Shown: positions 1 to 64,000 of the stretch, in pieces
Layout of the letters: the number at the start of each line of letters is the position of its first letter
How positions within the stretch are numbered: the first letter of the stretch is position 1
NCBI RefSeq assembly: GCF_029207735.1
Contig: NZ_CP104395.1
Coordinates: 186,001 to 250,000, forward strand
DNA length: 64,000 bases
Direction: 5' to 3'
Source of the DNA: Candidatus Nanohalococcus occultus
Lineage (GTDB): Archaea > Nanohalarchaeota > Nanosalinia > Nanosalinales > Nanosalinaceae
Notes under the pieces: model-generated
What the model was told of the DNA's origin: nothing
Seen by the model: the letters and a program-made list of their open reading frames with translations, nothing else
Database searches by the model: none
Made by a program: the position numbers and the translations under genes

Positions 1-291
1 TCCCTCGTAACTGCGGTGTGAATCCAGATCGCTTTCCATTATGGCTCTGAACTTTCCGATTCCAGCACTTGAGATCTTTTCATGAGTCTCGACGTTGATA
101 TTGAAACCAGGATCCCGATCCTCCATAACGGTCCCTACACCATACATGTCTGCGTCATATTGGCAAGTAGCTTCATTTAATCTCAACGTAGGCGCGGTGT
201 AATCTTCCTGTGGCTGTGAGTTATCTACGTATGCAGAGATTACATTCTGCCCTCCTGCGAAGTTAAACATTGTAGGGTCGTCAATCGACAT
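1..291 (-). CDS. Hypothetical protein, 5' part only (runs off left edge)
   Basis: The first 97 codons of a minus-strand gene are open without a stop to base 1. The ATG at 289-291 starts a soluble-looking protein (MSIDDPTMFNFAGGQN...) with no signal peptide or membrane segment and a single Cys in the visible part. A TTTTAAAA element about 25 nt upstream fits a leaderless transcript and supports this start. The gene lies head to tail behind the 323-790 gene but has its own promoter-like element. I do not recognise a family, and no function can be given from the visible part. Confidence 0.65.
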   Translation of the reverse strand, partial: MSIDDPTMFNFAGGQNVISAYVDNSQPQEDYTAPTLRLNEATCQYDADMYGVGTVMEDRDPGFNINVETHEKISSAGIGKFRAIMESDLDSHRSYEG

Positions 292-310
292 AGGTGTTCT
301 TATCAGCCGG

Positions 311-320
311 TTTTAAAAAG
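311..320 (-). promoter_or_regulatory. TATA-like element for the 1-291 gene
   Basis: On the minus strand this reads CTTTTTAAAA, centred about 25 nt before the ATG at 291. The same distance recurs before many genes in this window, which is the pattern expected of leaderless archaeal transcripts. Confidence 0.5.
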
Positions 321-322
321 CT

Positions 323-790
323 TTACGGCTTTAGAGGGTTTTTCTTCGCATCTACTTGTTTTTCGATCAGTTCTCCGATGTAATCTACCTTCACGGTCTC
401 GTCTACCAGTGATTTCCGATTCTCACAGTAGTTTTTACTACATACAATTGCGTTGACGGTTCCGGGCCGGGTTAAGCGGTACTTGAACTCTAGAACGGTC
501 TCTATGCTTCCGCAGCTTGAATGTAGGATTGCAGGTATCTTGTTTCTGAGTCTGGCAACGCATCCTTCCTCAACTTTCTGGCTAAGACCTCTGGGATCCA
601 CCCATATCCTGTTTTCCTGGCGGGAGGCGTACTCATCTACTGTTAGTCTGAAAGAGTTTTCCTGGGAAACCGGTTCTATGAATGATTTGGCTCTCTCAGT
701 CGCCCTGTAGTTGGACTGTGATCTCTCAGGACGCCAGATGTAGACTTCTTGTCCATTTGAAATTACGACAGTCTCTCCCTCGAACCCCAT
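323..790 (-). CDS. Hypothetical cytoplasmic protein
   Basis: A 155-residue protein with no signal peptide or membrane segment and a basic, Lys-rich end. Four Cys are visible (GCVARL, SSCGS, VCSKNYCEN); the last pair, spaced C-x5-C, could be structural, but no known zinc motif is complete. A GATATATC element centred about 29 nt upstream of the ATG (816-823) supports the start and its own transcription. It follows the rhomboid gene in the same direction. An open frame on the opposite strand (453-710) is a shadow. I do not recognise the family, and the function is unknown. Confidence 0.6.
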   Translation of the reverse strand: MGFEGETVVISNGQEVYIWRPERSQSNYRATERAKSFIEPVSQENSFRLTVDEYASRQENRIWVDPRGLSQKVEEGCVARLRNKIPAILHSSCGSIETVLEFKYRLTRPGTVNAIVCSKNYCENRKSLVDETVKVDYIGELIEKQVDAKKNPLKP

Positions 791-825
791 AAACTGTTAT
801 AGGTGTTTCAGCGTTGATATATCTA

Positions 826-1773
826 TCAGCCAAACAGTTCTAAAACGCCGGGTTTCGACCTATACTTGTCTCGGAGCTTTCTGCCGAAGTATACTCCACA
901 GAGTAGCCCTGTCAGGTGCGCCGAGGAAGCAAAATTCCCGATTACAGGCAGCGGCATACCCATCAGATTGGTTGTAAGATTCAATGCCTCGAATCCGGTA
1001 AAGATATACAGCGCGTTCTTGATCTTCATCGGTATGAAAAAGTACAGTAAAACTTCGGCATCAGGATAGAGAACCGCGACCGCTGCGAAAACCGCTACAA
1101 CTGCGCCTGAAGCTCCAACGGCCGGACTCAGAGTTGGAAAACTATTCATGAGAGGGCCGTGAGCGTAAAACATTAGGTTTCTGAAAACAATGTATCCTAT
1201 GCTCGCTATGAATCCGGAAACGATGTAAAACTTTGTTAGGTCCGTACTTCCGATCTTTCTCTCTAGGACGGTGCCGAAAAAGTAAAATGTTACCATGTTC
1301 GCGAAAATATGGAACATCCCGTTGTGTGTTATCATGACGGTGAACATGCTCCAAGGTTTTCCAAGAACTGTGCTGTCCAGAACCGGGCTGTAACCTGCCT
1401 GTATCGCCGCCTGGTTTGTCGCTTCCACAGCGGACTGGGTTAAAGCCGGTGAAAGATTCAAAAACTGTGTGTAGCCAGGTATCAGCTGTAGGAAAAATGA
1501 TACTACTGTAAATGCGATTATAGCCATCGTGGCGTTGTTTGTGATAGTTCTCTTGAGGTCTTTAGCTATTGAAGGCTTTCTAGGTCTCGATGAACGCGTG
1601 GTTGTGTCTTTTTCCACGAACCATTTGTCCTCCGACCCGCTCTTAGTCTTAGCTTCGTTAAGACCCTCGCAGTCATGGTTCTCCGGTAGCCTGTGTTCTG
1701 TACAGAACTTCTGTTCGCAGTAGCGGCACTTAAACGTCATCTCCTGTTTGCCGCATTTCGAACAGTTGGCCAT
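826..1773 (-). CDS. Rhomboid intramembrane serine protease with N-terminal AN1 zinc finger
   Basis: A 315-residue integral membrane protease. Residues 1-40 (MANCSKCGKQ..., then FKCRYCEQKFC and HRLPENHDC) form an AN1-type zinc finger with alternating Cys/His ligands. A charged linker leads to about six membrane segments. The rhomboid features are HIFANM in the second helix, the catalytic Ser in GASGAVVA (near residue 222) and the catalytic His in SSAHLTGLLCG (near residue 286). These define a Ser-His dyad that cleaves within or next to membrane helices; the substrate is unknown. I chose the ATG at 1771-1773 rather than an in-frame start 20 codons upstream because the zinc finger begins here and a TATA-like TTTGATAAAG lies about 27 nt before it. 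AN1-rhomboid fusions are known in archaea; the finger presumably recruits cytoplasmic partners (inference). Confidence 0.88.
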   Translation of the reverse strand: MANCSKCGKQEMTFKCRYCEQKFCTEHRLPENHDCEGLNEAKTKSGSEDKWFVEKDTTTRSSRPRKPSIAKDLKRTITNNATMAIIAFTVVSFFLQLIPGYTQFLNLSPALTQSAVEATNQAAIQAGYSPVLDSTVLGKPWSMFTVMITHNGMFHIFANMVTFYFFGTVLERKIGSTDLTKFYIVSGFIASIGYIVFRNLMFYAHGPLMNSFPTLSPAVGASGAVVAVFAAVAVLYPDAEVLLYFFIPMKIKNALYIFTGFEALNLTTNLMGMPLPVIGNFASSAHLTGLLCGVYFGRKLRDKYRSKPGVLELFG

Positions 1774-1897
1774 AAACAGCCACTGGCTCACGTTCTTTAT
1801 CAAACTGAGTGTTCTCGACTGTACTCTTCTCAAAGAAACGGTTTTCTAGCTCGCGGTAGATTCAAAACAGCCGAATAAGAAGTATATACTAGATAAC

Positions 1898-2311
1898 ATG
1901 GCTTACGAACAACTACTGCTCATGGCAGGAAGAGCCTTGATGGGAGGATATTTCGCATTCACAGGCATCAACCACTTCATGAGTTCACAGCAGATGGCAG
2001 GATGGATTGAATCCAAAGGCCTGCCGGCACCAGAAGCACTCAACTATCTTGCGGGGGGACTATTGCTCTTCGCAGGACTTGGAATGGTCACAGGAGCAGC
2101 TCCGGCAGTTAGCTGGGGTGCGCTAACCGTATTCGTAGCAGCGACCACGGTTCTATTCCATGACTTCTGGAGTATGGAAGGCGAGGAAAAACAGAACCAG
2201 ATGGTTCACTTCCTGAAAAACATCGGTCTTCTCGGCGGACTACTACTGTTCGGCGGACTGGTAGCTTCAGGAGAGTTCGGAACGGTTCTACTAGAGCTTA
2301 GCTTGCTCTAA
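1898..2311 (+). CDS. DoxX family membrane protein
   Basis: A 137-residue protein with four hydrophobic helices and the N-terminal pattern GRALMGGYFAFTGINHF typical of the DoxX/DoxD-like family. Family members are small four-helix membrane proteins linked to redox or thiol stress in bacteria and to quinone oxidoreductase subunits in some archaea. The precise role here is unknown. The gene is divergent from the rhomboid gene and convergent with glyS. A TATATACT sequence lies only about 12 nt before the ATG, too close for a usual leaderless start, so its promoter is unclear. A T-rich tract follows the stop. Confidence 0.8.
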   Translation: MAYEQLLLMAGRALMGGYFAFTGINHFMSSQQMAGWIESKGLPAPEALNYLAGGLLLFAGLGMVTGAAPAVSWGALTVFVAATTVLFHDFWSMEGEEKQNQMVHFLKNIGLLGGLLLFGGLVASGEFGTVLLELSLL

Positions 2312-2317
2312 AAACCT

Positions 2318-2347
2318 CTTCTCCCTTTTTTTTCTTTATATTTTTTA
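2318..2347 (+). terminator. T-rich terminator after the DoxX gene
   Basis: Pyrimidine- and T-rich tracts (including T8 and T6 runs) begin just after the DoxX stop codon and reach the convergent glyS stop. Archaeal RNA polymerase terminates on such tracts without a hairpin. The call is by composition only. Confidence 0.45.
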
Positions 2348-4045
2348 TTCTCCAAGTTTTTCTGCCAGCGAACCGATCTCCACACGCTGTTGTTCCGTTG
2401 AATCCCGATCCCGTAAGGTTACATCCTCGTCCTCAAGGGTCTCATAATCAACTGTGACACAGTAAGGAGTTCCAACCTCGTCTTGACGACGGTAACGTCG
2501 GCCGATCGAACCTGAATCATCGTAATCAACTCTGAAACCGGCCTCCTGTAGCTCATCTCTTATCTCCTCAGCTTTCTCACCTAGTCCGTCTTTATCCATC
2601 AAAGGCATCACTGCGACCTCTACGGGAGCAACCTCTCTTTCGAGCCTCAAGACGTTTCTTTCCTCTCCATCAACTTCGTCCTGCTCGAAACTATGGACGA
2701 GGATCGAGTAAAAGATTCTATCGACACCGAAGGAAGGTTCTACCACCTGAGGGAAGACTTTCTCGCCGTCCTTTTCCTCAGTTCTCTGGCTGAAACCCGC
2801 CTTCTCGCTTGGAACCTCGATTTCTTCCCCGCTGACCTCGATCTCTATAGTTTCTTGCTCGAAGACTTCTGGACTGTCTTCAACCAGCTCTTCGAGTTTC
2901 TCTATCACTTTTCCGGCCTGATCTCCGAACTCCGGACCGAAGTAGCTCATATCAGGGCTGATGTCTTTGACTTCGATCTCTTTAGGCTCATCGTACTCTC
3001 TGAAAACTCTGTAGTCTTCATTACTGTGGTTATGGTGTTGTTTTACGTCATGACAGCCTCTGAAAGCGAAGCCTGTTATTTCGAGCCAGTCTTTTTCCTC
3101 ATGACCTACATCGGTCTCGGCGTCCCAACAATCGCTCGCATAATGGGATAGCTCATCTTCCTGATGTTGTCTGAACCTTAAACGCTCGGGATCAACGCCG
3201 ATACGCTCGTACCATCTCTGTGCGACACCTAGATAATAGGCAACCCACTCGCTGGCGACCACGTCTTTTTCCAGCGACTCTTTTACCGTCATCTCGGCGG
3301 GTTCTGCTCCTTCGTCCTGTAGCTTCCGTGAGTAAAGCCTTAGCTCTACGTCTTCAACGTCCGATATGTCGGGATCCTGTCCTGGTAGAATGAAGTTCTC
3401 TAACTCTGCCTGTGTAAACTCTCTTACCCTGCTTAAACCGCCACGTGGTGAGATCTCGTTTCTGTATGAACGGCCGATCTGAACCACGCCGAACGGGAAG
3501 TCGTTGCGCGCGTACTCCTTCAATCTTGGGAACTCCACGAAGATTCCCTGAGCGGTCTCCGGGCGCAGAAAACCTCTTTCCGCGTCTCCAGGGCCGATAC
3601 TGGTCTCGAACATCAGGTTAAAGTCATTGACCTTAATACCTGAAAGCGAGGCTCCACAGCTCGGACACTGGATGTTTTCGTCTTCAATTATCTCTTCGAT
3701 CTTTTCGGCAGCAAATGCTTCTGCCTCATCGATCTCTGTGTTGTCCTCGACTAGGTGATCGGCTCGGTGCTGTTCGCCGCACTTTCCACACTCTATTATC
3801 ATGTCGTCGAAGGTTTCTGTGTGTCCTGAGGCATCGAAGACTGCTTCCTTCATGATCGTCGGGGAATCGATCTCCATGTTGCTTTCCTTCTGTTTGAACT
3901 GTCTTCTCCAGGCGTCTTCGATGTTCGCCTTGAGCGAGGCTCCTTCCGGCCCGTAAGTGTAGAAACCGGCCGATCCTCCGTAACTTTCCTGTGAAAGGAA
4001 GTAAAAACCTCTTCTCTTGATAAGCTGCCTCAGTTCTGAATTCAT
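2345..4045 (-). CDS. glyS: Glycyl-tRNA synthetase (dimeric archaeal/eukaryotic type)
   Basis: This 566-residue class II enzyme charges tRNA-Gly with glycine in the cytoplasm. Family features run in order: the N-terminal RRGFYFLSQESYGG segment and YTYGPEG; an inserted zinc-ribbon-like region with CGKCGEQH and CPSCGASL; motif 2 around YRNEISPRGGLSRVREFTQ; and a C-terminal anticodon-binding domain (EVAPVEVAVMPL, VDYDDSGSIGRRYRRQDEVGTP). Length and order match archaeal/eukaryotic alpha2 GlyRS, not the bacterial two-subunit enzyme. The protein is Glu/Asp-rich, as in salt-adapted proteins. A TTTTAAG element about 28 nt before the ATG marks a leaderless promoter. It is divergent from pgk. Confidence 0.97.
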   Translation of the reverse strand: MNSELRQLIKRRGFYFLSQESYGGSAGFYTYGPEGASLKANIEDAWRRQFKQKESNMEIDSPTIMKEAVFDASGHTETFDDMIIECGKCGEQHRADHLVEDNTEIDEAEAFAAEKIEEIIEDENIQCPSCGASLSGIKVNDFNLMFETSIGPGDAERGFLRPETAQGIFVEFPRLKEYARNDFPFGVVQIGRSYRNEISPRGGLSRVREFTQAELENFILPGQDPDISDVEDVELRLYSRKLQDEGAEPAEMTVKESLEKDVVASEWVAYYLGVAQRWYERIGVDPERLRFRQHQEDELSHYASDCWDAETDVGHEEKDWLEITGFAFRGCHDVKQHHNHSNEDYRVFREYDEPKEIEVKDISPDMSYFGPEFGDQAGKVIEKLEELVEDSPEVFEQETIEIEVSGEEIEVPSEKAGFSQRTEEKDGEKVFPQVVEPSFGVDRIFYSILVHSFEQDEVDGEERNVLRLEREVAPVEVAVMPLMDKDGLGEKAEEIRDELQEAGFRVDYDDSGSIGRRYRRQDEVGTPYCVTVDYETLEDEDVTLRDRDSTEQQRVEIGSLAEKLGE

Positions 4046-4068
4046 ACAATAAGTGCCTCGGCTCGAAT

Positions 4069-4078
4069 CTTAAAAGCT
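4069..4078 (-). promoter_or_regulatory. TATA-like element for glyS
   Basis: The minus strand reads GCTTTTAAGA, centred about 28 nt upstream of the glyS ATG at 4045, the distance expected for a leaderless archaeal mRNA. Confidence 0.55.
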
Positions 4079-4120
4079 CAACCCGTGCCTTCAAATTCTA
4101 CCGTAATACATCGTAACATT

Positions 4121-5284
4121 ATGCGCGGTCTTTCCGACACCGAACTGGAATCGAAAAACATACTTCTCAGAACAGATCTAAACCTTCCCATAGAAGATGG
4201 AGAACCTCAGAAAACAGTCAGGTTCGAAAGATACCTCGAAACCATCGAAGAAATAAGCCAGAAAGGAGGGAAAACACTTATCATCGCACACCAAGGCCGG
4301 CCATCGCGTTCGGACTTTCTTTCGCTCGAAGATCACGCAAAAATACTTTCAGACGAACTCGGTAGAGACGTGGAGCTTGTAAAAAGCTTTTTCGGCTCCG
4401 AACTGGGCGAAGCAGTCGCATCAATGCAGGAAGGGGACGTCAAACTGCTTGAAAACATCCGGTTGCTTTCCGAAGAGCTACAGAACCTTCCGGCCGAACG
4501 ACACGCCAACGATTACTTCGTGAAAAACGCGGAAAAATACTTCGATATCTACGTAAACGATGCGTTTTCCGCCGCACACCGTTCCCACGCCTCGCTTGTC
4601 GGGTTCAACTCTCATCTCGATGACTATGCCGGCCTGGTTATGGAACGCGAACTGGAAAGCTGCCGGAAAATACGTGACGAGCTAGATTCTCCGACGCTCG
4701 TACTTGGAGGAGAAAAACCCTCTGATATTATCGGCATGCTTGAGAAAATGATAGAAGACGTTCAAAAAGTTCTCCTGGGGGGCGTTCCCGGCGAACTAGC
4801 CCTGGTGATAGAAGGAAACTCGTTGGGTGAGAAAAAACAGTGGCTTGAACAACAGGGCTTAGATGGCTCAAAAGACGAGCTAGAGACGCTTCTAGACGAA
4901 CACGGAGAGAAATTCGTTCTCCCGGAAGATGTTAGGACGGCTGACGGAAATCAGGAAGTAGGAGAGGTACCTGAGGACGCGATGATCTGGGATATCGGTG
5001 AGAAAACAGAGGAAAAATTTGCGGAAAAAATACGTGAATCGAACTCTGTGCTGATGAAAGGGCCAATGGGCGCATTCGAAGACCATCCTTCCGGTACAAA
5101 AACCGTGGTCGAAGCGATAGCGGAAAACAAAGGGTTTACGGTTCTTGGCGGCGGACACACATCTTCTCTCGTCCAGAGGTTCGATCACGACCTTGAAGAA
5201 TTTTCCCACGTCTCGATTGCCGGCGGAGCATTCGTCCGTTTCATGAGCGGGGAGAAGCTAGCGGCTGTAGAAGCCCTGAGGTAG
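4121..5284 (+). CDS. pgk: Phosphoglycerate kinase
   Basis: This 387-residue glycolytic/gluconeogenic enzyme interconverts 1,3-bisphosphoglycerate plus ADP with 3-phosphoglycerate plus ATP. Signature stretches are LRTDLNLPIEDG near the N-terminus, AHQGRPSR, the substrate-binding NDAFSAAHRSHAS, the hinge and ATP-site region VLMKGPMGAFE, and the C-terminal GGGHTSS nucleotide loop (GGGD/H-T type). The ATG at 4121 fits the family N-terminus; an upstream in-frame GTG would add an unconserved 12-residue extension. With PEP synthase at 41-44 kb it indicates a central carbon pathway able to run towards sugar. The DPANN context does not reveal the net direction. Confidence 0.95.
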   Translation: MRGLSDTELESKNILLRTDLNLPIEDGEPQKTVRFERYLETIEEISQKGGKTLIIAHQGRPSRSDFLSLEDHAKILSDELGRDVELVKSFFGSELGEAVASMQEGDVKLLENIRLLSEELQNLPAERHANDYFVKNAEKYFDIYVNDAFSAAHRSHASLVGFNSHLDDYAGLVMERELESCRKIRDELDSPTLVLGGEKPSDIIGMLEKMIEDVQKVLLGGVPGELALVIEGNSLGEKKQWLEQQGLDGSKDELETLLDEHGEKFVLPEDVRTADGNQEVGEVPEDAMIWDIGEKTEEKFAEKIRESNSVLMKGPMGAFEDHPSGTKTVVEAIAENKGFTVLGGGHTSSLVQRFDHDLEEFSHVSIAGGAFVRFMSGEKLAAVEALR

Positions 5285-5292
5285 GCGGCGAT

Positions 5293-5303
5293 AAGTTTTT
5301 AAC
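5293..5303 (+). promoter_or_regulatory. TATA-like element for the aromatic leader peptide
   Basis: AAGTTTTTAAC lies 23-33 nt upstream of the ATG at 5326. This places transcription initiation at or within a few bases of that ATG, so the leader peptide would be the first cistron of a leaderless mRNA. Confidence 0.55.
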
Positions 5304-5325
5304 GCCCTCGCCGCATTATTATTCT

Positions 5326-5397
5326 ATGCTCCAGAACCTTGTTTCAAAGGCCGCATTTGACTTTAGCCTTAGCTGGAGCTACTTTTACTGGTTCTAA
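5326..5397 (+). CDS. Candidate aromatic-rich leader peptide (23 residues)
   Basis: A short open frame (ATG 5326, TAA 5395-5397) begins MLQNLVSKAAFDF and ends WSYFYWF. Eight of 23 residues are Phe, Tyr or Trp, and six of the last seven, immediately before the stop. A TATA-like element sits at the leaderless distance before the ATG. A short inverted repeat begins at the base after the stop codon, and the next gene starts 75 nt later without a visible ribosome-binding site. Downstream in the same direction lie TrpRS (8393) and PheRS alpha/beta (10431-13500). This layout resembles bacterial amino-acid leader peptides, where ribosome stalling on regulatory codons changes downstream RNA folding. 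Function in an archaeon is inference. Alternatives are a small functional or toxic peptide, or chance. Confidence 0.55.
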   Translation: MLQNLVSKAAFDFSLSWSYFYWF

Positions 5398-5429
5398 GGG
5401 TTCGTAATTTTACGCGAACTTCTTCGAAC
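5398..5429 (+). promoter_or_regulatory. Possible alternative RNA hairpins after the leader peptide
   Basis: GGGTTCG (5398-5404) can pair with the CGAAC at 5415-5419, extended by G-T wobbles, or with a second CGAAC copy at 5425-5429. The first CGAA copy (5415-5418) can instead pair with TTCG at 5423-5426. The pairings are mutually exclusive, and a ribosome stalled on the terminal aromatic codons would cover the first segment. The stems are short (4-8 pairs) and no strong T-run follows, so translational control or mRNA exposure is more likely than intrinsic termination. No folding energy was computed. Confidence 0.35.
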
Positions 5430-5472
5430 AGGTGATTGCTATCAAGACTAACATAACTACCACGACAACGCT

Positions 5473-6627
5473 ATGCCATGGAAAACCGGTGAACAGAAGA
5501 TGATGGAGGGAGTCGACGAGCTACTCGAGCAGCGAAAAGAATCCTCGAGACAGCAAAAGGAGCAGATGATAGACGAATACTTCGACAGTCTGGGTCTGAG
5601 CGACGTCGATGCCGACTGGCTTAGTTGCGGCATGGAAGAATCCGGTATAACACAGGACGAGGACATGACGTTCCTAATACCGAGACAGCTGCCGACGGAC
5701 ACGGTAGAGCAGATCGGACTAACGGCTGTAGGCAACAGCGTTGGATCTGCGTTAACTGAAGCCGGGGAAATCGACTCATTCGAAGTTTTAGGCGTGCCTC
5801 TGACAGATAAGATGTACGGCCGGAACGCGGAGAAAAGAGGCTACGCTCTCCCAGCAGCTATCACGCCGACAGGAACACATGGAACAACGCTTGCGGATAT
5901 AAACGATGGATACGGCATCGGCTCTCATCAAACCCGCGTTAAGGAATCTCAAACCGTCGAGGAACTGTTCGGGATGGATCCGGAAATTGAGAACCTTAGA
6001 GACTTACATGACTCGAGATCAAACGGCATCGTAAACTCTAGAGGAGACTTCACAACTTTACAGCAGAGAATGCTTTCCGAGATGATAGATGAGGGTCAAA
6101 GACCGGAGTTCGTGGGCTTTGAGTACGATGACGGTAAGCTAATCGGTCTGGGACACGAACCGGAAACCGATACTTACAGCTCCTTCGATGACAGTCGTCC
6201 TCTAGAGCTTGATCCGGAAGAATTATCTGATCAGGCAATCTTGCCGCCACAGGAGAGCTATGAGAAACTTGTCTTCCCTATCGCGGCTCATCCGGACGTC
6301 GGATACATGCTGAAAGGTCTGGAAAACGAGAAGTTCAAGACCTCGGCTACCGATGAGTTTGTCGCTAGGTTCGAAGATCAGGGACTGAAGTTCCCGTTCA
6401 TCGATGCCTCAGCAGACGGCAAGTACAGTGAAGAGGTTCCGGCAACGGCGATCGAGGAACTCAATCAAACTCGTTACGGCTCGTCTTCAAGCATAGGCAC
6501 GGAAGCGATGGTTTTGAACGCCCAGCCCTCTGTGGTTGTAAAACACAAACTCGATCCTTATGAACTTGGCGAAAACTCATTTGAGGGAACGATGAGAAAC
6601 GTGGTCCATGAGGTATACGGAAAATGA
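5473..6627 (+). CDS. Conserved-looking hypothetical protein behind the leader peptide
   Basis: A 384-residue soluble, acidic protein with no signal peptide or membrane helix. The N-terminal 35 residues are charged and helical (EQRKESSRQQKEQ). The rest is mixed, with Gly-rich turns such as VGNSVGSALTEAG, PTGTHGTTLADINDGYG and a C-terminal SSSSIGTEAM segment. I do not recognise a domain or catalytic motif. It is the first long gene after the leader peptide, and its stop overlaps the next gene (M28-like peptidase) by 4 nt, so the two are translationally coupled. If the leader peptide regulates expression, this protein is its most immediate target. A role in aromatic amino-acid or peptide metabolism would be a guess. 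Confidence 0.75.
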   Translation: MPWKTGEQKMMEGVDELLEQRKESSRQQKEQMIDEYFDSLGLSDVDADWLSCGMEESGITQDEDMTFLIPRQLPTDTVEQIGLTAVGNSVGSALTEAGEIDSFEVLGVPLTDKMYGRNAEKRGYALPAAITPTGTHGTTLADINDGYGIGSHQTRVKESQTVEELFGMDPEIENLRDLHDSRSNGIVNSRGDFTTLQQRMLSEMIDEGQRPEFVGFEYDDGKLIGLGHEPETDTYSSFDDSRPLELDPEELSDQAILPPQESYEKLVFPIAAHPDVGYMLKGLENEKFKTSATDEFVARFEDQGLKFPFIDASADGKYSEEVPATAIEELNQTRYGSSSSIGTEAMVLNAQPSVVVKHKLDPYELGENSFEGTMRNVVHEVYGK

Positions 6628-7544
6628 AAGATAAAGTGGTTGAGACAGCTTCCAAGCTGGCGGATCTGGCGCCCAGGAGAGGAGGAACCGAGAGAAAAGC
6701 CGCAGAATTGATCAAAGAGAATATCTCCGAGGAACTGGTGGTCCAAGAGTACGATGTGGTCTATCCGGAGTTCAAAAACTCGGAGCTACATGTGGACGGT
6801 GAGAAAATCGAGTGTCTTCCCGGAGGGTTCAAATCCGGAGAGATCAACTCGAAAAACCTGGTTAACTCGGTTCACAACGGACAAGGAGAGGTAAGCTCGC
6901 CGGCGATCAGCTTCAACCCTCACGCAGACGGCATATCTGTCACAACCTTCTATGAGGCGCCGGTTGTTGCCATCGCACCAAGTGATGTCAGCGAGGTACT
7001 TGAGGCCGAAGAGGTCTCCGGAGAGCTGGAAGTTCAGTGGCGCTCGGGAAAGAGCCGGAATATCCTGGTTGGAAACACCGATGATCCAAGTCAGGTCGTT
7101 ATGACTCATTACGACAGTCTCTGGGGCGGTTTCATCGACAACGGGTTCTCGGTAAGCCTGTTAGTTCACCTGCTCGAGGAGATTGATCTGGAATCGACGC
7201 TGGTTGTTTTCGCAGGTTCGGAGGAGGTCAGCCAGGAATCGCCTTACCACTGCTATGGCTACCGCAGGTTCGAGGCAGAGTACTCAGACCTGCTCGAGTC
7301 CGCAGAATCGATCAAGGTCGTTGATTCGCTCGGCAGAGGCTCACAGCAGGTTATAGAAGATCCAGAGATCGTAGAGAAAGCCATTGTATTCTCACAGAAC
7401 AGGTTTATTGAGAAAACCGATCTTCTGGCCAGCAGCTACGGTGATGTACTGGATATCTATCACTCAAAACTCGATAAGAAAGAGGCTTTAACCCATTACG
7501 AGGAAGCTCTTGAACTTCTCAGAGAACAACTCTTGAAGGATTAA
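6624..7544 (+). CDS. M28-family-like zinc aminopeptidase
   Basis: A 306-residue cytoplasmic protein resembling M28 peptidases. The first zinc-ligand region MTHYDSLWGGFIDNGFS corresponds to the family's HxD ... DN pattern. VVFAGSEEVSQESP matches the catalytic Glu-Glu pair (GxEE). IYHSKLD near the C-terminus supplies the last His. The family removes N-terminal residues from peptides using two zinc ions. The N-terminal ETASKLADLAPRRGGTERKAAELI is also M28-like. The gene overlaps the preceding unknown gene by 4 nt (ATGA). Peptide breakdown would supply free amino acids to the synthetases encoded downstream (inference). Confidence 0.78.
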   Translation: MKDKVVETASKLADLAPRRGGTERKAAELIKENISEELVVQEYDVVYPEFKNSELHVDGEKIECLPGGFKSGEINSKNLVNSVHNGQGEVSSPAISFNPHADGISVTTFYEAPVVAIAPSDVSEVLEAEEVSGELEVQWRSGKSRNILVGNTDDPSQVVMTHYDSLWGGFIDNGFSVSLLVHLLEEIDLESTLVVFAGSEEVSQESPYHCYGYRRFEAEYSDLLESAESIKVVDSLGRGSQQVIEDPEIVEKAIVFSQNRFIEKTDLLASSYGDVLDIYHSKLDKKEALTHYEEALELLREQLLKD

Positions 7545-7548
7545 AAAC
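7541..7548 (+). promoter_or_regulatory. TATA-like element before the deacylase gene
   Basis: TTAAAAAC is 27-34 nt upstream of the ATG at 7575. It supports that start rather than the TTG at 7566, and suggests an internal leaderless promoter in the gene run. Confidence 0.4.
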
Positions 7549-7574
7549 TCCTTACCTCAAATTCATTGGTATTA

Positions 7575-8354
7575 ATGAAGACAAGAAAAGTAGGAGTAGG
7601 AGACCCGGAGCTGGCTGTAGTAGGCTCCATACACGGGGATGAACCCTGTGGAAAGAAAGCGATAGAAAAATTCCTGGACAGCGAGTACGAGGTCCAGAAA
7701 CCGATCAAGTTCCTCATCGCAAACGAAAAAGCGCTTGAACAGAACAAGAGATTTCTTGAAGCGGACCTAAACCGCAGCTTCCCAGGGGATCCGGAAAGTG
7801 AAAAACATGAGGAAAGACTTGCAGCAAAGATAGTAGATGAGCTGGAAGGCTTGAAGATCTTAGATATTCACTCCACTCGCTCCCAGCCAACTCCGTATGC
7901 GGCTTTCGGAGGGATGGATGACCGGACGCTTGATGTAGTCTCCTCGGCAGGAATGAAGAAAGCATGTTATTTTCCGGAAGGATCAGGATCTCTCAACAGT
8001 GTTATATCTGGATCGGTCGTGGAAGTCGGACCGCAGGGAACGGAAACTGCTGAAAAACAGGCTTACGAAGTCTTGATCAACTTTCTGGCGGCTGAAGGCA
8101 TAATCGATGCTGACTACGAGAAGACGGATCCTCTGATCGTTGAAAAGTACGAGACCGTAAGCGGCGGCGACTGGGAGTTTAAGGCAACGAACTTCGAGAA
8201 AGTTGAGCCTGGAGAGGTTTTCGCAGAACACGGTACGACCCAGCTGACCTCGACGGAAGGTTTCTACCCTGTCTTGATGTCAACCAACGGCTACGAGCTG
8301 ATACTTGGTCACAAGGCCCGGAAACTCGGTAAAGCCTCGGAGCTACAGGATTGA
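7575..8354 (+). CDS. AstE/AspA-like succinylglutamate desuccinylase/aspartoacylase family protein
   Basis: A 259-residue M14-like zinc hydrolase. The first zinc-binding motif is GSIHGDEPCG, the substrate-binding loop is EADLNRSFPG and the second zinc ligand is in LDIHSTRSQ, as in AstE, aspartoacylase and related deacylases. Family members remove acyl groups from amino acids, but some archaeal members act on other amide substrates, so the substrate is open. The ATG at 7575 is favoured over an upstream TTG because of the TATA-like element 30 nt before it. It lies between the peptidase and TrpRS, fitting amino-acid salvage. Confidence 0.8.
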   Translation: MKTRKVGVGDPELAVVGSIHGDEPCGKKAIEKFLDSEYEVQKPIKFLIANEKALEQNKRFLEADLNRSFPGDPESEKHEERLAAKIVDELEGLKILDIHSTRSQPTPYAAFGGMDDRTLDVVSSAGMKKACYFPEGSGSLNSVISGSVVEVGPQGTETAEKQAYEVLINFLAAEGIIDADYEKTDPLIVEKYETVSGGDWEFKATNFEKVEPGEVFAEHGTTQLTSTEGFYPVLMSTNGYELILGHKARKLGKASELQD

Positions 8355-8392
8355 CCGGAGCTTATTCAAGAATAAGTGAGGAACTGGTTTCC

Positions 8393-9553
8393 ATGACTGA
8401 CAAAGAAGAGTATGAAGTAACTCCGTGGGATGTAGAGGGAAACGTTAACTACAACGAGCTGATCGAGAAATTCGGAACGGAAAGAATCGACGATGAGATC
8501 AGAGAAAAAATAATTGAGGCAGCGGGAGAAGATCACCTCTACCTCCGCAGAGACTTCATATACTCCCACAGAGACATGGATAAGATACTGGAAGATTATG
8601 AGGAAGGAGAGGACTTTTTCCTATACACCGGTATCGGACCCAGCGGAAAGATGCATATCGGCCACGTAATATCCTTTTACTTCACCAAGTGGCTGCAGAA
8701 AGCCTTCGATGTCAACGTCTACATCCAGGTAACCGACGATGAGAAACACTGGGACAGGGACATGAGCTTCGAAGAGATCGATAAAAACGCAAAACAAAAC
8801 ATCAGAGAGATCGCAGCGGTCGGCTTCGATCCGGACAAGACCTTCATCTTCCGGAACCGCGAATACATGGGTAACATGTACGATGGAGTTGTCAAGGTCG
8901 CAGGCAAGATCAACAACTCGACGGCAAGCGCCGTATTCGGCTTTGAAGGATCTACAAACATAGGAATGAACTTCTGGCCGGCCATCCAGTGTATGCCGAC
9001 CTTTTTCGAGAACAAGAGATGTTTGATACCGGCAGCTATCGATCAGGATCCGTACTGGAGAATACAGAGAGATATCGCAGAGAAACTAGGTTACTACAAG
9101 ACCGCTGCGATCCACTCAAAGTTCATACCGGCCCTTACAGGTCCTGACGGGAAGATGAGTTCATCGAAGCCTAAAACAGCTATCATGCTCGATGACTCGC
9201 CGGAAGAGATCGAGAAAAAGGTAAAGCAGAATGCTTTCTCAGGCGGCGGAACCACGCTTGAAGAACACAGAGAAAAGGGTGCGGACTTATCGGTAGATGT
9301 ATCCTATCAGTGGCTTCACAACCTGCTGTTAGAAGATGATGAACAGTTGGAGAAGATCGCAAGAGAGTACTCTTCCGGGGAGATGCTGACAGGCGAGATA
9401 AAGGAGATTCTGATCGAAGAGCTACAGGAGTTCATCGGCGCACACCAGGAACGGAAGGAAAATGCCGATGAGCTGGTTCAGCAGATGATGTACGATGGGG
9501 ATCTAGCCCAAGAAATGTGGGATAAAAAGATCGATCTAGAGCCTGGAAAATAG
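8393..9553 (+). CDS. trpS: Tryptophanyl-tRNA synthetase
   Basis: This 386-residue class I synthetase attaches Trp to tRNA-Trp. It has the archaeal/eukaryotic TrpRS N-terminus (EYEVTPWDVEG), the HIGH signature in GPSGKMHIGH, the acceptor segment DQDPYWRIQRDIA, and the KMSSS loop in GPDGKMSSSKPK. The ATG at 8393 gives the expected family start; an upstream in-frame TTG overlapping the previous stop would add 14 unconserved residues. Its position in a gene run with PheRS behind an aromatic-rich leader peptide is the main reason to suspect aromatic-amino-acid-responsive control. Confidence 0.96.
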   Translation: MTDKEEYEVTPWDVEGNVNYNELIEKFGTERIDDEIREKIIEAAGEDHLYLRRDFIYSHRDMDKILEDYEEGEDFFLYTGIGPSGKMHIGHVISFYFTKWLQKAFDVNVYIQVTDDEKHWDRDMSFEEIDKNAKQNIREIAAVGFDPDKTFIFRNREYMGNMYDGVVKVAGKINNSTASAVFGFEGSTNIGMNFWPAIQCMPTFFENKRCLIPAAIDQDPYWRIQRDIAEKLGYYKTAAIHSKFIPALTGPDGKMSSSKPKTAIMLDDSPEEIEKKVKQNAFSGGGTTLEEHREKGADLSVDVSYQWLHNLLLEDDEQLEKIAREYSSGEMLTGEIKEILIEELQEFIGAHQERKENADELVQQMMYDGDLAQEMWDKKIDLEPGK

Positions 9554-9563
9554 CTCAAAAACG

Positions 9564-9571
9564 GTTTAAAC
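9564..9571 (+). promoter_or_regulatory. TATA-like element before the SpoIIM-like gene
   Basis: GTTTAAAC is centred about 27 nt before the ATG at 9594, consistent with an internal leaderless promoter. It means the pheS-pheT part need not depend only on the upstream leader. Confidence 0.45.
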
Positions 9572-9593
9572 CACCGACGGCTGAAATATCTTT

Positions 9594-10403
9594 ATGCTAC
9601 CGGAGTTGATCCTGAGAGAGGAAAAACAAAAGAATTATCCTCTACTGTTTTCTCTTGGATTAGTGTCAGCTCTGGTAGGTATAAAACTAGCCCAGGTTCT
9701 TTTCCCCGGTAAATCGGCGTTCGCAGCGGTAATGTTTGCCGCAATCCCGATGGTCTTCCCTCTTGTAGATGTCTTCCTCAAAGACGAACGGGAAAAAGAG
9801 GCTCACAGCCCGGAGATAATGATTTACAGCGCTTTGTTCGCAGGACAGGTAATAGGTTTCTATGCTGCGTCCTTGATCGATCCATCGCTGTTCGGGATGC
9901 AGGTATCGGTCTTCGAGCTTAGACTGGTTGAGTTTGGAGTCACAGGGTATGCTACGGGCGGCCCGAGCTTTGTATCTATACTTGTAAATAATATGACTGT
10001 TTTCAGCTTCATATTTGCGGTTTCAGCGCTTATAGGATCGGCAGGAGCATTCATACTTTCCTGGAATGCGTCAGTACTCGGGGTTTTCCTGGGTGTTTTA
10101 ACCAGCGAGCTTTCGGATTTAGAGGTTTTAACCGGTGATGGAATGGTGCCGACTCCGCTGGCTTACGTTCCGCATGCTGCCTTCGAGATGGGCGGTTTCA
10201 TCGTAGCAGGTATACTTGGGACTATGATGTCCGCAGCAGTCTACAGAAGACATTTTGACCGTGATACATGGGAGGATCTGACAAAACTGTTTTTCACAGG
10301 GATTGCCATGGTTGTAACCGGGGCAGCACTCGAAATGGGGGACGTAACGGTTTTCTTCGCAGGCTTTGTCTCGGTTATAGGTCTATCGTTCTGGATGCGT
10401 TGA
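9594..10403 (+). CDS. SpoIIM (stage II sporulation M / DUF95) family membrane protein
   Basis: A 269-residue protein with about six membrane helices. The family pattern is visible as LVNNMTVFSFIFAVSAL followed by SWNASVLGVFLG and AYVPHAAFEMGGFIVAGI, equivalent to the conserved NN...NG...PHG.xEl.AG motif. Archaeal homologues are common and uncharacterised; in Bacillus SpoIIM is part of an engulfment peptidoglycan machine, which cannot be the role here. The gene sits between trpS and pheS with its own TATA-like element. A membrane-remodelling or transport role is only inference. Confidence 0.82.
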   Translation: MLPELILREEKQKNYPLLFSLGLVSALVGIKLAQVLFPGKSAFAAVMFAAIPMVFPLVDVFLKDEREKEAHSPEIMIYSALFAGQVIGFYAASLIDPSLFGMQVSVFELRLVEFGVTGYATGGPSFVSILVNNMTVFSFIFAVSALIGSAGAFILSWNASVLGVFLGVLTSELSDLEVLTGDGMVPTPLAYVPHAAFEMGGFIVAGILGTMMSAAVYRRHFDRDTWEDLTKLFFTGIAMVVTGAALEMGDVTVFFAGFVSVIGLSFWMR

Positions 10404-10430
10404 AAGTAATAAATCTGTGCTGATGAACCA

Positions 10431-11813
10431 ATGGATGTGAAACTATCCGCTCAAGCAAAACAGGTAATTGAAGAGCTGAAGTCGGGTCCAATAACAGTAT
10501 CAGAGCTGGAGGAGCTGGGCTTCGATCAGTCAATGGTTAACAGAGCCATCCTCGAACTTGAAGAAAAAGAATTGATCGAACTCGAGGAAGAAGAGGAGAT
10601 AGTACAGAAAATAACCGAGTCAGGGAAAAACGTAGCGGAAAACGGCTCACCTGAGTACAGACTGGTTGAAAAACTCAGGGAAAACCAGCCGGTAGCTATA
10701 GCCGATATCGAGAACCCGGACCTCGCAATAGGCAAAGGAAAACAGAAAAACTGGATCGACATACGGGAAGGCGAAGTATACCTGACTGAAGACGGAGAAA
10801 ACGCAGAGGACGGTGCGAGCAGAAAGCTTAACTCCGAGAACTTCGATGAAGAACTGGAGGACAGAGGATTGATCGAAACCAATATTCTGGTTGAGAAAAA
10901 GCTGATTCCAACCGAAAAACTCGAGGAACTCGATCTTGATGATATAGAACAGGAATTCGACGTCGAGGCAGATGTAAAAACTCCGCGGACAGGTAAAAGA
11001 CATTTTTACAAACACATAATGGACCAGGCACGTCAGACCTGGCTCGAGATGGGTTTCAAGGAGATGACAGGAGAGTTCGTAGTACCTAGCTTCCTGTGTT
11101 TCGATGCTCTCTACACTCCGCAGGATCACCCGGCCCGTGAGATGCAGGATACTTTCTTCATGGAAACACCGGAGAGTTCGGATCTATCCGGTTACGGAGC
11201 CAGCGTCGAGAACGTGAAAAATACGCACGAAAACGGCTGGACAACAGGAAGCACCGGCTGGGGATACGACTGGTCGATGGAAGAAGCAGAAAAAAACGTA
11301 CTAAGAACGCATACAACCGCGGTTTCGGCGAGAAAACTGAACGAGCTGGAAAAAGAGGACCTACCGGCAAAGTACTTCGATCTTTCAAGAGTCTTCAGGA
11401 ACGAAACAGTTGACAGGCACCATTTAGCCGAGTTCTACCAGACCGATGGTATCGTGGTAGGCGAGGATCTGAACTTCCGGAATCTGAAAGCCTACATCTC
11501 CGAGTTCTTTGAACGTATGGGCTTCGAGGAGTTCCGGTTGATTCCTTCCTACTATCCGTACACTGAAATGGGGGTAGAGGTACAGGTATTCGACGAGGCC
11601 GAGGAAGAATGGATAGGTCTTGGGGGCGCAGGAATGTTCCGACCGGAGGTAGTCAAGCCAATGTTAGGCTTCGAGGCAACGGTTCTGGCCTGGGGGCTTG
11701 GAATCGGAAGAATCGCGATGCGTTCAGCGGAGCTGGAAGATATCAGAGAGCTTTACAGGAACGACATCAAGCTACTGGAGCAAACACCGAAATGGAGGCC
11801 GGAAAATAAATGA
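10431..11813 (+). CDS. pheS: Phenylalanyl-tRNA synthetase alpha subunit
   Basis: The 460-residue catalytic subunit of the (alpha-beta)2 PheRS. The N-terminal 170 residues contain winged-helix modules rich in Glu that bind tRNA-Phe. The class II catalytic domain follows, with MQDTFFMETPE, RTHTTAVSAR, motif 2 around SRVFRNETVDRHHLAEFYQ, and motif 3 FEATVLAWGLGIGRIAM. It activates Phe with ATP. pheT follows after 43 nt in the same direction. An A/T-rich AGTAATAAAT about 22 nt upstream of the ATG may be a weak promoter. Confidence 0.97.
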   Translation: MDVKLSAQAKQVIEELKSGPITVSELEELGFDQSMVNRAILELEEKELIELEEEEEIVQKITESGKNVAENGSPEYRLVEKLRENQPVAIADIENPDLAIGKGKQKNWIDIREGEVYLTEDGENAEDGASRKLNSENFDEELEDRGLIETNILVEKKLIPTEKLEELDLDDIEQEFDVEADVKTPRTGKRHFYKHIMDQARQTWLEMGFKEMTGEFVVPSFLCFDALYTPQDHPAREMQDTFFMETPESSDLSGYGASVENVKNTHENGWTTGSTGWGYDWSMEEAEKNVLRTHTTAVSARKLNELEKEDLPAKYFDLSRVFRNETVDRHHLAEFYQTDGIVVGEDLNFRNLKAYISEFFERMGFEEFRLIPSYYPYTEMGVEVQVFDEAEEEWIGLGGAGMFRPEVVKPMLGFEATVLAWGLGIGRIAMRSAELEDIRELYRNDIKLLEQTPKWRPENK

Positions 11814-11856
11814 TGAAAACAGGTTTTCTTGACAACCACTTGGAGGCAAGAGGAAG

Positions 11857-13500
11857 ATGAGTCACATAGAGATAGATAAAAGAGAGTTTGAACAGTTAAT
11901 CGGACGATCAGTGTCCGAGAACGAATTAAAGGAAAAAGCATCGAACCTGGGCGCACACTGGAACCATTTAGAAGGCCCTAAATGGGACGTGGAAGTATAT
12001 CCAAACCGGCCCGATCTCTTGAGCGTGGAAGGTCTCGCAAGAGCTTACAGAGGCTTTTTCGAAGTATACACAGGGAAAGAGGAGTACGAAGCGAAAGAAC
12101 ACGAGATCAGTCTAGAAGTCGATAGCTCGGTTGAAGATGTCCGACCGTACATTGGTGGAGCGGTCATCAGAGATCTCGAGTTAACAGAGAAAAAGATCAA
12201 CGGACTGATCCAGCTACAGGAAAAACTACACGAAACAATGGGCAGAAGACGTGATAAGATCGCGATCGGTCTCCACGATCTATCGGAGCTTCAAGCGCCT
12301 TTCACTTACAAAACAGTAGAGCCTGAATCCGTCGATTTCACTCCACTGGAACACGATAAGCCGCTACATCTGGAAGATATCCTTGAAGTACACGAGAAAG
12401 GCAAAGAGTACTCTTGGATCCTTGAAGACGCTGAAAAGTATCCGATAATCGTGGATGCGAATGAGAAAGTTCTTTCCTTCCCGCCTATAATCAACAACCA
12501 GCTTACAGAGGTTCAGCCAAGTACAACCGACGTCTTCGTTGATGTAACCGGGAAAGACAGGAAAGCTGTCAGGAAAGTGCTTAATATCCTAGTTACTGCT
12601 TTAAGTGAGAGAGGCGGAGACATTGAATCTGTTGAAGTCGACGGCGAGATTATGCCAGACCTGGGTTCTGAGTCCCGGGAGCTGGATGTCGAGTACTTCA
12701 AGAAGATCTCGGGTCTGGATCTTACGGGCGAGGAGATCGTACACCGACTTGAGATGATGAAGTACGGTGCCGAACTGAGTGAAGGTGTGATCGAAGTAGA
12801 GGTTCCATGTTACAGGAACGATGTGATGCATCAGTATGACCTGATAGAAGACGTTGTAATCGCGCACGGTTACAGGGAGATCGAACCGGAGATGCCGGAA
12901 ATCGATCAGATAGGAGGCCAAGAAGCCATCGAAAAACTGACTGACACTGTAAGAGAGATCATTCAGGGTACTGGCGCTCTTGAAGCCCACAGTTTCGCGC
13001 TTTCAAGCGATGAGAAACTCTTCGAGAACATGAACATCGAGAAGGAAAAAGTCGCTCGGATGAACAACGCATTGACGAAAGATTATTCTGTTGTCCGCAA
13101 CTGGATGCTGCCATCGATGATGCAGGTTCTTGAGAGCAACAGGCATCGTAGCTATCCTCAGAAAATATTCGAAGCATCGGATACAGCGGTCCTCGATGAC
13201 TCAGATACAGGTGTATCGAACAGACGTAAACTAGCGTACGTCCACGCTGGAGAGGTGGCGGATTATACAGACGTTAAAGCAGTCTTACAGGTCCTGGAAA
13301 GAGAGCTAGGTCTAGAGCTTGAGGTAAAGTCAGCTGAGAAGGGCTGTTTCAGACAGGGTAGGGCAGGAGACATACTGGTCAAAGGTGAGAGGATAGGTAT
13401 CATCGGCGAGTTACATGATCAGGTCGTGGAAAACTGGGGTCTGGAAAATGAAGTCGCAGGCTTCGAACTGGATCTGGAAAGAATGATGGAAAATATTTGA
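11857..13500 (+). CDS. pheT: Phenylalanyl-tRNA synthetase beta subunit (archaeal type)
   Basis: The 547-residue archaeal-length beta subunit, without the bacterial EMAP-like and C-terminal anticodon extensions. Visible family segments are YPNRPDLLSVEGLARAYRG near the N-terminus, MGRRRDKIAIGLHDLS (B3/4 editing region), FPPIINNQLTEV, and the B5 and class-II-like region with YDLIEDVVIAHGYREIEPEMP. It pairs with PheS, binds tRNA and hydrolyses mischarged Tyr-tRNA-Phe. Purine-rich GGAGG and AGGAAG sequences lie just upstream of the ATG. The structured RNA begins 4 nt after its stop and could be processed from its transcript. Confidence 0.96.
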   Translation: MSHIEIDKREFEQLIGRSVSENELKEKASNLGAHWNHLEGPKWDVEVYPNRPDLLSVEGLARAYRGFFEVYTGKEEYEAKEHEISLEVDSSVEDVRPYIGGAVIRDLELTEKKINGLIQLQEKLHETMGRRRDKIAIGLHDLSELQAPFTYKTVEPESVDFTPLEHDKPLHLEDILEVHEKGKEYSWILEDAEKYPIIVDANEKVLSFPPIINNQLTEVQPSTTDVFVDVTGKDRKAVRKVLNILVTALSERGGDIESVEVDGEIMPDLGSESRELDVEYFKKISGLDLTGEEIVHRLEMMKYGAELSEGVIEVEVPCYRNDVMHQYDLIEDVVIAHGYREIEPEMPEIDQIGGQEAIEKLTDTVREIIQGTGALEAHSFALSSDEKLFENMNIEKEKVARMNNALTKDYSVVRNWMLPSMMQVLESNRHRSYPQKIFEASDTAVLDDSDTGVSNRRKLAYVHAGEVADYTDVKAVLQVLERELGLELEVKSAEKGCFRQGRAGDILVKGERIGIIGELHDQVVENWGLENEVAGFELDLERMMENI

Positions 13501-13503
13501 AGC

Positions 13504-13600
13504 ATCTGGGCGATGGGTGATGAACCCTGCGGGACAAAAAAACGCCTTGGGAATGATGCCCTGGGAGTTTTTCTACTTTGAGTGCTGACGTCGCCCAGAT
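13504..13600 (+). ncRNA. Structured RNA with C/D-box features and long terminal stem
   Basis: ATCTGGGCGA (13504-13513) is perfectly complementary to TCGCCCAGAT (13591-13600). Immediately inside this stem lie GTGATGA (13517-13523, a perfect C box) and CTGA (13585-13588, a perfect D box). Continued pairing towards the boxes, with one bulged G, fits the kink-turn of box C/D sRNAs that bind L7Ae, Nop5 and fibrillarin to guide 2'-O-methylation. An internal ATGATG (13553-13558) may be a C' box; D' is not canonical. Box spacing (about 26-29 nt) is longer than in usual archaeal guides and no target was identified. It lies between the pheT stop and the convergent PspC gene. It could instead be a processing or terminator structure. 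Confidence 0.5.
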
Positions 13601-13612
13601 ATTCTTCGCTCT

Positions 13613-13804
13613 TTATCTGACCTCGCTTTCCTTCGGAATTATCAGCCAGGCGATAAGGTAAGGCAGTATTCCCACACCGGTTCCCAGAACTATCAGAACC
13701 GTTACGATTCTGACAAGCGATGGATCGAGATCGTAGTACTCTGCGATACCTCCGCATACTCCGCCGAGAATCTTATCGTGTTCCGATCGATAAAGCCGTT
13801 TCAT
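13613..13804 (-). CDS. PspC-domain membrane protein
   Basis: A 63-residue protein that is essentially one PspC domain: KRLYRSEHDKILGGVCGGIAEYYDLDPSLVR followed by a hydrophobic helix pair (VLGTGVGILPYLIAWLIIP). PspC domains are small membrane modules; in bacteria they take part in the phage-shock envelope response. Stand-alone copies are common in archaea with unknown partners. Its start codon overlaps the stop of the MazG-like gene by one base, so the two are translationally coupled. Confidence 0.88.
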   Translation of the reverse strand: MKRLYRSEHDKILGGVCGGIAEYYDLDPSLVRIVTVLIVLGTGVGILPYLIAWLIIPKESEVR

Positions 13805-14109
13805 TATCTATTATCTCCGTCTCCGTGTATTTTACCTCTTTCCTTCCGATCGAATAACTTATCGAGGTTGGTCTCTGCCACATCGTCTAGGTCGAAACCT
13901 AGCTCGTCGGCCAGTCTTGCCAGGTACCATAGAACGTCTCCAAGCTCCTTTTCCAGATCAAGGTCGTTGCCGTCTCTTATCGATTTTTTGACTCTTTCCG
14001 CTACCTCCCCGGCCTCACCGTTTAATCCAAGCGCAAGATAATGGATGGCTTCGTCTTCAGGGTATACTGCGGTTTCTTCCGTCTTACTCTGGTAATCGTT
14101 GAAATCCAT
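13804..14109 (-). CDS. MazG-like nucleotide pyrophosphohydrolase
   Basis: A 101-residue all-alpha NTP pyrophosphatase of the MazG/dUTPase superfamily. Metal-binding acids appear in LNGEAGEVAERVKK (ExxE) and KELGDVLWYLARLADEL (ExxD), the two halves of the family motif. Such enzymes hydrolyse non-canonical or excess NTPs to NMP and pyrophosphate. It is one domain, unlike E. coli MazG with two. A TATA-like AGTTAAAGTC lies about 28 nt before the ATG. The downstream PspC gene is coupled by a one-base overlap, and ndk, also a nucleotide enzyme, lies upstream in the same direction. Confidence 0.88.
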   Translation of the reverse strand: MDFNDYQSKTEETAVYPEDEAIHYLALGLNGEAGEVAERVKKSIRDGNDLDLEKELGDVLWYLARLADELGFDLDDVAETNLDKLFDRKERGKIHGDGDNR

Positions 14110-14172
14110 GTAAACCGTTTTGATCTCAGACTTTAACTAGAAAATGGTTGGAGATAAATGAAAACGAGGTAA

Positions 14173-14190
14173 GGGGGGGGTTAAAGCCCC
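14173..14190 (-). terminator. GC hairpin downstream of ndk
   Basis: The minus strand forms GGGG-CTTTAA-CCCC nine bases beyond the ndk stop and ends in a run of eight C (eight G on the plus strand). It could end or stabilise the ndk transcript. No U-tract follows, so this is tentative. Confidence 0.3.
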
Positions 14191-14198
14191 TGTGAGTT

Positions 14199-14684
14199 TT
14201 AACGTACTTCGTTTTCCTGAGCTGTCTGGTAATCGTATAGCTCGTCTTCGTCGAACCAGATCTCGATCTCGCGTTCTGCTTCTTCCGGCTCGGATGCGTG
14301 TACAAGGTTCTTGTAGTGGCGTCCGGCTGAATCCGCATGCTCCATGCTCATGTGTCCGAACTGTCCTCGGACTGTGGCAGGATGTGCTTCTGTTGCGTCT
14401 GTCTCTCCTACGATCTTACGAAGGTTCTTTGCTGCGTGAACTCCTTCAAGTACGATTGCGACAATCGGTCCCTGCTTCATGTACTCGGCAAGTCCATCGT
14501 AGAAAGGCTTGTCAACGTGTTCTTTGTAGTGTTTTTCAAGTAGCTGGTCTGTTGCCTGAACCATCTTCATTCCGCAGATCTTGAATCCTGCTTCCTCGAA
14601 ACGGGCTGTGATCTTTCCTACAAGCCCTCTTTTCACTGCGTCTGGTTTCAGAGCGACAAATGTCCGTTCAACGTGTTCTGACAT
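14199..14684 (-). CDS. ndk: Nucleoside diphosphate kinase
   Basis: A 161-residue enzyme that moves the gamma-phosphate of NTPs to NDPs through a phosphohistidine. Landmarks are ERTFVALKPDAVKRGLVG at the N-terminus, the active-site histidine in the family's NxxHxSD-like NLVHASE, and RGQFGHMS. It is slightly longer than usual (about 150) through an acidic C-terminal tail (EIEIWFDEDELYDY), a common feature of salt-adapted NDKs. A GTAAAC element about 27 nt upstream suits leaderless expression. Confidence 0.96.
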   Translation of the reverse strand: MSEHVERTFVALKPDAVKRGLVGKITARFEEAGFKICGMKMVQATDQLLEKHYKEHVDKPFYDGLAEYMKQGPIVAIVLEGVHAAKNLRKIVGETDATEAHPATVRGQFGHMSMEHADSAGRHYKNLVHASEPEEAEREIEIWFDEDELYDYQTAQENEVR

Positions 14685-14745
14685 AGTATTAATACACCTT
14701 ATATGAACGGTTTACTCAACGAAGATTTTTAACCCCGAGCCGCCT

Positions 14746-15180
14746 TTACCTGGTTGCGTTCAGAGTTCGGTAGTAGGTCTTCTCACATGGAAGCAGCTGG
14801 ATGTTTTCGTTTTCAAGCCATTCGTCCGCGGTTCTGTTCTCGTAGCTTACCTCTGAAGTCCATTCCATGCCGTCCATCTCTTCCGTACAGGTGTTTGTGG
14901 CTCTCAGCATTAACTCGGATTCAACCTTCCGGTAGTAGTTAGGAGTTCCTTCCTCGATCTCCGTGTAGTTATCGTAGTTGTATGTAGTATGTGTCTGGCG
15001 CTGGATCCCAATACAGGCTCCAATGTCGACTCCGGCACATCGTGTCTCGACTTCTACCATTCCAACGTTTACAGGTTCATCTGGTGTAACCACGTTGTGC
15101 GCTGCTGCGAATGATCCGGCGGTTAGAACTGATAGAGCCACTAGAATTAAACTGGTCTTTAGACTTTCCGATGCTTCCAT
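14746..15180 (-). CDS. Secreted Cys-containing hypothetical protein
   Basis: A 144-residue protein with an N-terminal signal sequence (SLILVALSVLTAGSFAAAHN), probably cleaved after the Ala-rich end. The exported part has five Cys (CAGVDIGAC, NTCTEE, LPCEK) and N-glycosylation sequons (NYT, NRT, NAT), fitting a small disulfide-containing extracellular protein. No anchor is visible at the C-terminus. A TTTAAA element (about 15205-15213) 28 nt upstream of the ATG supports the start. I do not recognise the family. Confidence 0.7.
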   Translation of the reverse strand: MEASESLKTSLILVALSVLTAGSFAAAHNVVTPDEPVNVGMVEVETRCAGVDIGACIGIQRQTHTTYNYDNYTEIEEGTPNYYRKVESELMLRATNTCTEEMDGMEWTSEVSYENRTADEWLENENIQLLPCEKTYYRTLNATR

Positions 15181-15216
15181 ACAAAACAGAGTTGTAGTGG
15201 AGTTTCTTTAAACCCG

Positions 15217-17130
15217 GTGTCAGTGGACTTAAGAAGAACGCTTCCTGATGAATTACTAGATAGAATGCAGTTAGGCACCATAGAAGGAGAAGTAGATACC
15301 TCGGCATTCAAGTTTAGAGCGGTTGAAGACGTTGGAAAGTTCGACTTCGTATCCGTCAAATCCAACGAACGCTGGATACTTGCACAGGTAGAAGAAGTAA
15401 CCAAAAAACCTGATGGGGAAACCCTCGCAGAAGCCAACATCATCGGCTACAGAGACAAAGGACTGACCAAAGCACCGCGCCAGGTCATCGAACCAGACTC
15501 TATAGTATACGAGGCCGACCAGGAACTGATCGCAGAAACACTTGGTTTAGAGGACGCAGGACTGGGAATCGGAAACCTAGAGACCAACCCTGACATCGAT
15601 ATCTTCGTGGATGAAAGCGATTTCTACAAGCACTTTGCGGTCCTAGCACAGACAGGAGCAGGTAAATCATACTTAACAGGTGTACTAACCGAGGAACTGC
15701 TTGAACAGGAGTTTCCGATACTTATACTTGATCCTCACGGCGAGTACTCTTCGCTTGAAATCCCGAACCCTGAACGAAGCGAAGGAGCAAAAGGATACGA
15801 CGTCAGAGAGTTTTCCCCAAACACGGATGTAAACAGCGAGGCAATGCCTCTACGTTTCTCATCGGTTAACATGGAGAAAAAAGAGCTGCTCGAAGTCATA
15901 CCGGATTCTCTAACCAACTCACAGATGGGCGTACTCTACAACGCCTTGAAACGGCTGAGAGAGAAAGGAGATGACTACACATTAAACGATATCATGGATG
16001 CGGTCTCACAGGAGGATTCGACCGCTAAATGGAATCTCTTGAACTCCATGGAACAGATTGAGGAAAGCGGGCTTTTCTCCGAGACTCCTACGAACCTCAA
16101 AGACTTGCTTGAACCGGGAAGAGCCACTATAATCAACTTGAAAGCTGTTGAGCCTGAGGCAACTGAGATGACGGCTTACTTGCTTGCGAAAAGACTTTTC
16201 GATCTCCGTAAGCGGGATAGGGTTCCGCCGTTTGTCATGCTGATGGAGGAGGCTCATAACTTCGCTCCTGAACAGGGATTCGGTAAGGCGCTTTCAAGCG
16301 AGATTTTACGTAAGATTGCCTCGGAGGGACGTAAGTTCGGGCTTGGAATCGGAGTTGTGTCTCAGCGACCGGCCCGGATCGATAAAAACGTCTTATCACA
16401 GTGTAACACGCAGTTCATACTACGTGTATCGAACCCTAACGACATTAAAGCAATCTCGAAGTCTTTCGAAGGAGTGACTTCGGAGGTCGAGTCAATGATT
16501 ACATCTCTGCCGCCCGGAGTCTGTTTCGTTCTAGGAAACGAGTATCCGGTCATGACACAGGTACGTCAGAGGTACTCGAAGCACGGCGGTACAACTCAGA
16601 CAGCTGAAGACTACGAGCAGAAAATCACTGTGGACTGTTACCTGCCTCAGGAAGATATCGATACGGTCAGACAGAAACGTGACGGAGATTACACGATTGC
16701 CTACTATCCTCTCTACCATCTTGAAACGGATGATGTTGAAATCCTGGTTGACGGGGTTGAAGGCGATGTTAAAGCTGAGAGAAAGAAGCCTTCGGGTCTG
16801 GAAAAACAGGTGTTGGAAAAGCTACGGAACGGCTTGGAAAAATCCGAGATCGTAAACGAGATCGATATGACCTTAACCAAGATGTCTTCCATCCAGGAAA
16901 GTCTGGTTGAGAAGGGCTTGGTTCATGAAGACCGATTTGAGCCGAAGGAATCGGTTCTAGACGTCGATCTGGTCGAACGTGATGCGACAGAACCGGAGCT
17001 TATAGACTACAAGATCGATGAGAAAACAGCGAGAAACCATCTTGAAGGCGCTAAGGTTAGAAAGCTTCGTTATCCTTACTATTCGAGCGGTGATTCAGTT
17101 TATGACCCTATACTGAACAAACAGCTCTGA
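15217..17130 (+). CDS. HerA-like hexameric DNA-pumping ATPase (DUF87/HAS-barrel)
   Basis: A 637-residue ATPase of the HerA/FtsK superfamily. An N-terminal HAS-barrel-like region (LGTIEGEVDTSAFKF) is followed by Walker A AQTGAGKS (residues 144-151), ILDPHGEYSS, Walker B VMLMEEAHNF (about 343), and the sensor/arginine-finger region GVVSQRPARIDKNVLSQCNTQ, all typical of HerA. HerA proteins work with the NurA nuclease in end resection; no nurA is next to this gene. The C-terminal 200 residues carry an extra helical, winged-helix-like part (EKQVLEKLRNGLEKSEIVNEI). The listed start is GTG; an internal ATG at 15265 (MQLGTIEGE) is equally likely because the barrel begins there and the upstream TTTAAA belongs to the divergent gene. 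Unlike the HerA-like gene at 60-63 kb, it has no intein. Confidence 0.9.
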   Translation: MSVDLRRTLPDELLDRMQLGTIEGEVDTSAFKFRAVEDVGKFDFVSVKSNERWILAQVEEVTKKPDGETLAEANIIGYRDKGLTKAPRQVIEPDSIVYEADQELIAETLGLEDAGLGIGNLETNPDIDIFVDESDFYKHFAVLAQTGAGKSYLTGVLTEELLEQEFPILILDPHGEYSSLEIPNPERSEGAKGYDVREFSPNTDVNSEAMPLRFSSVNMEKKELLEVIPDSLTNSQMGVLYNALKRLREKGDDYTLNDIMDAVSQEDSTAKWNLLNSMEQIEESGLFSETPTNLKDLLEPGRATIINLKAVEPEATEMTAYLLAKRLFDLRKRDRVPPFVMLMEEAHNFAPEQGFGKALSSEILRKIASEGRKFGLGIGVVSQRPARIDKNVLSQCNTQFILRVSNPNDIKAISKSFEGVTSEVESMITSLPPGVCFVLGNEYPVMTQVRQRYSKHGGTTQTAEDYEQKITVDCYLPQEDIDTVRQKRDGDYTIAYYPLYHLETDDVEILVDGVEGDVKAERKKPSGLEKQVLEKLRNGLEKSEIVNEIDMTLTKMSSIQESLVEKGLVHEDRFEPKESVLDVDLVERDATEPELIDYKIDEKTARNHLEGAKVRKLRYPYYSSGDSVYDPILNKQL

Positions 17131-17140
17131 ACCGGGTCGG

Positions 17141-17148
17141 TTTTAAAG
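17141..17148 (+). promoter_or_regulatory. TATA-like element for tRNA-Val
   Basis: TTTTAAAG is centred about 34 nt before the first tRNA base, a normal distance for an archaeal tRNA promoter with a few 5' leader bases. Confidence 0.5.
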
Positions 17149-17177
17149 TGTTGCGTGGAATATTTTTGATGATCGTA

Positions 17178-17322
17178 GGGTTCATGGTCTAGTTGGTTAT
17201 GACGTCGCCCTTACAGCCATTTTCAGGTATGTGAGAGATAGGTTTTCGACCTATCCGGAGGATCGCAGCCTGATCGTTGGCAGGCTAGGCGAAGATCCCC
17301 AGTTCGAATCTGGGTGAACCCA
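17178..17322 (+). tRNA. tRNA-Val (anticodon UAC) with intron
   Basis: The acceptor stem GGGTTCA pairs with TGAACCC, the D-arm is GTCTAGTTGGTTATGAC, the anticodon stem TCGCC (17205-17209) pairs with GGCGA (17288-17292), and the T-arm CCCAG-TTCGAAT-CTGGG is canonical. The anticodon loop contains TAC at 17212-17214, giving tRNA-Val. A 71-nt intron separates position 37 from 38. The discriminator A is at 17322 and CCA is not encoded. Confidence 0.93.
17216..17286 (+). other. tRNA-Val intron (71 nt)
   Basis: The intron is inserted after tRNA position 37, the canonical archaeal site. Near the exon junctions AGCC (17215-17218) and GGCT (17283-17286) can form the central helix of a bulge-helix-bulge substrate for the tRNA splicing endonuclease. 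Inside is a perfect 7-bp hairpin, GATAGGT/ACCTATC, with a TTTCG loop. No open frame or C/D guide is evident in it. Confidence 0.85.
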
Positions 17323-17417
17323 TGTATTTGACAGCGATTGCCGGAGTCAATCAATCCGCGAATCTTGTTGTCACCAACAGGTACTTAAGACTTGATCAGG
17401 GTTGTCTATATACAAGA

Positions 17418-17425
17418 CTTAAACG
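17418..17425 (+). promoter_or_regulatory. TATA-like element for pth2
   Basis: CTTAAACG lies 26-33 nt before the ATG at 17451 and supports that start as a leaderless one. Confidence 0.45.
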
Positions 17426-17450
17426 CCGTAGTTACAAAACCTTCCAATAT

Positions 17451-17792
17451 ATGACTGCTTACAAACAAGCCATCGTACTGAGAGAGGATATTGAAATGTC
17501 GACTGGGAAAATGATAGCACAGGCATGTCATGCGTCATTAAAGGCTTATAAGAGAACTGACAGCTCGATCAGCGAAGCATGGGAGTCAGCAGGCGCGAAA
17601 AAGATTGCTTTGAAGTCTGATGATCTTGAAAGCCTTGAAAGGAAGGCCAAACAGAACAATATTTCGGCCGCGGCCGTGAGAGACGCTGGAATGACCGAAG
17701 TGCCTCCGAACACTTTGACGGCCGTAGGAATTGGGCCTGCCGAGGAGGCAAAAATAGATACTGTTACAGGAGAACTGGAGTTGATTAACTGA
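17451..17792 (+). CDS. pth2: Peptidyl-tRNA hydrolase, Pth2 type
   Basis: A 113-residue archaeal/eukaryotic-type enzyme that releases peptides from stalled or dropped-off peptidyl-tRNA. Family signatures are KQAIVLREDIEMSTGKMIAQACHAS near the N-terminus (given here as two halves: KQAIVLRED and STGKMIAQACHAS), AAAVRDAGMTEVPPNT, and the C-terminal TAVGIGPA segment. The ATG at 17451 matches the family start. An upstream frame beginning at the tRNA discriminator base would add 43 unconserved residues and is rejected. truD follows directly, so this is a translation/RNA-modification pair beside tRNA-Val. Confidence 0.95.
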   Translation: MTAYKQAIVLREDIEMSTGKMIAQACHASLKAYKRTDSSISEAWESAGAKKIALKSDDLESLERKAKQNNISAAAVRDAGMTEVPPNTLTAVGIGPAEEAKIDTVTGELELIN

Positions 17793-18947
17793 ATGATGGA
17801 ACAAATGGACTGGGAGTATTACACTGGAAAACCGGGTATTGGCGGAGAGCTTAAAGAACAGGTCGATGACTTCGTCGTCCAAGAGCTTTCGAACCACGAG
17901 CTGGACGAAGACGGCGATCACCTGATAGTCCAGCTCCGCAAACAGAACATGACTACGATGGATGCGGTCAATACCCTTTCTAACATGCTACATATCTCGA
18001 AGGACAGGATCGGTTACGCAGGCAACAAGGACAAGAGAGCTATAACCGAACAGTACATCTCAATTCAGGGTGTATCGGAGGAAGACGTTCGGCAGATCTT
18101 CACCGACGAGTTCGAACTCGAGGTTGTCGGTAAAAACGGATACATAGGACTAGGGAACCTGGAGGCAAACAGGTTCGAAATAACTATAAGAGATCTTAAC
18201 CTTCCGCAAGATGATATCAAGCGGAGAACGGAGAGCATTGTAGAGGATCTCGACGGTAAGTTCCCGAATTACTTTGGACGGCAGCGTTTCGGAAGCTCCC
18301 GTCCTATAACACATCAGGTCGGCCGGCTAATTCTGAAAGGAGAGTTTGAAGAAGCTGTCTGGACTTATATCGCAAAACCTTACGACCAAGAATACTCTTC
18401 AATCCGGAAGGTCAGAGAGGAGCTTTGGGACACAAGGCAGGTAGAAGACGCCGCCGAAAAGTTCCCAAAACAGTACCGGTACGAGAAAGCACTTCTTTAC
18501 CACCTGACGAAGAACCCGGAGGATTACAAGGGTGCGATCAAGAGACTGCCTGAAGGACTTCAGCAGCTTTTCATTCATGCCTACCAGTCATGGGTTTTCA
18601 ACCGCGCGCTTTCCAAACTTCTGGAAGACGACTGGTACGATGAAAAGTACGAAATCCCGCTGGTAGGGTACAAAACCGATCTGAAGGACAACAAGCCGGA
18701 AAACATAATCAAAGAAGTTCTCGAACAGGAAGGAGTATCTCAGGAGGACTTCCGGCTTCAAGAGATGCCGGAGCTTAGAAGCGAAGGTAGTTACCGAAGA
18801 GCTTTCGGAGACTTCAGGAAGTTCAGTGTCTTGGAAACCGATGAAGACGATCTGAACATGTCGAAGAACAAGGAACGCGTCAAGTTCGATCTTCCGAAAG
18901 GATCATACGCCACGGTAATGCTCCGTGAGATAATGAAGAACAACTGA
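17793..18947 (+). CDS. truD: tRNA pseudouridine(13) synthase TruD
   Basis: A 384-residue pseudouridine synthase that converts U13 in tRNA (and the equivalent tRNA-Tyr site in some archaea). The catalytic Asp is in GYAGNKDKRAITEQ (near residue 80). Other TruD segments are EQVDDFVVQEL, FPNYFGRQRFGSSRPITHQVG, and a C-terminal QRSYRRAFG-type region here reading GSYRRAFGDFRKF. The start codon immediately follows the pth2 stop. GT2 follows 17 nt later in the same direction. Confidence 0.95.
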   Translation: MMEQMDWEYYTGKPGIGGELKEQVDDFVVQELSNHELDEDGDHLIVQLRKQNMTTMDAVNTLSNMLHISKDRIGYAGNKDKRAITEQYISIQGVSEEDVRQIFTDEFELEVVGKNGYIGLGNLEANRFEITIRDLNLPQDDIKRRTESIVEDLDGKFPNYFGRQRFGSSRPITHQVGRLILKGEFEEAVWTYIAKPYDQEYSSIRKVREELWDTRQVEDAAEKFPKQYRYEKALLYHLTKNPEDYKGAIKRLPEGLQQLFIHAYQSWVFNRALSKLLEDDWYDEKYEIPLVGYKTDLKDNKPENIIKEVLEQEGVSQEDFRLQEMPELRSEGSYRRAFGDFRKFSVLETDEDDLNMSKNKERVKFDLPKGSYATVMLREIMKNN

Positions 18948-18964
18948 ACGGAGTTACGGAGAGA

Positions 18965-20200
18965 ATGGGACTTCTTACTTTGACGCTGGCGTTCGCACTG
19001 ATAGGTTCTTCAGTGTTTTTCGCCGCCTTCTACATCAGCGTTTTCCTGAATGATGAATCCAAGTACTCGGAAACAGTTTCTCTAGACAGTTATCCCAAGC
19101 TGACTATCGTCATGCCGGCTTTCAACGAGGAAGGAGTTGTCAGGACAAGTCTTTCCGCTGTACAGAACCTTGATTATCCTAACTACGAGGTTAAGTTCGT
19201 TGACGATGGTTCAACAGATGGCACACTTGAGATAGCCAAAGAAATGATCGATGAATCAATAACAGAGATTATCGAAAGCTCTGAGAACGAAGGTAAAGCA
19301 GCTGCGCTCAACAAAGGTCTTGATTCGACTGATTCGGAATACATGGTGGTGGTGGATGCTGATTCAAAGGTAGATGGCCCATTACTGAAGGAAGCAGTAG
19401 AGACAATCGAGGTTGATTCTAACATTGGCGCAGTGATATCTGCGATAATGCCTCTTAACAGCAATACCTTGGTTCGACGGCTCCAGGTCGTAGAGTACCG
19501 TTTAAGGGATTTCTACAGGAATCTGATGGCTGATGTGCAGATCCTTGATGTGACTCCTGGTGCTTTCTCAATGTATAGAACCCGTGATCTAAACGATATA
19601 GGAGGTTTCGACGTCGGAAACCTGACAGAAGACCTTGAAATGGCATGGAGTCTACGTAAACACGGCAGAGATATTGAAATGGTTAGAAAAAAACGTTCTT
19701 ACACAGAGCTTCCTGGAACTTTGAAAGGGCTACATAATCAGAGGGTTAGATGGGCCAGAGGCCACATACAGAATCTCTTCAAGCACAAGGATATGTTTTT
19801 CAACAGTCGGTATGGCTGGTTCGGACTTTTCCATATGCCAGCTACCACGATGTTCGCAGGATTTTCCATCCTCGGATTCGTCATGGTTTTATGGGGTCTC
19901 GGCGAACAGGCCTACAACTTATTTATCACGTTCTCGTCTGTAGGTTTCAAAATGCCGAGCCTTGAGTTCAGTTTGGTTAGATGGCTTCTGGCGCTGGACA
20001 TGAAAGTTTACGTGCCTCTAGCCTCCAGTCTAGGTCTGACAGCGTATATAATGACTAAGGCATACCAAGGATTCGGTGAAGATGTCAAACACCCGGTTGC
20101 ATTGGCTGTTTACTTTTTCGGTTACTTCATGATTAAACCGGTCTTTTGGATTTCGGCTATTTTAAAAGAGCTGCTACGGACTAAAAGAACATGGACCTAG
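18965..20200 (+). CDS. Membrane-bound family 2 glycosyltransferase
   Basis: A 411-residue protein with one N-terminal helix, a GT-A domain and about three C-terminal membrane helices, as in processive or NAG-type transferases. Motifs: LTIVMPAFNEE, DDGSTDGT (80-87), metal-binding VVVDADSK (DxD, 131-133), LTEDLEMAW and QRVRWARGH (QxxRW, near 258). QxxRW with TED suggests a polymerising inverting enzyme on the cytoplasmic face. Its product could be an extracellular polysaccharide or glycan for the surface proteins encoded downstream (inference). GGAG lies 7 nt before the ATG. The 3' end overlaps the next gene by 10 nt. Confidence 0.92.
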   Translation: MGLLTLTLAFALIGSSVFFAAFYISVFLNDESKYSETVSLDSYPKLTIVMPAFNEEGVVRTSLSAVQNLDYPNYEVKFVDDGSTDGTLEIAKEMIDESITEIIESSENEGKAAALNKGLDSTDSEYMVVVDADSKVDGPLLKEAVETIEVDSNIGAVISAIMPLNSNTLVRRLQVVEYRLRDFYRNLMADVQILDVTPGAFSMYRTRDLNDIGGFDVGNLTEDLEMAWSLRKHGRDIEMVRKKRSYTELPGTLKGLHNQRVRWARGHIQNLFKHKDMFFNSRYGWFGLFHMPATTMFAGFSILGFVMVLWGLGEQAYNLFITFSSVGFKMPSLEFSLVRWLLALDMKVYVPLASSLGLTAYIMTKAYQGFGEDVKHPVALAVYFFGYFMIKPVFWISAILKELLRTKRTWT

Positions 20201-20832
20201 TTGAGTCTTCTCTGTTGAAAGCGACGGCTGCGATGGTCGTTGTTTTAGCAGTAGGGATCCTAGCTGGACTAGCTATGGATGAGGCAAGGACTGATTTTTT
20301 GAGAGATGAGATAAGAGATACCGAGCTACAGACAGAGACTTTTCTTGTAACCCAGCAGTATCTCCGTAACTCCAGTAACAACTACTGTGGGGTTATGTCC
20401 GATAGGATTCCGGAGATTGCGGATAAAAACGCACAGATCGGCCGTGATCTAGAAGAGTTCAGCAGTAAAAGCATCGGTCAGAAAGATGAATACCAGTACC
20501 TCACGAACAAGTACTACATAAACGAGTTAAGGCTGTATGTAATGTTACAGAACTATAACGCTCGTTGTGACGCCGATGCGAACGCGATAATGTTTTTCTT
20601 CGACGGCAGCATGGATTCAAAGAGACAGGGTGCGGTACTGACCGAGTACCGGGAAAACGTCGACAACCAGACCTACGTGTTCAGCTACAATATAGATGCG
20701 GATCATTCAGAGATCCTCGAAATGCTGAAAACAGACTATGAAGTACGGGACGGTCCGGTGATAGTTATTGATGGAAACGATGTCTACAGAGAGTACGTGC
20801 CTTTGAAACGTCTTAAACAGGTAATCGATTAG
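20191..20832 (+). CDS. Membrane-anchored thioredoxin-fold protein lacking CxxC
   Basis: A 213-residue protein with one N-terminal helix (AAMVVVLAVGILAGLAM), a helical middle with two Cys (NYCGVMS, NARCDAD), and a C-terminal thioredoxin-like fold: NAIMFFFDGSMDSKRQG, TYVFSYNIDA and DGPVIVIDGN with the cis-Pro position. The CxxC redox site of thioredoxin is replaced by DGSMDSK, so simple disulfide exchange is unlikely. It overlaps the GT2 gene by 10 nt, implying coupled expression. Its 3' end is convergent with and overlaps the regulator gene. The fold assignment rests on pattern only. Confidence 0.72.
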   Translation: MDLVESSLLKATAAMVVVLAVGILAGLAMDEARTDFLRDEIRDTELQTETFLVTQQYLRNSSNNYCGVMSDRIPEIADKNAQIGRDLEEFSSKSIGQKDEYQYLTNKYYINELRLYVMLQNYNARCDADANAIMFFFDGSMDSKRQGAVLTEYRENVDNQTYVFSYNIDADHSEILEMLKTDYEVRDGPVIVIDGNDVYREYVPLKRLKQVID

Positions 20833-21710
20833 AAACGGTAGTTCTTCCTGATTGAAACCCGGTTGCTTCGCCCTTCCTTTTCCTTCCGGACAACCTCTTT
20901 TTCCACTAGACTGGAGACAGTACCGGATATCTTGGCCTTTGAGTAATCCATCTGACTAACCAGATCCTTCTGAAGCATAGAGCCTTCATTATCTCTCAAG
21001 AGTTCGATTACCTCTCTTTCATCGTCCTCAAGTTTCTCGTATACTGAATCAAGATCTTCCTCCCTCAGCTTCCTAATACCGAAGTATCCGGCAAGTAAAA
21101 TTAGAGATATAACTACTAGCGCACCAAGAAGTTCTAGAATGCGGTTACCGCCCTGTGTGCCTTGGTAGGTGATCTTATGATCGCTACTTGTCCCTAGCTC
21201 AGGGTTTTCACTCCATTTCACGCTAATTCTCTGGCCGTCCGTACTTATCTCTGCGTTCGAGGGCTGTACGGAAGCGTTTCCGTCTGATGGAGCCAGGATG
21301 TCTCCACGAGGTAAAAGCACTGTTAAAGTATAGTTTCTGGTCGGTCTGATGAAGTTCTCTTCCAAACTGAACTCTCTGGTATTTCCGTTGTAACGTACGA
21401 GATCCGGGGAGCTGTACGAAATATGGGCGGTAAAGTTGTTTTTAGCCGAGGTCTCACAGCTTATCTGGTTGTTTGACTCCGAGGAATATACCTGGCAGTC
21501 AAGCTCCTTGCCGTCCACAGTCACCGAAAGATCCTCGATCTCTTTGTATGTAAAATAAGTCAGCCGTGAAGAGGTCAGTTCCTCTACATGTAGCTCGATG
21601 TTTACCTCAGAACTCTCCAGATCGACTGAAACTGCTTCCGTCCCGATAGTCGTAGCTGTAGCCGAGCTAACAAGCAGGGTTAAAACTACTGCTACGAACA
21701 GCTTTCTCAT
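20829..21710 (-). CDS. Membrane-anchored winged-helix regulator with extracellular sensor domain
   Basis: A 293-residue protein with a signal sequence (MRKLFVAVVLTLLVSSATA), an external beta-rich domain of about 170 residues with N-glycosylation sequons and two Cys, one membrane helix (ILELLGALVVISLILLAGYF), and a cytoplasmic C-terminal winged helix (DDEREVIELLRDNEGSMLQKDL..., SKAKISGTVSSLVEKEVV). The layout matches archaeal DUF4897/DUF7343-type membrane regulators that probably sense the envelope and bind DNA. TATA-like GTATATAACC is 27 nt upstream. Surrounding secreted-protein genes are plausible targets (inference). Confidence 0.85.
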   Translation of the reverse strand: MRKLFVAVVLTLLVSSATATTIGTEAVSVDLESSEVNIELHVEELTSSRLTYFTYKEIEDLSVTVDGKELDCQVYSSESNNQISCETSAKNNFTAHISYSSPDLVRYNGNTREFSLEENFIRPTRNYTLTVLLPRGDILAPSDGNASVQPSNAEISTDGQRISVKWSENPELGTSSDHKITYQGTQGGNRILELLGALVVISLILLAGYFGIRKLREEDLDSVYEKLEDDEREVIELLRDNEGSMLQKDLVSQMDYSKAKISGTVSSLVEKEVVRKEKEGRSNRVSIRKNYRF

Positions 21711-21742
21711 ACAAAAATTGGCCTCTTTCAGGGTTATATACC

Positions 21743-22144
21743 TTATTCGTCCGATGCCCGGGAGATTAGCATTCCTCCGGCTCCAGAGTTCGCATACTGG
21801 TGCATAGTATCTACAACTTGCTGGAGGGACTCCTGAGCGTCCTTAAGATCCATGTTGATCTCGTCAGGTCCTTCAATCTGGACATAGGTAGGACCATAGT
21901 TGATAACGGTTTGAATCACCTTTGAGAAATCATCTATCTCCGTCCGGATCTCACATACCTGGGAGAAACCTTTTTCCAGTCCGGGATGAGGGTTTTCCAT
22001 CTCCGAGATCTCATCGAATGTCTTTTCCTTGATTTGAACTCCGTCGTCGCCGGAAAGCATTTCTATGTGGTCCTGAAGCGAGTTCTCAACTCCCTGTTTG
22101 TTGGGAGCAACGGCTTCAAAAACCATCCAGAGCTTGATTGTCAT
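21743..22144 (-). CDS. Conserved-looking hypothetical cytoplasmic protein
   Basis: A 133-residue soluble alpha/beta protein (TIKLWMVFEAVAPNK..., GPTYVQIEGPDEINMDL) with one Cys and a helical C-terminus (AQESLQQVVDTMHQYA). No catalytic motif is seen. A TTTTTAAA element (about 22165-22172) 25 nt upstream fits a leaderless start, and the gene is divergent from the 22225 gene. I do not recognise the family; it has the size and style of small conserved DPANN proteins. Confidence 0.65.
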   Translation of the reverse strand: MTIKLWMVFEAVAPNKQGVENSLQDHIEMLSGDDGVQIKEKTFDEISEMENPHPGLEKGFSQVCEIRTEIDDFSKVIQTVINYGPTYVQIEGPDEINMDLKDAQESLQQVVDTMHQYANSGAGGMLISRASDE

Positions 22145-22193
22145 AACAGAAGTTTCGAGCCGAGTTTTTAAACCGGTGACTGTTAGTTGATCG

Positions 22194-22203
22194 AATTTAA
22201 AAT
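22194..22203 (+). promoter_or_regulatory. TATA-like element for the 22225 gene
   Basis: AATTTAAAAT is centred 27 nt before the ATG at 22225, the leaderless distance. Confidence 0.5.
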
Positions 22204-22224
22204 GGATCGCTCCGCGGTTAACTT

Positions 22225-22692
22225 ATGAGCTGGAGAGAAACCGCAGAGAAAACAATCACTGAACTCAGGACTGACGGCCTTGAAGAGACAGTAAAGGACG
22301 TCGAAAGAAGCTATGTGATTGATCAGACCGAACTAGGTAAGATACTACTGATAGCATCGCTCTCTTTAATGGTCGCTTCCATTCCTTCTGCTATGACTCT
22401 TCAATCTGCTCAAGATGATATTAACGCCGTTAACCAGGACTTAGATGAGGTCCAAGGCGTCATAGGATCGGACAGGTTTCAATCAAGTATGGAAACCCTC
22501 CAGACTCGTATCGGCGGCGATCTGGGTAGAACCCTTGATCGGGTTACAGATGGTGTTGAGACAACGAACCAGAGCGTCCAGCAGCTTGAGTCAACACAGT
22601 CGAAACTTGAGGAAAACGCAGAAATCTACAGATGGCTGAGCTTGGTATCTATAATCGGAGTGATTTCGGGTATAGCCACTATCTATATCTAA
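22225..22692 (+). CDS. Two-helix membrane protein with external coiled coil
   Basis: A 155-residue protein with two membrane helices (ILLIASLSLMVASIPSAM near 40-57 and LVSIIGVISGIATIYI at the end) bracketing a roughly 80-residue helical segment rich in Gln, Thr and Asp (QSAQDDINAVNQDLDEVQ, TTNQSVQQLESTQSKLEEN). It resembles a hairpin-like signalling or scaffold protein; no family is recognised. A TATA-like element at the leaderless distance supports the start. It is followed by three surface-protein genes. Confidence 0.68.
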   Translation: MSWRETAEKTITELRTDGLEETVKDVERSYVIDQTELGKILLIASLSLMVASIPSAMTLQSAQDDINAVNQDLDEVQGVIGSDRFQSSMETLQTRIGGDLGRTLDRVTDGVETTNQSVQQLESTQSKLEENAEIYRWLSLVSIIGVISGIATIYI

Positions 22693-22725
22693 AGCATTTA
22701 TTCGAGCTTCCGGAAGAATGTAAGT

Positions 22726-24051
22726 ATGAACCGAGTGAAAACCATTTTTCTAACAGCTTTCATTTTAACACTGGCTACAGCAGGATCTGCCGAAAGCTTC
22801 GGCGACGGCACATCCGCCCAGCCAAACGTCACAGATCTCAGTATATACCGTGTGACGGACTTAAACTCGGCGGAAAAGGAAACCGGCGGCCGATTAGTTG
22901 ATTCAGGCCTGAACAAAACCTTCAGGATCGATCAAAACAGCTCAGAACAGTACCGTTTCAGCTTCGAGATCGAGAACACCGGTTCTTCTGCTTGGGATCT
23001 ACAGCCTGCCGATGAACTGTTCCATGATAACCTGAGCAGCGCCTGGACCATAGACAAGGCATGGTACAACATATCACAGGACTACGATGGCGGAACGTTT
23101 TCCAGCCAGCAGCTAAGCTGGGACACTGATCAGGACGGTTCTCCGGGAACGCTAGGAGCTACCGAGACAATGTATGCGAAGTATCTCGTAACTATAGATG
23201 AAAACCGGTACAACCGCTCACAGTATTTCCGGGTTAACGATACCTCTGAGAACGCCGGGAGCTTCGATAACCACCGCATACAGGTCAGTGACCTCGGGAA
23301 ACTCGAAGTCAACATGACAGAGCCGGCGAACGGAACAATAATCAGAAAAGACAGGACCTTCCTTGTTAATGCCACGGTAAGTTGTACTCAGGGCGACTGC
23401 GGGACTGTAAAAGCCACGCCTCGTTATAATCAGTCAGGATCCACTACGGAAACCGTCGTTCCTACGAGCGGAACACCTTTCAACAGCACTAATCGGTTGA
23501 AAACATGTAGTAACTCGCTTAAATCCGGTCAATCGTGTAACGTAAACTTCTATGTCAACGCATCCGGTCCTGATCCAAGCTACCACAAACTCGATGTAAA
23601 CGCATCCTCAGATCTTTCACTTCCAGGAAACGACTCGAAAGACTCTGAGGTCAGCATTGAAACTGTTATACTGTTCGATCTTAACTGGAGTACGGTAAGT
23701 TTCGGATCTGTGTCTCCAGGAGCGGAAAACATCTCTGCGCAGGGAAACAACGATAGAACGTACAATATAACTGTCGATACGGACAGCATAAGCATAGATA
23801 ACATGTGGGTAAGAGCCACAGATCTCCAGTCCACGCAACAAGACTACAGTATTGCGGCTGAAAACATTAGTTACTCGCTTAAAAACGATATAACGACAGA
23901 AAAGTTTCTTTCGAATAGTTACCGGGTTTTAAAATCAAGTATATCTCCGGGCGCGGTTTTCTCAACTTACTACTGGCTTGATGTCCCGAGAGGAATATAC
24001 AATGGAGGTTATCAGGGATCAATCTATTTCAAGGCCAACGCATCCTCCTGA
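22726..24051 (+). CDS. Secreted surface protein with many N-glycosylation sequons
   Basis: A 441-residue protein with a signal peptide (VKTIFLTAFILTLATAGSAES) and a long beta-rich exterior with many Asn-X-Ser/Thr sites (for example NVT, NKT, NSS, NLS, NIS, NRS) and two Cys pairs (CTQGDC, CSNSLKSGQSC). There is no C-terminal membrane segment, so it is either released or held by partners. Ig-like or CARDB-like repeats are plausible from phrases such as LEVNMTEPANGTII but not proven. TATA-like GCATTTAT is 28 nt before the ATG. It starts a cluster of three cotranscribed envelope genes. Confidence 0.72.
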   Translation: MNRVKTIFLTAFILTLATAGSAESFGDGTSAQPNVTDLSIYRVTDLNSAEKETGGRLVDSGLNKTFRIDQNSSEQYRFSFEIENTGSSAWDLQPADELFHDNLSSAWTIDKAWYNISQDYDGGTFSSQQLSWDTDQDGSPGTLGATETMYAKYLVTIDENRYNRSQYFRVNDTSENAGSFDNHRIQVSDLGKLEVNMTEPANGTIIRKDRTFLVNATVSCTQGDCGTVKATPRYNQSGSTTETVVPTSGTPFNSTNRLKTCSNSLKSGQSCNVNFYVNASGPDPSYHKLDVNASSDLSLPGNDSKDSEVSIETVILFDLNWSTVSFGSVSPGAENISAQGNNDRTYNITVDTDSISIDNMWVRATDLQSTQQDYSIAAENISYSLKNDITTEKFLSNSYRVLKSSISPGAVFSTYYWLDVPRGIYNGGYQGSIYFKANASS

Positions 24052-24056
24052 TACTT

Positions 24057-24698
24057 GTGTTTATGGTTCCAATGACCACTGCTTACTCGTTCGGAGCTTT
24101 GGCAACAGATACTTCGAAGACTACGGATGGGAACGTCAGCTTCCGGATTGGATTGTTAAACGCTGGAAATGACACGCTTGAAATCGATATGGGTCACCGG
24201 GGTCTTGAAAACGGAGAAATCCATTTTCCCAACCGGATTAGGTTGGAGCCATCTGAGGTATCCTCTGAGTCAAGAACTGGCTGGATCAGTGTCGGACCGG
24301 ATCGGTACGTCAAACCGCGGTGGATAAACTTCTATGTAGAGACCACTGATTCCTCGGACGATGAGTTCAGCGTCCTGGCTGAAGCCAGGAAACCTGGTAT
24401 ATCATCGGCTCAGATCGCCCCAAGGATAGTACAGGTACGTGAGTTCGCATACACTCTGGATTATACGGAAGAAAGATTTTCGAAAGGCGAGCAGGACTCT
24501 CAGAACGCTCCGGAGCTTTTCCAGTTAGAAAGCCAGCAGGATGAACAAAATAAATCAGAAAGAGATAAACAGAATGTGATCATCGGAACTCAGAGAACTG
24601 AGAGTAAAAACGAGGGCGAAAACGGTAGCGGTGTCGCCACACCGGTGCTTTTAGCCATCGCCGCAGTCTCAATTATCTATCTGTGGAGGAGTCTATGA
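24057..24698 (+). CDS. Surface protein with C-terminal sorting-like anchor; non-ATG start
   Basis: A 213-residue exported protein with a truncated-looking signal peptide. From the GTG at 24057 it reads MFMVPMTTAYS; hydrophobic in-frame codons (RILLILV) continue upstream but no ATG, GTG or TTG occurs before the in-frame stop at 23979-23981. Either a non-canonical start is used or translation re-initiates at this GTG, 5 nt after the previous stop. The C-terminus is Glu/Gln/Lys-rich and ends GSGVATPVLLAIAAVSIIYLWRSL (a 16-residue hydrophobic helix then Arg), resembling archaeosortase-type sorting tails. Its stop overlaps the next ATG by 4 nt. Confidence 0.6.
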   Translation: MFMVPMTTAYSFGALATDTSKTTDGNVSFRIGLLNAGNDTLEIDMGHRGLENGEIHFPNRIRLEPSEVSSESRTGWISVGPDRYVKPRWINFYVETTDSSDDEFSVLAEARKPGISSAQIAPRIVQVREFAYTLDYTEERFSKGEQDSQNAPELFQLESQQDEQNKSERDKQNVIIGTQRTESKNEGENGSGVATPVLLAIAAVSIIYLWRSL

Positions 24699-26890
24699 GA
24701 AGATACCTTCTGCTCACAGCTCTGATAGCACTCACTACAGCAGGTACAGCGGTACAGACCTATAGCTTTGATACGTACAACGACGGGGTTCAAACAAATG
24801 TATTTGAAGACTCCGAGAACATAACTTTCAGATTAAACGTCTCAGACAACCAGGATTACAATATAACTGTCTTGGATCCTTCCGGAGATTCTTTAGCGAT
24901 TGATCAGCCGATGGAGCAAGTAAGTTCGGGGTACTACAAGATTTATGAGTTCAACCAGGTTCTGAATGATCCTGAACCTGGTGACTGGAGCTTCTATGTT
25001 AATATGACTATAAGTGAAGAACAGAAACTGGCCTCGAGAGGTTTCCATGTTGCTTCCGATACTCCTGGGATCTATGAGTTGGAAAGACAGGAGTTTGTGA
25101 GAGAAGGAGAGCAGGGAACGGTTACCGCAAAGATTACAGATACTGGAGACGATCTTGACAGTATTGAAATCCAGGGTCCGGATCAAACTTACGGTATGAG
25201 CAAGGTTGAAGATGGCTCTGATTTCGACACTTATCGGACTCAAGTCGATGTCGATGAGGTGGATGAAAACGTCTTTAGCTTGAATGCGGCTGATTCAGGT
25301 GGTAGAAATGTTCAAAGACAGTTTTCGGTCTACGGGTACCGGAACGATGAGAAATCGACGTCCGTCGATGTATCTGTGAATGATTCATGTCTGGTGGTTA
25401 TGGAAAACTTCTATGCTCCGAAAAACGGCACGTTGTTCATAGGAGAGGTAGGATACTTCACAGCGGAACTTGCCAACAAGGGAAGTGTATCGGCTAACGT
25501 CACGGTAAACGGGATTAATGTAACTTATGAGGGCGATAATCGCTGGGAGGAAGGAGATCCGATCGGCCCTCAGATACAGAGCTTTGGCTCCCAAAACTAC
25601 ACGGGTGTGATGGAAGGCGAGCAGGCAATTTACAACCGTCAGTTCACCAACTCGACTACCTCGGGCTGGTACACCGGCCGTACAAGCTACAGTGCTGACT
25701 GCTACTTCAATGGAGAGAAGCATAACATTTCGGCGGAAAAAGAGGTAGTATTCAGCGTTGTCAATGCTTCTGGAGGGGTCTCCAAATCAGGAAACGAGTC
25801 AACCAACCAGACGATCGCAAGCAACGCATCAACGGTTTCTGATAAGTCAACAAATCTAACTTACCCGAGCAACGTTTCCGATGTATCAACCGAGGATACC
25901 AACCAGACCTTGGAAAGAGAGGCCAATCAGACCGGTGAGACAGGTCAGAACGTGGAAGGTGACAACGCACAGCCCGGGGTAACTCCTGAGCCAGAGCCGG
26001 AGCCTGAACCCGAGCCTACGCCGATGCTCAGCCTTGATATGGAGTCGGTCAAATCCAGCTACAGAACCGCCCGTGGAGGAACTATACGGGCAAATATATC
26101 GCTGACGAATGAGGGGAACGAGCCGTTGTCCGATCTAACCGTCTCACCTCAGATACAGAAGTTTAGAGAGGACTGGCAGGCAAGTGATGCCGGGGTTGCC
26201 GGCCTCGAGGTCAACCAGACGGTCTACCGGGAGATAATTGTACAGCCCCCGGTATCAACAGATCCAGGTCTGTATGTTGTACCGATTATCGGCTCGAACC
26301 CTGAAAGAGAGCTTGACCTGGATTACTTTACAGTCGAAATCACAGAGGAGGTTGAGAACCGCTCGAATATGGAGATTGTTGAAGCACCGAGCAGCTTGAA
26401 CGTCCGGCAGAACACTTCTACAAGCCTTCCAATTCTTATCAGGAATACAGGGGACACGCCGCTTACGAATGTAACAGGGAGTTTCCAGAACCTCGATCAG
26501 TGTGGTGCCGCGAGAGTGGGGAGTATAGACCGGATTCCGACAAACGGATCGGCGTCACTCGATGTACGCTTCGATGCCGCAGAGACCACACAGAGCTGTA
26601 ACACTACTCTGATCTTATCCTCGGAGGAGGGAAGCTTCAGTTTCTCAAGAGTCAACTTCACTGTTCGCCCGGAACAGGGACTGCTTCCAGAACAGTATCG
26701 GGTTCCATTTATCGCGACAGCATGGACCTTACTTCTAGCAGCATTCGCAGTGATGAGAAGCCGGTACCATCCGGACTCAGTCGTGTTTAAAGCACCCTTT
26801 GTACTGATTGTCGCGGGCGAGGCGTTGATCTTCCTTTACCTGACCGCTGACTACTACCAGTTAGCTCAACTTTCCTTCCTGCCGTTCTGA
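24695..26890 (+). CDS. Large anchored surface protein with Pro-Glu linker
   Basis: A 731-residue protein with a signal peptide (MRRYLLLTALIALTTAGTA), beta-sandwich-like external repeats of the CARDB/NEW3 type (for example ISLTNEGNEPLSDLTV and LIRNTGDTPLTNVTG), about 20 N-glycosylation sequons, and a PEPEPEPEPTP linker near residue 440. The C-terminus has two membrane helices (IATAWTLLLAAFAV and APFVLIVAGEALIFLYL). The ATG at 24695 overlaps the preceding TGA; an in-frame GTG 12 nt upstream would break the signal peptide. The 3' end overlaps the convergent metalloprotease gene by 25 nt. Confidence 0.75.
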   Translation: MRRYLLLTALIALTTAGTAVQTYSFDTYNDGVQTNVFEDSENITFRLNVSDNQDYNITVLDPSGDSLAIDQPMEQVSSGYYKIYEFNQVLNDPEPGDWSFYVNMTISEEQKLASRGFHVASDTPGIYELERQEFVREGEQGTVTAKITDTGDDLDSIEIQGPDQTYGMSKVEDGSDFDTYRTQVDVDEVDENVFSLNAADSGGRNVQRQFSVYGYRNDEKSTSVDVSVNDSCLVVMENFYAPKNGTLFIGEVGYFTAELANKGSVSANVTVNGINVTYEGDNRWEEGDPIGPQIQSFGSQNYTGVMEGEQAIYNRQFTNSTTSGWYTGRTSYSADCYFNGEKHNISAEKEVVFSVVNASGGVSKSGNESTNQTIASNASTVSDKSTNLTYPSNVSDVSTEDTNQTLEREANQTGETGQNVEGDNAQPGVTPEPEPEPEPEPTPMLSLDMESVKSSYRTARGGTIRANISLTNEGNEPLSDLTVSPQIQKFREDWQASDAGVAGLEVNQTVYREIIVQPPVSTDPGLYVVPIIGSNPERELDLDYFTVEITEEVENRSNMEIVEAPSSLNVRQNTSTSLPILIRNTGDTPLTNVTGSFQNLDQCGAARVGSIDRIPTNGSASLDVRFDAAETTQSCNTTLILSSEEGSFSFSRVNFTVRPEQGLLPEQYRVPFIATAWTLLLAAFAVMRSRYHPDSVVFKAPFVLIVAGEALIFLYLTADYYQLAQLSFLPF

Positions 26891-27402
26891 GCTTCCTCCA
26901 GGAACTTGTAACTTGTTCCAAGGGTCCCTAGAACCAGGAGTCCGAGGAACGGCAGCTCCAGAGCTGAAAGGTTCAAGGCTCCTAACATGTTAGCGACATC
27001 GCCCTTGTACGTCACGCTCACCAGTATCGAGACCAACATTCCTCCGGCAAGATACTCAAGGAAACTAGTGTTTTCACCAACTCTCAGCCCAAACTCTCTC
27101 AACCCGAAGCCGGCTAGAAAAGTCGATAAGTATCCCGAAGCATAGAAAAACGCTAAGTTCTGTCTTGAAAGGTAACATAATGGCTCGACTTTACCGTAAA
27201 AACCTATCAACGCACTGAAACCCGGGGAAAAACGGTACATACAGCTCTGGAACTCCATCCAGGAAATATGTCCTAGTTCATGGATGAAAGGACCTAGAAG
27301 GAGGATGCCTGAAATAAAGAGAGCGGCCTCGATCACACGGGTTCCATACCTCGATCTTCGCTGTGAACTCTCCAGGTCTTTTACGTACTTGTCCGGATAC
27401 AT
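26866..27402 (-). CDS. Membrane metalloprotease-like protein (M50-like, HELGH)
   Basis: A 178-residue protein with about four membrane helices and a zinc-binding HExxH in GPFIHELGHISWM at the end of the first helix, as in site-2-protease-like peptidases. The usual second M50 motif (NxxPxxxLDG) is not present; KGDVANMLGAL could supply the third ligand. Its ATG follows directly after the stop of the acidic coiled-coil gene, making it the last gene of the MoxR/DUF58/VWA operon. A role in trimming or degrading membrane proteins handled by that module is inference. Confidence 0.75.
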   Translation of the reverse strand: MYPDKYVKDLESSQRRSRYGTRVIEAALFISGILLLGPFIHELGHISWMEFQSCMYRFSPGFSALIGFYGKVEPLCYLSRQNLAFFYASGYLSTFLAGFGLREFGLRVGENTSFLEYLAGGMLVSILVSVTYKGDVANMLGALNLSALELPFLGLLVLGTLGTSYKFLEEAQNGRKES

Positions 27403-29088
27403 CTAACCCAGCTCTTTTGCTACTTTCTCCGATGTTTCAATAAAGCCGTCTATGTCATCGATCGAAATACGGCCCATGTACTGGTCTTTGTGTAGTTTCT
27501 TGAATATCCGTGCTAGCTCCAGCATTTCCTCCGAGTTACTTTCCTCGTTCATCTCCTCGGCCAGTTCCTTGTACGTCATCTCCCGGTCGATCTCCAGTTT
27601 ACGCTCCAGGTACGCCTTCATGACATGAGCGGTCTTAATAGATGCCTCCTGGTCTCCAAGATCTTTATACTGTTCCAAGAGATCTCTGAGGTTTTCCGGG
27701 TTCAGTTTCGAGTCGTTTCCATCGTCCTCAGTCTTTGAACCAGGCATATAGCCTTTAAACTTCTGGCGCATCGAATCAATGTTTCGCCGGAAGTCAAACT
27801 TTTTTTCACTGTCATCTCCGCTGTCTTCAACGGCTTTAGCTCCCATAAGCATCTCGAGTTCTTCCTGAGCTTCTTCTTCGATCCTCTCAGCATCAATCTC
27901 CTCTTCTTCTTCTTCTTCCTCTTCATCGTCTTGAGGCTCTGAAATTTCCGCTTCTCCGTTTTTCTGGTCTCTCAATGCTGAAGCCAGTTTTTCAAGATCG
28001 GATGTACTTGACTGCTTTAACAGCTCTTCATCGAACTCCTTGCTTAATTCTTCTATTAGCTCGTCTCTCTTCCCTTTCTCGGCTTGTATCTGTTCAAGTT
28101 CTTCCAGACTAATCTCTGAAAGCTCTTCGGTTGAAAGATCGAGATCCATCTCTTCTGCGATCTCCTTTTTCCTCTCCAACTCCTCAGAGACATTTTCCTC
28201 TGTATCTGTCTTTTCTTCCGACTGCTCAGTTTTCTCTCTGTTTTTCGAGCTTTCTTCTACGGTTCCAGAGTTGTCTTCTTGATCTATATCTTTGTTCTCT
28301 TCAATTCCTTCCTCTATATTTTGTTCTGTTGTCTCAGAATCATTTTCGCGGTCTTTGTTTTCCGTTCCGTCTTCTTTAAAGGTTTCTTTTGGATCTTCCT
28401 CTTCTGTTGTTTTCTCTGGTTGTTTTGATTCTTTCTGTTCGATGGCATCGGCCAGATCATCCATTTCTTCGTCCATCTGGCTGTCAATTTTCTCAAGCTC
28501 TTCTTTCAGCTTCTGTTTGAACTCTTCATCTGTTCCCGTCTCGAAACCTCCTTTTTCCAGATCTGATTCTAGCTCTCCGAGATCATCTTCAAGTTTTTCC
28601 GCATCATCCGAGACTTTCTTGGCGTCCTCTCCGAGCTTTGATTTTTTAATCTCTTCTTCTATGGCTTTTTTCGCTGTCTTCCGGTCTTTAACAAGCTTTT
28701 CAGCTTCTTTAAGTTCCTTGAGTTTTTCCTTGGTGTAGGTCTTCTCTTCTAGGCGGTCGATTAGCTCGTCTACCGTACAGCCTACGAGTTTCAGCACTTC
28801 TTCCTGTGAGAGTTCGGTTTTCTCATCGTCGATCCTGTATTTTTCGAGGAGTTCTTCTACGTCGCCGAGATCTGCTTCCAACTCATCGAGCTGGCTCTCA
28901 ATACTTCGCTGGTTGATCTTGGATTCCAGGAATTTCTTGACGTTTTCCCGGTTTTTCCCGGCTTTCTCTCCTTCCATCAGCTTCTCAAGGTCTTCGGTCG
29001 ATAAATCTCTCTCCTCTACGAACTCTTTGATCTCTTCGTCGTCGGATTCGACCGCTTGAACGATTTCAGTTACGCTGATCTCTGCCAT
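27403..29088 (-). CDS. Very acidic coiled-coil protein in the MoxR/VWA operon
   Basis: A 561-residue soluble protein dominated by Glu, Lys, Asp and Ser, with long predicted coiled coil and low-complexity stretches including an uninterrupted DDEEEEEEEEEID run near residue 390. There is no membrane segment. The N-terminal 60 residues (MAEISVTEIVQAVESD...) and the C-terminal 150 (FRRNIDSMRQKFKGYMPG, then helical) look folded; the middle looks like an extended spacer. It lies 33 nt after the VWA gene and abuts the metalloprotease gene, an unusual addition to a MoxR-DUF58-VWA module. Possibly a scaffold; function unknown. Confidence 0.72.
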   Translation of the reverse strand: MAEISVTEIVQAVESDDEEIKEFVEERDLSTEDLEKLMEGEKAGKNRENVKKFLESKINQRSIESQLDELEADLGDVEELLEKYRIDDEKTELSQEEVLKLVGCTVDELIDRLEEKTYTKEKLKELKEAEKLVKDRKTAKKAIEEEIKKSKLGEDAKKVSDDAEKLEDDLGELESDLEKGGFETGTDEEFKQKLKEELEKIDSQMDEEMDDLADAIEQKESKQPEKTTEEEDPKETFKEDGTENKDRENDSETTEQNIEEGIEENKDIDQEDNSGTVEESSKNREKTEQSEEKTDTEENVSEELERKKEIAEEMDLDLSTEELSEISLEELEQIQAEKGKRDELIEELSKEFDEELLKQSSTSDLEKLASALRDQKNGEAEISEPQDDEEEEEEEEEIDAERIEEEAQEELEMLMGAKAVEDSGDDSEKKFDFRRNIDSMRQKFKGYMPGSKTEDDGNDSKLNPENLRDLLEQYKDLGDQEASIKTAHVMKAYLERKLEIDREMTYKELAEEMNEESNSEEMLELARIFKKLHKDQYMGRISIDDIDGFIETSEKVAKELG

Positions 29089-29121
29089 CCATGAAAACCT
29101 TTCGGCTGATTAAATATTACT

Positions 29122-30069
29122 TTACGGAAGTACGCTGTACTTCGTGTTTCCTAGAACCCATTCGAGCAACAGCAAAATAGCTGCTCCAATGATGAAAAAC
29201 GTTGAGATATCGGTTCTAGCCTCTGATTTTTCAAGATTGATCAACGCATCTTCCAGCGCCGAGCTGTTTGACGCTGTTGTAAACTCTCCGCCTGTGCTGT
29301 TTGAAATACTGCTTAGCTGCTCGACATCCAGGTTAGGGAATGCGGCCTGCGATGCGTTTTCCCCATCTATGATTTCATAGCGGTCAACTGACCGGTTCCG
29401 CTCACCTAATCCGATTGTATGAACGGTTACATTCTGCTCGTTTGCCAGTTTGATAGATTCGTTTATAGAGATTCCTGCGTTGTTCCGGCCGTCAGTTATC
29501 AGCACCACGGTCTTGTTTCTCTCATCGTCAAGCATTGAAGAAGAGACTGAGACCGCGCTACCGATCGCCGTTCCCGCACTTGAACCTATCTCAACGGAGT
29601 CAATGGCGTCAAATATCTCCGGACGAGTCCTCGTAGGAGATTGAACCTTATCAGCAGTACCAGCGAAGGATACGATCCCGATGCTGGACTGGTTTCCCAG
29701 CCGCCTTACAAACTTCTTCGATATATCCTTCGAGGCCTGGAAACGGGTCGGACGGATATCTGATTCAAGCATAGAGCTTGAAGAGTCAATGGCAAGTACG
29801 TAATCAGAGTCTGTATCCGACACTTCCTGTACGAGTACGGGGTTTGAAAGCCCGATCATCAGTAAGGTTAAAGCACCTAGCCGGGTGACCAACATCACGT
29901 GACTGGATTTCAGGAAATCCTTTCCTGCCACTTTCTGTAATGTCTCGTAGTTCCCGAACTTCATAGCTCGCTGCCGGTTCTTTTTCTTTGCTCCAATGTA
30001 AAACAGGATCGCCAGCCCGTTCAAAAGCAGTATGATGTTGGCGAACTGGTCTGTGAACACAAGTCTCAT
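29122..30069 (-). CDS. VWA-domain membrane protein (BatA/BatB-like)
   Basis: A 315-residue protein with two N-terminal helices, an external or peripheral von Willebrand factor A domain and a C-terminal helix (FFIIGAAILLLLEWVLG). The MIDAS metal site is visible as AIDSSSSM (DxSxS), with SSAGTAIGSAV and VVLITDGRNNAG as the other MIDAS loops. BatA-like VWA proteins occur with MoxR ATPases and DUF58 proteins in metal-dependent assembly or stress modules. It follows the DUF58 gene by 42 nt in the same operon. Confidence 0.9.
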   Translation of the reverse strand: MRLVFTDQFANIILLLNGLAILFYIGAKKKNRQRAMKFGNYETLQKVAGKDFLKSSHVMLVTRLGALTLLMIGLSNPVLVQEVSDTDSDYVLAIDSSSSMLESDIRPTRFQASKDISKKFVRRLGNQSSIGIVSFAGTADKVQSPTRTRPEIFDAIDSVEIGSSAGTAIGSAVSVSSSMLDDERNKTVVLITDGRNNAGISINESIKLANEQNVTVHTIGLGERNRSVDRYEIIDGENASQAAFPNLDVEQLSSISNSTGGEFTTASNSSALEDALINLEKSEARTDISTFFIIGAAILLLLEWVLGNTKYSVLP

Positions 30070-30111
30070 GTGAAGATCTCCGTCGGTTTTCTCGATTTCA
30101 TGTTTTTCATC

Positions 30112-30999
30112 CTACCAGCCTCCCTCGTTCTCATCGAAGAACTCCGCGAAAGACGCGGAGAAACTGTCTCTGGTATCGATTTTCAGGAAGGATGAGCCTC
30201 CGGCCTCGACACGTTCAGCTATCTCTTCTTCCTGTTTTGCGGCTTCTTTCTCGTATTCTTCCTTGATCTTCCCGGTATCAACAACCATGTTTTCGCCGGA
30301 ACCTGGTGCCTCGAAACGGATGTTTCCGGCTTCCGGCATCTTGTAATCCGTTCGATCCCGGACCATAATCGACATGACGTGTCTGAACTTCATCGAGGCC
30401 AGTTTCATCTTTGTCTGCCAGTCGCCCTCAACGTCTATGAAATCCGATACGATGAAAAGAGCGGTATCCTCTTTAATCTGTCCGATAGTCTCGTTTAACG
30501 CGTGTTCTAGATCGAAACTGTCTCCGTAGTACTCAAGAGTTGTCAGCTCCTTTAAAAACAAGTGGTAGCGATCCATTCCGCCTTGAGGGGTTAAAAACAA
30601 CTGTTCTTCGCCGAAGATTCCGAATCCGACGTCGATCGCCGCATCAAGTGATGCGTAAGCCAGTGCTGCCGCCACGATCGCTGCGTACTCACTTTTCAGT
30701 TTATCGGCGGTTCCGAACGTCATAGTCGAGCTACAGTCAACGATGATGAACGCATCCATGTTGATCTCTTCTTCGTACTGTTTTACGAACAGATCGGGTT
30801 TACCGGCTGAAATCTTCCAGTCAATCCTTGATGCATCATCGCTCGGTAAGTACTGTCTGAGACCTGAGAACTCGACTCCGGACGGCTGGTAATGTCTCTT
30901 GTATTTCAGAAGAAATCTGAACAGATCCGAGACTCTTTTGACCTCCGCATCCATTGACTGCTGGAGTTCTCTCTGGGAGATGACATCGTCCTGATCCAA
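30112..30999 (-). CDS. DUF58 protein (MoxR-associated, VWA-like)
   Basis: A 295-residue protein containing the DUF58 signature GLRQYLPSDDASRIDWKISAG, followed by a VWA-like fold with IIVDCSSTMTFG (DxSxT). DUF58 proteins are encoded with MoxR ATPases and are thought to be adaptor partners. The start codon lies 1 nt after the moxR stop, indicating strict co-expression. No N-terminal membrane helices are present, unlike many longer DUF58 proteins, so it is probably cytoplasmic. Confidence 0.9.
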   Translation of the reverse strand: MDQDDVISQRELQQSMDAEVKRVSDLFRFLLKYKRHYQPSGVEFSGLRQYLPSDDASRIDWKISAGKPDLFVKQYEEEINMDAFIIVDCSSTMTFGTADKLKSEYAAIVAAALAYASLDAAIDVGFGIFGEEQLFLTPQGGMDRYHLFLKELTTLEYYGDSFDLEHALNETIGQIKEDTALFIVSDFIDVEGDWQTKMKLASMKFRHVMSIMVRDRTDYKMPEAGNIRFEAPGSGENMVVDTGKIKEEYEKEAAKQEEEIAERVEAGGSSFLKIDTRDSFSASFAEFFDENEGGW

Positions 31000-31000
31000 C

Positions 31001-32011
31001 TTATCTCACCGGCACTCTGTCTACAATGTTTTCGATAACGTCCGCGACCTCCAGTCCTTTAGCCTCTCCCTCGTAGTTCAGAATGATTCTGTGGATGAAA
31101 ACATCGTGTACGACCGCACGGATATCCTCCGGGGTTACATAATGCCGGCCGTTGTACATCGCGTTCGCACGCCCTGCCAATGCCAGGTTAATCGATGCCC
31201 GTGGAGTACATCCCCAGTCAATGTAATCCGAGTACTCCATGTCGTAAACTTCAGGGTTTCTCGAGGCATCAACCAGGTCTACAATGTACTCTTTGATCTC
31301 CTGTTCTACCGTGACCGCCTTTGAAAACTCCTGTAAATTAAGAATATCTTCCTTGGAGACAACTTCCTCTACCGAGAAATCCTCTTCATCCATGACGTTT
31401 GCGTTCATGTCAATAATCTTCTGCTCGTTGTGTTTCTTCGGATAATCCAGGTAGATCTTGAAAAGGAAACGGTCGATCTGAGCCTCCGGCAAAGGATACG
31501 TACCTCCCTGCTCAACAGGGTTCTGCGTAGCCATCGTAAAGAACGGCTCCGGCAGGTGGAAGGTCTCATCTCCGATCGAAACCTTATGTTCTTGCATCGC
31601 CTCAAGCATCGCAGACTGAACCTTCGGCGGCGCACGGTTGATCTCATCTGCCAGAATGAAGTTACCGAAGATCGGCCCTTTCTCAACGTAGAAACCTTTA
31701 TCCTCGTTGTAAGCCTCCGTTCCTACAATGTCGGACGGCAGAAGATCCGGTGTGAACTGGATACGATGCATCTGCGTGTCCTTTACAACCCGGGATAACG
31801 TCTCAACAAGGAAAGACTTTCCAAGCCCCGGAACACCTTCCAGCAGAACGTTACCTCCTGCGACAATCGTAAGTATAATTTTATGGATAACATCTTCCTG
31901 ACCGATATAACCTTTCTGAATCTCTGCTTCAAACCTCTGGATAATCGCCTGCATCTCATCAGCTTTCGCAGCCATCTCCTCATCATCCAGATCTGCGTAC
32001 TTACTTGCCAT
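31001..32011 (-). CDS. MoxR-family AAA+ ATPase
   Basis: A 336-residue AAA+ chaperone-like ATPase. Walker A is EGVPGLGKSFLVE (near residue 60), Walker B is FILADEINRAPPKVQ, sensor 1 is MATQNPVEQGGTYPLPEAQIDRF, and the C-terminal lid contains SDYIDWGCTPRAS. MoxR ATPases assist maturation of metal- or VWA-dependent complexes. It is the first gene of the five-gene operon. An A/T-rich element (CGTTTTTTAT on the minus strand) lies about 33 nt upstream. Confidence 0.94.
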   Translation of the reverse strand: MASKYADLDDEEMAAKADEMQAIIQRFEAEIQKGYIGQEDVIHKIILTIVAGGNVLLEGVPGLGKSFLVETLSRVVKDTQMHRIQFTPDLLPSDIVGTEAYNEDKGFYVEKGPIFGNFILADEINRAPPKVQSAMLEAMQEHKVSIGDETFHLPEPFFTMATQNPVEQGGTYPLPEAQIDRFLFKIYLDYPKKHNEQKIIDMNANVMDEEDFSVEEVVSKEDILNLQEFSKAVTVEQEIKEYIVDLVDASRNPEVYDMEYSDYIDWGCTPRASINLALAGRANAMYNGRHYVTPEDIRAVVHDVFIHRIILNYEGEAKGLEVADVIENIVDRVPVR

Positions 32012-32069
32012 GTTCTCAAAAACAACTTCTACAAGCTCGGATAAAAAACGTTAGCAGTAAAACCCTGGA

Positions 32070-32117
32070 GAAAAAATAAAGAAAGAAAATGTGGTGGAAA
32101 AGAGGACTAAGCCCTCT
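32070..32117 (-). terminator. Hairpin plus U-tract after the surface protein gene
   Basis: On the minus strand the stop region of the 32116-33138 gene forms a 5-bp AGAGG/CCTCT hairpin (32101-32117) followed by a U-rich tract (32070-32092, with U6). This resembles a bacterial intrinsic terminator and insulates the downstream moxR operon. Confidence 0.5.
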
Positions 32118-33138
32118 ATCCTGAGTCGTGTGTGACTCCTACCTTGACAGTCAGTGTTCCTGAACCGACTTGTCCGTTAGCTACAGCGTTTGGAATTGCC
32201 GCACGGGTAAATACCGTGAAGTGTTCTCCTGGCTGAAGCTCGTCTGGGTCCTGAGGGTCATCGATAAGTTTCTCAAGAGAGTTAGTCTGTGTCGAGTACT
32301 GGTTCGACGCACTGTCTTCTCTGTTCTCAGGGTTCCAACGTGTTCCGATAACGTGAGTAGTGTTGTCAGCAGACTGCTGTGTTGAATCACCACACCATGT
32401 CAGCATTGTAAGGTTCTTCGTTCCTTCGTACGTGTTAAGACCGACGTTGTCGACTCTTCCGTAGTTGTCGGATGAAGTACCGATGCTGTAGTTGGTGTAG
32501 GTCGTATCGTCTGTGAAGTCCACAGAACCTGTCTGTGTTGGCGTGTGAGGCGTGTTACCTATCAGTAGGTTTGAACCTGTGCCTCCTGAACAGTAGTTGC
32601 CTGATGAACCTCCAGCTTCAGCTTCTGTAATCATCCAGAAGAATGACTCGTTGGCTGCTCGGAACCGTCCGTATCGAACACTTCCCTGGCCTGTAATCGG
32701 CTTAACGTAGGAAAGGGTGTTCGACTCGTTGAAGGATTTCCTTGAAACGTACTGGAAATCATCTTCGCCGTTGATTCCTGTAATCTCTGTAGACGGCTTG
32801 ATCTGGATGAAGTTACCTGCGTCGTAAGCTCCTGCTGTACCAGATCCGAAAGGTCTGCTGTCAGGGGTAGAAGTCGTGAAGTAAAGCTCCGTAATGTTTT
32901 CGGAACCTACGTTCTCAATCTCGACACCCTGATATCCGTTGGTTGTCTCTGTAGTAGCTACAGATCCTGGGTCTCCACTGTAAGCTAAGTTGTTAGGAGA
33001 CAGATCTACAGCTGTAACGTTGTTGACATCGACAGTCACTGTTCCTGCTTCTTCAAGCGTGTCTTCCTGTGCTGTAGCCGAACTTACTAGTCCTACGGCT
33101 GCTACAACAGCTAGTGCTGCTACAATCTTTGTTCTCAT
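32116..33138 (-). CDS. Probable abundant surface protein
   Basis: A 340-residue secreted protein with a clear signal peptide (KIVAALAVVAAVGLVSSATAQ) and an exterior rich in Thr, Ser, Asn and Gly, with several N-glycosylation sequons (NVT, NIT, NES, NLT, NTT, NYS) and two Cys (NYCSGG, TWCGDS). No membrane anchor is seen. A perfect Shine-Dalgarno GGAGGTGA lies 8 nt before the ATG, rare in this window, and a hairpin terminator follows, which together suggest strong expression. It could be an S-layer-like or pilus-associated protein; I do not recognise the family. Confidence 0.72.
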   Translation of the reverse strand: MRTKIVAALAVVAAVGLVSSATAQEDTLEEAGTVTVDVNNVTAVDLSPNNLAYSGDPGSVATTETTNGYQGVEIENVGSENITELYFTTSTPDSRPFGSGTAGAYDAGNFIQIKPSTEITGINGEDDFQYVSRKSFNESNTLSYVKPITGQGSVRYGRFRAANESFFWMITEAEAGGSSGNYCSGGTGSNLLIGNTPHTPTQTGSVDFTDDTTYTNYSIGTSSDNYGRVDNVGLNTYEGTKNLTMLTWCGDSTQQSADNTTHVIGTRWNPENREDSASNQYSTQTNSLEKLIDDPQDPDELQPGEHFTVFTRAAIPNAVANGQVGSGTLTVKVGVTHDSG

Positions 33139-33146
33139 TAATTAGT

Positions 33147-33154
33147 TCACCTCC
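33147..33154 (-). promoter_or_regulatory. Strong Shine-Dalgarno of the surface protein gene
   Basis: The minus strand reads GGAGGTGA, 8 nt upstream of the ATG at 33138. It is a full match to an anti-Shine-Dalgarno core, in contrast to the mostly leaderless genes nearby. Confidence 0.75.
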
Positions 33155-33200
33155 GTATAGTTGTGAGTTTTTGAAGATTTTGAAACAAAAGACGTCTCTT

Positions 33201-33215
33201 TGGGTAAATTTCCCA
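33201..33215. promoter_or_regulatory. Imperfect palindrome in divergent intergenic region
   Basis: TGGGTAAATTTCCCA has matching TGGG/CCCA arms. It lies about 65-75 nt upstream of the surface protein ATG and could be its TATA region (AAATTTAC on the minus strand) or an operator. The 33139-33433 intergenic stretch holds no credible gene. Confidence 0.3.
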
Positions 33216-33342
33216 AGAAAGTCATAGCTGGGCCGGAGTGAACTCTATGCCGAATACTTCGACAGTAATGTGTTGTATTGTTCATGTGTTGTTCCCGTCT
33301 TTGAGTTCCTCCGCTTCCCCATCGATATTTTTCCAAAGTCTG

Positions 33343-33351
33343 TATATAAAA
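33343..33351 (+). promoter_or_regulatory. TATA box for the 33434 gene
   Basis: TATATAAAA is a near-consensus TATA box. It implies a transcript start around 33370 and a 5' leader of about 60 nt ending in AGGTGA (33421-33426), a Shine-Dalgarno 7 nt before the ATG at 33434. Confidence 0.6.
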
Positions 33352-33433
33352 GTAGATGGCGTTCGACGTTCTTCGTTCAGCCGCCCTGTCAACGCCTATA
33401 AACCATGGTCTACAATAGTAAGGTGATTGATAG

Positions 33434-34528
33434 ATGAAGAAGTTACTTGGAGTTCTTGCCGCTATTTTTCTGGTCTCACAGGCTTCGGCTTATATAGGTA
33501 TAATGCCGTCACAGCAAAACTTGGGGACTGTTGAAAGAGGAGAAACCTACGAGCTGAATCTGTATGTCACCTCGGATACTTCCGAGCCTATAACTGTTCA
33601 GCCAGGTGCTTCTCGGCTCCCACGTAATATTTTGGAAGGTCTGGATAATGTTGATTACTTCAGTATGGATGAGTACTCGGCCGAGCCGGTAGAGTCCTGG
33701 ATAGATTTCTCTCAGGAGGAGTATGTTTTACGGCCAGAAGGTTTCGAACAAAGAGTGGCTGGTAGAGAGGTTAACGCCAATATTAGTTACGAGCTGGATG
33801 TACCTCGGAACGCAGAGTCAGGTTATCATGCCGCACAGATTCAGCTCAACCCGCAGTTTGAAACCGGTGAAGGAACAAGCGTCAGAACGGTAGGTCTTAG
33901 CTCATACTCTGTGTTCTTCAGGGTTCCTGGAGAAGTCGACAGGCGGCTGGAAGTGACGGATGTTGAGGCGTTAAGATCCGGTGAAGATGCCGCATTAATC
34001 AGAGCAGATGTAACTAATACTGGTTCGGTCACTACTTACCTGGAAAGCGGTGATGTCGAGGTACAAGGCACCGGTCTTGAAGATAGCTTCAACATGGGAG
34101 GTATGTACATTGAACCTGGAAGTACTGAGCAGGTTGAGACTACCTGGAGTCTATTCCAGAATAACATAGAGGCAGGGAATTACAGGATTCAGGGGTCGCT
34201 TAGCTATGTTACGGGTCAGGCGTTTTTACAGGAGACGGTTTCTATAACTGATTTTATACAGATCCAGCCGTCTGACCAGCAGATATCGACTGGAGGGGTT
34301 TTGCCTGAAGGTCAGGGTGATAGTTCGATACCGGTTTTCCTCATAGTAATGTTCCTGGTTACTACAGGGGCGATAATGTATGCCTTCGAGATCGATCCTC
34401 TTCTAATTATTATGGCAATGGGGGTCTTCGGAGTCTCTATGTTTATCTACTTTAGCTCGCTTCCGGTATACGGTATAGCGATAGTTTTATTGGCGGCAGC
34501 GGGAATGTTCTACTATGGGTGGCTTTGA
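33434..34528 (+). CDS. Surface protein with CARDB-like region and C-terminal membrane helices
   Basis: A 364-residue protein with a signal peptide (KKLLGVLAAIFLVSQASAY), an extracytoplasmic beta-rich part (GIMPSQQNLGTVERGETYEL is typical of archaeal beta-sandwich surface domains) and three C-terminal hydrophobic helices (VFLIVMFLVTTGAIMYAF, LLIIMAMGVFGVSMFIYF, YGIAIVLLAAAGMFYYGWL). Unlike its neighbours it has a TATA box well upstream and a Shine-Dalgarno. The next two genes follow without gaps, forming an envelope-protein operon. Confidence 0.75.
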   Translation: MKKLLGVLAAIFLVSQASAYIGIMPSQQNLGTVERGETYELNLYVTSDTSEPITVQPGASRLPRNILEGLDNVDYFSMDEYSAEPVESWIDFSQEEYVLRPEGFEQRVAGREVNANISYELDVPRNAESGYHAAQIQLNPQFETGEGTSVRTVGLSSYSVFFRVPGEVDRRLEVTDVEALRSGEDAALIRADVTNTGSVTTYLESGDVEVQGTGLEDSFNMGGMYIEPGSTEQVETTWSLFQNNIEAGNYRIQGSLSYVTGQAFLQETVSITDFIQIQPSDQQISTGGVLPEGQGDSSIPVFLIVMFLVTTGAIMYAFEIDPLLIIMAMGVFGVSMFIYFSSLPVYGIAIVLLAAAGMFYYGWL

Positions 34529-35023
34529 ATGGATGTAGAAAAAGAACTTGATTTAGACAGGAATAAAAAAATAATAGCAGGTTTGGTAGGTCTTACAGCG
34601 CTGGTTGGACTGGTGCCGTTCGTTATAGCGGAGACATCGGTTGAAACCCAGACTGTCGAGTTCAATCCGCGTGCTAACGTTACATCTGACCCTGTAAACT
34701 CCTCGGAAAATGTTTCGCTTGGAGTAGCGCCAGGAGGGAATGGCCTTAACTTCGGGGAGCTTCCGATACGATCAACTAAGCAAGCAAGGAAGACTGTAGA
34801 GCTTAACTCTGATCAGAAGGCGTTGATCAAGATTTCCTCGTCAGGAAATGTCTCGGAGTTTCTGGTTTACAACGACACCGTGTATTTTGAAGGCGCTGAA
34901 CAGCTGGAGATAGGTTTCACCACGCTTGAAAGAGGTTACTACGAAGGAGAGCTTAAGATGAAAATCATGACTCCGAGAAATCGGATAGGCAAAAAATGGA
35001 TCGAACTGCGCTCTTACTTCTAA
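34529..35023 (+). CDS. Small membrane-anchored surface protein
   Basis: A 164-residue protein with an N-terminal uncleaved-looking helix (IIAGLVGLTALVGLVPFVIA) and an external beta-rich domain with N-glycosylation sites (NVT, NSS, NVS, NDT). Its ATG begins directly after the previous stop, and its 3' end overlaps the next gene by 28 nt. No family is recognised; co-expression with the two flanking genes suggests a three-part envelope complex (inference). Confidence 0.7.
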   Translation: MDVEKELDLDRNKKIIAGLVGLTALVGLVPFVIAETSVETQTVEFNPRANVTSDPVNSSENVSLGVAPGGNGLNFGELPIRSTKQARKTVELNSDQKALIKISSSGNVSEFLVYNDTVYFEGAEQLEIGFTTLERGYYEGELKMKIMTPRNRIGKKWIELRSYF

Positions 35024-35811
35024 TCCTGGCTTTGGTTCCGGCAGCTACCTCGGTTGACTTCAAGGTCAACGTGGCCGGTCAGTCCGGAGACGCCGTTTTC
35101 AACGCCAACAGTTCCACGAGCGGTGATCTACACCGGTTTAACGCAACACTGGAGAATCCTTCTTCCGTTGGCTGCCAATACCATCTTAGAGGAGAGTTTA
35201 CGAGAGGAAATCTGACGGAAAGACGTTATTCAAATGCTTACCGCATGTGGCCTGGAGAAACTTCAGATATAGAACTAAGCTACGTGCCTGTAAACTATAC
35301 GGGACAGGTTCGGGCGGATATAGACCTTATGTACTGTGATACGACCCGGAATATATCTGACTATGCTTTCAATGTCTCGAATCCGGCTTTCAACAATACT
35401 TACGCTTCTGAGACCTTGGAGGTGACCGAAAACTCTGCTACCGCAAGTTTCAGTCTTGAAAACGCAACGCTTGTGCCTGTTCAGGCACCTTCTTACTGGA
35501 AAGTCGGTTCGACCAGTATTGTAAACCGTACAGCACAGATAGATTACACGCCAACGCTTTTCCAGGAGGAAAAACAGATACAGTTTGCTGTAATACAAAA
35601 CAACAGCATAGAGGGAACTACAACGGTTCTACTTGAGTCTCCGCCGCCTACACTTAAAGAAAAACTGTTGGACAAACAGTTGGAAATAATTGCGGGTTTG
35701 CTGGCGTTCTCTTTATTAGCCAACTTGTTTATGGCTAGGAAAAAGATCTTGCCGGATAAAGTTCTGGAGAAACTCTCGGAAATTGAAACTAATAGAAGTA
35801 TCAGGAATTAA
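34996..35811 (+). CDS. Surface protein with C-terminal membrane anchor
   Basis: A 271-residue protein with a signal peptide (DRTALLLLILALVPAATSV), an external domain with two Cys (SVGCQYH, LMYCDTT) and about ten N-glycosylation sequons, a C-terminal membrane helix (LEIIAGLLAFSLLANLFM) and a short basic-acidic cytoplasmic tail. It overlaps the preceding gene by 28 nt and the convergent minD-like gene by 4 nt. No family is recognised. Confidence 0.7.
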   Translation: MDRTALLLLILALVPAATSVDFKVNVAGQSGDAVFNANSSTSGDLHRFNATLENPSSVGCQYHLRGEFTRGNLTERRYSNAYRMWPGETSDIELSYVPVNYTGQVRADIDLMYCDTTRNISDYAFNVSNPAFNNTYASETLEVTENSATASFSLENATLVPVQAPSYWKVGSTSIVNRTAQIDYTPTLFQEEKQIQFAVIQNNSIEGTTTVLLESPPPTLKEKLLDKQLEIIAGLLAFSLLANLFMARKKILPDKVLEKLSEIETNRSIRN

Positions 35812-36590
35812 CGTGAGACGGCTTCTTTCAGATTACCTAGCTTCCGTTTGAACTTCGCGAAGCTTGGTTTGCTGTACTGTAATCCTTCAAGGCTGTGAGC
35901 AAGCTCTTTCATCTTCAAAGATGCTTCTGAAAGAGGTTCATGGTGGACTAGAGGTGTGCCGTGGAAAAGTGCTTCTTTCATTTTGTCATCGTGAGGTATT
36001 TCGGCTACTACATCGCTTTCCGTCATGACCTGTACCTCGTTTTCCACTAGTTCGCGTCCAGGATCGTTTTCGCTCATGTTTACAACTGTTCCAAGCACAG
36101 GTACATGCATGCGCTTGGCTTTCTCTATTATCTGGGCTGCGTTAGTTGCTGCGGTCTTCGTCGGCGTGGTAACGATCAGTAATTCGTCGCACGCATCAAT
36201 TATCTCTTCTACAGTAGTATCTATACCTGGAGGGCAGTCAACCAGTACGTAGTCACTTTCCTGTCCTGCGGTCTCAAGCAGGTAACGTAGTAGCTCCGTG
36301 TCTGGTTCGACCCGGTTGATTTCGTTGGAGGCTACAACTGCTTTCACTCCGGTTGAGTGCCGGAAGATTGCATCCTCCGGTTCGGCTTCCGCGCCCAATA
36401 CATCGTGTATCTTTACAGGATGGTCGTACTGTCCGAGATGCACTCCGAGGTTCGAGGCATCGAAGTCAGTGTCTACGAGTGTGACTTCCTTTCCCAGCTC
36501 CTTTAACGCGAGTCCGACGTTGACTGTTACGGACGTCTTGCCGACTCCGCCTTTGCCTGAGACAACGCCTATAATCCGTGCGTCATTCAC
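35808..36590 (-). CDS. MinD/ParA-family ATPase
   Basis: A 260-residue deviant Walker-A ATPase. The P-loop SGKGGVGKTSVTVNVG includes the signature Lys, DTDFDASNLG is switch I, and VLVDCPPGIDTTV is Walker B. MinD-like ATPases bind membranes as dimers and position proteins; archaeal genomes often encode several, some paired with archaella, chemotaxis or polar proteins. The C-terminal KFKRKLGNLKEAVSR may form an amphipathic membrane-binding helix. No minE or minC is seen. It lies downstream of the coiled-coil/OB gene in the same direction. Confidence 0.9.
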   Translation of the reverse strand: MNDARIIGVVSGKGGVGKTSVTVNVGLALKELGKEVTLVDTDFDASNLGVHLGQYDHPVKIHDVLGAEAEPEDAIFRHSTGVKAVVASNEINRVEPDTELLRYLLETAGQESDYVLVDCPPGIDTTVEEIIDACDELLIVTTPTKTAATNAAQIIEKAKRMHVPVLGTVVNMSENDPGRELVENEVQVMTESDVVAEIPHDDKMKEALFHGTPLVHHEPLSEASLKMKELAHSLEGLQYSKPSFAKFKRKLGNLKEAVSR

Positions 36591-36687
36591 TGGAAAGACA
36601 TCTCTGTTTCAATGGCTCTCGAGAAAACTCTCTGGTTTTGATACATCTTCCAATGAATACTTCCAGCCAGTTCTTAATAAAACTAGA

Positions 36688-37740
36688 TCAATCGACTACC
36701 AGGCAGACATTTCCTTTCACGTTCTTGACCTTTCCTTCCAAGGTCCTCGGACCTTCCGGTATCTTTCTCTCAGCTGCGACCACAACACTCCCTTTCTTCC
36801 CGGAAATCTTGTAGAAACGCCTTCCGCCCGCTTCCTTCTTGAACTGTAGACGTCCTTTAACCTTGACCTCGTCTCCGACAGTCTCTTCCGTTATATCGCC
36901 TGGTTTACGTACATCTCCACTGTCTTTCGAAGGTTTTCTCGAAGTTTTAACGGATGATTCGTCTTTAATCTCGTTTACAATCTCTTCTTTAAGCTTCTGA
37001 TCGACTTCAATTTCCGAAAGCTCATCTATACGGTCTTCAAGCTTCTGTACCTGCCGCTGATGTTCCTTAACCTTCTCCTCAAGATCCATTATGTCGGCAT
37101 CCGAAGCCACAAGTTCATCGTTTTCAAGCCGCTCTTTGACCTGCTCAATCTCTCCTGTCTTATCCTCAAACCGTTTTTCAAACTCATCAAGCTGCTCTTC
37201 AAGCTCCTCAAGGCTTTCAACATCCGACTTCCTCGAGACTTCTTCAATACGGTTAGCATTTTTCTCCATCTTGCTGTGTAAGCTCTCCATACGTTCCTGG
37301 ACTTCGCTTTCAACCTTATCATCTATCTTGTCTGTATCACGTTCAATTCTCTTCTGTACCGAAGAAATACGGTCGTGTATGTCTTCTAACTCTCGTTTGC
37401 GCTCGTCTTTCATTGAATCTACCTCGCTTTCTATTCCATCGATACGCTCATCACGATGTCTGATCTCGGTTTCAATCTCCGATTTCGCATCTTCAATCGA
37501 GGCCTGCAGGTTTTCGACAAGCTCTCTGTTCCTCGCCTCTACGGCTTCAATTATCTGAGGTACAAGCTCCTTTAGGACAGCTCTCTGCGTTTTCTCCATC
37601 GCTTCCTGTTCAAAACCTCTTCTCCGATCCTCAAGTGTCTTCAAAGTATCTTTCCTATCCGATCTCGAGCTTTCAAACGCATCATCGACATCGATCAAAT
37701 CCCTGAGCTTCTCTTCCTTCCGGAACTCCTGACCTCTCAT
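36688..37740 (-). CDS. Long coiled-coil protein with OB-like C-terminal domain
   Basis: A 350-residue protein. Residues about 20-250 form an almost continuous coiled coil (heptad-like Glu/Lys/Arg/Leu, for example ELEEQLDEFEKRFEDK). After a Ser/Lys linker, the last 70 residues (GDEVKVKGRLQFKKE, RRFYKISGKKGSVVVAAE, LEGKVKNVKGNVCLVVD) read like an OB-fold beta barrel. No membrane segment is seen. It might tether nucleic acid or another ligand to a filament-like coil. It is followed by the MinD-type ATPase after about 100 nt, so a joint role in spatial organisation is possible (inference). Confidence 0.72.
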   Translation of the reverse strand: MRGQEFRKEEKLRDLIDVDDAFESSRSDRKDTLKTLEDRRRGFEQEAMEKTQRAVLKELVPQIIEAVEARNRELVENLQASIEDAKSEIETEIRHRDERIDGIESEVDSMKDERKRELEDIHDRISSVQKRIERDTDKIDDKVESEVQERMESLHSKMEKNANRIEEVSRKSDVESLEELEEQLDEFEKRFEDKTGEIEQVKERLENDELVASDADIMDLEEKVKEHQRQVQKLEDRIDELSEIEVDQKLKEEIVNEIKDESSVKTSRKPSKDSGDVRKPGDITEETVGDEVKVKGRLQFKKEAGGRRFYKISGKKGSVVVAAERKIPEGPRTLEGKVKNVKGNVCLVVD

Positions 37741-37847
37741 ACACTGTAAACACTTCTCCGGCTTGTTAATAAAATATATCTCGAACCCTCCGGACAGAGT
37801 TTTTGAGTTTCATACGGCCGGATGCCCGAAAAATACTGGTAAAAGAC

Positions 37848-37856
37848 TTTAAATTG
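37848..37856 (+). promoter_or_regulatory. TATA-like element for the 948-residue protein gene
   Basis: CTTTAAATT lies about 36 nt before the ATG at 37888, slightly farther than the leaderless norm, implying a leader of a few bases. Confidence 0.4.
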
Positions 37857-37887
37857 AACAGGACCGCAATCCTTTACTGATAATAGT

Positions 37888-40734
37888 ATGAAGAAAGGAA
37901 GAAAACTCAGCCTGGTTCTGATTTCTGTTTTGGTATTGATTGGCTACGGTTCTGCGGCAGCTGAAGTAGATATAAGTCCTGAAGATCAAGTGGTCTGGTT
38001 GAATGATAACGTTGTTGATAAGAAGTTAAACGCTGAGCTCCGATGTACTGGCGAAGACGTGGATATAGAGGATTACGCAATCCTCGACTCCTCAAGCAAT
38101 AGGATTTATCCTACGGATGAGCCAGATTTGAGTACTAATACTACAGATCTTGTCTACGGGCCGGATGAAACTGAAAGTTGGGTCGCGCCTGAACCTGGCA
38201 AGTATTTCGTAAAATTAGAATGTAGCTCTGGGTCGGATACATTTGAATCGTTCTACTACGACCGTCTAAGTGTCGAAATTTCTTCCCCTGAGGAGGATTC
38301 TTCGGTTTACACGGGTACTGAGAGAGAGGTAGAGGTGAGTCTGACATCTCCAGCAGATCAGCTAAACTATGGTCAGAACTTCGACAATGTTAAACTCAGG
38401 TTAAACGGTGAGCAGATAGGTCAAGAGGAGATACAGTTCGCGTCATCCACTAAAGTGAACGTCGATATACCTAAGGATGCGATTCAAGGCACTGCGTCTC
38501 TGGAGGCAGAAGTGGCCTATGAAGAATCTTCTCAGTCTCCAACAACTTGGACGGAGACAACTTCGAATGAGGTTGATGTTAAAGATTGGAAGATCGAAAC
38601 GACGTATAATCCTTCTCAAAGATTGCCTAGTAATAGGCTTTCGGAACTGAATATGACTGTAAAGATAATGAGAGAGGGAGAGCCTGTCAAGGATTTAGGG
38701 CCTCGACATTTTTTCATCGAGCAAGGAGAGGAGAGTGCGAACACAGGGGATTATGAATGGTTCTCCGGAGAATTTGAAGGTGTTACTTCTGATGAGCGCT
38801 TCGCAGTGTACAATCTTGAGCTACAGAAGATGCCTAAGCTTCAGGAAACTAAAGATTATGAACTCGATATACGTTTCAAGACTGGAGGCGATACAGATTA
38901 TGATCAGAAAGTCGGTACTGTGTACGTAGAAAAGAAGTTTACCTTCGAAGGCAGGGTGAGTGATTCGGATTCGAGGGCGATTGAGACGGCTTTCCGGCTT
39001 CAAGATGATGAGTACATTGAACAGTTCGAGACGAATTCAAGAGGGTTTTTCAGCCGTCGGGTGATGCCGGGTGGTTTCGGTATGGATGTCACTTTTCCGA
39101 GAGGCGGTCTTGTATTGAATGATGTTGAACTAAGCGGGGATTACTCGGGTAACATAAACTACCAGTACTATGAGAATCCGGGGGAGGTTGAGGGAGTTGA
39201 TCTTCAAGGGATTGATCCGATCAACATGATGGCGGTTTCATTCGGTTATCCTTTCGATTCCGGTTCCGGGTCGATACAGTACAACCCGGCGAAGACTGAG
39301 GATCCTATGAACGTAGACTTGTATGAGTGTCAGAGATGGAATTTCTGGGGCGAAGATTGTATCTCGGGATGGGACAAAGTTGATGAGGAGGATGTGACCT
39401 TACCTCCTACTAAATGGAAAGCGGAGTTCCCTGTTACGCCTGTAGAGACATCGGAGTACGGTGATGAAAAACAGGTTCTCTACAGTGCTTATGTCATCGG
39501 AACTAACTCCGGTCTCGCACTTGACCGGTTAGGACTGGAAAGCTACAGAGTACCTTCCAATGAACAGTTCCGGGTTGAAGGCCGAGCGGTCACGAAGGGA
39601 CGGCCGATCGAGAACGCGGATGTCCGTATTGAACTGCTTGATGGCTCACAGGTCGTAAAGTCTTCTTCAACCACCACTGATGAAGAAGGGGTTTTCTCAA
39701 TGGACGTCGAGACTCCGGAAGCCGGCAACTACAGTCTGAAAGCCGAGATTTCGAAAGGATCTTACCGGCCTTACTCGGAGACTCTTGACAGCGAACTCGA
39801 AGTATACAGACAGAAAAGCATGAGTCTGGATATGCCGGATTCGATTGAAGTAGGTCCAGGCAACACTGTTGAGAAGATAGTAACGGTGGAAAACGACGGA
39901 CAGACCGCGTTCGAGGACGCCGCACTGACAGTCTCAGAATCCGATCTCGATATATCTTTCTCAGATAGCGGTTTCTCGGTTGAACCGGGCGAGGAAAAAG
40001 ATATCACAGTCTCCATTACAGTACCGGAGGGTTTCTGTGATCCTTCATGTGTCAAATATCCTACTTCGGATATACTGCTGGAGTCAGATGGTTTCAGTGA
40101 GGAGTTCGATCTCGGAGTTGAGATTGTAGAAGATTCTGGAGCTGTATCTGGCTCGACGGAAAACCAACAGTCAGATGATTCCGATCAGGGAACTCAGAAC
40201 AGTCCGATTCCGGTAACGCCGGCAGGGCAGTTCCTCGCATCCCAGAGCAGTCTTAACATCGCACTGGGGCTGATCACGGTTTTCTCCTTGGCACTTGCCA
40301 GCGCAGTCAAAAAGAAGAAAGGCTCGGAGGAAAACGACCGTGGCTCCCGGACCATAAACCTTCAGAGGCCGAAAGTCGAGCCGGCAAACAGCTCCGATGA
40401 TGAGATCGATGCTGTAGCCGAGAACTTGGATGCGGATGGTGTCGATGCTGTAGCTGAGGCCATGACTGAACAAGATGAGAGCCAGGAAGACGGCGAACAA
40501 GAAAGCCAAGATTCAGAACCTCAAGACGATGAAGACGAGGAGATCGAAGCACTGGCCGAGGCGATGAAAGAAGAGGAGGAAAACATCGAATCCGGAGCAT
40601 CCGAAGAATCTGATGAACAGACCGATGAGGAAAGTACTGGTCAGGAAGCAGACCAGGAGGTAACCTGTGATGTCTGTGGGGAAAGCTTCGATACAGAATC
40701 AGGGATGAAACTTCACAAGCAGGCCTTCCACTAG
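37888..40734 (+). CDS. Giant surface protein with cytoplasmic tail ending in a C2H2 zinc finger
   Basis: A 948-residue type I membrane protein. A signal peptide (KLSLVLISVLVLIGYGSAAA) leads to about 760 external residues with beta-sandwich modules, including a carboxypeptidase-regulatory-like segment (GRAVTKGRPIENADVRIELL) and a CARDB-like one. A single helix (IALGLITVFSLALASAV) and KKKKG stop-transfer follow. The cytoplasmic tail is extremely acidic with repeated DAVAENL, DAVAEAM and EALAEAM units, then ends in CDVCGESFDTESGMKLHKQAFH's finger: C-x2-C-x12-H-x4-H at the last 22 residues. A zinc finger inside the cell on a surface protein is unusual; it may bind a partner protein or DNA (inference). 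Confidence 0.82.
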   Translation: MKKGRKLSLVLISVLVLIGYGSAAAEVDISPEDQVVWLNDNVVDKKLNAELRCTGEDVDIEDYAILDSSSNRIYPTDEPDLSTNTTDLVYGPDETESWVAPEPGKYFVKLECSSGSDTFESFYYDRLSVEISSPEEDSSVYTGTEREVEVSLTSPADQLNYGQNFDNVKLRLNGEQIGQEEIQFASSTKVNVDIPKDAIQGTASLEAEVAYEESSQSPTTWTETTSNEVDVKDWKIETTYNPSQRLPSNRLSELNMTVKIMREGEPVKDLGPRHFFIEQGEESANTGDYEWFSGEFEGVTSDERFAVYNLELQKMPKLQETKDYELDIRFKTGGDTDYDQKVGTVYVEKKFTFEGRVSDSDSRAIETAFRLQDDEYIEQFETNSRGFFSRRVMPGGFGMDVTFPRGGLVLNDVELSGDYSGNINYQYYENPGEVEGVDLQGIDPINMMAVSFGYPFDSGSGSIQYNPAKTEDPMNVDLYECQRWNFWGEDCISGWDKVDEEDVTLPPTKWKAEFPVTPVETSEYGDEKQVLYSAYVIGTNSGLALDRLGLESYRVPSNEQFRVEGRAVTKGRPIENADVRIELLDGSQVVKSSSTTTDEEGVFSMDVETPEAGNYSLKAEISKGSYRPYSETLDSELEVYRQKSMSLDMPDSIEVGPGNTVEKIVTVENDGQTAFEDAALTVSESDLDISFSDSGFSVEPGEEKDITVSITVPEGFCDPSCVKYPTSDILLESDGFSEEFDLGVEIVEDSGAVSGSTENQQSDDSDQGTQNSPIPVTPAGQFLASQSSLNIALGLITVFSLALASAVKKKKGSEENDRGSRTINLQRPKVEPANSSDDEIDAVAENLDADGVDAVAEAMTEQDESQEDGEQESQDSEPQDDEDEEIEALAEAMKEEEENIESGASEESDEQTDEESTGQEADQEVTCDVCGESFDTESGMKLHKQAFH

Positions 40735-40757
40735 GAAAAGGAGATCTCTCAAAAACT

Positions 40758-40770
40758 TCCTTCTTTTTTG
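40758..40770 (+). terminator. T-tract terminator after the giant surface protein gene
   Basis: TTCCTTCTTTTTTG lies about 25 nt after the stop codon and before the next TATA-like element; consistent with archaeal T-tract termination. Confidence 0.45.
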
Positions 40771-40813
40771 TTACCACCCAGAGTTTAAAACGTTTTGTTG
40801 ACACCGAGTAGTT

Positions 40814-41230
40814 ATGGATAAATTCTGGTTGTTCTGTTTTACACTGCTCGCGGTAGGAATCGGAGCTATAACGATCGCAAACATGGAAACAGCGGAGACG
40901 GTAGAGTTTACGGATCTCGAAACTGAGTGTCAAGTAAGCGAACAGCAGGAAGTCAACCTACGTCTCGCTGATAATAAAGTGGTTTTCGACGGGCATTTCC
41001 CGGAGAACGACTCTGATGCTGAGCTAAGCTATAATTACCGTCAGACAGCTGATGAAATTGTCCTGAATATTAAATCAAAGCCTACAGGGGAAAGAATCGA
41101 TTTCTTCAACGACTGTTATGCCTCGGTTGTCTACAGGGCGCAGACACCGGAGCTTGAACAAGGACCATACAACGTAATAGTAAAACATAATGGAGAAGAT
41201 GCCGGAGAGACAACTCTCCGGGTTAACTAG
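40814..41230 (+). CDS. Small membrane-anchored extracytoplasmic protein
   Basis: A 138-residue protein with one N-terminal helix (LFCFTLLAVGIGAITIA) and an external beta-rich domain with two Cys (TECQVSE, NDCYASV) likely joined as a disulfide. Immunoglobulin-like topology is possible. GTTTAAAA is centred 27 nt before the ATG (40783-40790). The stop abuts the convergent ppsA stop with no gap. No family is recognised. Confidence 0.68.
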   Translation: MDKFWLFCFTLLAVGIGAITIANMETAETVEFTDLETECQVSEQQEVNLRLADNKVVFDGHFPENDSDAELSYNYRQTADEIVLNIKSKPTGERIDFFNDCYASVVYRAQTPELEQGPYNVIVKHNGEDAGETTLRVN

Positions 41231-43747
41231 CTATTTTTCTGTCTCGAGGTCGTAACGGATCTCGCCGTCCCTGTGTTCGACAGTCAACTTGCCTTCCTTG
41301 GCCAACCAGCCGATCGCTTGGTTTATCGAGTCCTTATCGACAGCTTTGTCGGTATAATCAAGCATCTTTCTGGCAGTCATCTTGCCCTGATCTTTCAAGG
41401 CCTCGTAAACGTCTCCTGCTGGCTGCCCGACGGTGTTACTTACAGAGAACTCGATGTTTTCGTTCGAGACCTTCTCTTCTGCGTCAGCTACCTTCAGAAT
41501 TGTCTCAAGTGCTACATCCGGTGAGACCGAGATCGCATCGATGTTCTGATGTACCAGGAAGTCCGCATAACCGTCGTGGGTTGAAGGTGCGTCTCCACAG
41601 ATACCGACGTGAGCGTTGTTCCGGTGAGCCTTGTTGATCAAGGTCTTTATCGATTTTTTGACCGCTGGATCTCGCTCATCGAACAGATCCTTTAGCTTAT
41701 CGCTGTTCCGGTCCACTCCGAGAGTTAGCTGTGTCAGGTCGTTGGTTCCAACGCTGAAACCATCGAAGACTTCCGCGAACTCATCGGCACGGATAATGTT
41801 GGATGGGATTTCCGCCATCGCATAGACATCTATGTCTCCCTGGTCCAGTCCGTACTCTTTCATCTTCGCCCGGACGTTTTTGCCTTCGTCAACTGTTCGG
41901 CAGAAAGGAACCATGACTGTGATGTTATCTAACTCTAGTTCATCGATCACTCTGCGTAAAGCCTCACATTCTAGCTCGAAGGCTTTCTGGAATACTTCAT
42001 CGTAGTACCGGGAGGCACCACGGAATCCAAGCATTGGATTGGCTTCATCCGGCTCGAAATCTGCTCCGCCTTCTAGGTCTGCGTACTCATCGGACTTGAA
42101 ATCAGATAGTCTGATGACAACCTGGTCGGGGTAGAATGCGGCTCCGATCTTTCCGAGTCCGCTTCTAAGAGCTTCCACGTACTCGTCTTCACGTCCATCT
42201 TCGATCAGGGACAGTGGATGCTCTCCGACGTGGCTGGAGATGATGAACTCCTCGCGTGCCAAACCAACTCCGTTTACAGGTAGCTGTGCGATATGGAATG
42301 CCTCGCTTGGCTCTCCGATGTTTACCTGAACGTCTGTTTCCGTCTCCGGGATCTCATCGAGATGATGTTCATCTACGTTGAAATCAAGCTGTCCTTCCCA
42401 GATCTTACCGGTCGAACTCGAACAGTCAACTGTGACTTCCTGTCCGTCTTTCAGCTTCGAGGTTGCGTTTTCTGTTCCGATAACTGCTGGAACTCCCAGC
42501 TCTCTGGAGACAATCGCTGCGTGAGATGTGCGTCCTCCCTTGTTTGTGATGATTGCTCCTGCCTTTTTCATGATCGGCTCCCAGTCCGGATCGGTCATAT
42601 CGGTCACTAAGACCTGATCTTCCTCGAACTGATCGATCTGTTTAGGGGAATCAAGTACGTGTGCCTTGCCCTGTCCGATCTTCGATCCGATCGCAGATCC
42701 TTCAAGCACGACATCTGATTCCTCGTTCAAAGAGTATTCTTCGATTACGTTTTCATCCTTTTCCGCCTGAACGGTTTCCGGTCGGGCCTGTACGATATAC
42801 ATTTCTTTGGTCTGACCGTCGTAAACCCATTCAATATCCATCGGCTTACCGTAGTGATCCTCGATACGTAAAGCGTACTTTGCCAGCTCCTTGACCTGGT
42901 TGTCGGTCACGCAGAACTGTTCTTGCTCGCTTTTCGGAACATCGACTTCCTTGTTGTCGTTTTCCTCCGATTCATCTCTCACGAGCTTGACGGATTTGTC
43001 GCCAACTGACTTTTCAATTATCCCGAGGTTTTCTTTGAAAACCGTAAACTCATCAGGGTTGACCTCTCCCAGTACAACGTACTCTCCTAGTCCATAGGAT
43101 CCGTTGATTGTCACAACGTTTTCGAATCCGCTGTCCGGATCCATTGTAAACATTACTCCGGCCGCACCGATGTCGGAACGTCCCATCTTTTGGACTACGG
43201 CACTCAGTTTAACATCGAAGTGGCTGAATCCTTTGTCCTCTCTGTAGGAAATCGCACGGTTGGTGAAAAGAGAGGCAAAACAGTCTTTTACGCGTTTAAT
43301 TAAATCCTGTTTTCCTTCAACGTTCAGATAGGTTTCCTGCTGACCTGCGAAAGACGCGCCAGGTAAATCCTCGGCTGTAGCGCTTGAACGAACAGCAACC
43401 GCCGGATCCTCGACGCCCAGCTTTTTCTCCAGGTCTTCGTATGATTTTGTGAAGCTTTCACGTAGCTCCTGTGGCATATCGGCTTCCTTGATCAAGGATC
43501 TGATCTGCTCTCCTCGTCTCTGAAGGTCGTTGACGTCGTCAGTATCTAGACCGTCAAGTAGCCGTTCAATTTTCTCTCTTAGATCGGTTTCATGGATGAA
43601 GGTATCGTATGCGTCCGCGGTGGTCGCAAAGCCCGGTAGTACAGGTACGTCCACCTCGTTCGATAGCTCTCCTAGATTTGCGCTTTTCCCTCCGACTTTT
43701 TCGGTGTCTTTGGCGTTAATTTCGTCAAACCACAGCACGTTTTTCAT
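41231..43747 (-). CDS. ppsA: Phosphoenolpyruvate synthase with C-terminal winged helix
   Basis: An 838-residue pyruvate,water dikinase that makes PEP from pyruvate and ATP, feeding gluconeogenesis. Order: N-terminal ATP-grasp domain (GGKSANLGEL, VAVRSSATAEDLPGASFAGQ), swivelling phosphohistidine domain (GGRTSHAAIVSREL, His near residue 410), and the C-terminal PEP/pyruvate barrel (PNSNIIRADEFAE-like PSNIIRADEFAE, GTNDLTQLTLGVDRNS, GICGDAPSTH). The last 65 residues (VGQPAGDVYEALKDQGKMT..., AIGWLAKEGKL) match a DUF2582-type winged helix, an addition absent from E. coli PpsA. TATA-like CTTTATATG is 27 nt upstream. Confidence 0.94.
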   Translation of the reverse strand: MKNVLWFDEINAKDTEKVGGKSANLGELSNEVDVPVLPGFATTADAYDTFIHETDLREKIERLLDGLDTDDVNDLQRRGEQIRSLIKEADMPQELRESFTKSYEDLEKKLGVEDPAVAVRSSATAEDLPGASFAGQQETYLNVEGKQDLIKRVKDCFASLFTNRAISYREDKGFSHFDVKLSAVVQKMGRSDIGAAGVMFTMDPDSGFENVVTINGSYGLGEYVVLGEVNPDEFTVFKENLGIIEKSVGDKSVKLVRDESEENDNKEVDVPKSEQEQFCVTDNQVKELAKYALRIEDHYGKPMDIEWVYDGQTKEMYIVQARPETVQAEKDENVIEEYSLNEESDVVLEGSAIGSKIGQGKAHVLDSPKQIDQFEEDQVLVTDMTDPDWEPIMKKAGAIITNKGGRTSHAAIVSRELGVPAVIGTENATSKLKDGQEVTVDCSSSTGKIWEGQLDFNVDEHHLDEIPETETDVQVNIGEPSEAFHIAQLPVNGVGLAREEFIISSHVGEHPLSLIEDGREDEYVEALRSGLGKIGAAFYPDQVVIRLSDFKSDEYADLEGGADFEPDEANPMLGFRGASRYYDEVFQKAFELECEALRRVIDELELDNITVMVPFCRTVDEGKNVRAKMKEYGLDQGDIDVYAMAEIPSNIIRADEFAEVFDGFSVGTNDLTQLTLGVDRNSDKLKDLFDERDPAVKKSIKTLINKAHRNNAHVGICGDAPSTHDGYADFLVHQNIDAISVSPDVALETILKVADAEEKVSNENIEFSVSNTVGQPAGDVYEALKDQGKMTARKMLDYTDKAVDKDSINQAIGWLAKEGKLTVEHRDGEIRYDLETEK

Positions 43748-43769
43748 GTAAAAAAATCGGGATTGCCGC

Positions 43770-43778
43770 CATATAAAG
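43770..43778 (-). promoter_or_regulatory. TATA-like element for ppsA
   Basis: The minus strand reads CTTTATATG, centred 27 nt before the ppsA ATG at 43747. Confidence 0.5.
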
Positions 43779-43819
43779 AGGATGTTGCCACGGACTCGTT
43801 AAACCCTGGCTCTGGAAGC

Positions 43820-43828
43820 TGTTTTAAT
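43820..43828 (+). promoter_or_regulatory. TATA-like element for the pilin-like operon
   Basis: GTTTTAATC is centred 26 nt before the GTG at 43850. It supports that GTG as a leaderless start. Confidence 0.45.
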
Positions 43829-43849
43829 CCATCAAAAGTAAATCTAGAC

Positions 43850-44269
43850 GTGGCCAACAAACGAAAAGCTCAGGCAGCCATCGAGTACTTAATGGTCTTC
43901 GGAACAGCGCTTTTACTGTCCACTCCGTTCGTGATCAAGGCTCAGCAATCGGTCGTAGATATACAGACAGGATCTGAGCTTCTCGAGGCCCGGAACACGC
44001 TCAACCAGATGGAATCAGCCGCACAGACAGTCAACGCGGCAGGAGAGCCGGCAAGAAGAACGTTTACGGTTAGAATCCCTGACTCGGTTGAGAGAACGGA
44101 AATAGATAATAATTACATACAGATGGGAGTAAACACCTCACAGTCTTACGTCGGGCTGTCCAGAACCTTCGAGTTCAACGTCACCGGAAATATACCGCAG
44201 CGCGGCGGAAACTATCTTGTCTCGGCTTCAGCGGTTGATGGTGCGGTTGATTTCGAGGTGGTTGGATGA
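43850..44269 (+). CDS. Type IV pilin-like protein with class III signal peptide
   Basis: A 139-residue protein starting with GTG: MANKRKAQAAIEYLMVFGTALLL shows the class III signal (basic leader, then Q-A-A-I-E-Y-L and a hydrophobic stretch; residues written in two parts, MANKRK and AQAAIEYLMVFG). Prepilin peptidase should cut before AQAAIE. The rest is a beta-rich head with N-glycosylation sites. It opens a five-gene operon in which each gene overlaps the next (4, 29, 10 and 8 nt). An upstream in-frame ATG would hide the signal peptide and was rejected. Confidence 0.82.
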   Translation: MANKRKAQAAIEYLMVFGTALLLSTPFVIKAQQSVVDIQTGSELLEARNTLNQMESAAQTVNAAGEPARRTFTVRIPDSVERTEIDNNYIQMGVNTSQSYVGLSRTFEFNVTGNIPQRGGNYLVSASAVDGAVDFEVVG

Positions 44270-44661
44270 AGGCACAGAGTTCGATAGAGTTTCTTTCACT
44301 TGTCTCAATGTCGGCGCTTTTACTTGCCGCACTGCACGGCTTCGTATCCGCTAAACAAGCCCAGTTAGTACAGACAGAAGAGACTCGTACAGCCGAACAG
44401 GTAGCAGAGAAAACAAGCTTCCAAGTCGAGATGGCGCTTATCCAGGGAAAGGGTTATTCAAGAGTTTTCAACGTACCTAAGGAGATTTCAGGCTCAGAAT
44501 ACAAGGTTAAAACAGGTGAAGGAGAGTCATTTGTCAGCTATGAGGACGAGAACGTGTTTACAGCATCTAGATACCAGGGAGAGTGGATAAATATCTCCAC
44601 AAGTGATTCTACGGTTTTCAAGGTGGTGAACAATGGATCGGTACATATCATCCCACAGTAA
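44266..44661 (+). CDS. Minor pilin-like protein (class III signal peptide)
   Basis: A 131-residue protein beginning MKAQSSIEFLSLVSMSALLL, a class III signal with cleavage expected before AQSSIEF or QSSIEF. The mature part is helical (EETRTAEQVAEKTSFQVEMAL) then beta-rich with sequons NIS and NGS. It overlaps the preceding gene by ATGA and the next by 29 nt. Its small size suggests a minor, possibly priming or tip, pilin (inference). Confidence 0.78.
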   Translation: MKAQSSIEFLSLVSMSALLLAALHGFVSAKQAQLVQTEETRTAEQVAEKTSFQVEMALIQGKGYSRVFNVPKEISGSEYKVKTGEGESFVSYEDENVFTASRYQGEWINISTSDSTVFKVVNNGSVHIIPQ

Positions 44662-45142
44662 AGGACAGACCTTCATGCCGGATTATACGGCCAGCCTTCT
44701 GATATTCGGGGTTTTAATTGCTATATTCCTAACATCCTGGAACGCACTTGTCTCAGTCGATACATCCGGCTCGGAGATGCTACAGACAAGACATACTTCA
44801 ACTTTCCTGGTCTCAACACAGGGATATCCGTCTAACTGGGAGCAAGACGGCGCCAACGTCACAATACCAGGTTTTGCCGAAGAGGATCACGTGCTTTCCG
44901 CTGAAAAACTCAGGGAGTTCAGAGAACACAGTTATGACGAGCAAAAAACGCTCTTACAGGCCCAAGATTTTTGGCTGGAGATAAAAAACAGCTCTCAGGT
45001 GCTTGAACTGGATGGACAGAGACTTGAGTACGGAAGAAGCTATGAGAATGCTTCACAGATCTATCCGGTCCGACGTAACGCGCTTTTGAACAAATCAGGT
45101 GATCTAGTTGATGCCGAACTGGTGTATATCTCATGGGAATGA
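44633..45142 (+). CDS. Minor pilin-like protein
   Basis: A 169-residue protein with a short basic leader, KGQTFMPDYTASLLIFGVLI. This resembles a class III signal but with FMPDYT in place of the usual SxIEYL, so processing is less certain. A single hydrophobic helix is followed by a mixed external domain with sequons (NVT, NSS, NAS, NKS). It overlaps both neighbours in the operon and probably assembles with them. Confidence 0.7.
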   Translation: MDRYISSHSKGQTFMPDYTASLLIFGVLIAIFLTSWNALVSVDTSGSEMLQTRHTSTFLVSTQGYPSNWEQDGANVTIPGFAEEDHVLSAEKLREFREHSYDEQKTLLQAQDFWLEIKNSSQVLELDGQRLEYGRSYENASQIYPVRRNALLNKSGDLVDAELVYISWE

Positions 45143-47028
45143 AGGGTTTTTATTTTTCCTTTGACAGTTTACTGGCTTTAGGTATACTTACTGCGTCATT
45201 GTTGCTGGTAGCACAGTATTCGAACGTTCAAAACACTGGTTTTGAGGCAAACACTGTTGATTACAGAGGTGCGGGAACCGCAGGAAAGGATGCGATGAAA
45301 CTGGGTTCTCAGCAGAGTTTCAGCGCTTTCAATGAAAGCTACCGCCAGGAGCTTGTCGATCAAACAGTTATGGAGGAATCTGATCTTGATCGGACGATAC
45401 TGGATGGTATGACGCTTCTCTGGGCGGCTAGGAACACTTCCTATACGCGTGAGGTTGCTGAAAAATACTTTGATCGGAAGATTCCCGAGAAATACGAGTA
45501 CAGGATACAGGTAAATGAGTCTGGGCGGGGAGATATACTTTACAGGACCTCTGAGATGCCGGACGATGCGGCGGCTGTGGCCTCGATTTCCAGACTGGTC
45601 TCCGGTCACAGGATTGATCGGCCGAGTGAGGGCTTCCAGGCCCGTGCCAGAGCTACGGAGGTCAGGAAAAACACAACTCAGATTGTGTCTCTGCCGGCGA
45701 TGGGTTATGCGAATGAGAACGGGAAACTTGAGATAGACAAGAAGTTCAATATCACCAACCCGGATGAGATCTACAACGCGGTAATGTATCTGAACATAGA
45801 GTACAACGGAGATACAATCGTTGAACAGTTCAAGCTGAATGGCGTTCAGAAAAAGAACGACTACAGTATTATACATGATTATCAGGACGATACTGCGTTG
45901 ATCAAGTTCAATCTGACGGATGCCGTTCAGCCAGGTGAAAACAGCGTATACATACGTTTCAAGGGAGATGCCAGCCAGAGCCAGCCCACCGATCTACAGC
46001 CGGGAGGTATGCTGAGGGTCAAATACCGGAAGGATAAGGTGCGTATACCGGATTCTCGTCTGCGCCATGAACGGATTTACATGGAGAACTTGACGGCTGA
46101 AACACCGGGTAACGGCCAGTCAGGGATTTTCAAGGTTGAAAGTTTCGAGATACCGGAGAACGCTGAGTTCATCAACGCAACTATCAACTTAGAGGCCAGA
46201 GGGCTTGATTCCGGTAACTGTGGTTACGATGGAGGATGGTTCGGACCTTACTATGATTGGGATTTCAAAACGATATTCAACGGACAGACGCTGGAACAAT
46301 CATGTGCTTCCGGCAGCCTTTCCCGGACCTACCAGCTCGATAGCTCAGATGTCAGAAAAGGAACTAACGTTTTCACCGTCTACCTTGAGAGCCTCGGCGA
46401 TACCTTCTGGGGAGGGGAAACCGTCAGCCTGTACTCGGATTACGAATCCGATGATTCCTCGTATATCGATGTTTACTATAACGTATCCGACGAGCAGCTG
46501 CGTTTCGGCCAGATACAGGTCACAGCAGCCGAAGAGATGGGAGGAGGTATAGAGGAGCCGAAAGTCTACAGTAAAGAGTTCGAGTATACTGATCTGGCCT
46601 CAACAGAAGTTTACATCGCTCAGAGATACAGCAACACGGTTCATCTCGAGGTCGATAACGGCTCAGGTTATACAAACATTTTTACTTCGCCTGAGGTCCG
46701 GGCTTCTCCGACAAGACTCACGGTCGATCCCAGCTACTTCAACCTCGAAGGAGAAAACAGGATCAGAATGTACGATTCCGGTCCGGACATCGTCAAGTTC
46801 TACCCGGAGTCAACTTTCAAATGGACTGTCTGGGTTCCTTCACAGGTAGGTTACGGCGAGCTTTACTCGAATCAGTCTGCGGCCGTTCAAGACGCTCAAA
46901 ACCGGCTGGAAGACACGCTAGGTCCTTTTGTCGATGCGACTGGGATTTCGACCTCACAGGTCTCGACCGGCGATCAGCCCTACATCTGGGGGCCGGCAAG
47001 CTTGAAACTGGTGGTCTGGGATGAGTAA
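45133..47028 (+). CDS. Large pilin-operon surface protein
   Basis: A 631-residue protein with N-terminal FYFSFDSLLALGILTASLLLV, a pilin-like hydrophobic start (FSFDSLLALGIL echoes the minor pilins), followed by a large beta-rich exterior with galactose-binding-like (jelly-roll) repeats, for example FNLTDAVQPGENSVYIRFKG and YQLDSSDVRKGTNVFTVYLE. Two or more Cys (SGNCGYDGG, EQSCASG) and several sequons are present. It overlaps neighbours by 10 and 8 nt. A tip adhesin displayed by the pilus is the most natural guess, which matters for an organism that may live attached to a host. Confidence 0.72.
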   Translation: MGMKGFYFSFDSLLALGILTASLLLVAQYSNVQNTGFEANTVDYRGAGTAGKDAMKLGSQQSFSAFNESYRQELVDQTVMEESDLDRTILDGMTLLWAARNTSYTREVAEKYFDRKIPEKYEYRIQVNESGRGDILYRTSEMPDDAAAVASISRLVSGHRIDRPSEGFQARARATEVRKNTTQIVSLPAMGYANENGKLEIDKKFNITNPDEIYNAVMYLNIEYNGDTIVEQFKLNGVQKKNDYSIIHDYQDDTALIKFNLTDAVQPGENSVYIRFKGDASQSQPTDLQPGGMLRVKYRKDKVRIPDSRLRHERIYMENLTAETPGNGQSGIFKVESFEIPENAEFINATINLEARGLDSGNCGYDGGWFGPYYDWDFKTIFNGQTLEQSCASGSLSRTYQLDSSDVRKGTNVFTVYLESLGDTFWGGETVSLYSDYESDDSSYIDVYYNVSDEQLRFGQIQVTAAEEMGGGIEEPKVYSKEFEYTDLASTEVYIAQRYSNTVHLEVDNGSGYTNIFTSPEVRASPTRLTVDPSYFNLEGENRIRMYDSGPDIVKFYPESTFKWTVWVPSQVGYGELYSNQSAAVQDAQNRLEDTLGPFVDATGISTSQVSTGDQPYIWGPASLKLVVWDE

Positions 47029-48211
47029 AGGAATGGTTTACACATCGTTTGCGATGATCGCCTCGGCTTTGATGATCTCGGCTGCCTTCACCTTGGGTTA
47101 CAGTGAGACCCAGAGTTCGGATGCGACACGTATATCCGAGGCCTCGTTTTTCATGGACAGCGTTTTACAGGATATGGACCGCTCGCTTTCAATGGCAACC
47201 AGAAGAGCATTCGCGGCTTCAATAAACTACGTAATTGTAAACAATCAGCCTCTAAGCTCTCCGGAGAAAAATGTCAGCTCGGCGCTGGTAAACGGCACCA
47301 TATCCGGACAGGAACTCGAAAACATGGAAAACGTTTCCATAGAATCCTGGGAGAGTAGAGTGCGGAGCATAGCAAGTGATTCAAGCTACGAGCTTGAGAC
47401 AGAGATCAGGGGTTACGGTATAAACTCTTCAGGGATCCGATCCGAGTCCTACTATGAGGTATTTGCCCGGCTGAAGGATCCTGTAAGTCTAGCACGGTTT
47501 AATCGTACGGAGACGGCTTATACTTCCACGAGTCTCACCGGTCTTGAAGATCCGATGATCACACTCCGATCGAAGGCACGTTATGTCTCAAAGTACGGTA
47601 AGTGTAGTTTCTCCCGACCTTTAGAGAGTATTGAGACCGCAGATATTTACTCTGAGGAATACGGTTATGGGAACGCGGTTGTGAATCCTTCCGATGTCTC
47701 TTCAGTCGCTGATAAGTCTGATAAGGTTCTTGTCGCCTCGGATATAGATGGTTATACGGTCTCGGAGGCTAATAGTTTTGCCGCAGCTGTCTCCGAATCT
47801 GCGAATACTAGTTCCGGTTACTCCGGTGCTTACGCATTTGATATTGGTTCTGTATCCATTGAGGACAATCAGAGTCTGCTTGTCGATGGAGAAACCGTTT
47901 GGCGTACGGATTTCACAGAGATGTTCCGGGAGCCGTGTTACATCGAGGACTCTCATGGTCCGGGTGTTTTGGACCGTATGGAAAACCGTCTTGTCAGTGA
48001 TAGTGGCCGGAACGGCATAGCTACGATGATCGATGTTTCCGAGCTACCTCGTGAATTACGTCGTCAGGAATCGGCTATTCCGTATGTTTACTTCAACAGT
48101 TCGGAGTATGGAGCCGCCCGGCAGATTAAAGGAGTCTCCGATGAGTACAGCTGGTTCTACCTAGATCAGGATCACATCGATGAATGGGGAGTTAACTCGC
48201 TTGTAAAATAA
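47021..48211 (+). CDS. Surface protein ending the pilin-like operon
   Basis: A 396-residue protein with an N-terminal hydrophobic segment (YTSFAMIASALMISAAFTLGY) lacking a clear class III cut site, then a helix-rich stalk and mixed domain with sequons (NVS, NGT, NRT, NTS, NQS) and two Cys (GKCSFSR, EPCYIED). It overlaps the previous gene by 8 nt. It is probably an anchored component of the pilus complex. No family is recognised. Confidence 0.68.
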   Translation: MSKGMVYTSFAMIASALMISAAFTLGYSETQSSDATRISEASFFMDSVLQDMDRSLSMATRRAFAASINYVIVNNQPLSSPEKNVSSALVNGTISGQELENMENVSIESWESRVRSIASDSSYELETEIRGYGINSSGIRSESYYEVFARLKDPVSLARFNRTETAYTSTSLTGLEDPMITLRSKARYVSKYGKCSFSRPLESIETADIYSEEYGYGNAVVNPSDVSSVADKSDKVLVASDIDGYTVSEANSFAAAVSESANTSSGYSGAYAFDIGSVSIEDNQSLLVDGETVWRTDFTEMFREPCYIEDSHGPGVLDRMENRLVSDSGRNGIATMIDVSELPRELRRQESAIPYVYFNSSEYGAARQIKGVSDEYSWFYLDQDHIDEWGVNSLVK

Positions 48212-48226
48212 AAAGAAGAAGAAAGT
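48209..48226 (-). terminator. U-rich tract after the 48249-48704 pilin
   Basis: The minus strand reads CTTTCTTCTTCTTTTTATT about 23 nt after the pilin stop codon, a U-rich archaeal terminator at the convergence with the pilin-like operon. Confidence 0.4.
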
Positions 48227-48248
48227 GTGAGGGATCGACCAGGGGTTT

Positions 48249-48704
48249 TTACTCTACTTCTCCTTGGAGTGTTCCTGATCTGGTGTCGTTGAGACCGTTA
48301 CGTGTGTAATCGATCTCTAGAGTGAAGTCATTACAGCTGTCTGATGCTGTGAAGCTACCTGAGCTGAAGACGACTTCTTCGTTCTGGGACAGTGTATTCG
48401 ATCCAGCTGTTAGCTCTGTATCTCCGAATGTAACGTTGTTGACTGTTACATCTGTGGAGTAAGCGTTAGCTAGTCTGACCTGTACGTTTCCGTCGCTTAC
48501 GGCGTATCCGTTCTCAGCTACTCCGAAATCGTTCTCCTCTGCTACTTGGAGATCCATTGGAACTTCTGAGCTACATTCGCCGGTGTTCTGGTTGACGGTC
48601 ATGAAGATGGCTCCTCCCACGATTGCTACTACAAGAAGCATCCATCCGTATGTCATCAGGTACTCGATCGCTGACTGTCCTTTCCTGTTATGGTTGAATT
48701 TCAT
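48249..48704 (-). CDS. Pilin with class III signal peptide (probable major pilin)
   Basis: A 151-residue protein with a model class III signal: MKFNHNRKGQSAIEYLMTYG followed by hydrophobic WMLLVVAIVGGAIFM; cleavage expected before GQSAIEYL. The head domain is Thr/Ser/Asn-rich with two Cys (GECSSE, DSCNDF) and sequons (NVT, NDT). A Shine-Dalgarno AGGTGA (48715-48720) lies 10 nt before the ATG and a TATA-like element is farther upstream, so it is not leaderless. Its stand-alone layout and signals suggest a major subunit. Confidence 0.85.
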   Translation of the reverse strand: MKFNHNRKGQSAIEYLMTYGWMLLVVAIVGGAIFMTVNQNTGECSSEVPMDLQVAEENDFGVAENGYAVSDGNVQVRLANAYSTDVTVNNVTFGDTELTAGSNTLSQNEEVVFSSGSFTASDSCNDFTLEIDYTRNGLNDTRSGTLQGEVE

Positions 48705-48714
48705 AAGTGGTTTT

Positions 48715-48752
48715 TCACCTACTACAGGCTAATTAACGCGGCTGGTATAAAA
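48715..48752 (-). promoter_or_regulatory. Promoter and Shine-Dalgarno of the pilin gene
   Basis: TTTTTATACC on the minus strand (about 48744-48753) is followed about 25 nt later by AGGTGA (48715-48720), 10 nt before the ATG. This implies a short untranslated leader. Confidence 0.5.
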
Positions 48753-48754
48753 AG

Positions 48755-49723
48755 TCAGGTGAATCCGCCCATTACAGAGGAAAGAGTTCCCTTTATAATA
48801 TAGAACAGCGCCACGGATACACTTACCAGTATCGGCACGTACTTTGCGCCCTCTTTCACGTTCGCATTCTTGATCTCCGACATTATCAGAGAGGCAAAAA
48901 AGTTGATTGTAACTATCGCCATTACAGCAAACGTCTGGAAGAACTCTGTGTTGACCTGTGGTTGCTGGAAGCTTAAGCCTAACTCTCCGACGCTTTTCAT
49001 CTTCGATAGCTCGGTGGTTGACCACATGTTTGCCGTTGTCTCAGACATGTAAACAGAGATTGAGAAAAGCAATGGTGCGCCTACAACCGCAGCCATCATG
49101 ATAAAGATCGTATACATCTGGATGTTTGAGCTGATCTCTTTTCGCAGCTCCATAGAGTTCCGGATGTCGTCAGCGCTTGATTCAAGTAGTTTGGCTGTGT
49201 TTCCTCCACTTTCAATTCCGTCCCGTAGGAGTTTTACTGTCTCGGAGAATAGCTCGGATTTAACGCGGTTTTCAAGATCGTTCAGTGCCTCATCCATTGG
49301 TTTTCCGCCGAACATCTCCATCGCGGTCTGTCTAAGTTCTTCGGCCAACGGTCCGAACTCGTCTCTGGCCGAAAGCAAAAACGCTTTTTCCACGTTCAAA
49401 CCGGATTTGATGTTCGCTGATATCAAGAGCAAGGCGTCCGGTAAGACTTCTTCCATCTCGTCTTTCCGTTTTTCGGCAGCGATCGAGATTATAGTATAAG
49501 GTATCATCGCTGGGATTACAATTATGCTTATTATACCGATAGGAAGCTCGATGTAAAGCGGGTACTGTGCTATTATCAGAGCCATTGTTATGGCGAGCGA
49601 TGTGGCTGCCATTGTGCCTAAAACGATTTCTTCTGTCTGATCTATAGCTGCGTATCGGGCCTCACTTTCCACGCGTTCTTTGTAGAACTCCGGTAGTTTT
49701 TCGTAGACTGCTTTCAGATTCAT
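48755..49723 (-). CDS. TadC-like type II/IV secretion membrane protein (second)
   Basis: A 322-residue polytopic protein with the T2SF (GspF/TadC) domain: DALLLISANIKSGLNVEKAFLLSA, FGPLAEELRQTAMEMFGGKPMDEAL and the ESGGNTAKLLESSADDIR segment, flanked by membrane helices. It forms the inner-membrane platform on which the TadA-type ATPase drives pilus assembly. Its ATG overlaps the stop of the upstream TadC-like gene by one base; the two probably form a heteromeric platform as in other archaeal pilus systems. Confidence 0.9.
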   Translation of the reverse strand: MNLKAVYEKLPEFYKERVESEARYAAIDQTEEIVLGTMAATSLAITMALIIAQYPLYIELPIGIISIIVIPAMIPYTIISIAAEKRKDEMEEVLPDALLLISANIKSGLNVEKAFLLSARDEFGPLAEELRQTAMEMFGGKPMDEALNDLENRVKSELFSETVKLLRDGIESGGNTAKLLESSADDIRNSMELRKEISSNIQMYTIFIMMAAVVGAPLLFSISVYMSETTANMWSTTELSKMKSVGELGLSFQQPQVNTEFFQTFAVMAIVTINFFASLIMSEIKNANVKEGAKYVPILVSVSVALFYIIKGTLSSVMGGFT

Positions 49724-50577
49724 CAGGTCTTTACCTCCGGTCTCTTCGATTTAACGAAGTTCAGGAAAAATATCTGGAACAGGATCAGCCCTGCTATAAT
49801 CTGGAAGAACATGAATCTGCCGATACCCATACCTGTGAATGTGGAAAGTACGATCATAAACGTCACGCCCAGTGAAGGCACGATCACCGCTATCATAAGA
49901 TACATCAAAACGTATGGGTTTAGCTCCTTGCCGTACCTTTTGACTGCCAGCTTCTGCTGTTTGACCATTGATTCAACCAGTGTGTCTAGCGTATTCGACA
50001 TGTCAGTTCCGCTTTTCAGAGCGTTGATCATCTGCCAGATAGCTCTCCTGTACTGTGTCGAGGGATTCCTGAGGATCGAGTCTTCAAGTGCTTTGACCTG
50101 GGGTTTCCCTCCGTTAATGTCTTTTACAATTCTGTTGAACTCATTGCTGGCTTCGCCATAGTCTTCGCTGACGCTTACCATTGCTTCGTAAAGAGAAATG
50201 CCTGAACGAACCTCGATAAGCATGTGGCGTAATGCGTAAGGCAGATCTTTCTCGAGTTGCCGGGAAATCTTTTTCGCCCGTACCTTTGGATAGTTCGCGA
50301 ATGTAAAAAATCCTATAGCGAAAAGAAGTGGCGAGCCTCCTAAAGCTCCAAGCATCATCGTCGTCTGCTCTGTTGCAAAGCCTAGGAAGGCTATCGATGC
50401 GACAATAGAAGCTGTTAGCTGTAAAGACCGCAGCATTGCCGATGCCAGGAACTTGTCTGGATCTATTTCTATCCTGGCTCTGGTTAGATCTCTCTTAATA
50501 TTAGGCACCATCTTCCTGCTGCTTGATGCGGCGGGCAACAGGAAATGCGTGTATTTATCGGATGCCTCAATGAACAT
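49723..50577 (-). CDS. TadC-like type II/IV secretion membrane protein (first)
   Basis: A 284-residue T2SF-domain protein: LPYALRHMLIEVRSGISLYEAMVSVSEDYG, then NEFNRIVKDINGGKPQVKALEDS and SGTDMSNTLDTLVESMVKQQK, with two N-terminal and two C-terminal membrane helices (the quoted stretches are given in part: IEVRSGISLYEAM, VKDINGGKPQVKAL). It pairs with the following gene as the pilus platform. A TATA-like CTTTTTATTC is about 29 nt before the ATG. Confidence 0.9.
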   Translation of the reverse strand: MFIEASDKYTHFLLPAASSSRKMVPNIKRDLTRARIEIDPDKFLASAMLRSLQLTASIVASIAFLGFATEQTTMMLGALGGSPLLFAIGFFTFANYPKVRAKKISRQLEKDLPYALRHMLIEVRSGISLYEAMVSVSEDYGEASNEFNRIVKDINGGKPQVKALEDSILRNPSTQYRRAIWQMINALKSGTDMSNTLDTLVESMVKQQKLAVKRYGKELNPYVLMYLMIAVIVPSLGVTFMIVLSTFTGMGIGRFMFFQIIAGLILFQIFFLNFVKSKRPEVKT

Positions 50578-50657
50578 CAGTTAACAATTAGTCCTCGGTC
50601 GAATAAAAAGCAGTCCAGATGAGGGGTTTTTAAACCGGCGACTGTATTTTTGTTTAT

Positions 50658-50948
50658 ATGAATGGTTTCGGACTTGTCCTAGAGATATTCGCAGCACTTT
50701 TATCTGTTTTTTCACTTGTACTGGTCTATGTAGCTATAAGAGACTGTAAGGAATCTGCTTTCGTACCGATCTATTATTTCATAGGTTTTTCCGTTGCTTC
50801 AGCTGGAATGACTGCTACTTCTCATGTCCTAGGTGATCTGTCAACGGGAGGTATTATTGGCTCGGAGATTGTACAGGATCTTATGATGGCCTACACTTCT
50901 CTATTCCTGTTTGGAGCGCTATGGCAAAGCTATGAGGCGTCAATATAG
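50658..50948 (+). CDS. Small three-helix membrane protein
   Basis: A 96-residue hydrophobic protein with three membrane helices (FGLVLEIFAALLSVFSLVLVY, IYYFIGFSVASAGM, LMMAYTSLFLFGALW; first one 20 residues or less as FGLVLEIFAALLSVFSL). TTTTTAAACC is centred about 28 nt before the ATG. It sits among pilus genes on the opposite strand from them. No family is recognised; a pilus accessory role is possible by position only. Confidence 0.65.
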   Translation: MNGFGLVLEIFAALLSVFSLVLVYVAIRDCKESAFVPIYYFIGFSVASAGMTATSHVLGDLSTGGIIGSEIVQDLMMAYTSLFLFGALWQSYEASI

Positions 50949-50986
50949 TTTATAGTTTAAACAAGAGGTTTTTGCTTAGAAGTTAT

Positions 50987-52495
50987 TCACTTTTCTTTCC
51001 TTGAGATATCGCTTAGATCGCCGTTTTCTTTTACGACTTCCACCACGTCCTCTTTACTGTCATAGTACTCTGCGACAACGGTTCCAACCGTATCAACTTC
51101 GTTAACGTCGTTTTCTATCATCCAGTCCAGAATTTCTTTTTTCTCCTGGATGCTTTCATCGATCTCTTTGTCGGTCATACCTGCATGCATCCTGAGAGTC
51201 TCGTATATAGAGGAACTTTCCTGTTTTTTCTCCATCTCGTCGTTCCGTGACTGCCACTCGTAAAGCACGTTGGCCTCAACTTCCTCGGTTTCCTCATCGA
51301 GCGAGATCTCGGCTAACTCCATTGCTCGCCGGAAGTTTCTGCGACGATCTCTAAACATGACTAGGTTTACATCTACGGCTTCAACCATCGTTTTTGGGAC
51401 GTTAATTGGAGGATTGATCAGTCTCCGAACCGTCTGTTCGGCGGTATCGGCGTGTAAAGTTGAGTAAACGGAGTGGCCTGTATGCATTGCCTCGAAGAGA
51501 ACTTCTGCCTGCCGTTTACGTCGGATCTCTCCTACGAGAATACGGTCAGGGCGCATACGCAATGCGTTTACAAGCAAGTCAAGCATGCTCACTCCTCCCT
51601 TGCCTTCAGGATTTGGTTCTCTGGTGGTTAGAGGCACCCAGTGAAGGAACTCCGGTAGCTGAACCTCTCTCGTGTCTTCAATGGATAGAATTCTCTGGCT
51701 TGGAGGTATGAAAGGCATCAAAACGTTAAGCATCGATGTTTTACCTGCTCCTGTACCTCCGGAAACCAGCACGTTCATCTCGTACTGCATACATAACCAA
51801 AGGAAGGCTGCGACCTCTTTCGATACTGTTCCGTTTTCCACAAAGTCAGTGATTGTCCATGGGTCGCGTGCGAACTTTCTGATTGTTATAGTGTTGCCTT
51901 GCGTTGAAATCGGGTAAAGAGTTGCGTTCGTACGGTCTCCGCTCGGCAGATGTGCGTCGAGCAATGGATGAAGTGAGGAAATGTTTTTCCCCACGCGGCG
52001 CCCGATATCGCTCGCGTAGTTTTTGATTTCATCGTCGTCTTTGAACTCTACATCGCTTTTCAGCCAGCCTTCTTCCTTGTGGTAGACCCAGACAGGTTCA
52101 TCAGCACTGTTAATTACAATTTCCTCTAGATTCTCGTCGTTAAGCAGTATTTCGATGTCTCCGAGGCCAAGCATTTCGTGGATCAGGTTTCCAATAAGTA
52201 TTTTTTTGGCCTGCTCGTTTGTCTCCGGTAGCTCATCTTCCAGTAGCTCCAGAGCTTGATCGCGGAACTTCTGCCGGACGGTCTCAATTTCACGGGAGTT
52301 TACGAACTCTTCGGTCGAAAGATCGACTTTACGGACGATTTGTTCTTTCAAATCCTTCAAAACTGCTTCTGTCGCCGTTTTAATTTCCGGACGGTTCACC
52401 TCATATCTTAGAACGAATGACTCGGGTTCCTCTTTAAGCTGGATGTGTGCTGGCACTCCGTCCGCATTGACCTTGTATTCATCTACCTTAGACAT
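50987..52495 (-). CDS. TadA/VirB11-type pilus assembly ATPase
   Basis: A 502-residue secretion ATPase. The N-terminal region is followed by Walker A SGGTGAGKTSMLNVL (near residue 245), ILSIEDTREVQLP (Asp box), and LRMRPDRILVGEIRRKRQAEV (Walker B), HTGHSVYSTLHADTAEQ (His box). It hydrolyses ATP to extend or retract pili together with the TadC-like proteins. The final 120 residues are an acidic helical extension beyond the usual core. Its start is 9 nt after the stop of the winged-helix/coiled-coil gene, so they form an operon. Confidence 0.94.
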   Translation of the reverse strand: MSKVDEYKVNADGVPAHIQLKEEPESFVLRYEVNRPEIKTATEAVLKDLKEQIVRKVDLSTEEFVNSREIETVRQKFRDQALELLEDELPETNEQAKKILIGNLIHEMLGLGDIEILLNDENLEEIVINSADEPVWVYHKEEGWLKSDVEFKDDDEIKNYASDIGRRVGKNISSLHPLLDAHLPSGDRTNATLYPISTQGNTITIRKFARDPWTITDFVENGTVSKEVAAFLWLCMQYEMNVLVSGGTGAGKTSMLNVLMPFIPPSQRILSIEDTREVQLPEFLHWVPLTTREPNPEGKGGVSMLDLLVNALRMRPDRILVGEIRRKRQAEVLFEAMHTGHSVYSTLHADTAEQTVRRLINPPINVPKTMVEAVDVNLVMFRDRRRNFRRAMELAEISLDEETEEVEANVLYEWQSRNDEMEKKQESSSIYETLRMHAGMTDKEIDESIQEKKEILDWMIENDVNEVDTVGTVVAEYYDSKEDVVEVVKENGDLSDISRKEK

Positions 52496-52504
52496 TATAA
52501 TTTC

Positions 52505-53236
52505 CTAGAAAATGTTGTTGAGCTTTGATTTAAGGTTTTCAAACGTCTTTTCCAGTTTCTTCGAGTCTTGATCTAGCTCCTTTAGCTTGTCCTTTGTCTG
52601 TTCGGCCTTCTCGGAGTGAGTCTTCATCTTATCAAGCGCCTTGATCTTTTTCTCGATCGCGTCTTTTTCGTCTTCGAACTCCTCGGCCTTGCTTTCGGCT
52701 TCATCAATGTTTTCCATCGTTGAATCAATCTTCGAGATAAGCTTCACGGTTTTCTCATGGGTCTTTTCCTCTTCTGACCTGTACTCTTCCAGTCTCTGCT
52801 CTATCTCGTCTTCAAGCTCCTTTAGTTCCTCTAAGTTGTTTCTTACCTCGGTTTCTTTCTCATGGTTCTTTTTCAGATTCTCCTGTAGCTCTTCAAGTTT
52901 CTGTTTAGCATCTGAGACTGTTTCCTGCTTGGAGTTCATGTGTTCTTCGAGCTGCTTTTCCTTCTCGTTGACCTTTTCTTCCAGCTCGCTGATCTTTTCC
53001 TTGGTGTTTTCATGGGACTTCTCGGAGTAGATCAGAACCATTCCTCTGCGCGCAGAGTATTTTTTCTCCACGAATCCATCTTCCTCCAAGGCATTAGCCC
53101 AGGTCTTAATCCGGCTCTTCGATACTCCTAGTTCATCGGATATCTCGGATACAGGCGCCTTACGTTCTTCCGCCAGGTAGTTGAGAAGTGTATCGACCCC
53201 GGTCTCTATAACAAGGTCCTCCCATTCATCGCTCAT
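52505..53236 (-). CDS. Winged-helix protein with long coiled coil
   Basis: A 243-residue protein. Residues 10-65 form a winged helix (TLLNYLAEERKAPVSEISDE, SKSRIKTWANALEEDGFVE) like DNA-binding MarR/ArsR-type heads. The remaining 175 residues are continuous Glu/Lys-rich coiled coil ending LENLKSKLNNIF. It directly precedes the TadA ATPase. It could be a regulator, or a coiled-coil adapter that uses a winged helix for protein binding, as seen in some archaeal pilus and archaellum accessory proteins. Which applies is not clear. Confidence 0.75.
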   Translation of the reverse strand: MSDEWEDLVIETGVDTLLNYLAEERKAPVSEISDELGVSKSRIKTWANALEEDGFVEKKYSARRGMVLIYSEKSHENTKEKISELEEKVNEKEKQLEEHMNSKQETVSDAKQKLEELQENLKKNHEKETEVRNNLEELKELEDEIEQRLEEYRSEEEKTHEKTVKLISKIDSTMENIDEAESKAEEFEDEKDAIEKKIKALDKMKTHSEKAEQTKDKLKELDQDSKKLEKTFENLKSKLNNIF

Positions 53237-53279
53237 CTTATAGAGGAACTTTTAATCTGACGGATTATAAAGACTGTTT

Positions 53280-54095
53280 ATGTTAATCGCTGTATCCCAT
53301 CTGATCTGTTTCTTATCCCTTTCAATAGGCTCTGTATACGACTTGCTGACCACGGAGGTGCCGGATCAGATACCAGCGATCGCAGTCCTATCAGGAATAC
53401 TTTTACACGGCGCGGCTTCCTACTTCAACGGATCTCTAATGCCGTTAAAATGGTCTCTTGCCGCAGGCGCAGTTTTCTCCATCTACGGATGGGGAATGTA
53501 CTTTGCCGGGATGTGGGGTGGAGCAGACGCCTTCAGCGTAAGCGCCCTCGGATTCGCAGCTCCTTACGGCCTCGCAGGATTCGGACTGATGCATTCAGTC
53601 AACTTGTTTGTTAACATGATGTTGATCGGATTCGGATACACGCTGCTCTATGCGTTCTACAAGGCCGCCCGGACAGGAGGAGTCTTATCCGGAACAATTG
53701 AGGAAATCAAGTCCGATAGAAAACAGTTTGTCTTAGAGATTCTCGCTGCCGGAGCGTTCGGAACAGTTGCCTACTTCGTGTTCTCGGCCAACTACCTCTA
53801 CGTTCTGAGTGCGTTAACAATGGTCGTACTTTACAGATTCCTCAAACAGCTGGAAGATGATGTAATGGTAAGTGAGGTCGCGGTAGAAGACCTTGAAGAA
53901 GGAGAGGTTGTAGTAAGTGGAGAAGTCGGCCAACAGGTAAAAGGTATAACTCGGGAGGAAATAGACGGGCTTGAAGTCGATAAGGTAACTGTAAAAACCG
54001 GAGTAAGGTTTGTACCGGTCTTCCCGCTCGCCTTGCTTGTAACAGATCTCTACGGCGGAGGAATAAGTTTCCTCATGGTTCTTTTCAGCTTATAA
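53280..54095 (+). CDS. Prepilin/preflagellin peptidase (A24 family)
   Basis: A 271-residue membrane aspartic protease that removes class III signal peptides from pilins. The two catalytic Asp are in SVYDLLTTEVPD (first loop) and GGADAFSV (GxGD-type motif). About seven helices are seen. A cytoplasmic insert (SEVAVEDLEEGEVVVSGE) is longer than in minimal FlaK/PibD. CTTTTAATC (about 53250-53258) is 27 nt before the ATG. It provides the processing enzyme for the pilins encoded on both sides. Confidence 0.88.
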   Translation: MLIAVSHLICFLSLSIGSVYDLLTTEVPDQIPAIAVLSGILLHGAASYFNGSLMPLKWSLAAGAVFSIYGWGMYFAGMWGGADAFSVSALGFAAPYGLAGFGLMHSVNLFVNMMLIGFGYTLLYAFYKAARTGGVLSGTIEEIKSDRKQFVLEILAAGAFGTVAYFVFSANYLYVLSALTMVVLYRFLKQLEDDVMVSEVAVEDLEEGEVVVSGEVGQQVKGITREEIDGLEVDKVTVKTGVRFVPVFPLALLVTDLYGGGISFLMVLFSL

Positions 54096-56085
54096 TCGTG
54101 ATGTCGTCGTTCGAACTACCGGAGGAGCTAGGTTTCTCCGTGTTTTTCACTTTCTTAGATTCTTGTTCTAGGTCGTGAATCCGCTCTTGGTTGGTTATAA
54201 CGTGTTCTGCTAGGTTATCGATCTTTTCCTCGATCCTTCTGAGCTTATCGTCGTCTCGATCCGCTGGGCTTTCCTGTGTTTTCTGCTCTGGCTGTGGCAT
54301 CGAAGCATTCCTCTCCAGTACATCGAGATTGTCCGGTAGCTCTTCTACTTTCTCCTCGAGTTTCTCTATCTTCTCATCAATGTTTACTATCTCGTTTTGG
54401 CTTAGCTCTTGTTTCTTATCGGCTTCTTTCTCAACGTTTCGAATCCTGTGCCGTAGCCGTTCTAGACGGGAATCAAGGTTCTGATCGACCTGACGGACTT
54501 GTTTCTGTATCTTCGATTCTTTTTTCTCGAAGCTTTCCTTAGAGTTCTCTACCTTGTCTTCAACCCGCTCCATCATCTCACGGTTGTCCTCTATCATCTT
54601 GGTGACGGTATCGATCCGGTCCTCTAGATCCATTTCCGTCGAGGAAAGTCGATCCAGCACATCGCTTTTTACAGCCTGTTCGACGGATTCAAGCCGCTCG
54701 TCTCCACGATCAATCGCTCTCTCGACCTCTGATTCGAGCTTCCGGATCTGGTTACCGAGGTAATCTTCCATGTCTTCGACTTCTTTCTCAACGTCTTCGT
54801 GAGTTACTTTCTGCTCGTCCAGCCGATCAATGTCTTCTTCCAGTCTTTCAACCTCTCCGCGCAGCTCATCGTACTTTTCAGGTCGCTCAGCTTTTTTCTC
54901 AGCTCGCTTAACTCTCTTACGCAGCTCTCTGATCTGTGTCTGGTCGAGAGACGTACTTGTTTTCTTTTTCTCAAGAGCCTCAATACGGGATTTTATAGCA
55001 TCCAAGTCGAACCGTACAGAGTCCATTCCCTGTGAGTCAACCTCGATCTTCGAGCTACCTGCGCCTGATTCCAACTGTTTCAGCCGGTTTTCAAGCTCCT
55101 CTACCTTCTCGGTAGAATTTTCACTGGAGCTGTTTTTCAGTCTTTCAACTTCTGCTTCAAGCCGTTTGATCTGGCTGAAGTTAGAGTCCGCACCGGAATC
55201 TGTCGAGCTGTTTTCTATCTCATCTCTTAGCTCCTTCAGCTCTTGTTCGCTGACTTTACGGTCTATCTTTGTCTCAAGTTTCTTCTTGCCTTTCTGTATA
55301 TCTTCTTCCAGTCTGGACAGATGTGCTTTTAGATCTGAGTGATCGCCTTCGAAACCGGTGTTATCGACGTCTAAGCTCTCGAGTCTTCTTTTCAAGTCCT
55401 CGATCTCAGATTTTTCGGCTTTCGATTCAAGCCTGTTTTTCAGGCTCTTTACAGCTTCCAAGCTGTGATCTGCTGTATCTGTAACTGAATCGTTGTTTAC
55501 GCTTTTCTGGATTGATTCCAGGTTTTCTCTTAGCTTCCTTACTTTTTCGCTGCCGGCGTCGTCTCCTTCGTCGCTTAGCTTGGTCTCAAGCTGTTTGAGA
55601 TCATGTTTTAACTTGCCTATCTGCTTTGAGTTTTTCTTTACCTTGTTTTCTATATGTGATACGTCTTTGCTTGATCCTTCGCCAACATCGCTTACCTTCT
55701 CCTCAAGCTCCTTGAGGCGTTGTGCCACGCTTGATTCGATCTCCGCATCGTCGGGTACCTCTCCGGACTCCATCTGCTGGCGCATGTCCTTGATCTGCTG
55801 GTAGAGGTACTCCAGTTTCTCATGAACCTTTCCTTCCTGGTACTCTTCTTTGATCTGCTCGACCATGTTCAGCCGTCTTTCCAGCTCCTCTTTGTCCATG
55901 TGATTAAGAAGCTCCTCGACCTCCTGGACTTCTTCCTCGAAGCTCATTGACTCGAGTTGAGCCATCATATCGCGGTCTTCCAAGTCCTTTACACGTCCGC
56001 GTAGACTTCCAATTGCGTCCTCTATGCTCTGTAGCTCGTTCTCGAGTGTTTCACGGTCCACTTCATCGGAGATTCCATCGGCCAT
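54085..56085 (-). CDS. 666-residue coiled-coil protein
   Basis: A soluble protein that is almost entirely coiled coil, with charged heptads throughout (for example KKNSKQIGKLKHDLKQLETK, ELENRLKQLESGAGSSKIEV). Occasional Gly/Ser/Asp breaks divide it into segments of roughly 40-80 residues. There is no membrane segment or catalytic motif. It overlaps the prepilin peptidase gene by 11 nt (convergent) and lies upstream of the pilin gene at 56154 in layout. It may form an intracellular filament or scaffold. SMC-like head domains are absent, so it is not an SMC protein. Confidence 0.72.
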   Translation of the reverse strand: MADGISDEVDRETLENELQSIEDAIGSLRGRVKDLEDRDMMAQLESMSFEEEVQEVEELLNHMDKEELERRLNMVEQIKEEYQEGKVHEKLEYLYQQIKDMRQQMESGEVPDDAEIESSVAQRLKELEEKVSDVGEGSSKDVSHIENKVKKNSKQIGKLKHDLKQLETKLSDEGDDAGSEKVRKLRENLESIQKSVNNDSVTDTADHSLEAVKSLKNRLESKAEKSEIEDLKRRLESLDVDNTGFEGDHSDLKAHLSRLEEDIQKGKKKLETKIDRKVSEQELKELRDEIENSSTDSGADSNFSQIKRLEAEVERLKNSSSENSTEKVEELENRLKQLESGAGSSKIEVDSQGMDSVRFDLDAIKSRIEALEKKKTSTSLDQTQIRELRKRVKRAEKKAERPEKYDELRGEVERLEEDIDRLDEQKVTHEDVEKEVEDMEDYLGNQIRKLESEVERAIDRGDERLESVEQAVKSDVLDRLSSTEMDLEDRIDTVTKMIEDNREMMERVEDKVENSKESFEKKESKIQKQVRQVDQNLDSRLERLRHRIRNVEKEADKKQELSQNEIVNIDEKIEKLEEKVEELPDNLDVLERNASMPQPEQKTQESPADRDDDKLRRIEEKIDNLAEHVITNQERIHDLEQESKKVKNTEKPSSSGSSNDDITIIS

Positions 56086-56104
56086 AGAGTTGAGTTAGAA
56101 AAGC

Positions 56105-56150
56105 TTGAATAAAAATAATGTGAAAGAAATCCGACCAGAGTTCCTGGTCG
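56105..56150 (-). terminator. Hairpin plus U-tract after the 56154-56564 pilin
   Basis: Three bases beyond the pilin stop the minus strand forms a perfect 7-bp stem CGACCAG/CTGGTCG (56132-56150, 5-nt loop), then a U-rich stretch towards 56105. This is an intrinsic-terminator-like structure. Confidence 0.6.
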
Positions 56151-56153
56151 AAT

Positions 56154-56564
56154 TTACGGTGTGTACTCGTCTGTAACTGAGCTACATCTCGTTGAAGCTA
56201 CTGAGACACTTTCCAATGCGGAGCCACTGCTGCCTGAACTATCCGTGTCGAAACCTCTCGTCGTAGAGATATTCAGATAGCCTTGCTCGGGTGGTGTTCC
56301 ATCAGAGTAACTGTATCTGACGGAAACGTTGCCTACCGGTTCATCTCCTCTCACTTGCTCGACAGTTACGTTTGCCGCGTTGGCGTCTGTAATATCGATC
56401 CCTAGCTGGTTACAGCTCAGGGTCTGTTCTCTCTGCTGGTCAACGTCCTCCTGGGACTGTGCTTGGGTTTGTTGGATCCAGCCAGAGAAAAGAGAGGCAA
56501 TAGCCATTGTAAAGGCAATCATTAGGACCGCAGCAATCAGTGGCGAAATCCCTTTTCTTTTCAT
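56154..56564 (-). CDS. Archaeal type IV pilin (DUF1628/PilA-like)
   Basis: A 136-residue protein with the archetypal archaeal pilin N-terminus: MKRKGISPLIAAVLMIAFTM, cleaved after KG or RKG, then AIASLFSGWIQQTQAQ. The head has two Cys (TLSCNQLG, STRCSSV) and sequons (NVT, NVS, NIS). It has its own TATA element 27 nt upstream (CTTTATATAC, 56586-56595) and a hairpin terminator, consistent with high, independent expression. It differs from the QSAIEYL-type pilins in this locus, so at least two pilin classes are made. Confidence 0.88.
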   Translation of the reverse strand: MKRKGISPLIAAVLMIAFTMAIASLFSGWIQQTQAQSQEDVDQQREQTLSCNQLGIDITDANAANVTVEQVRGDEPVGNVSVRYSYSDGTPPEQGYLNISTTRGFDTDSSGSSGSALESVSVASTRCSSVTDEYTP

Positions 56565-56585
56565 AACGAAGTCTTAAGCTACGCT

Positions 56586-56595
56586 GTATATAAAG
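56586..56595 (-). promoter_or_regulatory. TATA box of the pilin gene
   Basis: The minus strand reads CTTTATATAC, centred 27 nt before the ATG at 56564, so the pilin mRNA should be leaderless. Confidence 0.6.
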
Positions 56596-56607
56596 GTTAG
56601 CAAGTTC

Positions 56608-57123
56608 TTAGCCGGTTTTTACCAGCTTTTTACGGACATCTAGGTCTTTAACGTGGTAGATCCAGTATCCGAGAACTACAGCGGTCAGCCCCCAGCGCCA
56701 GAGGAAACCATGAACCAGATCGAAGGACGCGATTCCCGAATAATCCAGATAGATTATGGTGACAATTCTCAGAAGGTTCGCTCCTGCTATCAGTAACACG
56801 CCTTTTCCCCAGAAACTTTTTGTCCAGGTCTTTGATGCTATTGAGATTCCTGTAAGCGCAGCAATTGATTTCCAGCCGGTACAGTCACGGGTTACACGGA
56901 ACCATTCTCCGGCCATGATGTCGATCCCCGAGCGGGATACCTCAGGTATGAGAAACTCCAGTAAGAATGTGCTGGCGGCAGCAAAAGCCTTCTGTAGAGG
57001 GATCATCGTAGGCACGAGAAAGATTATGGCTCTGAAAACAACTCCGAGAACCAGCAGTCGGAAAAGAAACTTGGAGGCAGCCAGAAGCTTTTCCTGTCTC
57101 TCGGTCTCAACCTCGAAATCCAT
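56608..57123 (-). CDS. Archaeosortase/exosortase-like membrane transpeptidase
   Basis: A 171-residue protein with about five membrane helices and the archaeosortase catalytic triad pattern: Cys in TRDCTGWKSIAAL, Arg in AGANLLRIVTIIYL, and His in FDLVHGFLWRWG. Archaeosortases cut C-terminal sorting tails and attach surface proteins to membrane lipids. A likely substrate in this window is the 24057-24698 protein, whose end has the helix-then-Arg pattern. The gene is next to the pilins and may anchor them or their partners (inference). Confidence 0.85.
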   Translation of the reverse strand: MDFEVETERQEKLLAASKFLFRLLVLGVVFRAIIFLVPTMIPLQKAFAAASTFLLEFLIPEVSRSGIDIMAGEWFRVTRDCTGWKSIAALTGISIASKTWTKSFWGKGVLLIAGANLLRIVTIIYLDYSGIASFDLVHGFLWRWGLTAVVLGYWIYHVKDLDVRKKLVKTG

Positions 57124-57188
57124 AAACTGAGTTATTTCTCCGGATTGAAATCCGTGTTGATCAAATTTTTGTCCTGTGACGGGTTTTT

Positions 57189-59360
57189 TCAGCTGTATTC
57201 TTCCTCAATTATCGAACGTATCGACTTCGAGGTCTTTTCTCCGATACCTTTAACTTCCTTCAGCTCCTCTTCTGATGCGTTAAACACTTCTTCGATCGAA
57301 CCGAACTCTTCGAGAAGCCTGCGAGCAATCTTCGTGTTAATATCCGGTATTCCTGCTACAACGAACTCCTGTAGTTCTCTGCGGGTTTTCGGAGACTTTT
57401 CTCCTCTAACTGATATCTCTCGGTTTTTCTCCTCTTGTTCTCTTTTCGCCAGAGACTCAAGTAACTCTGCGGTTTCTTTTTCACCGTCGCTCCAGAGAAT
57501 CGGTATGTTGTAATCGACGGTGATCGATGCGAGTGCGCCACGGATCGCATCAGGGTGAACGTCTCGGTGACTGTACAGTTCCTTTCCTTCAACGATTATC
57601 ACGGGCTGTTCGAACTGTGTGATCTCATTTAACTGGTTGAAAAGCCGGTTGTCCAGTATAGAATCAACTAAATCTTCTGCGGCCTTTCTCTCGATAGCCG
57701 TACGGTCCGAGACCAGGAAATCTCCTACATCAAGCCTCTGTTTGTTTACAATAACGTCTTTCCGGGAGAGATGTTTTGCCACTGCGTTTTCCCGGTCATC
57801 GGCGTAAATCTCAAGCTTATCTTTCTCATCTTCATCTTTGTCTTTCTTGTTGCTGCCGTTGAACTCATCCAGACTCCGATTTTTACTTTCCTGCTCTAAG
57901 GTCTCGTTTTTCAGCTCCTGTAGAACGCGGTTCATCTTCTTTTTCTTGTGGTGTGCGCTCCAGTAGCTTCCCTCATCCCGCGTGTTTTCCGCCATTAAAA
58001 CGATTACTGCTCCTTCCTCCTGTCTACCGGTTCTACCGCTTCTCTGAATGTCTCGGATGCCAGAAGCGACCGGTTCGTAGAATACCACGTAGTCAACGGC
58101 AGGTATATCCAGTCCTTCCTCTCCCACGCTGGTTGAGACCAAGACCTGGTACTCTCCTTGATCGAACTGGCTCAAAACATCGATTTGCTCGGTCTGACTC
58201 ATCCCTTCCTCGCCTTGCTGGCCTATAAAACGTGTGGCATCGATTCCTTTCTCTCCTAGTTTCTCAGCTATCTTCTTAGCGCTCGCACGGTACTCTGTAA
58301 ACACGATAGCTTTCTCATCTTCCTCTATCTCCAGTATTTTCTTTAACTCTCCGAGCTTCGGGTGTTCTATGTCTTTTTTCATCAGGTACTCGATCATCGC
58401 CTTTCCCTCCATGAAGTTCTTATCGTTTAACGCTCGAGAGGCGGCTTTAGAGTCATCGCTTTCCAAACCTTGAACGTACTCATAGCACTGACTTACTCCC
58501 TGAGTTTCAAGCAGTTCGATTGCCTGAGAAATCTTCAAACAGGCGGCTACAACAGATATTGCCTTGTAAAGTTTTGGATCGTCTTTCTTCGACATCTCCG
58601 CACTTATCTGCCCTCTGAGTTTCAGTAAGTCTCCTTTGTGGACGTTCGAGACCGAATTGATCTGTCCCAGCTTCTTGAGTTTTTTCAGCTGGGTTCGTTT
58701 AGCTTCCTCGAAGTCGTTTTTGGCCTTCTGGAACCGGTCGTCAAGCTCGACTTTCCGCCATTCGACCTCCTTGTCCTGTATGTACGGCTCTACGTCCGGA
58801 TCGTCCTCTGTTCGGACCTCGAAGTTCTCTATCTCCAGGTTTTCAGCTACCTCCATGATCTTTTCCTTACTTCCGCCCGGTGAAGCCGTCAAAGCCAGTT
58901 TTTGGCAGCTGAACTTCTCGCTGATGAAGTTATACGAGTAGTCTCCGGATGCCCGGTGTGCCTCGTCGAATATTACAAGTGAAAACTCATCTAACGGAAC
59001 TTTACCTGATATTAGGTCGTTTTCAACCACCTGAGGGGTTCCGAAGAACACTCGGTCGGTCTCCCACATCTCGTATCTTTTATCCGGCCGGGTCTTGCCT
59101 GTCATTATAGACATCTCCTCTTCCGGCACTTTCAGGAAGCTGTTGAAGCTCTTGAGATGTTGTTCGACCAGTGGACGGGTCGGCGCCATGAAAAGAACTT
59201 TTCCTTCCTCTAGCTTCATCGAGGCAACCATTGCTGCGATAACTGTCTTTCCCAGGCCCGTTGGCAGCACGACAAGCGTGTTCGAACTTGAGGCTGATGC
59301 TGCTATAACTTCCTGGTAGGTTCTTGATTCTATCTTATCGGTTTTCAGAAGCCCTGGCAC
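57189..59360 (-). CDS. hef: Hef-type helicase/nuclease (XPF/FANCM family)
   Basis: A 723-residue DNA repair enzyme for stalled forks. The N-terminal SF2 helicase has LPTGLGKTVIAAMV (motif I), MAPTRPLVEQH, IFDEAHRASGDYSY (DEAH) and SGRTGRQEEGAV (motif VI). The XPF-type nuclease near residue 530-610 has YADDRENA, VGDFLVSDRTAIERKAAED (ERKxxxD active site). Two helix-hairpin-helix motifs end the protein (VKGIGEKTSKSI). Length and order match euryarchaeal Hef. It lies downstream of the HerA and small membrane-protein genes. Confidence 0.95.
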   Translation of the reverse strand: MPGLLKTDKIESRTYQEVIAASASSSNTLVVLPTGLGKTVIAAMVASMKLEEGKVLFMAPTRPLVEQHLKSFNSFLKVPEEEMSIMTGKTRPDKRYEMWETDRVFFGTPQVVENDLISGKVPLDEFSLVIFDEAHRASGDYSYNFISEKFSCQKLALTASPGGSKEKIMEVAENLEIENFEVRTEDDPDVEPYIQDKEVEWRKVELDDRFQKAKNDFEEAKRTQLKKLKKLGQINSVSNVHKGDLLKLRGQISAEMSKKDDPKLYKAISVVAACLKISQAIELLETQGVSQCYEYVQGLESDDSKAASRALNDKNFMEGKAMIEYLMKKDIEHPKLGELKKILEIEEDEKAIVFTEYRASAKKIAEKLGEKGIDATRFIGQQGEEGMSQTEQIDVLSQFDQGEYQVLVSTSVGEEGLDIPAVDYVVFYEPVASGIRDIQRSGRTGRQEEGAVIVLMAENTRDEGSYWSAHHKKKKMNRVLQELKNETLEQESKNRSLDEFNGSNKKDKDEDEKDKLEIYADDRENAVAKHLSRKDVIVNKQRLDVGDFLVSDRTAIERKAAEDLVDSILDNRLFNQLNEITQFEQPVIIVEGKELYSHRDVHPDAIRGALASITVDYNIPILWSDGEKETAELLESLAKREQEEKNREISVRGEKSPKTRRELQEFVVAGIPDINTKIARRLLEEFGSIEEVFNASEEELKEVKGIGEKTSKSIRSIIEEEYS

Positions 59361-59402
59361 AGTGAAAATGGGCGCTGAAACTTGATAAATCCGAACCGCC
59401 GG

Positions 59403-59924
59403 CTAGTTGAAATTCATGTTCAATCCGTCGTTTGCCGGTGTCTCGAAAGCCCTCAGAATTCTGAAACCTACAATGGTCAGCAAAACAAATACTCCGCCTG
59501 CCTTCAAAGTCACATCATCTACCGGTATACCTGTCTTTACCACGACAACTGTAACATGCCCCAGTGGATAGATTACATCTGCGCTGGAAAGTCTGAACGC
59601 CCAGCTCTCGCTCCATTTGTGGAAAAAGTTCATATAACCCATGAAGCTTCCTACGCCCAGAACTACGAGTGTTGCGAGTCTTTCCAGTTCGGTATCGAGT
59701 GCGCCGGTCAGATAAAGGTTTAATCCGGTTGAAATCCAGATAACTGCGTTCCCGACCGAGGTGTTCCATCCTAGTTCTTCGTTCGTGTGTTTCCCGAAGT
59801 AAAGCTCTATTACGAATGCGCCGAGTATAAGCGGTAATAGTGAAGAAAGTAGCTCCGGATTGTTTAAGGGTGCTGTAGCGAACTCTATTATCCGTGATTC
59901 GACGGTTGGGTTCTGGAAAGCCAT
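59403..59924 (-). CDS. Membrane protein cotranslated with the HerA-like ATPase
   Basis: A 173-residue polytopic protein with five or so helices (LLPLILGAFVIELYFG, VGNAVIWISTGLNLYLTGAL, LATLVVLGVGSFMGYMNFF, DVTLKAGGVFVLLTIVGFRI). Its ATG overlaps the stop of the upstream HerA-like gene by one base. No family is recognised. Position between HerA-like ATPase and Hef is curious but gives no function. Confidence 0.68.
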   Translation of the reverse strand: MAFQNPTVESRIIEFATAPLNNPELLSSLLPLILGAFVIELYFGKHTNEELGWNTSVGNAVIWISTGLNLYLTGALDTELERLATLVVLGVGSFMGYMNFFHKWSESWAFRLSSADVIYPLGHVTVVVVKTGIPVDDVTLKAGGVFVLLTIVGFRILRAFETPANDGLNMNFN

Positions 59925-62900
59925 CAGTCTTCGAATGCGTCCGGTGTTCCGCCTGCGTGCCAGGATTTTCTAGGTCTCATCTGTATAGGATAGATTCGCT
60001 CGGAGTTATCGTCAAGTAAAAGCCCGACTCCTTTCTTATCTGGTAATGCGTCGATGTAATGCTGTATGTCATGGCGCATGTAGGTATGCATGATGTTTCC
60101 AAGCGAGTCGATGTCTTCCTTCGAGGTCAGCCGGTGGGAAAGAATTACATCGCACTGTGAGAGCGCATCAGGGTTTAATTTAGCGGGCTGTTGGGTGGCC
60201 AAAGCTAAGGATACGCCGGGTTCACGGCCGATCTTAACCCAACGCATCAACGGATGGGAGGCAGCGGTCTGTCCGTCGGCCGGGAGGAACTCGTGGGCCT
60301 CATCTATCATCATCCAGACGATAGGCATCTCGTTTTCGTTTAGACCCTCCATTTCATCGATTTCCTCGATACGACGGGCGGTCATACGTCTTCTAAGTAT
60401 TCTTTTAGCAAGTAAACCGACTACAAGCGAGCGCACGCTCCATCCATCACCCATCTCTCCGAAAACCGAGACATCGATTATCGAGAGCTGCCCGCGGTTG
60501 GTAAACTCTTCAAGCGAGGATTTTTCCCCGAACACGCCCCACTCTTTCGCGCTCATAAACCGGTTCTGTAAGCGGTTTTTCACATCATCCGGGAAATCGA
60601 ACCGTTCTATTACCTCGAGTATCCGGTCTATATCATAGTCCTCGAAGTTCTCGCTCATCTTCGATATAACTCTCTCGAGCAGTATTCCGGTCTCCGAGTT
60701 CATCTCGAAGCCGAAAGCCATCGCCCATTCGTCGGCGGTCAGATTGCTCGGCTTCAACGTAAAGGTGTCGTCGTAGGTCATCTCTCCTTTCTCGAACTCT
60801 CCGACCTTACCCTTTGGTATGTACACGTTCGCATCGAAGGCATCCGGGTTCAAACCCCAGTCTTCCAAAAGCGATGCCGCACGGTCGTTTGGACGTTTCA
60901 TCGACCAGTAGATCCCCATGGGATCGATTATAATTGTCGAAAGGTTATCCGAGATGTCAGATGTCTGTAATTCCTCCGCTAAGGTGCCTAGTGAGTAGCT
61001 ATTGTGGCAGAGTATTCCTCCGGAACCGGCAGTAAAGGAGTGATCTTCCTGAACTGTCAGATCGTATACCCATCCGGAGTACTCGACTTTCCTTATTTCT
61101 TCTATTTCATCCCAGAATATATCGGAGTTTGCCAGCGCTTTCAGTTCCTTGAGCTTTTCTCTTGCCTCAGCTAAGTCGTGATCCCTGTGGACGAGCTTTA
61201 ATGCTGGAGCGGTCAGCTTTTCCGGTTTTTTTTGGAACTTTTTGTACGAGAGGAATCGACGATCCGATCTTGAGTAACCTAGCTCTTCGTTAAGATCTTT
61301 CCATTTGATACCTGATTTTTCCACAAGCTCTTCGAGTTTATCTACCCTTGGCTGGTCTTCGACTGCGGACTTAAGCTCGGTCAGCTCTTGTAAGTGCTTA
61401 TCAAGGTTTCTAACGATTTGATTCAGTTTCTGTCTGCTTGGTTGATATTTGCCGTCTTCATAGGCTTTGAGCGACTGTTTGTGTTTAGCGACCTGCGTTC
61501 TATCTGCTCCCATCAGGTTTCTACACTTCCTTATTTTCTCCCCGCAGGGTATGGTATCGATGTTTGTATTCTCCTCCTTTATCGCTGAATCCAGGCTTTC
61601 CTTCTTGTATCTGATTGAGAATCCTATCTGGTCTCTGAACTTCTGGAGTGATTTGCTGCCTGATACAGTTACTTGGTGGTACTTCCGGACTTTCTGTTCT
61701 TCAGTGTTGGCAGCATACTTGTGCTTTTCATTAGTTCTTCCAATTATCCCAAATCTCAGCAACATGTAATTGAGAGCGCTAGCTATCTCTTCACTAGCAG
61801 TCATCAGATCAATCTGTTGGTCGGTTACATTTGCCTCGCAGTCAAAATACTTCTGTAAGAACTTGGAAGCAGTCTCTCTGCCTGAACTGATTATGAAATC
61901 AGGGATCTCTTTGTTGAAAGAGTTCTGTCCGGTGATATATCCGTTTTCCTCTAAAAACTTTTCGAGAGCTTTGGAGTTGGCGTAAAGCGTGCTTTGATCC
62001 ATCTGTTTTATATCAAGGTCGAAGAAGTCTTCGCCCAGCTGTTTGAAACGATCCAGGAACTCCTGGTTGTTGTTTGTGAAAAGTATTCTATAGTTTCCGT
62101 CCGTGACTTTCTGCTCATGTCCTTCGGCTATCAGGTATGCTAAGAACTCTCCAAGCTCAGGTGATACTGTCTCAGGTGCCTCAATCGGTTTTGCCTTTCC
62201 AAACCGGTAATGGCTGTCCGTCTTGACTTGTTCGAGAAGCTTCTGACCTTTCTCAGTTGTGCTTATGGTTCTACCTTTCCTCGTTATCAATCCTTTTTCA
62301 TCGGCTCTATCTACCATCGAATGAAAAGAGCCTGAACCGTCCGAAGCTGAGGGAATCTCTGTGCTCTCATGTTCCAGAAGTCTGGCCTCTCGTCTGTTCA
62401 GAGAAGAGTAATTTGCTTTTTGGAATGCTTTGGGTACCGAAAGCTCACTGTCTTTGAAATCCAGATCGATCTTTCTAGGTATGCCTATTTTCTCGCCTTC
62501 AGATAGTCTATCTGTGTTTTCCCAGCCGTTGACAGTTAGAAGAGGGTGCTCTCCTGTGACGGTGATTTTCCGCCCCGATCTTGTCTTAAGTTTGAAAAGC
62601 GTTTCATCGACTTTTTTCCGGTAACCTGCCTCAATTCTATTTTTTGAAATCTTATGCTCGTTTACTGACTGAACGGTACCGCCCTCGAACCTGAAAAGCT
62701 GTTCGCCGTCGTCGTCGATCTCCGTAGAGTCGTTCTCTCGCTGGTTGAAAATCTCTCTTATTTCTTTTAGGCCGGTTTCAGTTAGAACCTTCTCATCAGG
62801 TAGGAGGCATTTTCCCGTTCCTCGTTTTCCGAAGACACCCATGACGTGAGGTTTGGCGAGATCGAAATGTATCGGGTTGGCTTTGTGCGCCTCCTCGTTT

Positions 62901-62992
62901 TCCCCTACAAGGTGTTTTCCGATCACTCCTGTGCCTTTCAGGCCGTGTTCCTCGAAATCTTCATCGCTTCTTCCAACGGATATCTTCGGCAT
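59924..62992 (-). CDS. HerA-like ATPase with intein in the P-loop
   Basis: A 1022-residue precursor. Extein residues 1-61 end in VFGKRGTGK; an intein fills residues 62-664; the C-extein (665-1022) resumes SYSLGTLAEEL, restoring Walker A GKRGTGKS. Walker B is WMMIDEAHEF, and ATQQPAKLNPDALSQCDVILS is the HerA sensor region. The mature protein would be about 419 residues, a short DUF87/HerA ATPase lacking a clear HAS barrel. Until splicing, ATP binding is impossible. HerA proteins translocate DNA with NurA; no nurA is in the window. A membrane-protein gene and hef follow in the same direction. Confidence 0.93.
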   Translation of the reverse strand: MPKISVGRSDEDFEEHGLKGTGVIGKHLVGENEEAHKANPIHFDLAKPHVMGVFGKRGTGKCLLPDEKVLTETGLKEIREIFNQRENDSTEIDDDGEQLFRFEGGTVQSVNEHKISKNRIEAGYRKKVDETLFKLKTRSGRKITVTGEHPLLTVNGWENTDRLSEGEKIGIPRKIDLDFKDSELSVPKAFQKANYSSLNRREARLLEHESTEIPSASDGSGSFHSMVDRADEKGLITRKGRTISTTEKGQKLLEQVKTDSHYRFGKAKPIEAPETVSPELGEFLAYLIAEGHEQKVTDGNYRILFTNNNQEFLDRFKQLGEDFFDLDIKQMDQSTLYANSKALEKFLEENGYITGQNSFNKEIPDFIISSGRETASKFLQKYFDCEANVTDQQIDLMTASEEIASALNYMLLRFGIIGRTNEKHKYAANTEEQKVRKYHQVTVSGSKSLQKFRDQIGFSIRYKKESLDSAIKEENTNIDTIPCGEKIRKCRNLMGADRTQVAKHKQSLKAYEDGKYQPSRQKLNQIVRNLDKHLQELTELKSAVEDQPRVDKLEELVEKSGIKWKDLNEELGYSRSDRRFLSYKKFQKKPEKLTAPALKLVHRDHDLAEAREKLKELKALANSDIFWDEIEEIRKVEYSGWVYDLTVQEDHSFTAGSGGILCHNSYSLGTLAEELQTSDISDNLSTIIIDPMGIYWSMKRPNDRAASLLEDWGLNPDAFDANVYIPKGKVGEFEKGEMTYDDTFTLKPSNLTADEWAMAFGFEMNSETGILLERVISKMSENFEDYDIDRILEVIERFDFPDDVKNRLQNRFMSAKEWGVFGEKSSLEEFTNRGQLSIIDVSVFGEMGDGWSVRSLVVGLLAKRILRRRMTARRIEEIDEMEGLNENEMPIVWMMIDEAHEFLPADGQTAASHPLMRWVKIGREPGVSLALATQQPAKLNPDALSQCDVILSHRLTSKEDIDSLGNIMHTYMRHDIQHYIDALPDKKGVGLLLDDNSERIYPIQMRPRKSWHAGGTPDAFED
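61001..62809 (-). mobile_element. Intein with LAGLIDADG homing endonuclease (603 residues)
   Basis: The N-terminal splicing block is CLLPDEKVLT (Cys1), block B is VTGEHPLLTVNGW, block F is WVYDLTVQEDHSF and block G ends GGILCHN, followed by Ser as the +1 residue; all splice residues look intact. Two LAGLIDADG-like helices, FLAYLIAEGH and FLQKYFDCEANV, carry Glu at the catalytic position, so endonuclease activity is plausible. A roughly 150-residue helical stretch between the second endonuclease half and block F (RKCRNLMGADRTQVAKHKQ...) resembles an HTH-like DNA-binding segment. Insertion in an ATPase P-loop is a known intein preference. Confidence 0.92.
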
Positions 62993-63026
62993 AAACTAGT
63001 TTTCCCGGTCCGTGAATAAAATGGTT

Positions 63027-63629
63027 TTACAGTGGAAGCGCTAGACCAAGGATTCCGAACGCGATGAAACCAACCCAGGCAAAACCGGAGTGTATCAAGA
63101 TATGTGCGCCGTCAAGATCGCCGTCGATCAGCGGAGTCTCTTTCAACGGAATCAGCTGGAAAAGTACGAACAAGCTGATCGATTTCGAAATCATGAAAGC
63201 GCCTAGACTGTAGGTGATGAATGCTGTAGAAAGCATGGCGATCATTCCCATTGATGCGATCCAGTAGCGTCTTTTGGTCCATACAACGTCGATGTCGCGG
63301 CCCCAGCTCTCGTAACGATCGTTAGAATAACTGTTGAAAACCGGTAATATTAATGCCAGCGGATAGCTGCTGAAAAAACCGGCTACAGCGCCTAGGAGTG
63401 TGAGTGCGAGACCTGGTTTCGAAAGCTCTACATCTACCTTGGCTCTTATCTGCTGGGCTACCGAACGCTGTCCTAGTTCGCGCGCTCCGAGTGCTAGGAA
63501 GCCTGCGAGAAAACCGTTGGTTACTGATGAAAAATTGAAACTTCCTTGAAGCCCGATGAATGCGGCTGTGAGTGCGAATATGCCTATACCTAAGTTGATC
63601 AAATCCTCTTTATCTGGTTCTGCGCTCAC
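63027..63629 (-). CDS. Degenerate site-2-protease-like (M50) membrane protein
   Basis: A 200-residue protein with about six helices. The order resembles archaeal M50 proteins: FLALGARELGQRSVAQQI sits where HELGHRxxAR is expected, followed by membrane helices, and FQLIPLKETPLIDGDLDGAH matches the NxxPxxxLDG second motif. The zinc-binding HExxH has become AREIG-like ARELGQ, so proteolysis is unlikely; it may be a pseudoprotease that binds substrates. It begins the gene run leading to the HerA-like ATPase, 35 nt upstream. Confidence 0.65.
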   Translation of the reverse strand: MSAEPDKEDLINLGIGIFALTAAFIGLQGSFNFSSVTNGFLAGFLALGARELGQRSVAQQIRAKVDVELSKPGLALTLLGAVAGFFSSYPLALILPVFNSYSNDRYESWGRDIDVVWTKRRYWIASMGMIAMLSTAFITYSLGAFMISKSISLFVLFQLIPLKETPLIDGDLDGAHILIHSGFAWVGFIAFGILGLALPL

Positions 63630-63662
63630 ATTTACAGAATTGAATTTGCTGGTTAAAAACTT

Positions 63663-64000
63663 CTAGATCGAGAGATTCTGACACATCTCGGCAACCGAGT
63701 AACTCTGGGAATCCCGTAAAATCTCCGGGTAATCTTTGATCTCATCGAGGTGTAAACCTGGCTCACCGTTTTCATAGCGTTCTCGGACTTCTTCCCAGGG
63801 AACCATGTATGCTTTGCGCGGTCGGCCGACTCCTCGTTTGAATTCGACGGCCAAGAAACCGGTGCGTCCGCTTCTATCAAGGAAATCGGAGATCCGTGCG
63901 ACCTGGTGGCCGCCTTTGGACTCGGAAAAGTGCTGGGAAAAATACAGTTTGTTCGTACTGGATGTCTTTACCGACTTGTTTTCTATAGCAAGGTAGAACA
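63663..64000 (-). CDS. RecU-like Holliday junction resolvase, C-terminal part
   Basis: The reading frame is open to the right edge, so the start is outside the window. The visible 112 residues read FYLAIENKSV, NKLYFSQHFSESKGGHQVAR, ISDFLDRSGRTGFLAVEFKR and VPWEEVRERYENG. This order (Glu-x-Lys strand, Phe-rich loop, HQ helix, then a beta strand) resembles the RecU/PD-(D/E)xK Holliday junction resolvase fold. The expected E-x-K is represented by ENKS. A shorter in-frame TTG at 63854 would drop the catalytic strand. Next to HerA and Hef it completes a recombination-repair neighbourhood. Confidence 0.55.
   Translation of the reverse strand, partial: FYLAIENKSVKTSSTNKLYFSQHFSESKGGHQVARISDFLDRSGRTGFLAVEFKRGVGRPRKAYMVPWEEVRERYENGEPGLHLDEIKDYPEILRDSQSYSVAEMCQNLSI

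Follow-up and report, generated by a model that had tools for sequence, protein, structure and literature searches.

A conserved short frame with an aromatic end ahead of a gene pair in nanohaloarchaea: a candidate leaderless Phe/aromatic leader peptide

A short open reading frame (ORF) upstream of a gene pair in Candidatus Nanohalococcus occultus SVXNc was found to end in a run of aromatic codons and to recur in two relatives of other genera. The conserved frame, its aromatic end, the spacing from its promoter element and a hairpin directly behind its stop codon are direct observations, and we consider it very likely that the frame is a conserved, translated leader. The best explanation for the arrangement as a whole, to which we give a probability of roughly 0.45, is that stalling of ribosomes at Phe and other aromatic codons controls the downstream operon, which includes a gene without assigned function (the 5500 gene) and a gene for an M28-like peptidase (the 6624 gene). 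With somewhat less than even odds, this would be the first archaeal case of amino-acid leader-peptide attenuation, in which the speed of translation of a leaderless Phe/aromatic leader sets the expression of an operon. If this is true, it would suggest that host-dependent archaea sense amino-acid supply via translation itself; nanosized DPANN symbionts of this kind have reportedly lost almost all of their amino-acid biosynthesis. SVXNc is a DPANN ectosymbiont of haloarchaea with a chromosome of 948,351 bp (47.4% GC), its capacity for amino-acid synthesis is very limited, and a permease is thought to import aromatic amino acids (PMC10266531). SVXNc is in culture and its RNA-seq data have been published (PMC11001535), so that a conserved leaderless leader in this symbiont would open the question to direct testing. 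The window that was analyzed is a stretch of 64,000 nucleotides (contig NZ_CP104395.1, positions 186,001 to 250,000), to which all coordinates refer unless a locus label precedes them. The features are listed in Table 1.

Table 1. Positions of the leader frame, its RNA elements and the neighboring genes in the window
Feature	Positions	Strand	Remarks
BRE/TATA-like promoter element (CGATAAGTTTTTAAC)	5289-5303	+	Box at about -32 to -25 relative to the leader ATG; spacing common to both relatives
Leader ORF, presumably leaderless, 23 codons, MLQNLVSKAAFDFSLSWSYFYWF, stop TAA	5326-5397	+	Counterparts at L002:1220-1306 and L003:1254-1340; aromatic end unique in the genome
Hairpin I, GCTCCAG (5328-5334) with CTGGAGC (5373-5379)	5328-5379	+	5' end at nt 3 of the putative transcript
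Aromatic codon run, final eight codons (SWSYFYWF)	5371-5394	+	Aromatic count above nucleotide shuffles, three species pooled (p<5e-5)
Possible long helix between TTACTGGTTC in the leader codons (5385-5394) and GAACAGGTGA (5426-5435)	5385-5435	+	Would bury the SD-like AGGTG
Hairpin II, GGGTTCGT (5398-5405) with GCGAACTT (5414-5421)	5398-5421	+	Directly 3' of the stop codon
SD-like element AACAGGTGATT	5427-5437	+	AACAGGTG identical in all three species
Second short frame (ORF2-like)	5432-5503	+	Its TGA and the ATG at 5500 share bases (ATGA), an overlap also present in J07AB43
Gene without assigned function (earlier called the 5473 gene)	5500-6627	+	Probable start at 5500, behind a GGTGA 7 nt before it
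M28-like peptidase gene	6624-7544	+	THYDS...DNG...EE motifs; found only alongside the 5500 gene, in 3 of 28 genomes
AstE/AspA-like deacylase gene, ancestral trpS neighbor	7566-8354	+	PF24827, E=3.5e-16; directly follows PGK in relatives that lack the leader
trpS, spoIIM-like, pheS and pheT genes	8351-13500	+	Same-strand run; control by the leader would be possible

The leader opens with an ATG at 5326, closes with a TAA at 5395 to 5397 and ends in WSYFYWF, in which six of seven residues are aromatic. A census of the whole 948-kb genome yielded 1,507 intergenic mini-ORFs upstream of a gene, among which the leader was the sole frame with at least five aromatic residues in the last seven positions (six, with four in the runner-up). 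A TATA-like box (5294 to 5303) lies about 28 nt 5' of the leader ATG, a distance that in archaea corresponds to a transcript beginning at the start codon. The combination of an ATG with a full AT box at this leaderless distance was found in 22 mini-ORFs, all of which, apart from the leader, had two or fewer aromatic residues in the last seven. AT boxes at a matching distance from the ATG were present in Candidatus Nanosalina sp. J07AB43 (CGAAAGCTAAAAAA) and Nanohaloarchaea archaeon SG9 (CGAAAGTTAAAAAA). An earlier note on this DNA had described both a 23-codon frame with a WSYFYWF end and a TATA-like element at the leaderless distance; both were borne out by the sequence.

The comparison set comprised 28 genomes of the order, and a search of the phylum took in those 28 again. 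Members of the 5500-gene family were found in two of these genomes besides SVXNc, namely, SG9 and J07AB43; the family search returned two loci from genome contigs and none from viral contigs. The 5500-gene orthologue lies directly 3' of the phosphoglycerate kinase (PGK) gene in all three species, and the gap between the two genes holds a short frame, MVARGLHNSENTLKALGFSDSFFYNFMF in SG9 and MVAPERSMDFRISTAFWFSGSYFSSFTF in J07AB43. Both of these leaders have 28 codons, with the aromatic ends AFWFSGSYFSSFTF and ALGFSDSFFYNFMF directly before the stop codon, and each is followed by a hairpin next to the stop codon and then by AACAGGTG. The frame and its aromatic end, whose conservation in relatives the earlier note had left to be checked, recur in both species.

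The comparative case rests on three sequences. When the last 14 residues of the leaders were anchored at the stop codon, five columns were invariant (A-14, F-11, S-10, S-8 and F-1) and four were all aromatic, a degree of column conservation that was reached in 0.015% of permutations of codon order (p=1.5e-4). Synonymous third-base variation was detected in the conserved columns (GCA/GCT/GCC and TTT/TTC/TTT), and the alternative reading frames of the leader tail contain stops. The N-terminal part was unconserved, with a length of 23 versus 28 residues and an identity of 37 to 44% over the first nine codons; a variable N-terminal part with a conserved stop-proximal end is the usual pattern for leader peptides. 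The match score between the SVXNc and SG9 leaders was 24, relative to a 99.9% quantile of 20 and a maximum of 25 for 4,805 mismatched pairs. A few orthologous mini-ORF pairs outscored the leader, among them a pair immediately 5' of rpoA2 and another preceding an rpoB gene; the TATA spacing was absent from all of these. A profile search of the 28 genomes detected only the three leaders, the next matches having E values of at least 0.02 and lying, where examined, antisense to or inside genes; searches with the pattern TAAGRRG...AACAGGTG gave matches at about the level of a reversed control. As a separate observation, a 20-codon, SD-led frame, MTKFNNTEFLAFEKTQGVFE, located immediately 5' of rpoA2 and overlapping it (Rpb1 domain 5; L128:11650-11712 on the minus strand and L215:11283-11345 in SG9) was strongly conserved between SVXNc and SG9.

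Short frames are common, as the 1,507 intergenic mini-ORFs demonstrate, and a meaningless one could be present by chance. Such an origin is extremely improbable because the leader is unique in its genome, is conserved in three genera, exhibits synonymous changes and has kept its hairpin at the same place, and the comparison with SG9 and J07AB43 has largely refuted it already. A functional small protein in place of a leader would account for the conserved C-terminal residues but not for an N-terminal part that varies in sequence and length; no homologue was found elsewhere in the order (28 genomes), and we regard a small protein as very unlikely.

A U-rich linker alone would read as Phe, Ser and Tyr, and the bases of the last eight codons were therefore shuffled. 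Aromatic codons were observed 15 times in these codons of the three species, compared with an expectation of 5.3, and none of 20,000 base shuffles attained this number, which ruled out a linker that was only U rich. The last 14 codons of the three leaders contained eight, seven and six aromatic codons. Phe was present 4, 5 and 5 times in the three tails and Trp 2, 1 and 0 times, there being no Trp codon in the SG9 leader. The suggestion that terminal Trp, Tyr and Phe codons would be conserved held for the aromatic character of the end but not for Trp, which is absent from SG9; Phe is the shared residue. If any amino acid is sensed, Phe would be the best candidate, since Phe alone is abundant in all three tails.

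The same conservation could stem from an arrest peptide, with the nascent chain (F-S-x-S-aromatic ... F-stop) stalling the ribosome at or near the stop codon, perhaps in response to a small molecule (for instance, an aromatic amino acid in free form) in the manner of TnaC and not to a lack of charged tRNA. The leader resembles TnaC-type peptides in its shortness, its conserved residues and a presumed action near the stop codon. The fixed residues and the stop-adjacent Phe are more position specific than a starvation sensor requires, and a hydrolase is encoded among the downstream genes. Against this, F, Y and W replace one another in several columns, RNA pairing in hairpin I accounts for at least part of the AGC...AGC identity, the SG9 copy lacks Trp, and no known arrest motif was recognized; overall, we consider an arrest peptide unlikely.

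Hairpin I was weak in SVXNc (z, -0.8), while its counterparts, which begin at nt 4 in both relatives, had z values of -2.8 and -2.9; its 3' end lies just ahead of the aromatic run. For hairpin II, the z value was -2.0 in SVXNc and -4.4 and -5.0 in the relatives, and the arms are wholly different yet paired in the three species (GGGTTCGT/GCGAACTT, GAAGTGAAC/GTTCACTTC and AAGCAGACC/GGTTTGCTT). Two further statements of the earlier note agreed with the sequences: GGGTTCG (5398 to 5404) can pair with CGAAC at either 5415 to 5419 or 5425 to 5429, and a strong T-run is absent after the hairpins. No T-run followed hairpin II in any of the three species, and a scan of the + strand for terminators found none there.

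Recurrence of both hairpins with dissimilar paired arms, together with AGC codons kept at the level of the bases, would suit a noncoding, structured cis-regulatory RNA, such as a riboswitch or a protein-binding element, whose U-rich linker reads as aromatic codons by accident. This is rather improbable, as the aromatic codons outnumber those in shuffles of the same bases, the ATG and TAA positions are common to all three species while other frames of the tail carry stops, and an Rfam search of positions 5250 to 5560 gave no family match even at the relaxed threshold of E up to 5.

In the folding of SVXNc, the helix between the leader codons and the SD-like element had nine pairs with pair probabilities of 0.85 to 1.0. 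Because the codons at 5385 to 5394 pair with GAACAGGTGA in this species, a ribosome positioned on them would expose the SD-like element. The helix was not present in the folding of SG9 or J07AB43, in which a local CAC/GTG hairpin covers the element. When ribosome footprints were forced in a simple folding model, the accessibility of the SVXNc element, 0.23 at the outset, rose to no more than 0.5, and no clear pattern of accessibility was observed for SG9 or J07AB43. Alternative partners for mutually exclusive hairpins are present in the SVXNc sequence, and the modelled switching between them was weak. The folding results lend a switch weak support, and in SVXNc alone; switching of the SD-like element by a stalled ribosome as a demonstrated event was dropped, since it was weak or absent in the model.

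In bacteria, control of genes through ribosomes that slow down while translating a short leader is textbook knowledge. In the mechanism proposed here, a leaderless mRNA would start at or near 5326 and open with the short leader ORF. A shortage of charged tRNA for Phe, and for other aromatic amino acids, would slow the translating ribosome on the terminal aromatic codons, and the slowed ribosome would change the fold behind the stop codon, in which hairpin II forms and the SD-like AACAGGTG element is covered. The altered fold would then alter translation of the 5500 and 6624 genes and perhaps of genes beyond, and the response would serve to acquire aromatic amino acids or to economize on them. 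We infer translation of the frame, stalling of ribosomes on it, the direction of the control and an output at the level of translation rather than transcription. Because the helix is unconserved and the modelled change in SD accessibility is small, translational control based on stalling is put forward as the best available reading only. The leader might also be translated merely to load ribosomes onto a leaderless mRNA for reinitiation at ORF2 or at 5500, with an aromatic end that senses nothing. Leaderless spacing, the SD-like element and the ATGA overlap would all be consistent with this, and reinitiation from leader ORFs is described for bacteria (PMC4833913). Loading would leave unexplained both the retention of aromatic codons and a hairpin immediately behind the stop codon, and we hold it to be fairly improbable.

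Phe leader peptides of enterobacteria are pheL, of pheA, and pheM, of pheST. The nanohaloarchaeal leader has in common with these a short ORF, a run of Phe/aromatic codons near the stop codon, an RNA hairpin after it and, in two of the three species, an operon with aminoacyl-tRNA synthetase genes downstream. It differs in that it has no U-run terminator, is presumably leaderless and is archaeal, and in that the constant genes encode an unassigned protein and an M28-like peptidase rather than PheRS. In the LEU element upstream of actinobacterial leuA, the Leu run of the leader pairs with the Shine-Dalgarno sequence of the next gene (PMC1262725). A regulatory codon run able to pair with an SD element, with no need for a terminator, is shared with this system, whereas codon-SD pairing is present here in SVXNc only and not in SG9 or J07AB43. 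Corynebacterium glutamicum has an ilvB leader peptide without a ribosome binding site and an aroF leader with Phe-Tyr-Phe, and the novelty that the earlier note saw in a leaderless leader peptide therefore does not hold in general (PMC4046766). Regulatory codons, the lack of a ribosome binding site (ilvB) and aromatic residues (aroF) are points of likeness to these leaders, which differ in being bacterial and in belonging to operons of a kind for which classical terminator attenuation is described. No archaeal case of an amino-acid leader peptide was found in the open-access literature, a coverage outside which most subscription journals lie; an excerpt of PMC10219788 states broadly that uORFs are active in archaea as well and gives no amino-acid example. 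Aromatic leaders and leaderless ones are already known in bacteria, and there is a realistic chance that the present one is the first of its domain.

In SG9 and J07AB43, AACAGGTG is followed by the ATG of ORF2, and in SVXNc it is followed by ATC; the ORF2-like frame of SVXNc is apparently degraded at its start. The start of the downstream gene, placed at 5473 by the earlier note, is probably at 5500, because the ATGA overlap is kept, this ATG has its own GGTGA and the product starting there aligns with both orthologues (MIRTASEF and MIGTAPEF). The product matched nothing in Pfam or NCBIfam, and the PDB held no convincing relative; a PDB match to KstR2 (E=0.016) was treated as chance, and an AlphaFold prediction made with three sequences was uninformative (pLDDT, 35). 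The SG9 copy of the 6624 product matched PF04389 with an E value of 0.027, which is below the cut-off, and as the 5500 gene has no known function, the proposed link to aromatic amino acids draws on this below-threshold peptidase match. Comparison of the region from PGK to the peptidase gene (window positions 4085 to 7544, L064 and L065) detected the highest similarity between SVXNc and SG9 for PGK (65%) and between SG9 and J07AB43 for the 5500 gene (67%, versus 45 to 46%). As the closest species pair differs between these two genes, the leader cassette may have a history different from that of its neighbors.

A connection of the leader with the TrpRS and PheRS genes further downstream, which had been the original interpretation, did not hold, and the leader was seen to track the 5500/6624 pair. 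TrpRS was present in every one of the 28 genomes and PheRS alpha in all but one of them, while the leader was found only with the pair, in three genomes. In those genomes without the pair that were examined closely, PGK is followed after 20 to 63 nt by AspA or TrpRS, and no counterpart of the leader was found upstream of trpS in relatives lacking the pair. Both synthetases lie in the same-strand run of the leader in SVXNc and J07AB43. In SG9, TrpRS and PheRS are kept apart by other genes, including one on the opposite strand, PheRS is outside the run, and the 5500/6624 pair is followed by 357 nt of intergenic DNA before the next gene. The leader as an element of TrpRS/PheRS was rejected, since relatives have both synthetases without it. 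The near-universal presence of the synthetases without the leader, and the separation and gap in SG9, argue for the leader belonging to the 5500/6624 pair. An effect of the leader on the SVXNc synthetase genes is possible, though the comparison gives no indication of one.

Several minor observations were made in these regions. Two very different types of TrpRS occur in the order, with 66 to 82% or 36 to 44% identity to that of SVXNc (8351 to 9553; L005-L033), and because these dissimilar types are often near PheRS, replacement of trpS in place is suggested. The PGK, trpS and pheT genes of J07AB43 are each split into two frames (L065:8480-9651, 15023-16181 and 18357-20005), perhaps as a result of sequencing errors in a metagenome assembly. 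In SG9, the 357 nt that follow the M28-like gene contain another short, leaderless-looking frame (MAQKGGYFWKNLSRKENVDRATGLKA; L064:12118-12198), which has YFW near its beginning and is preceded by a TTTTAAAT box. Finally, a tRNA gene at positions 17178 to 17322 (Rfam RF00005, 53.5 bits), which was missed by ARAGORN at default settings, is interrupted close to its anticodon by an insertion of some 72 nt.
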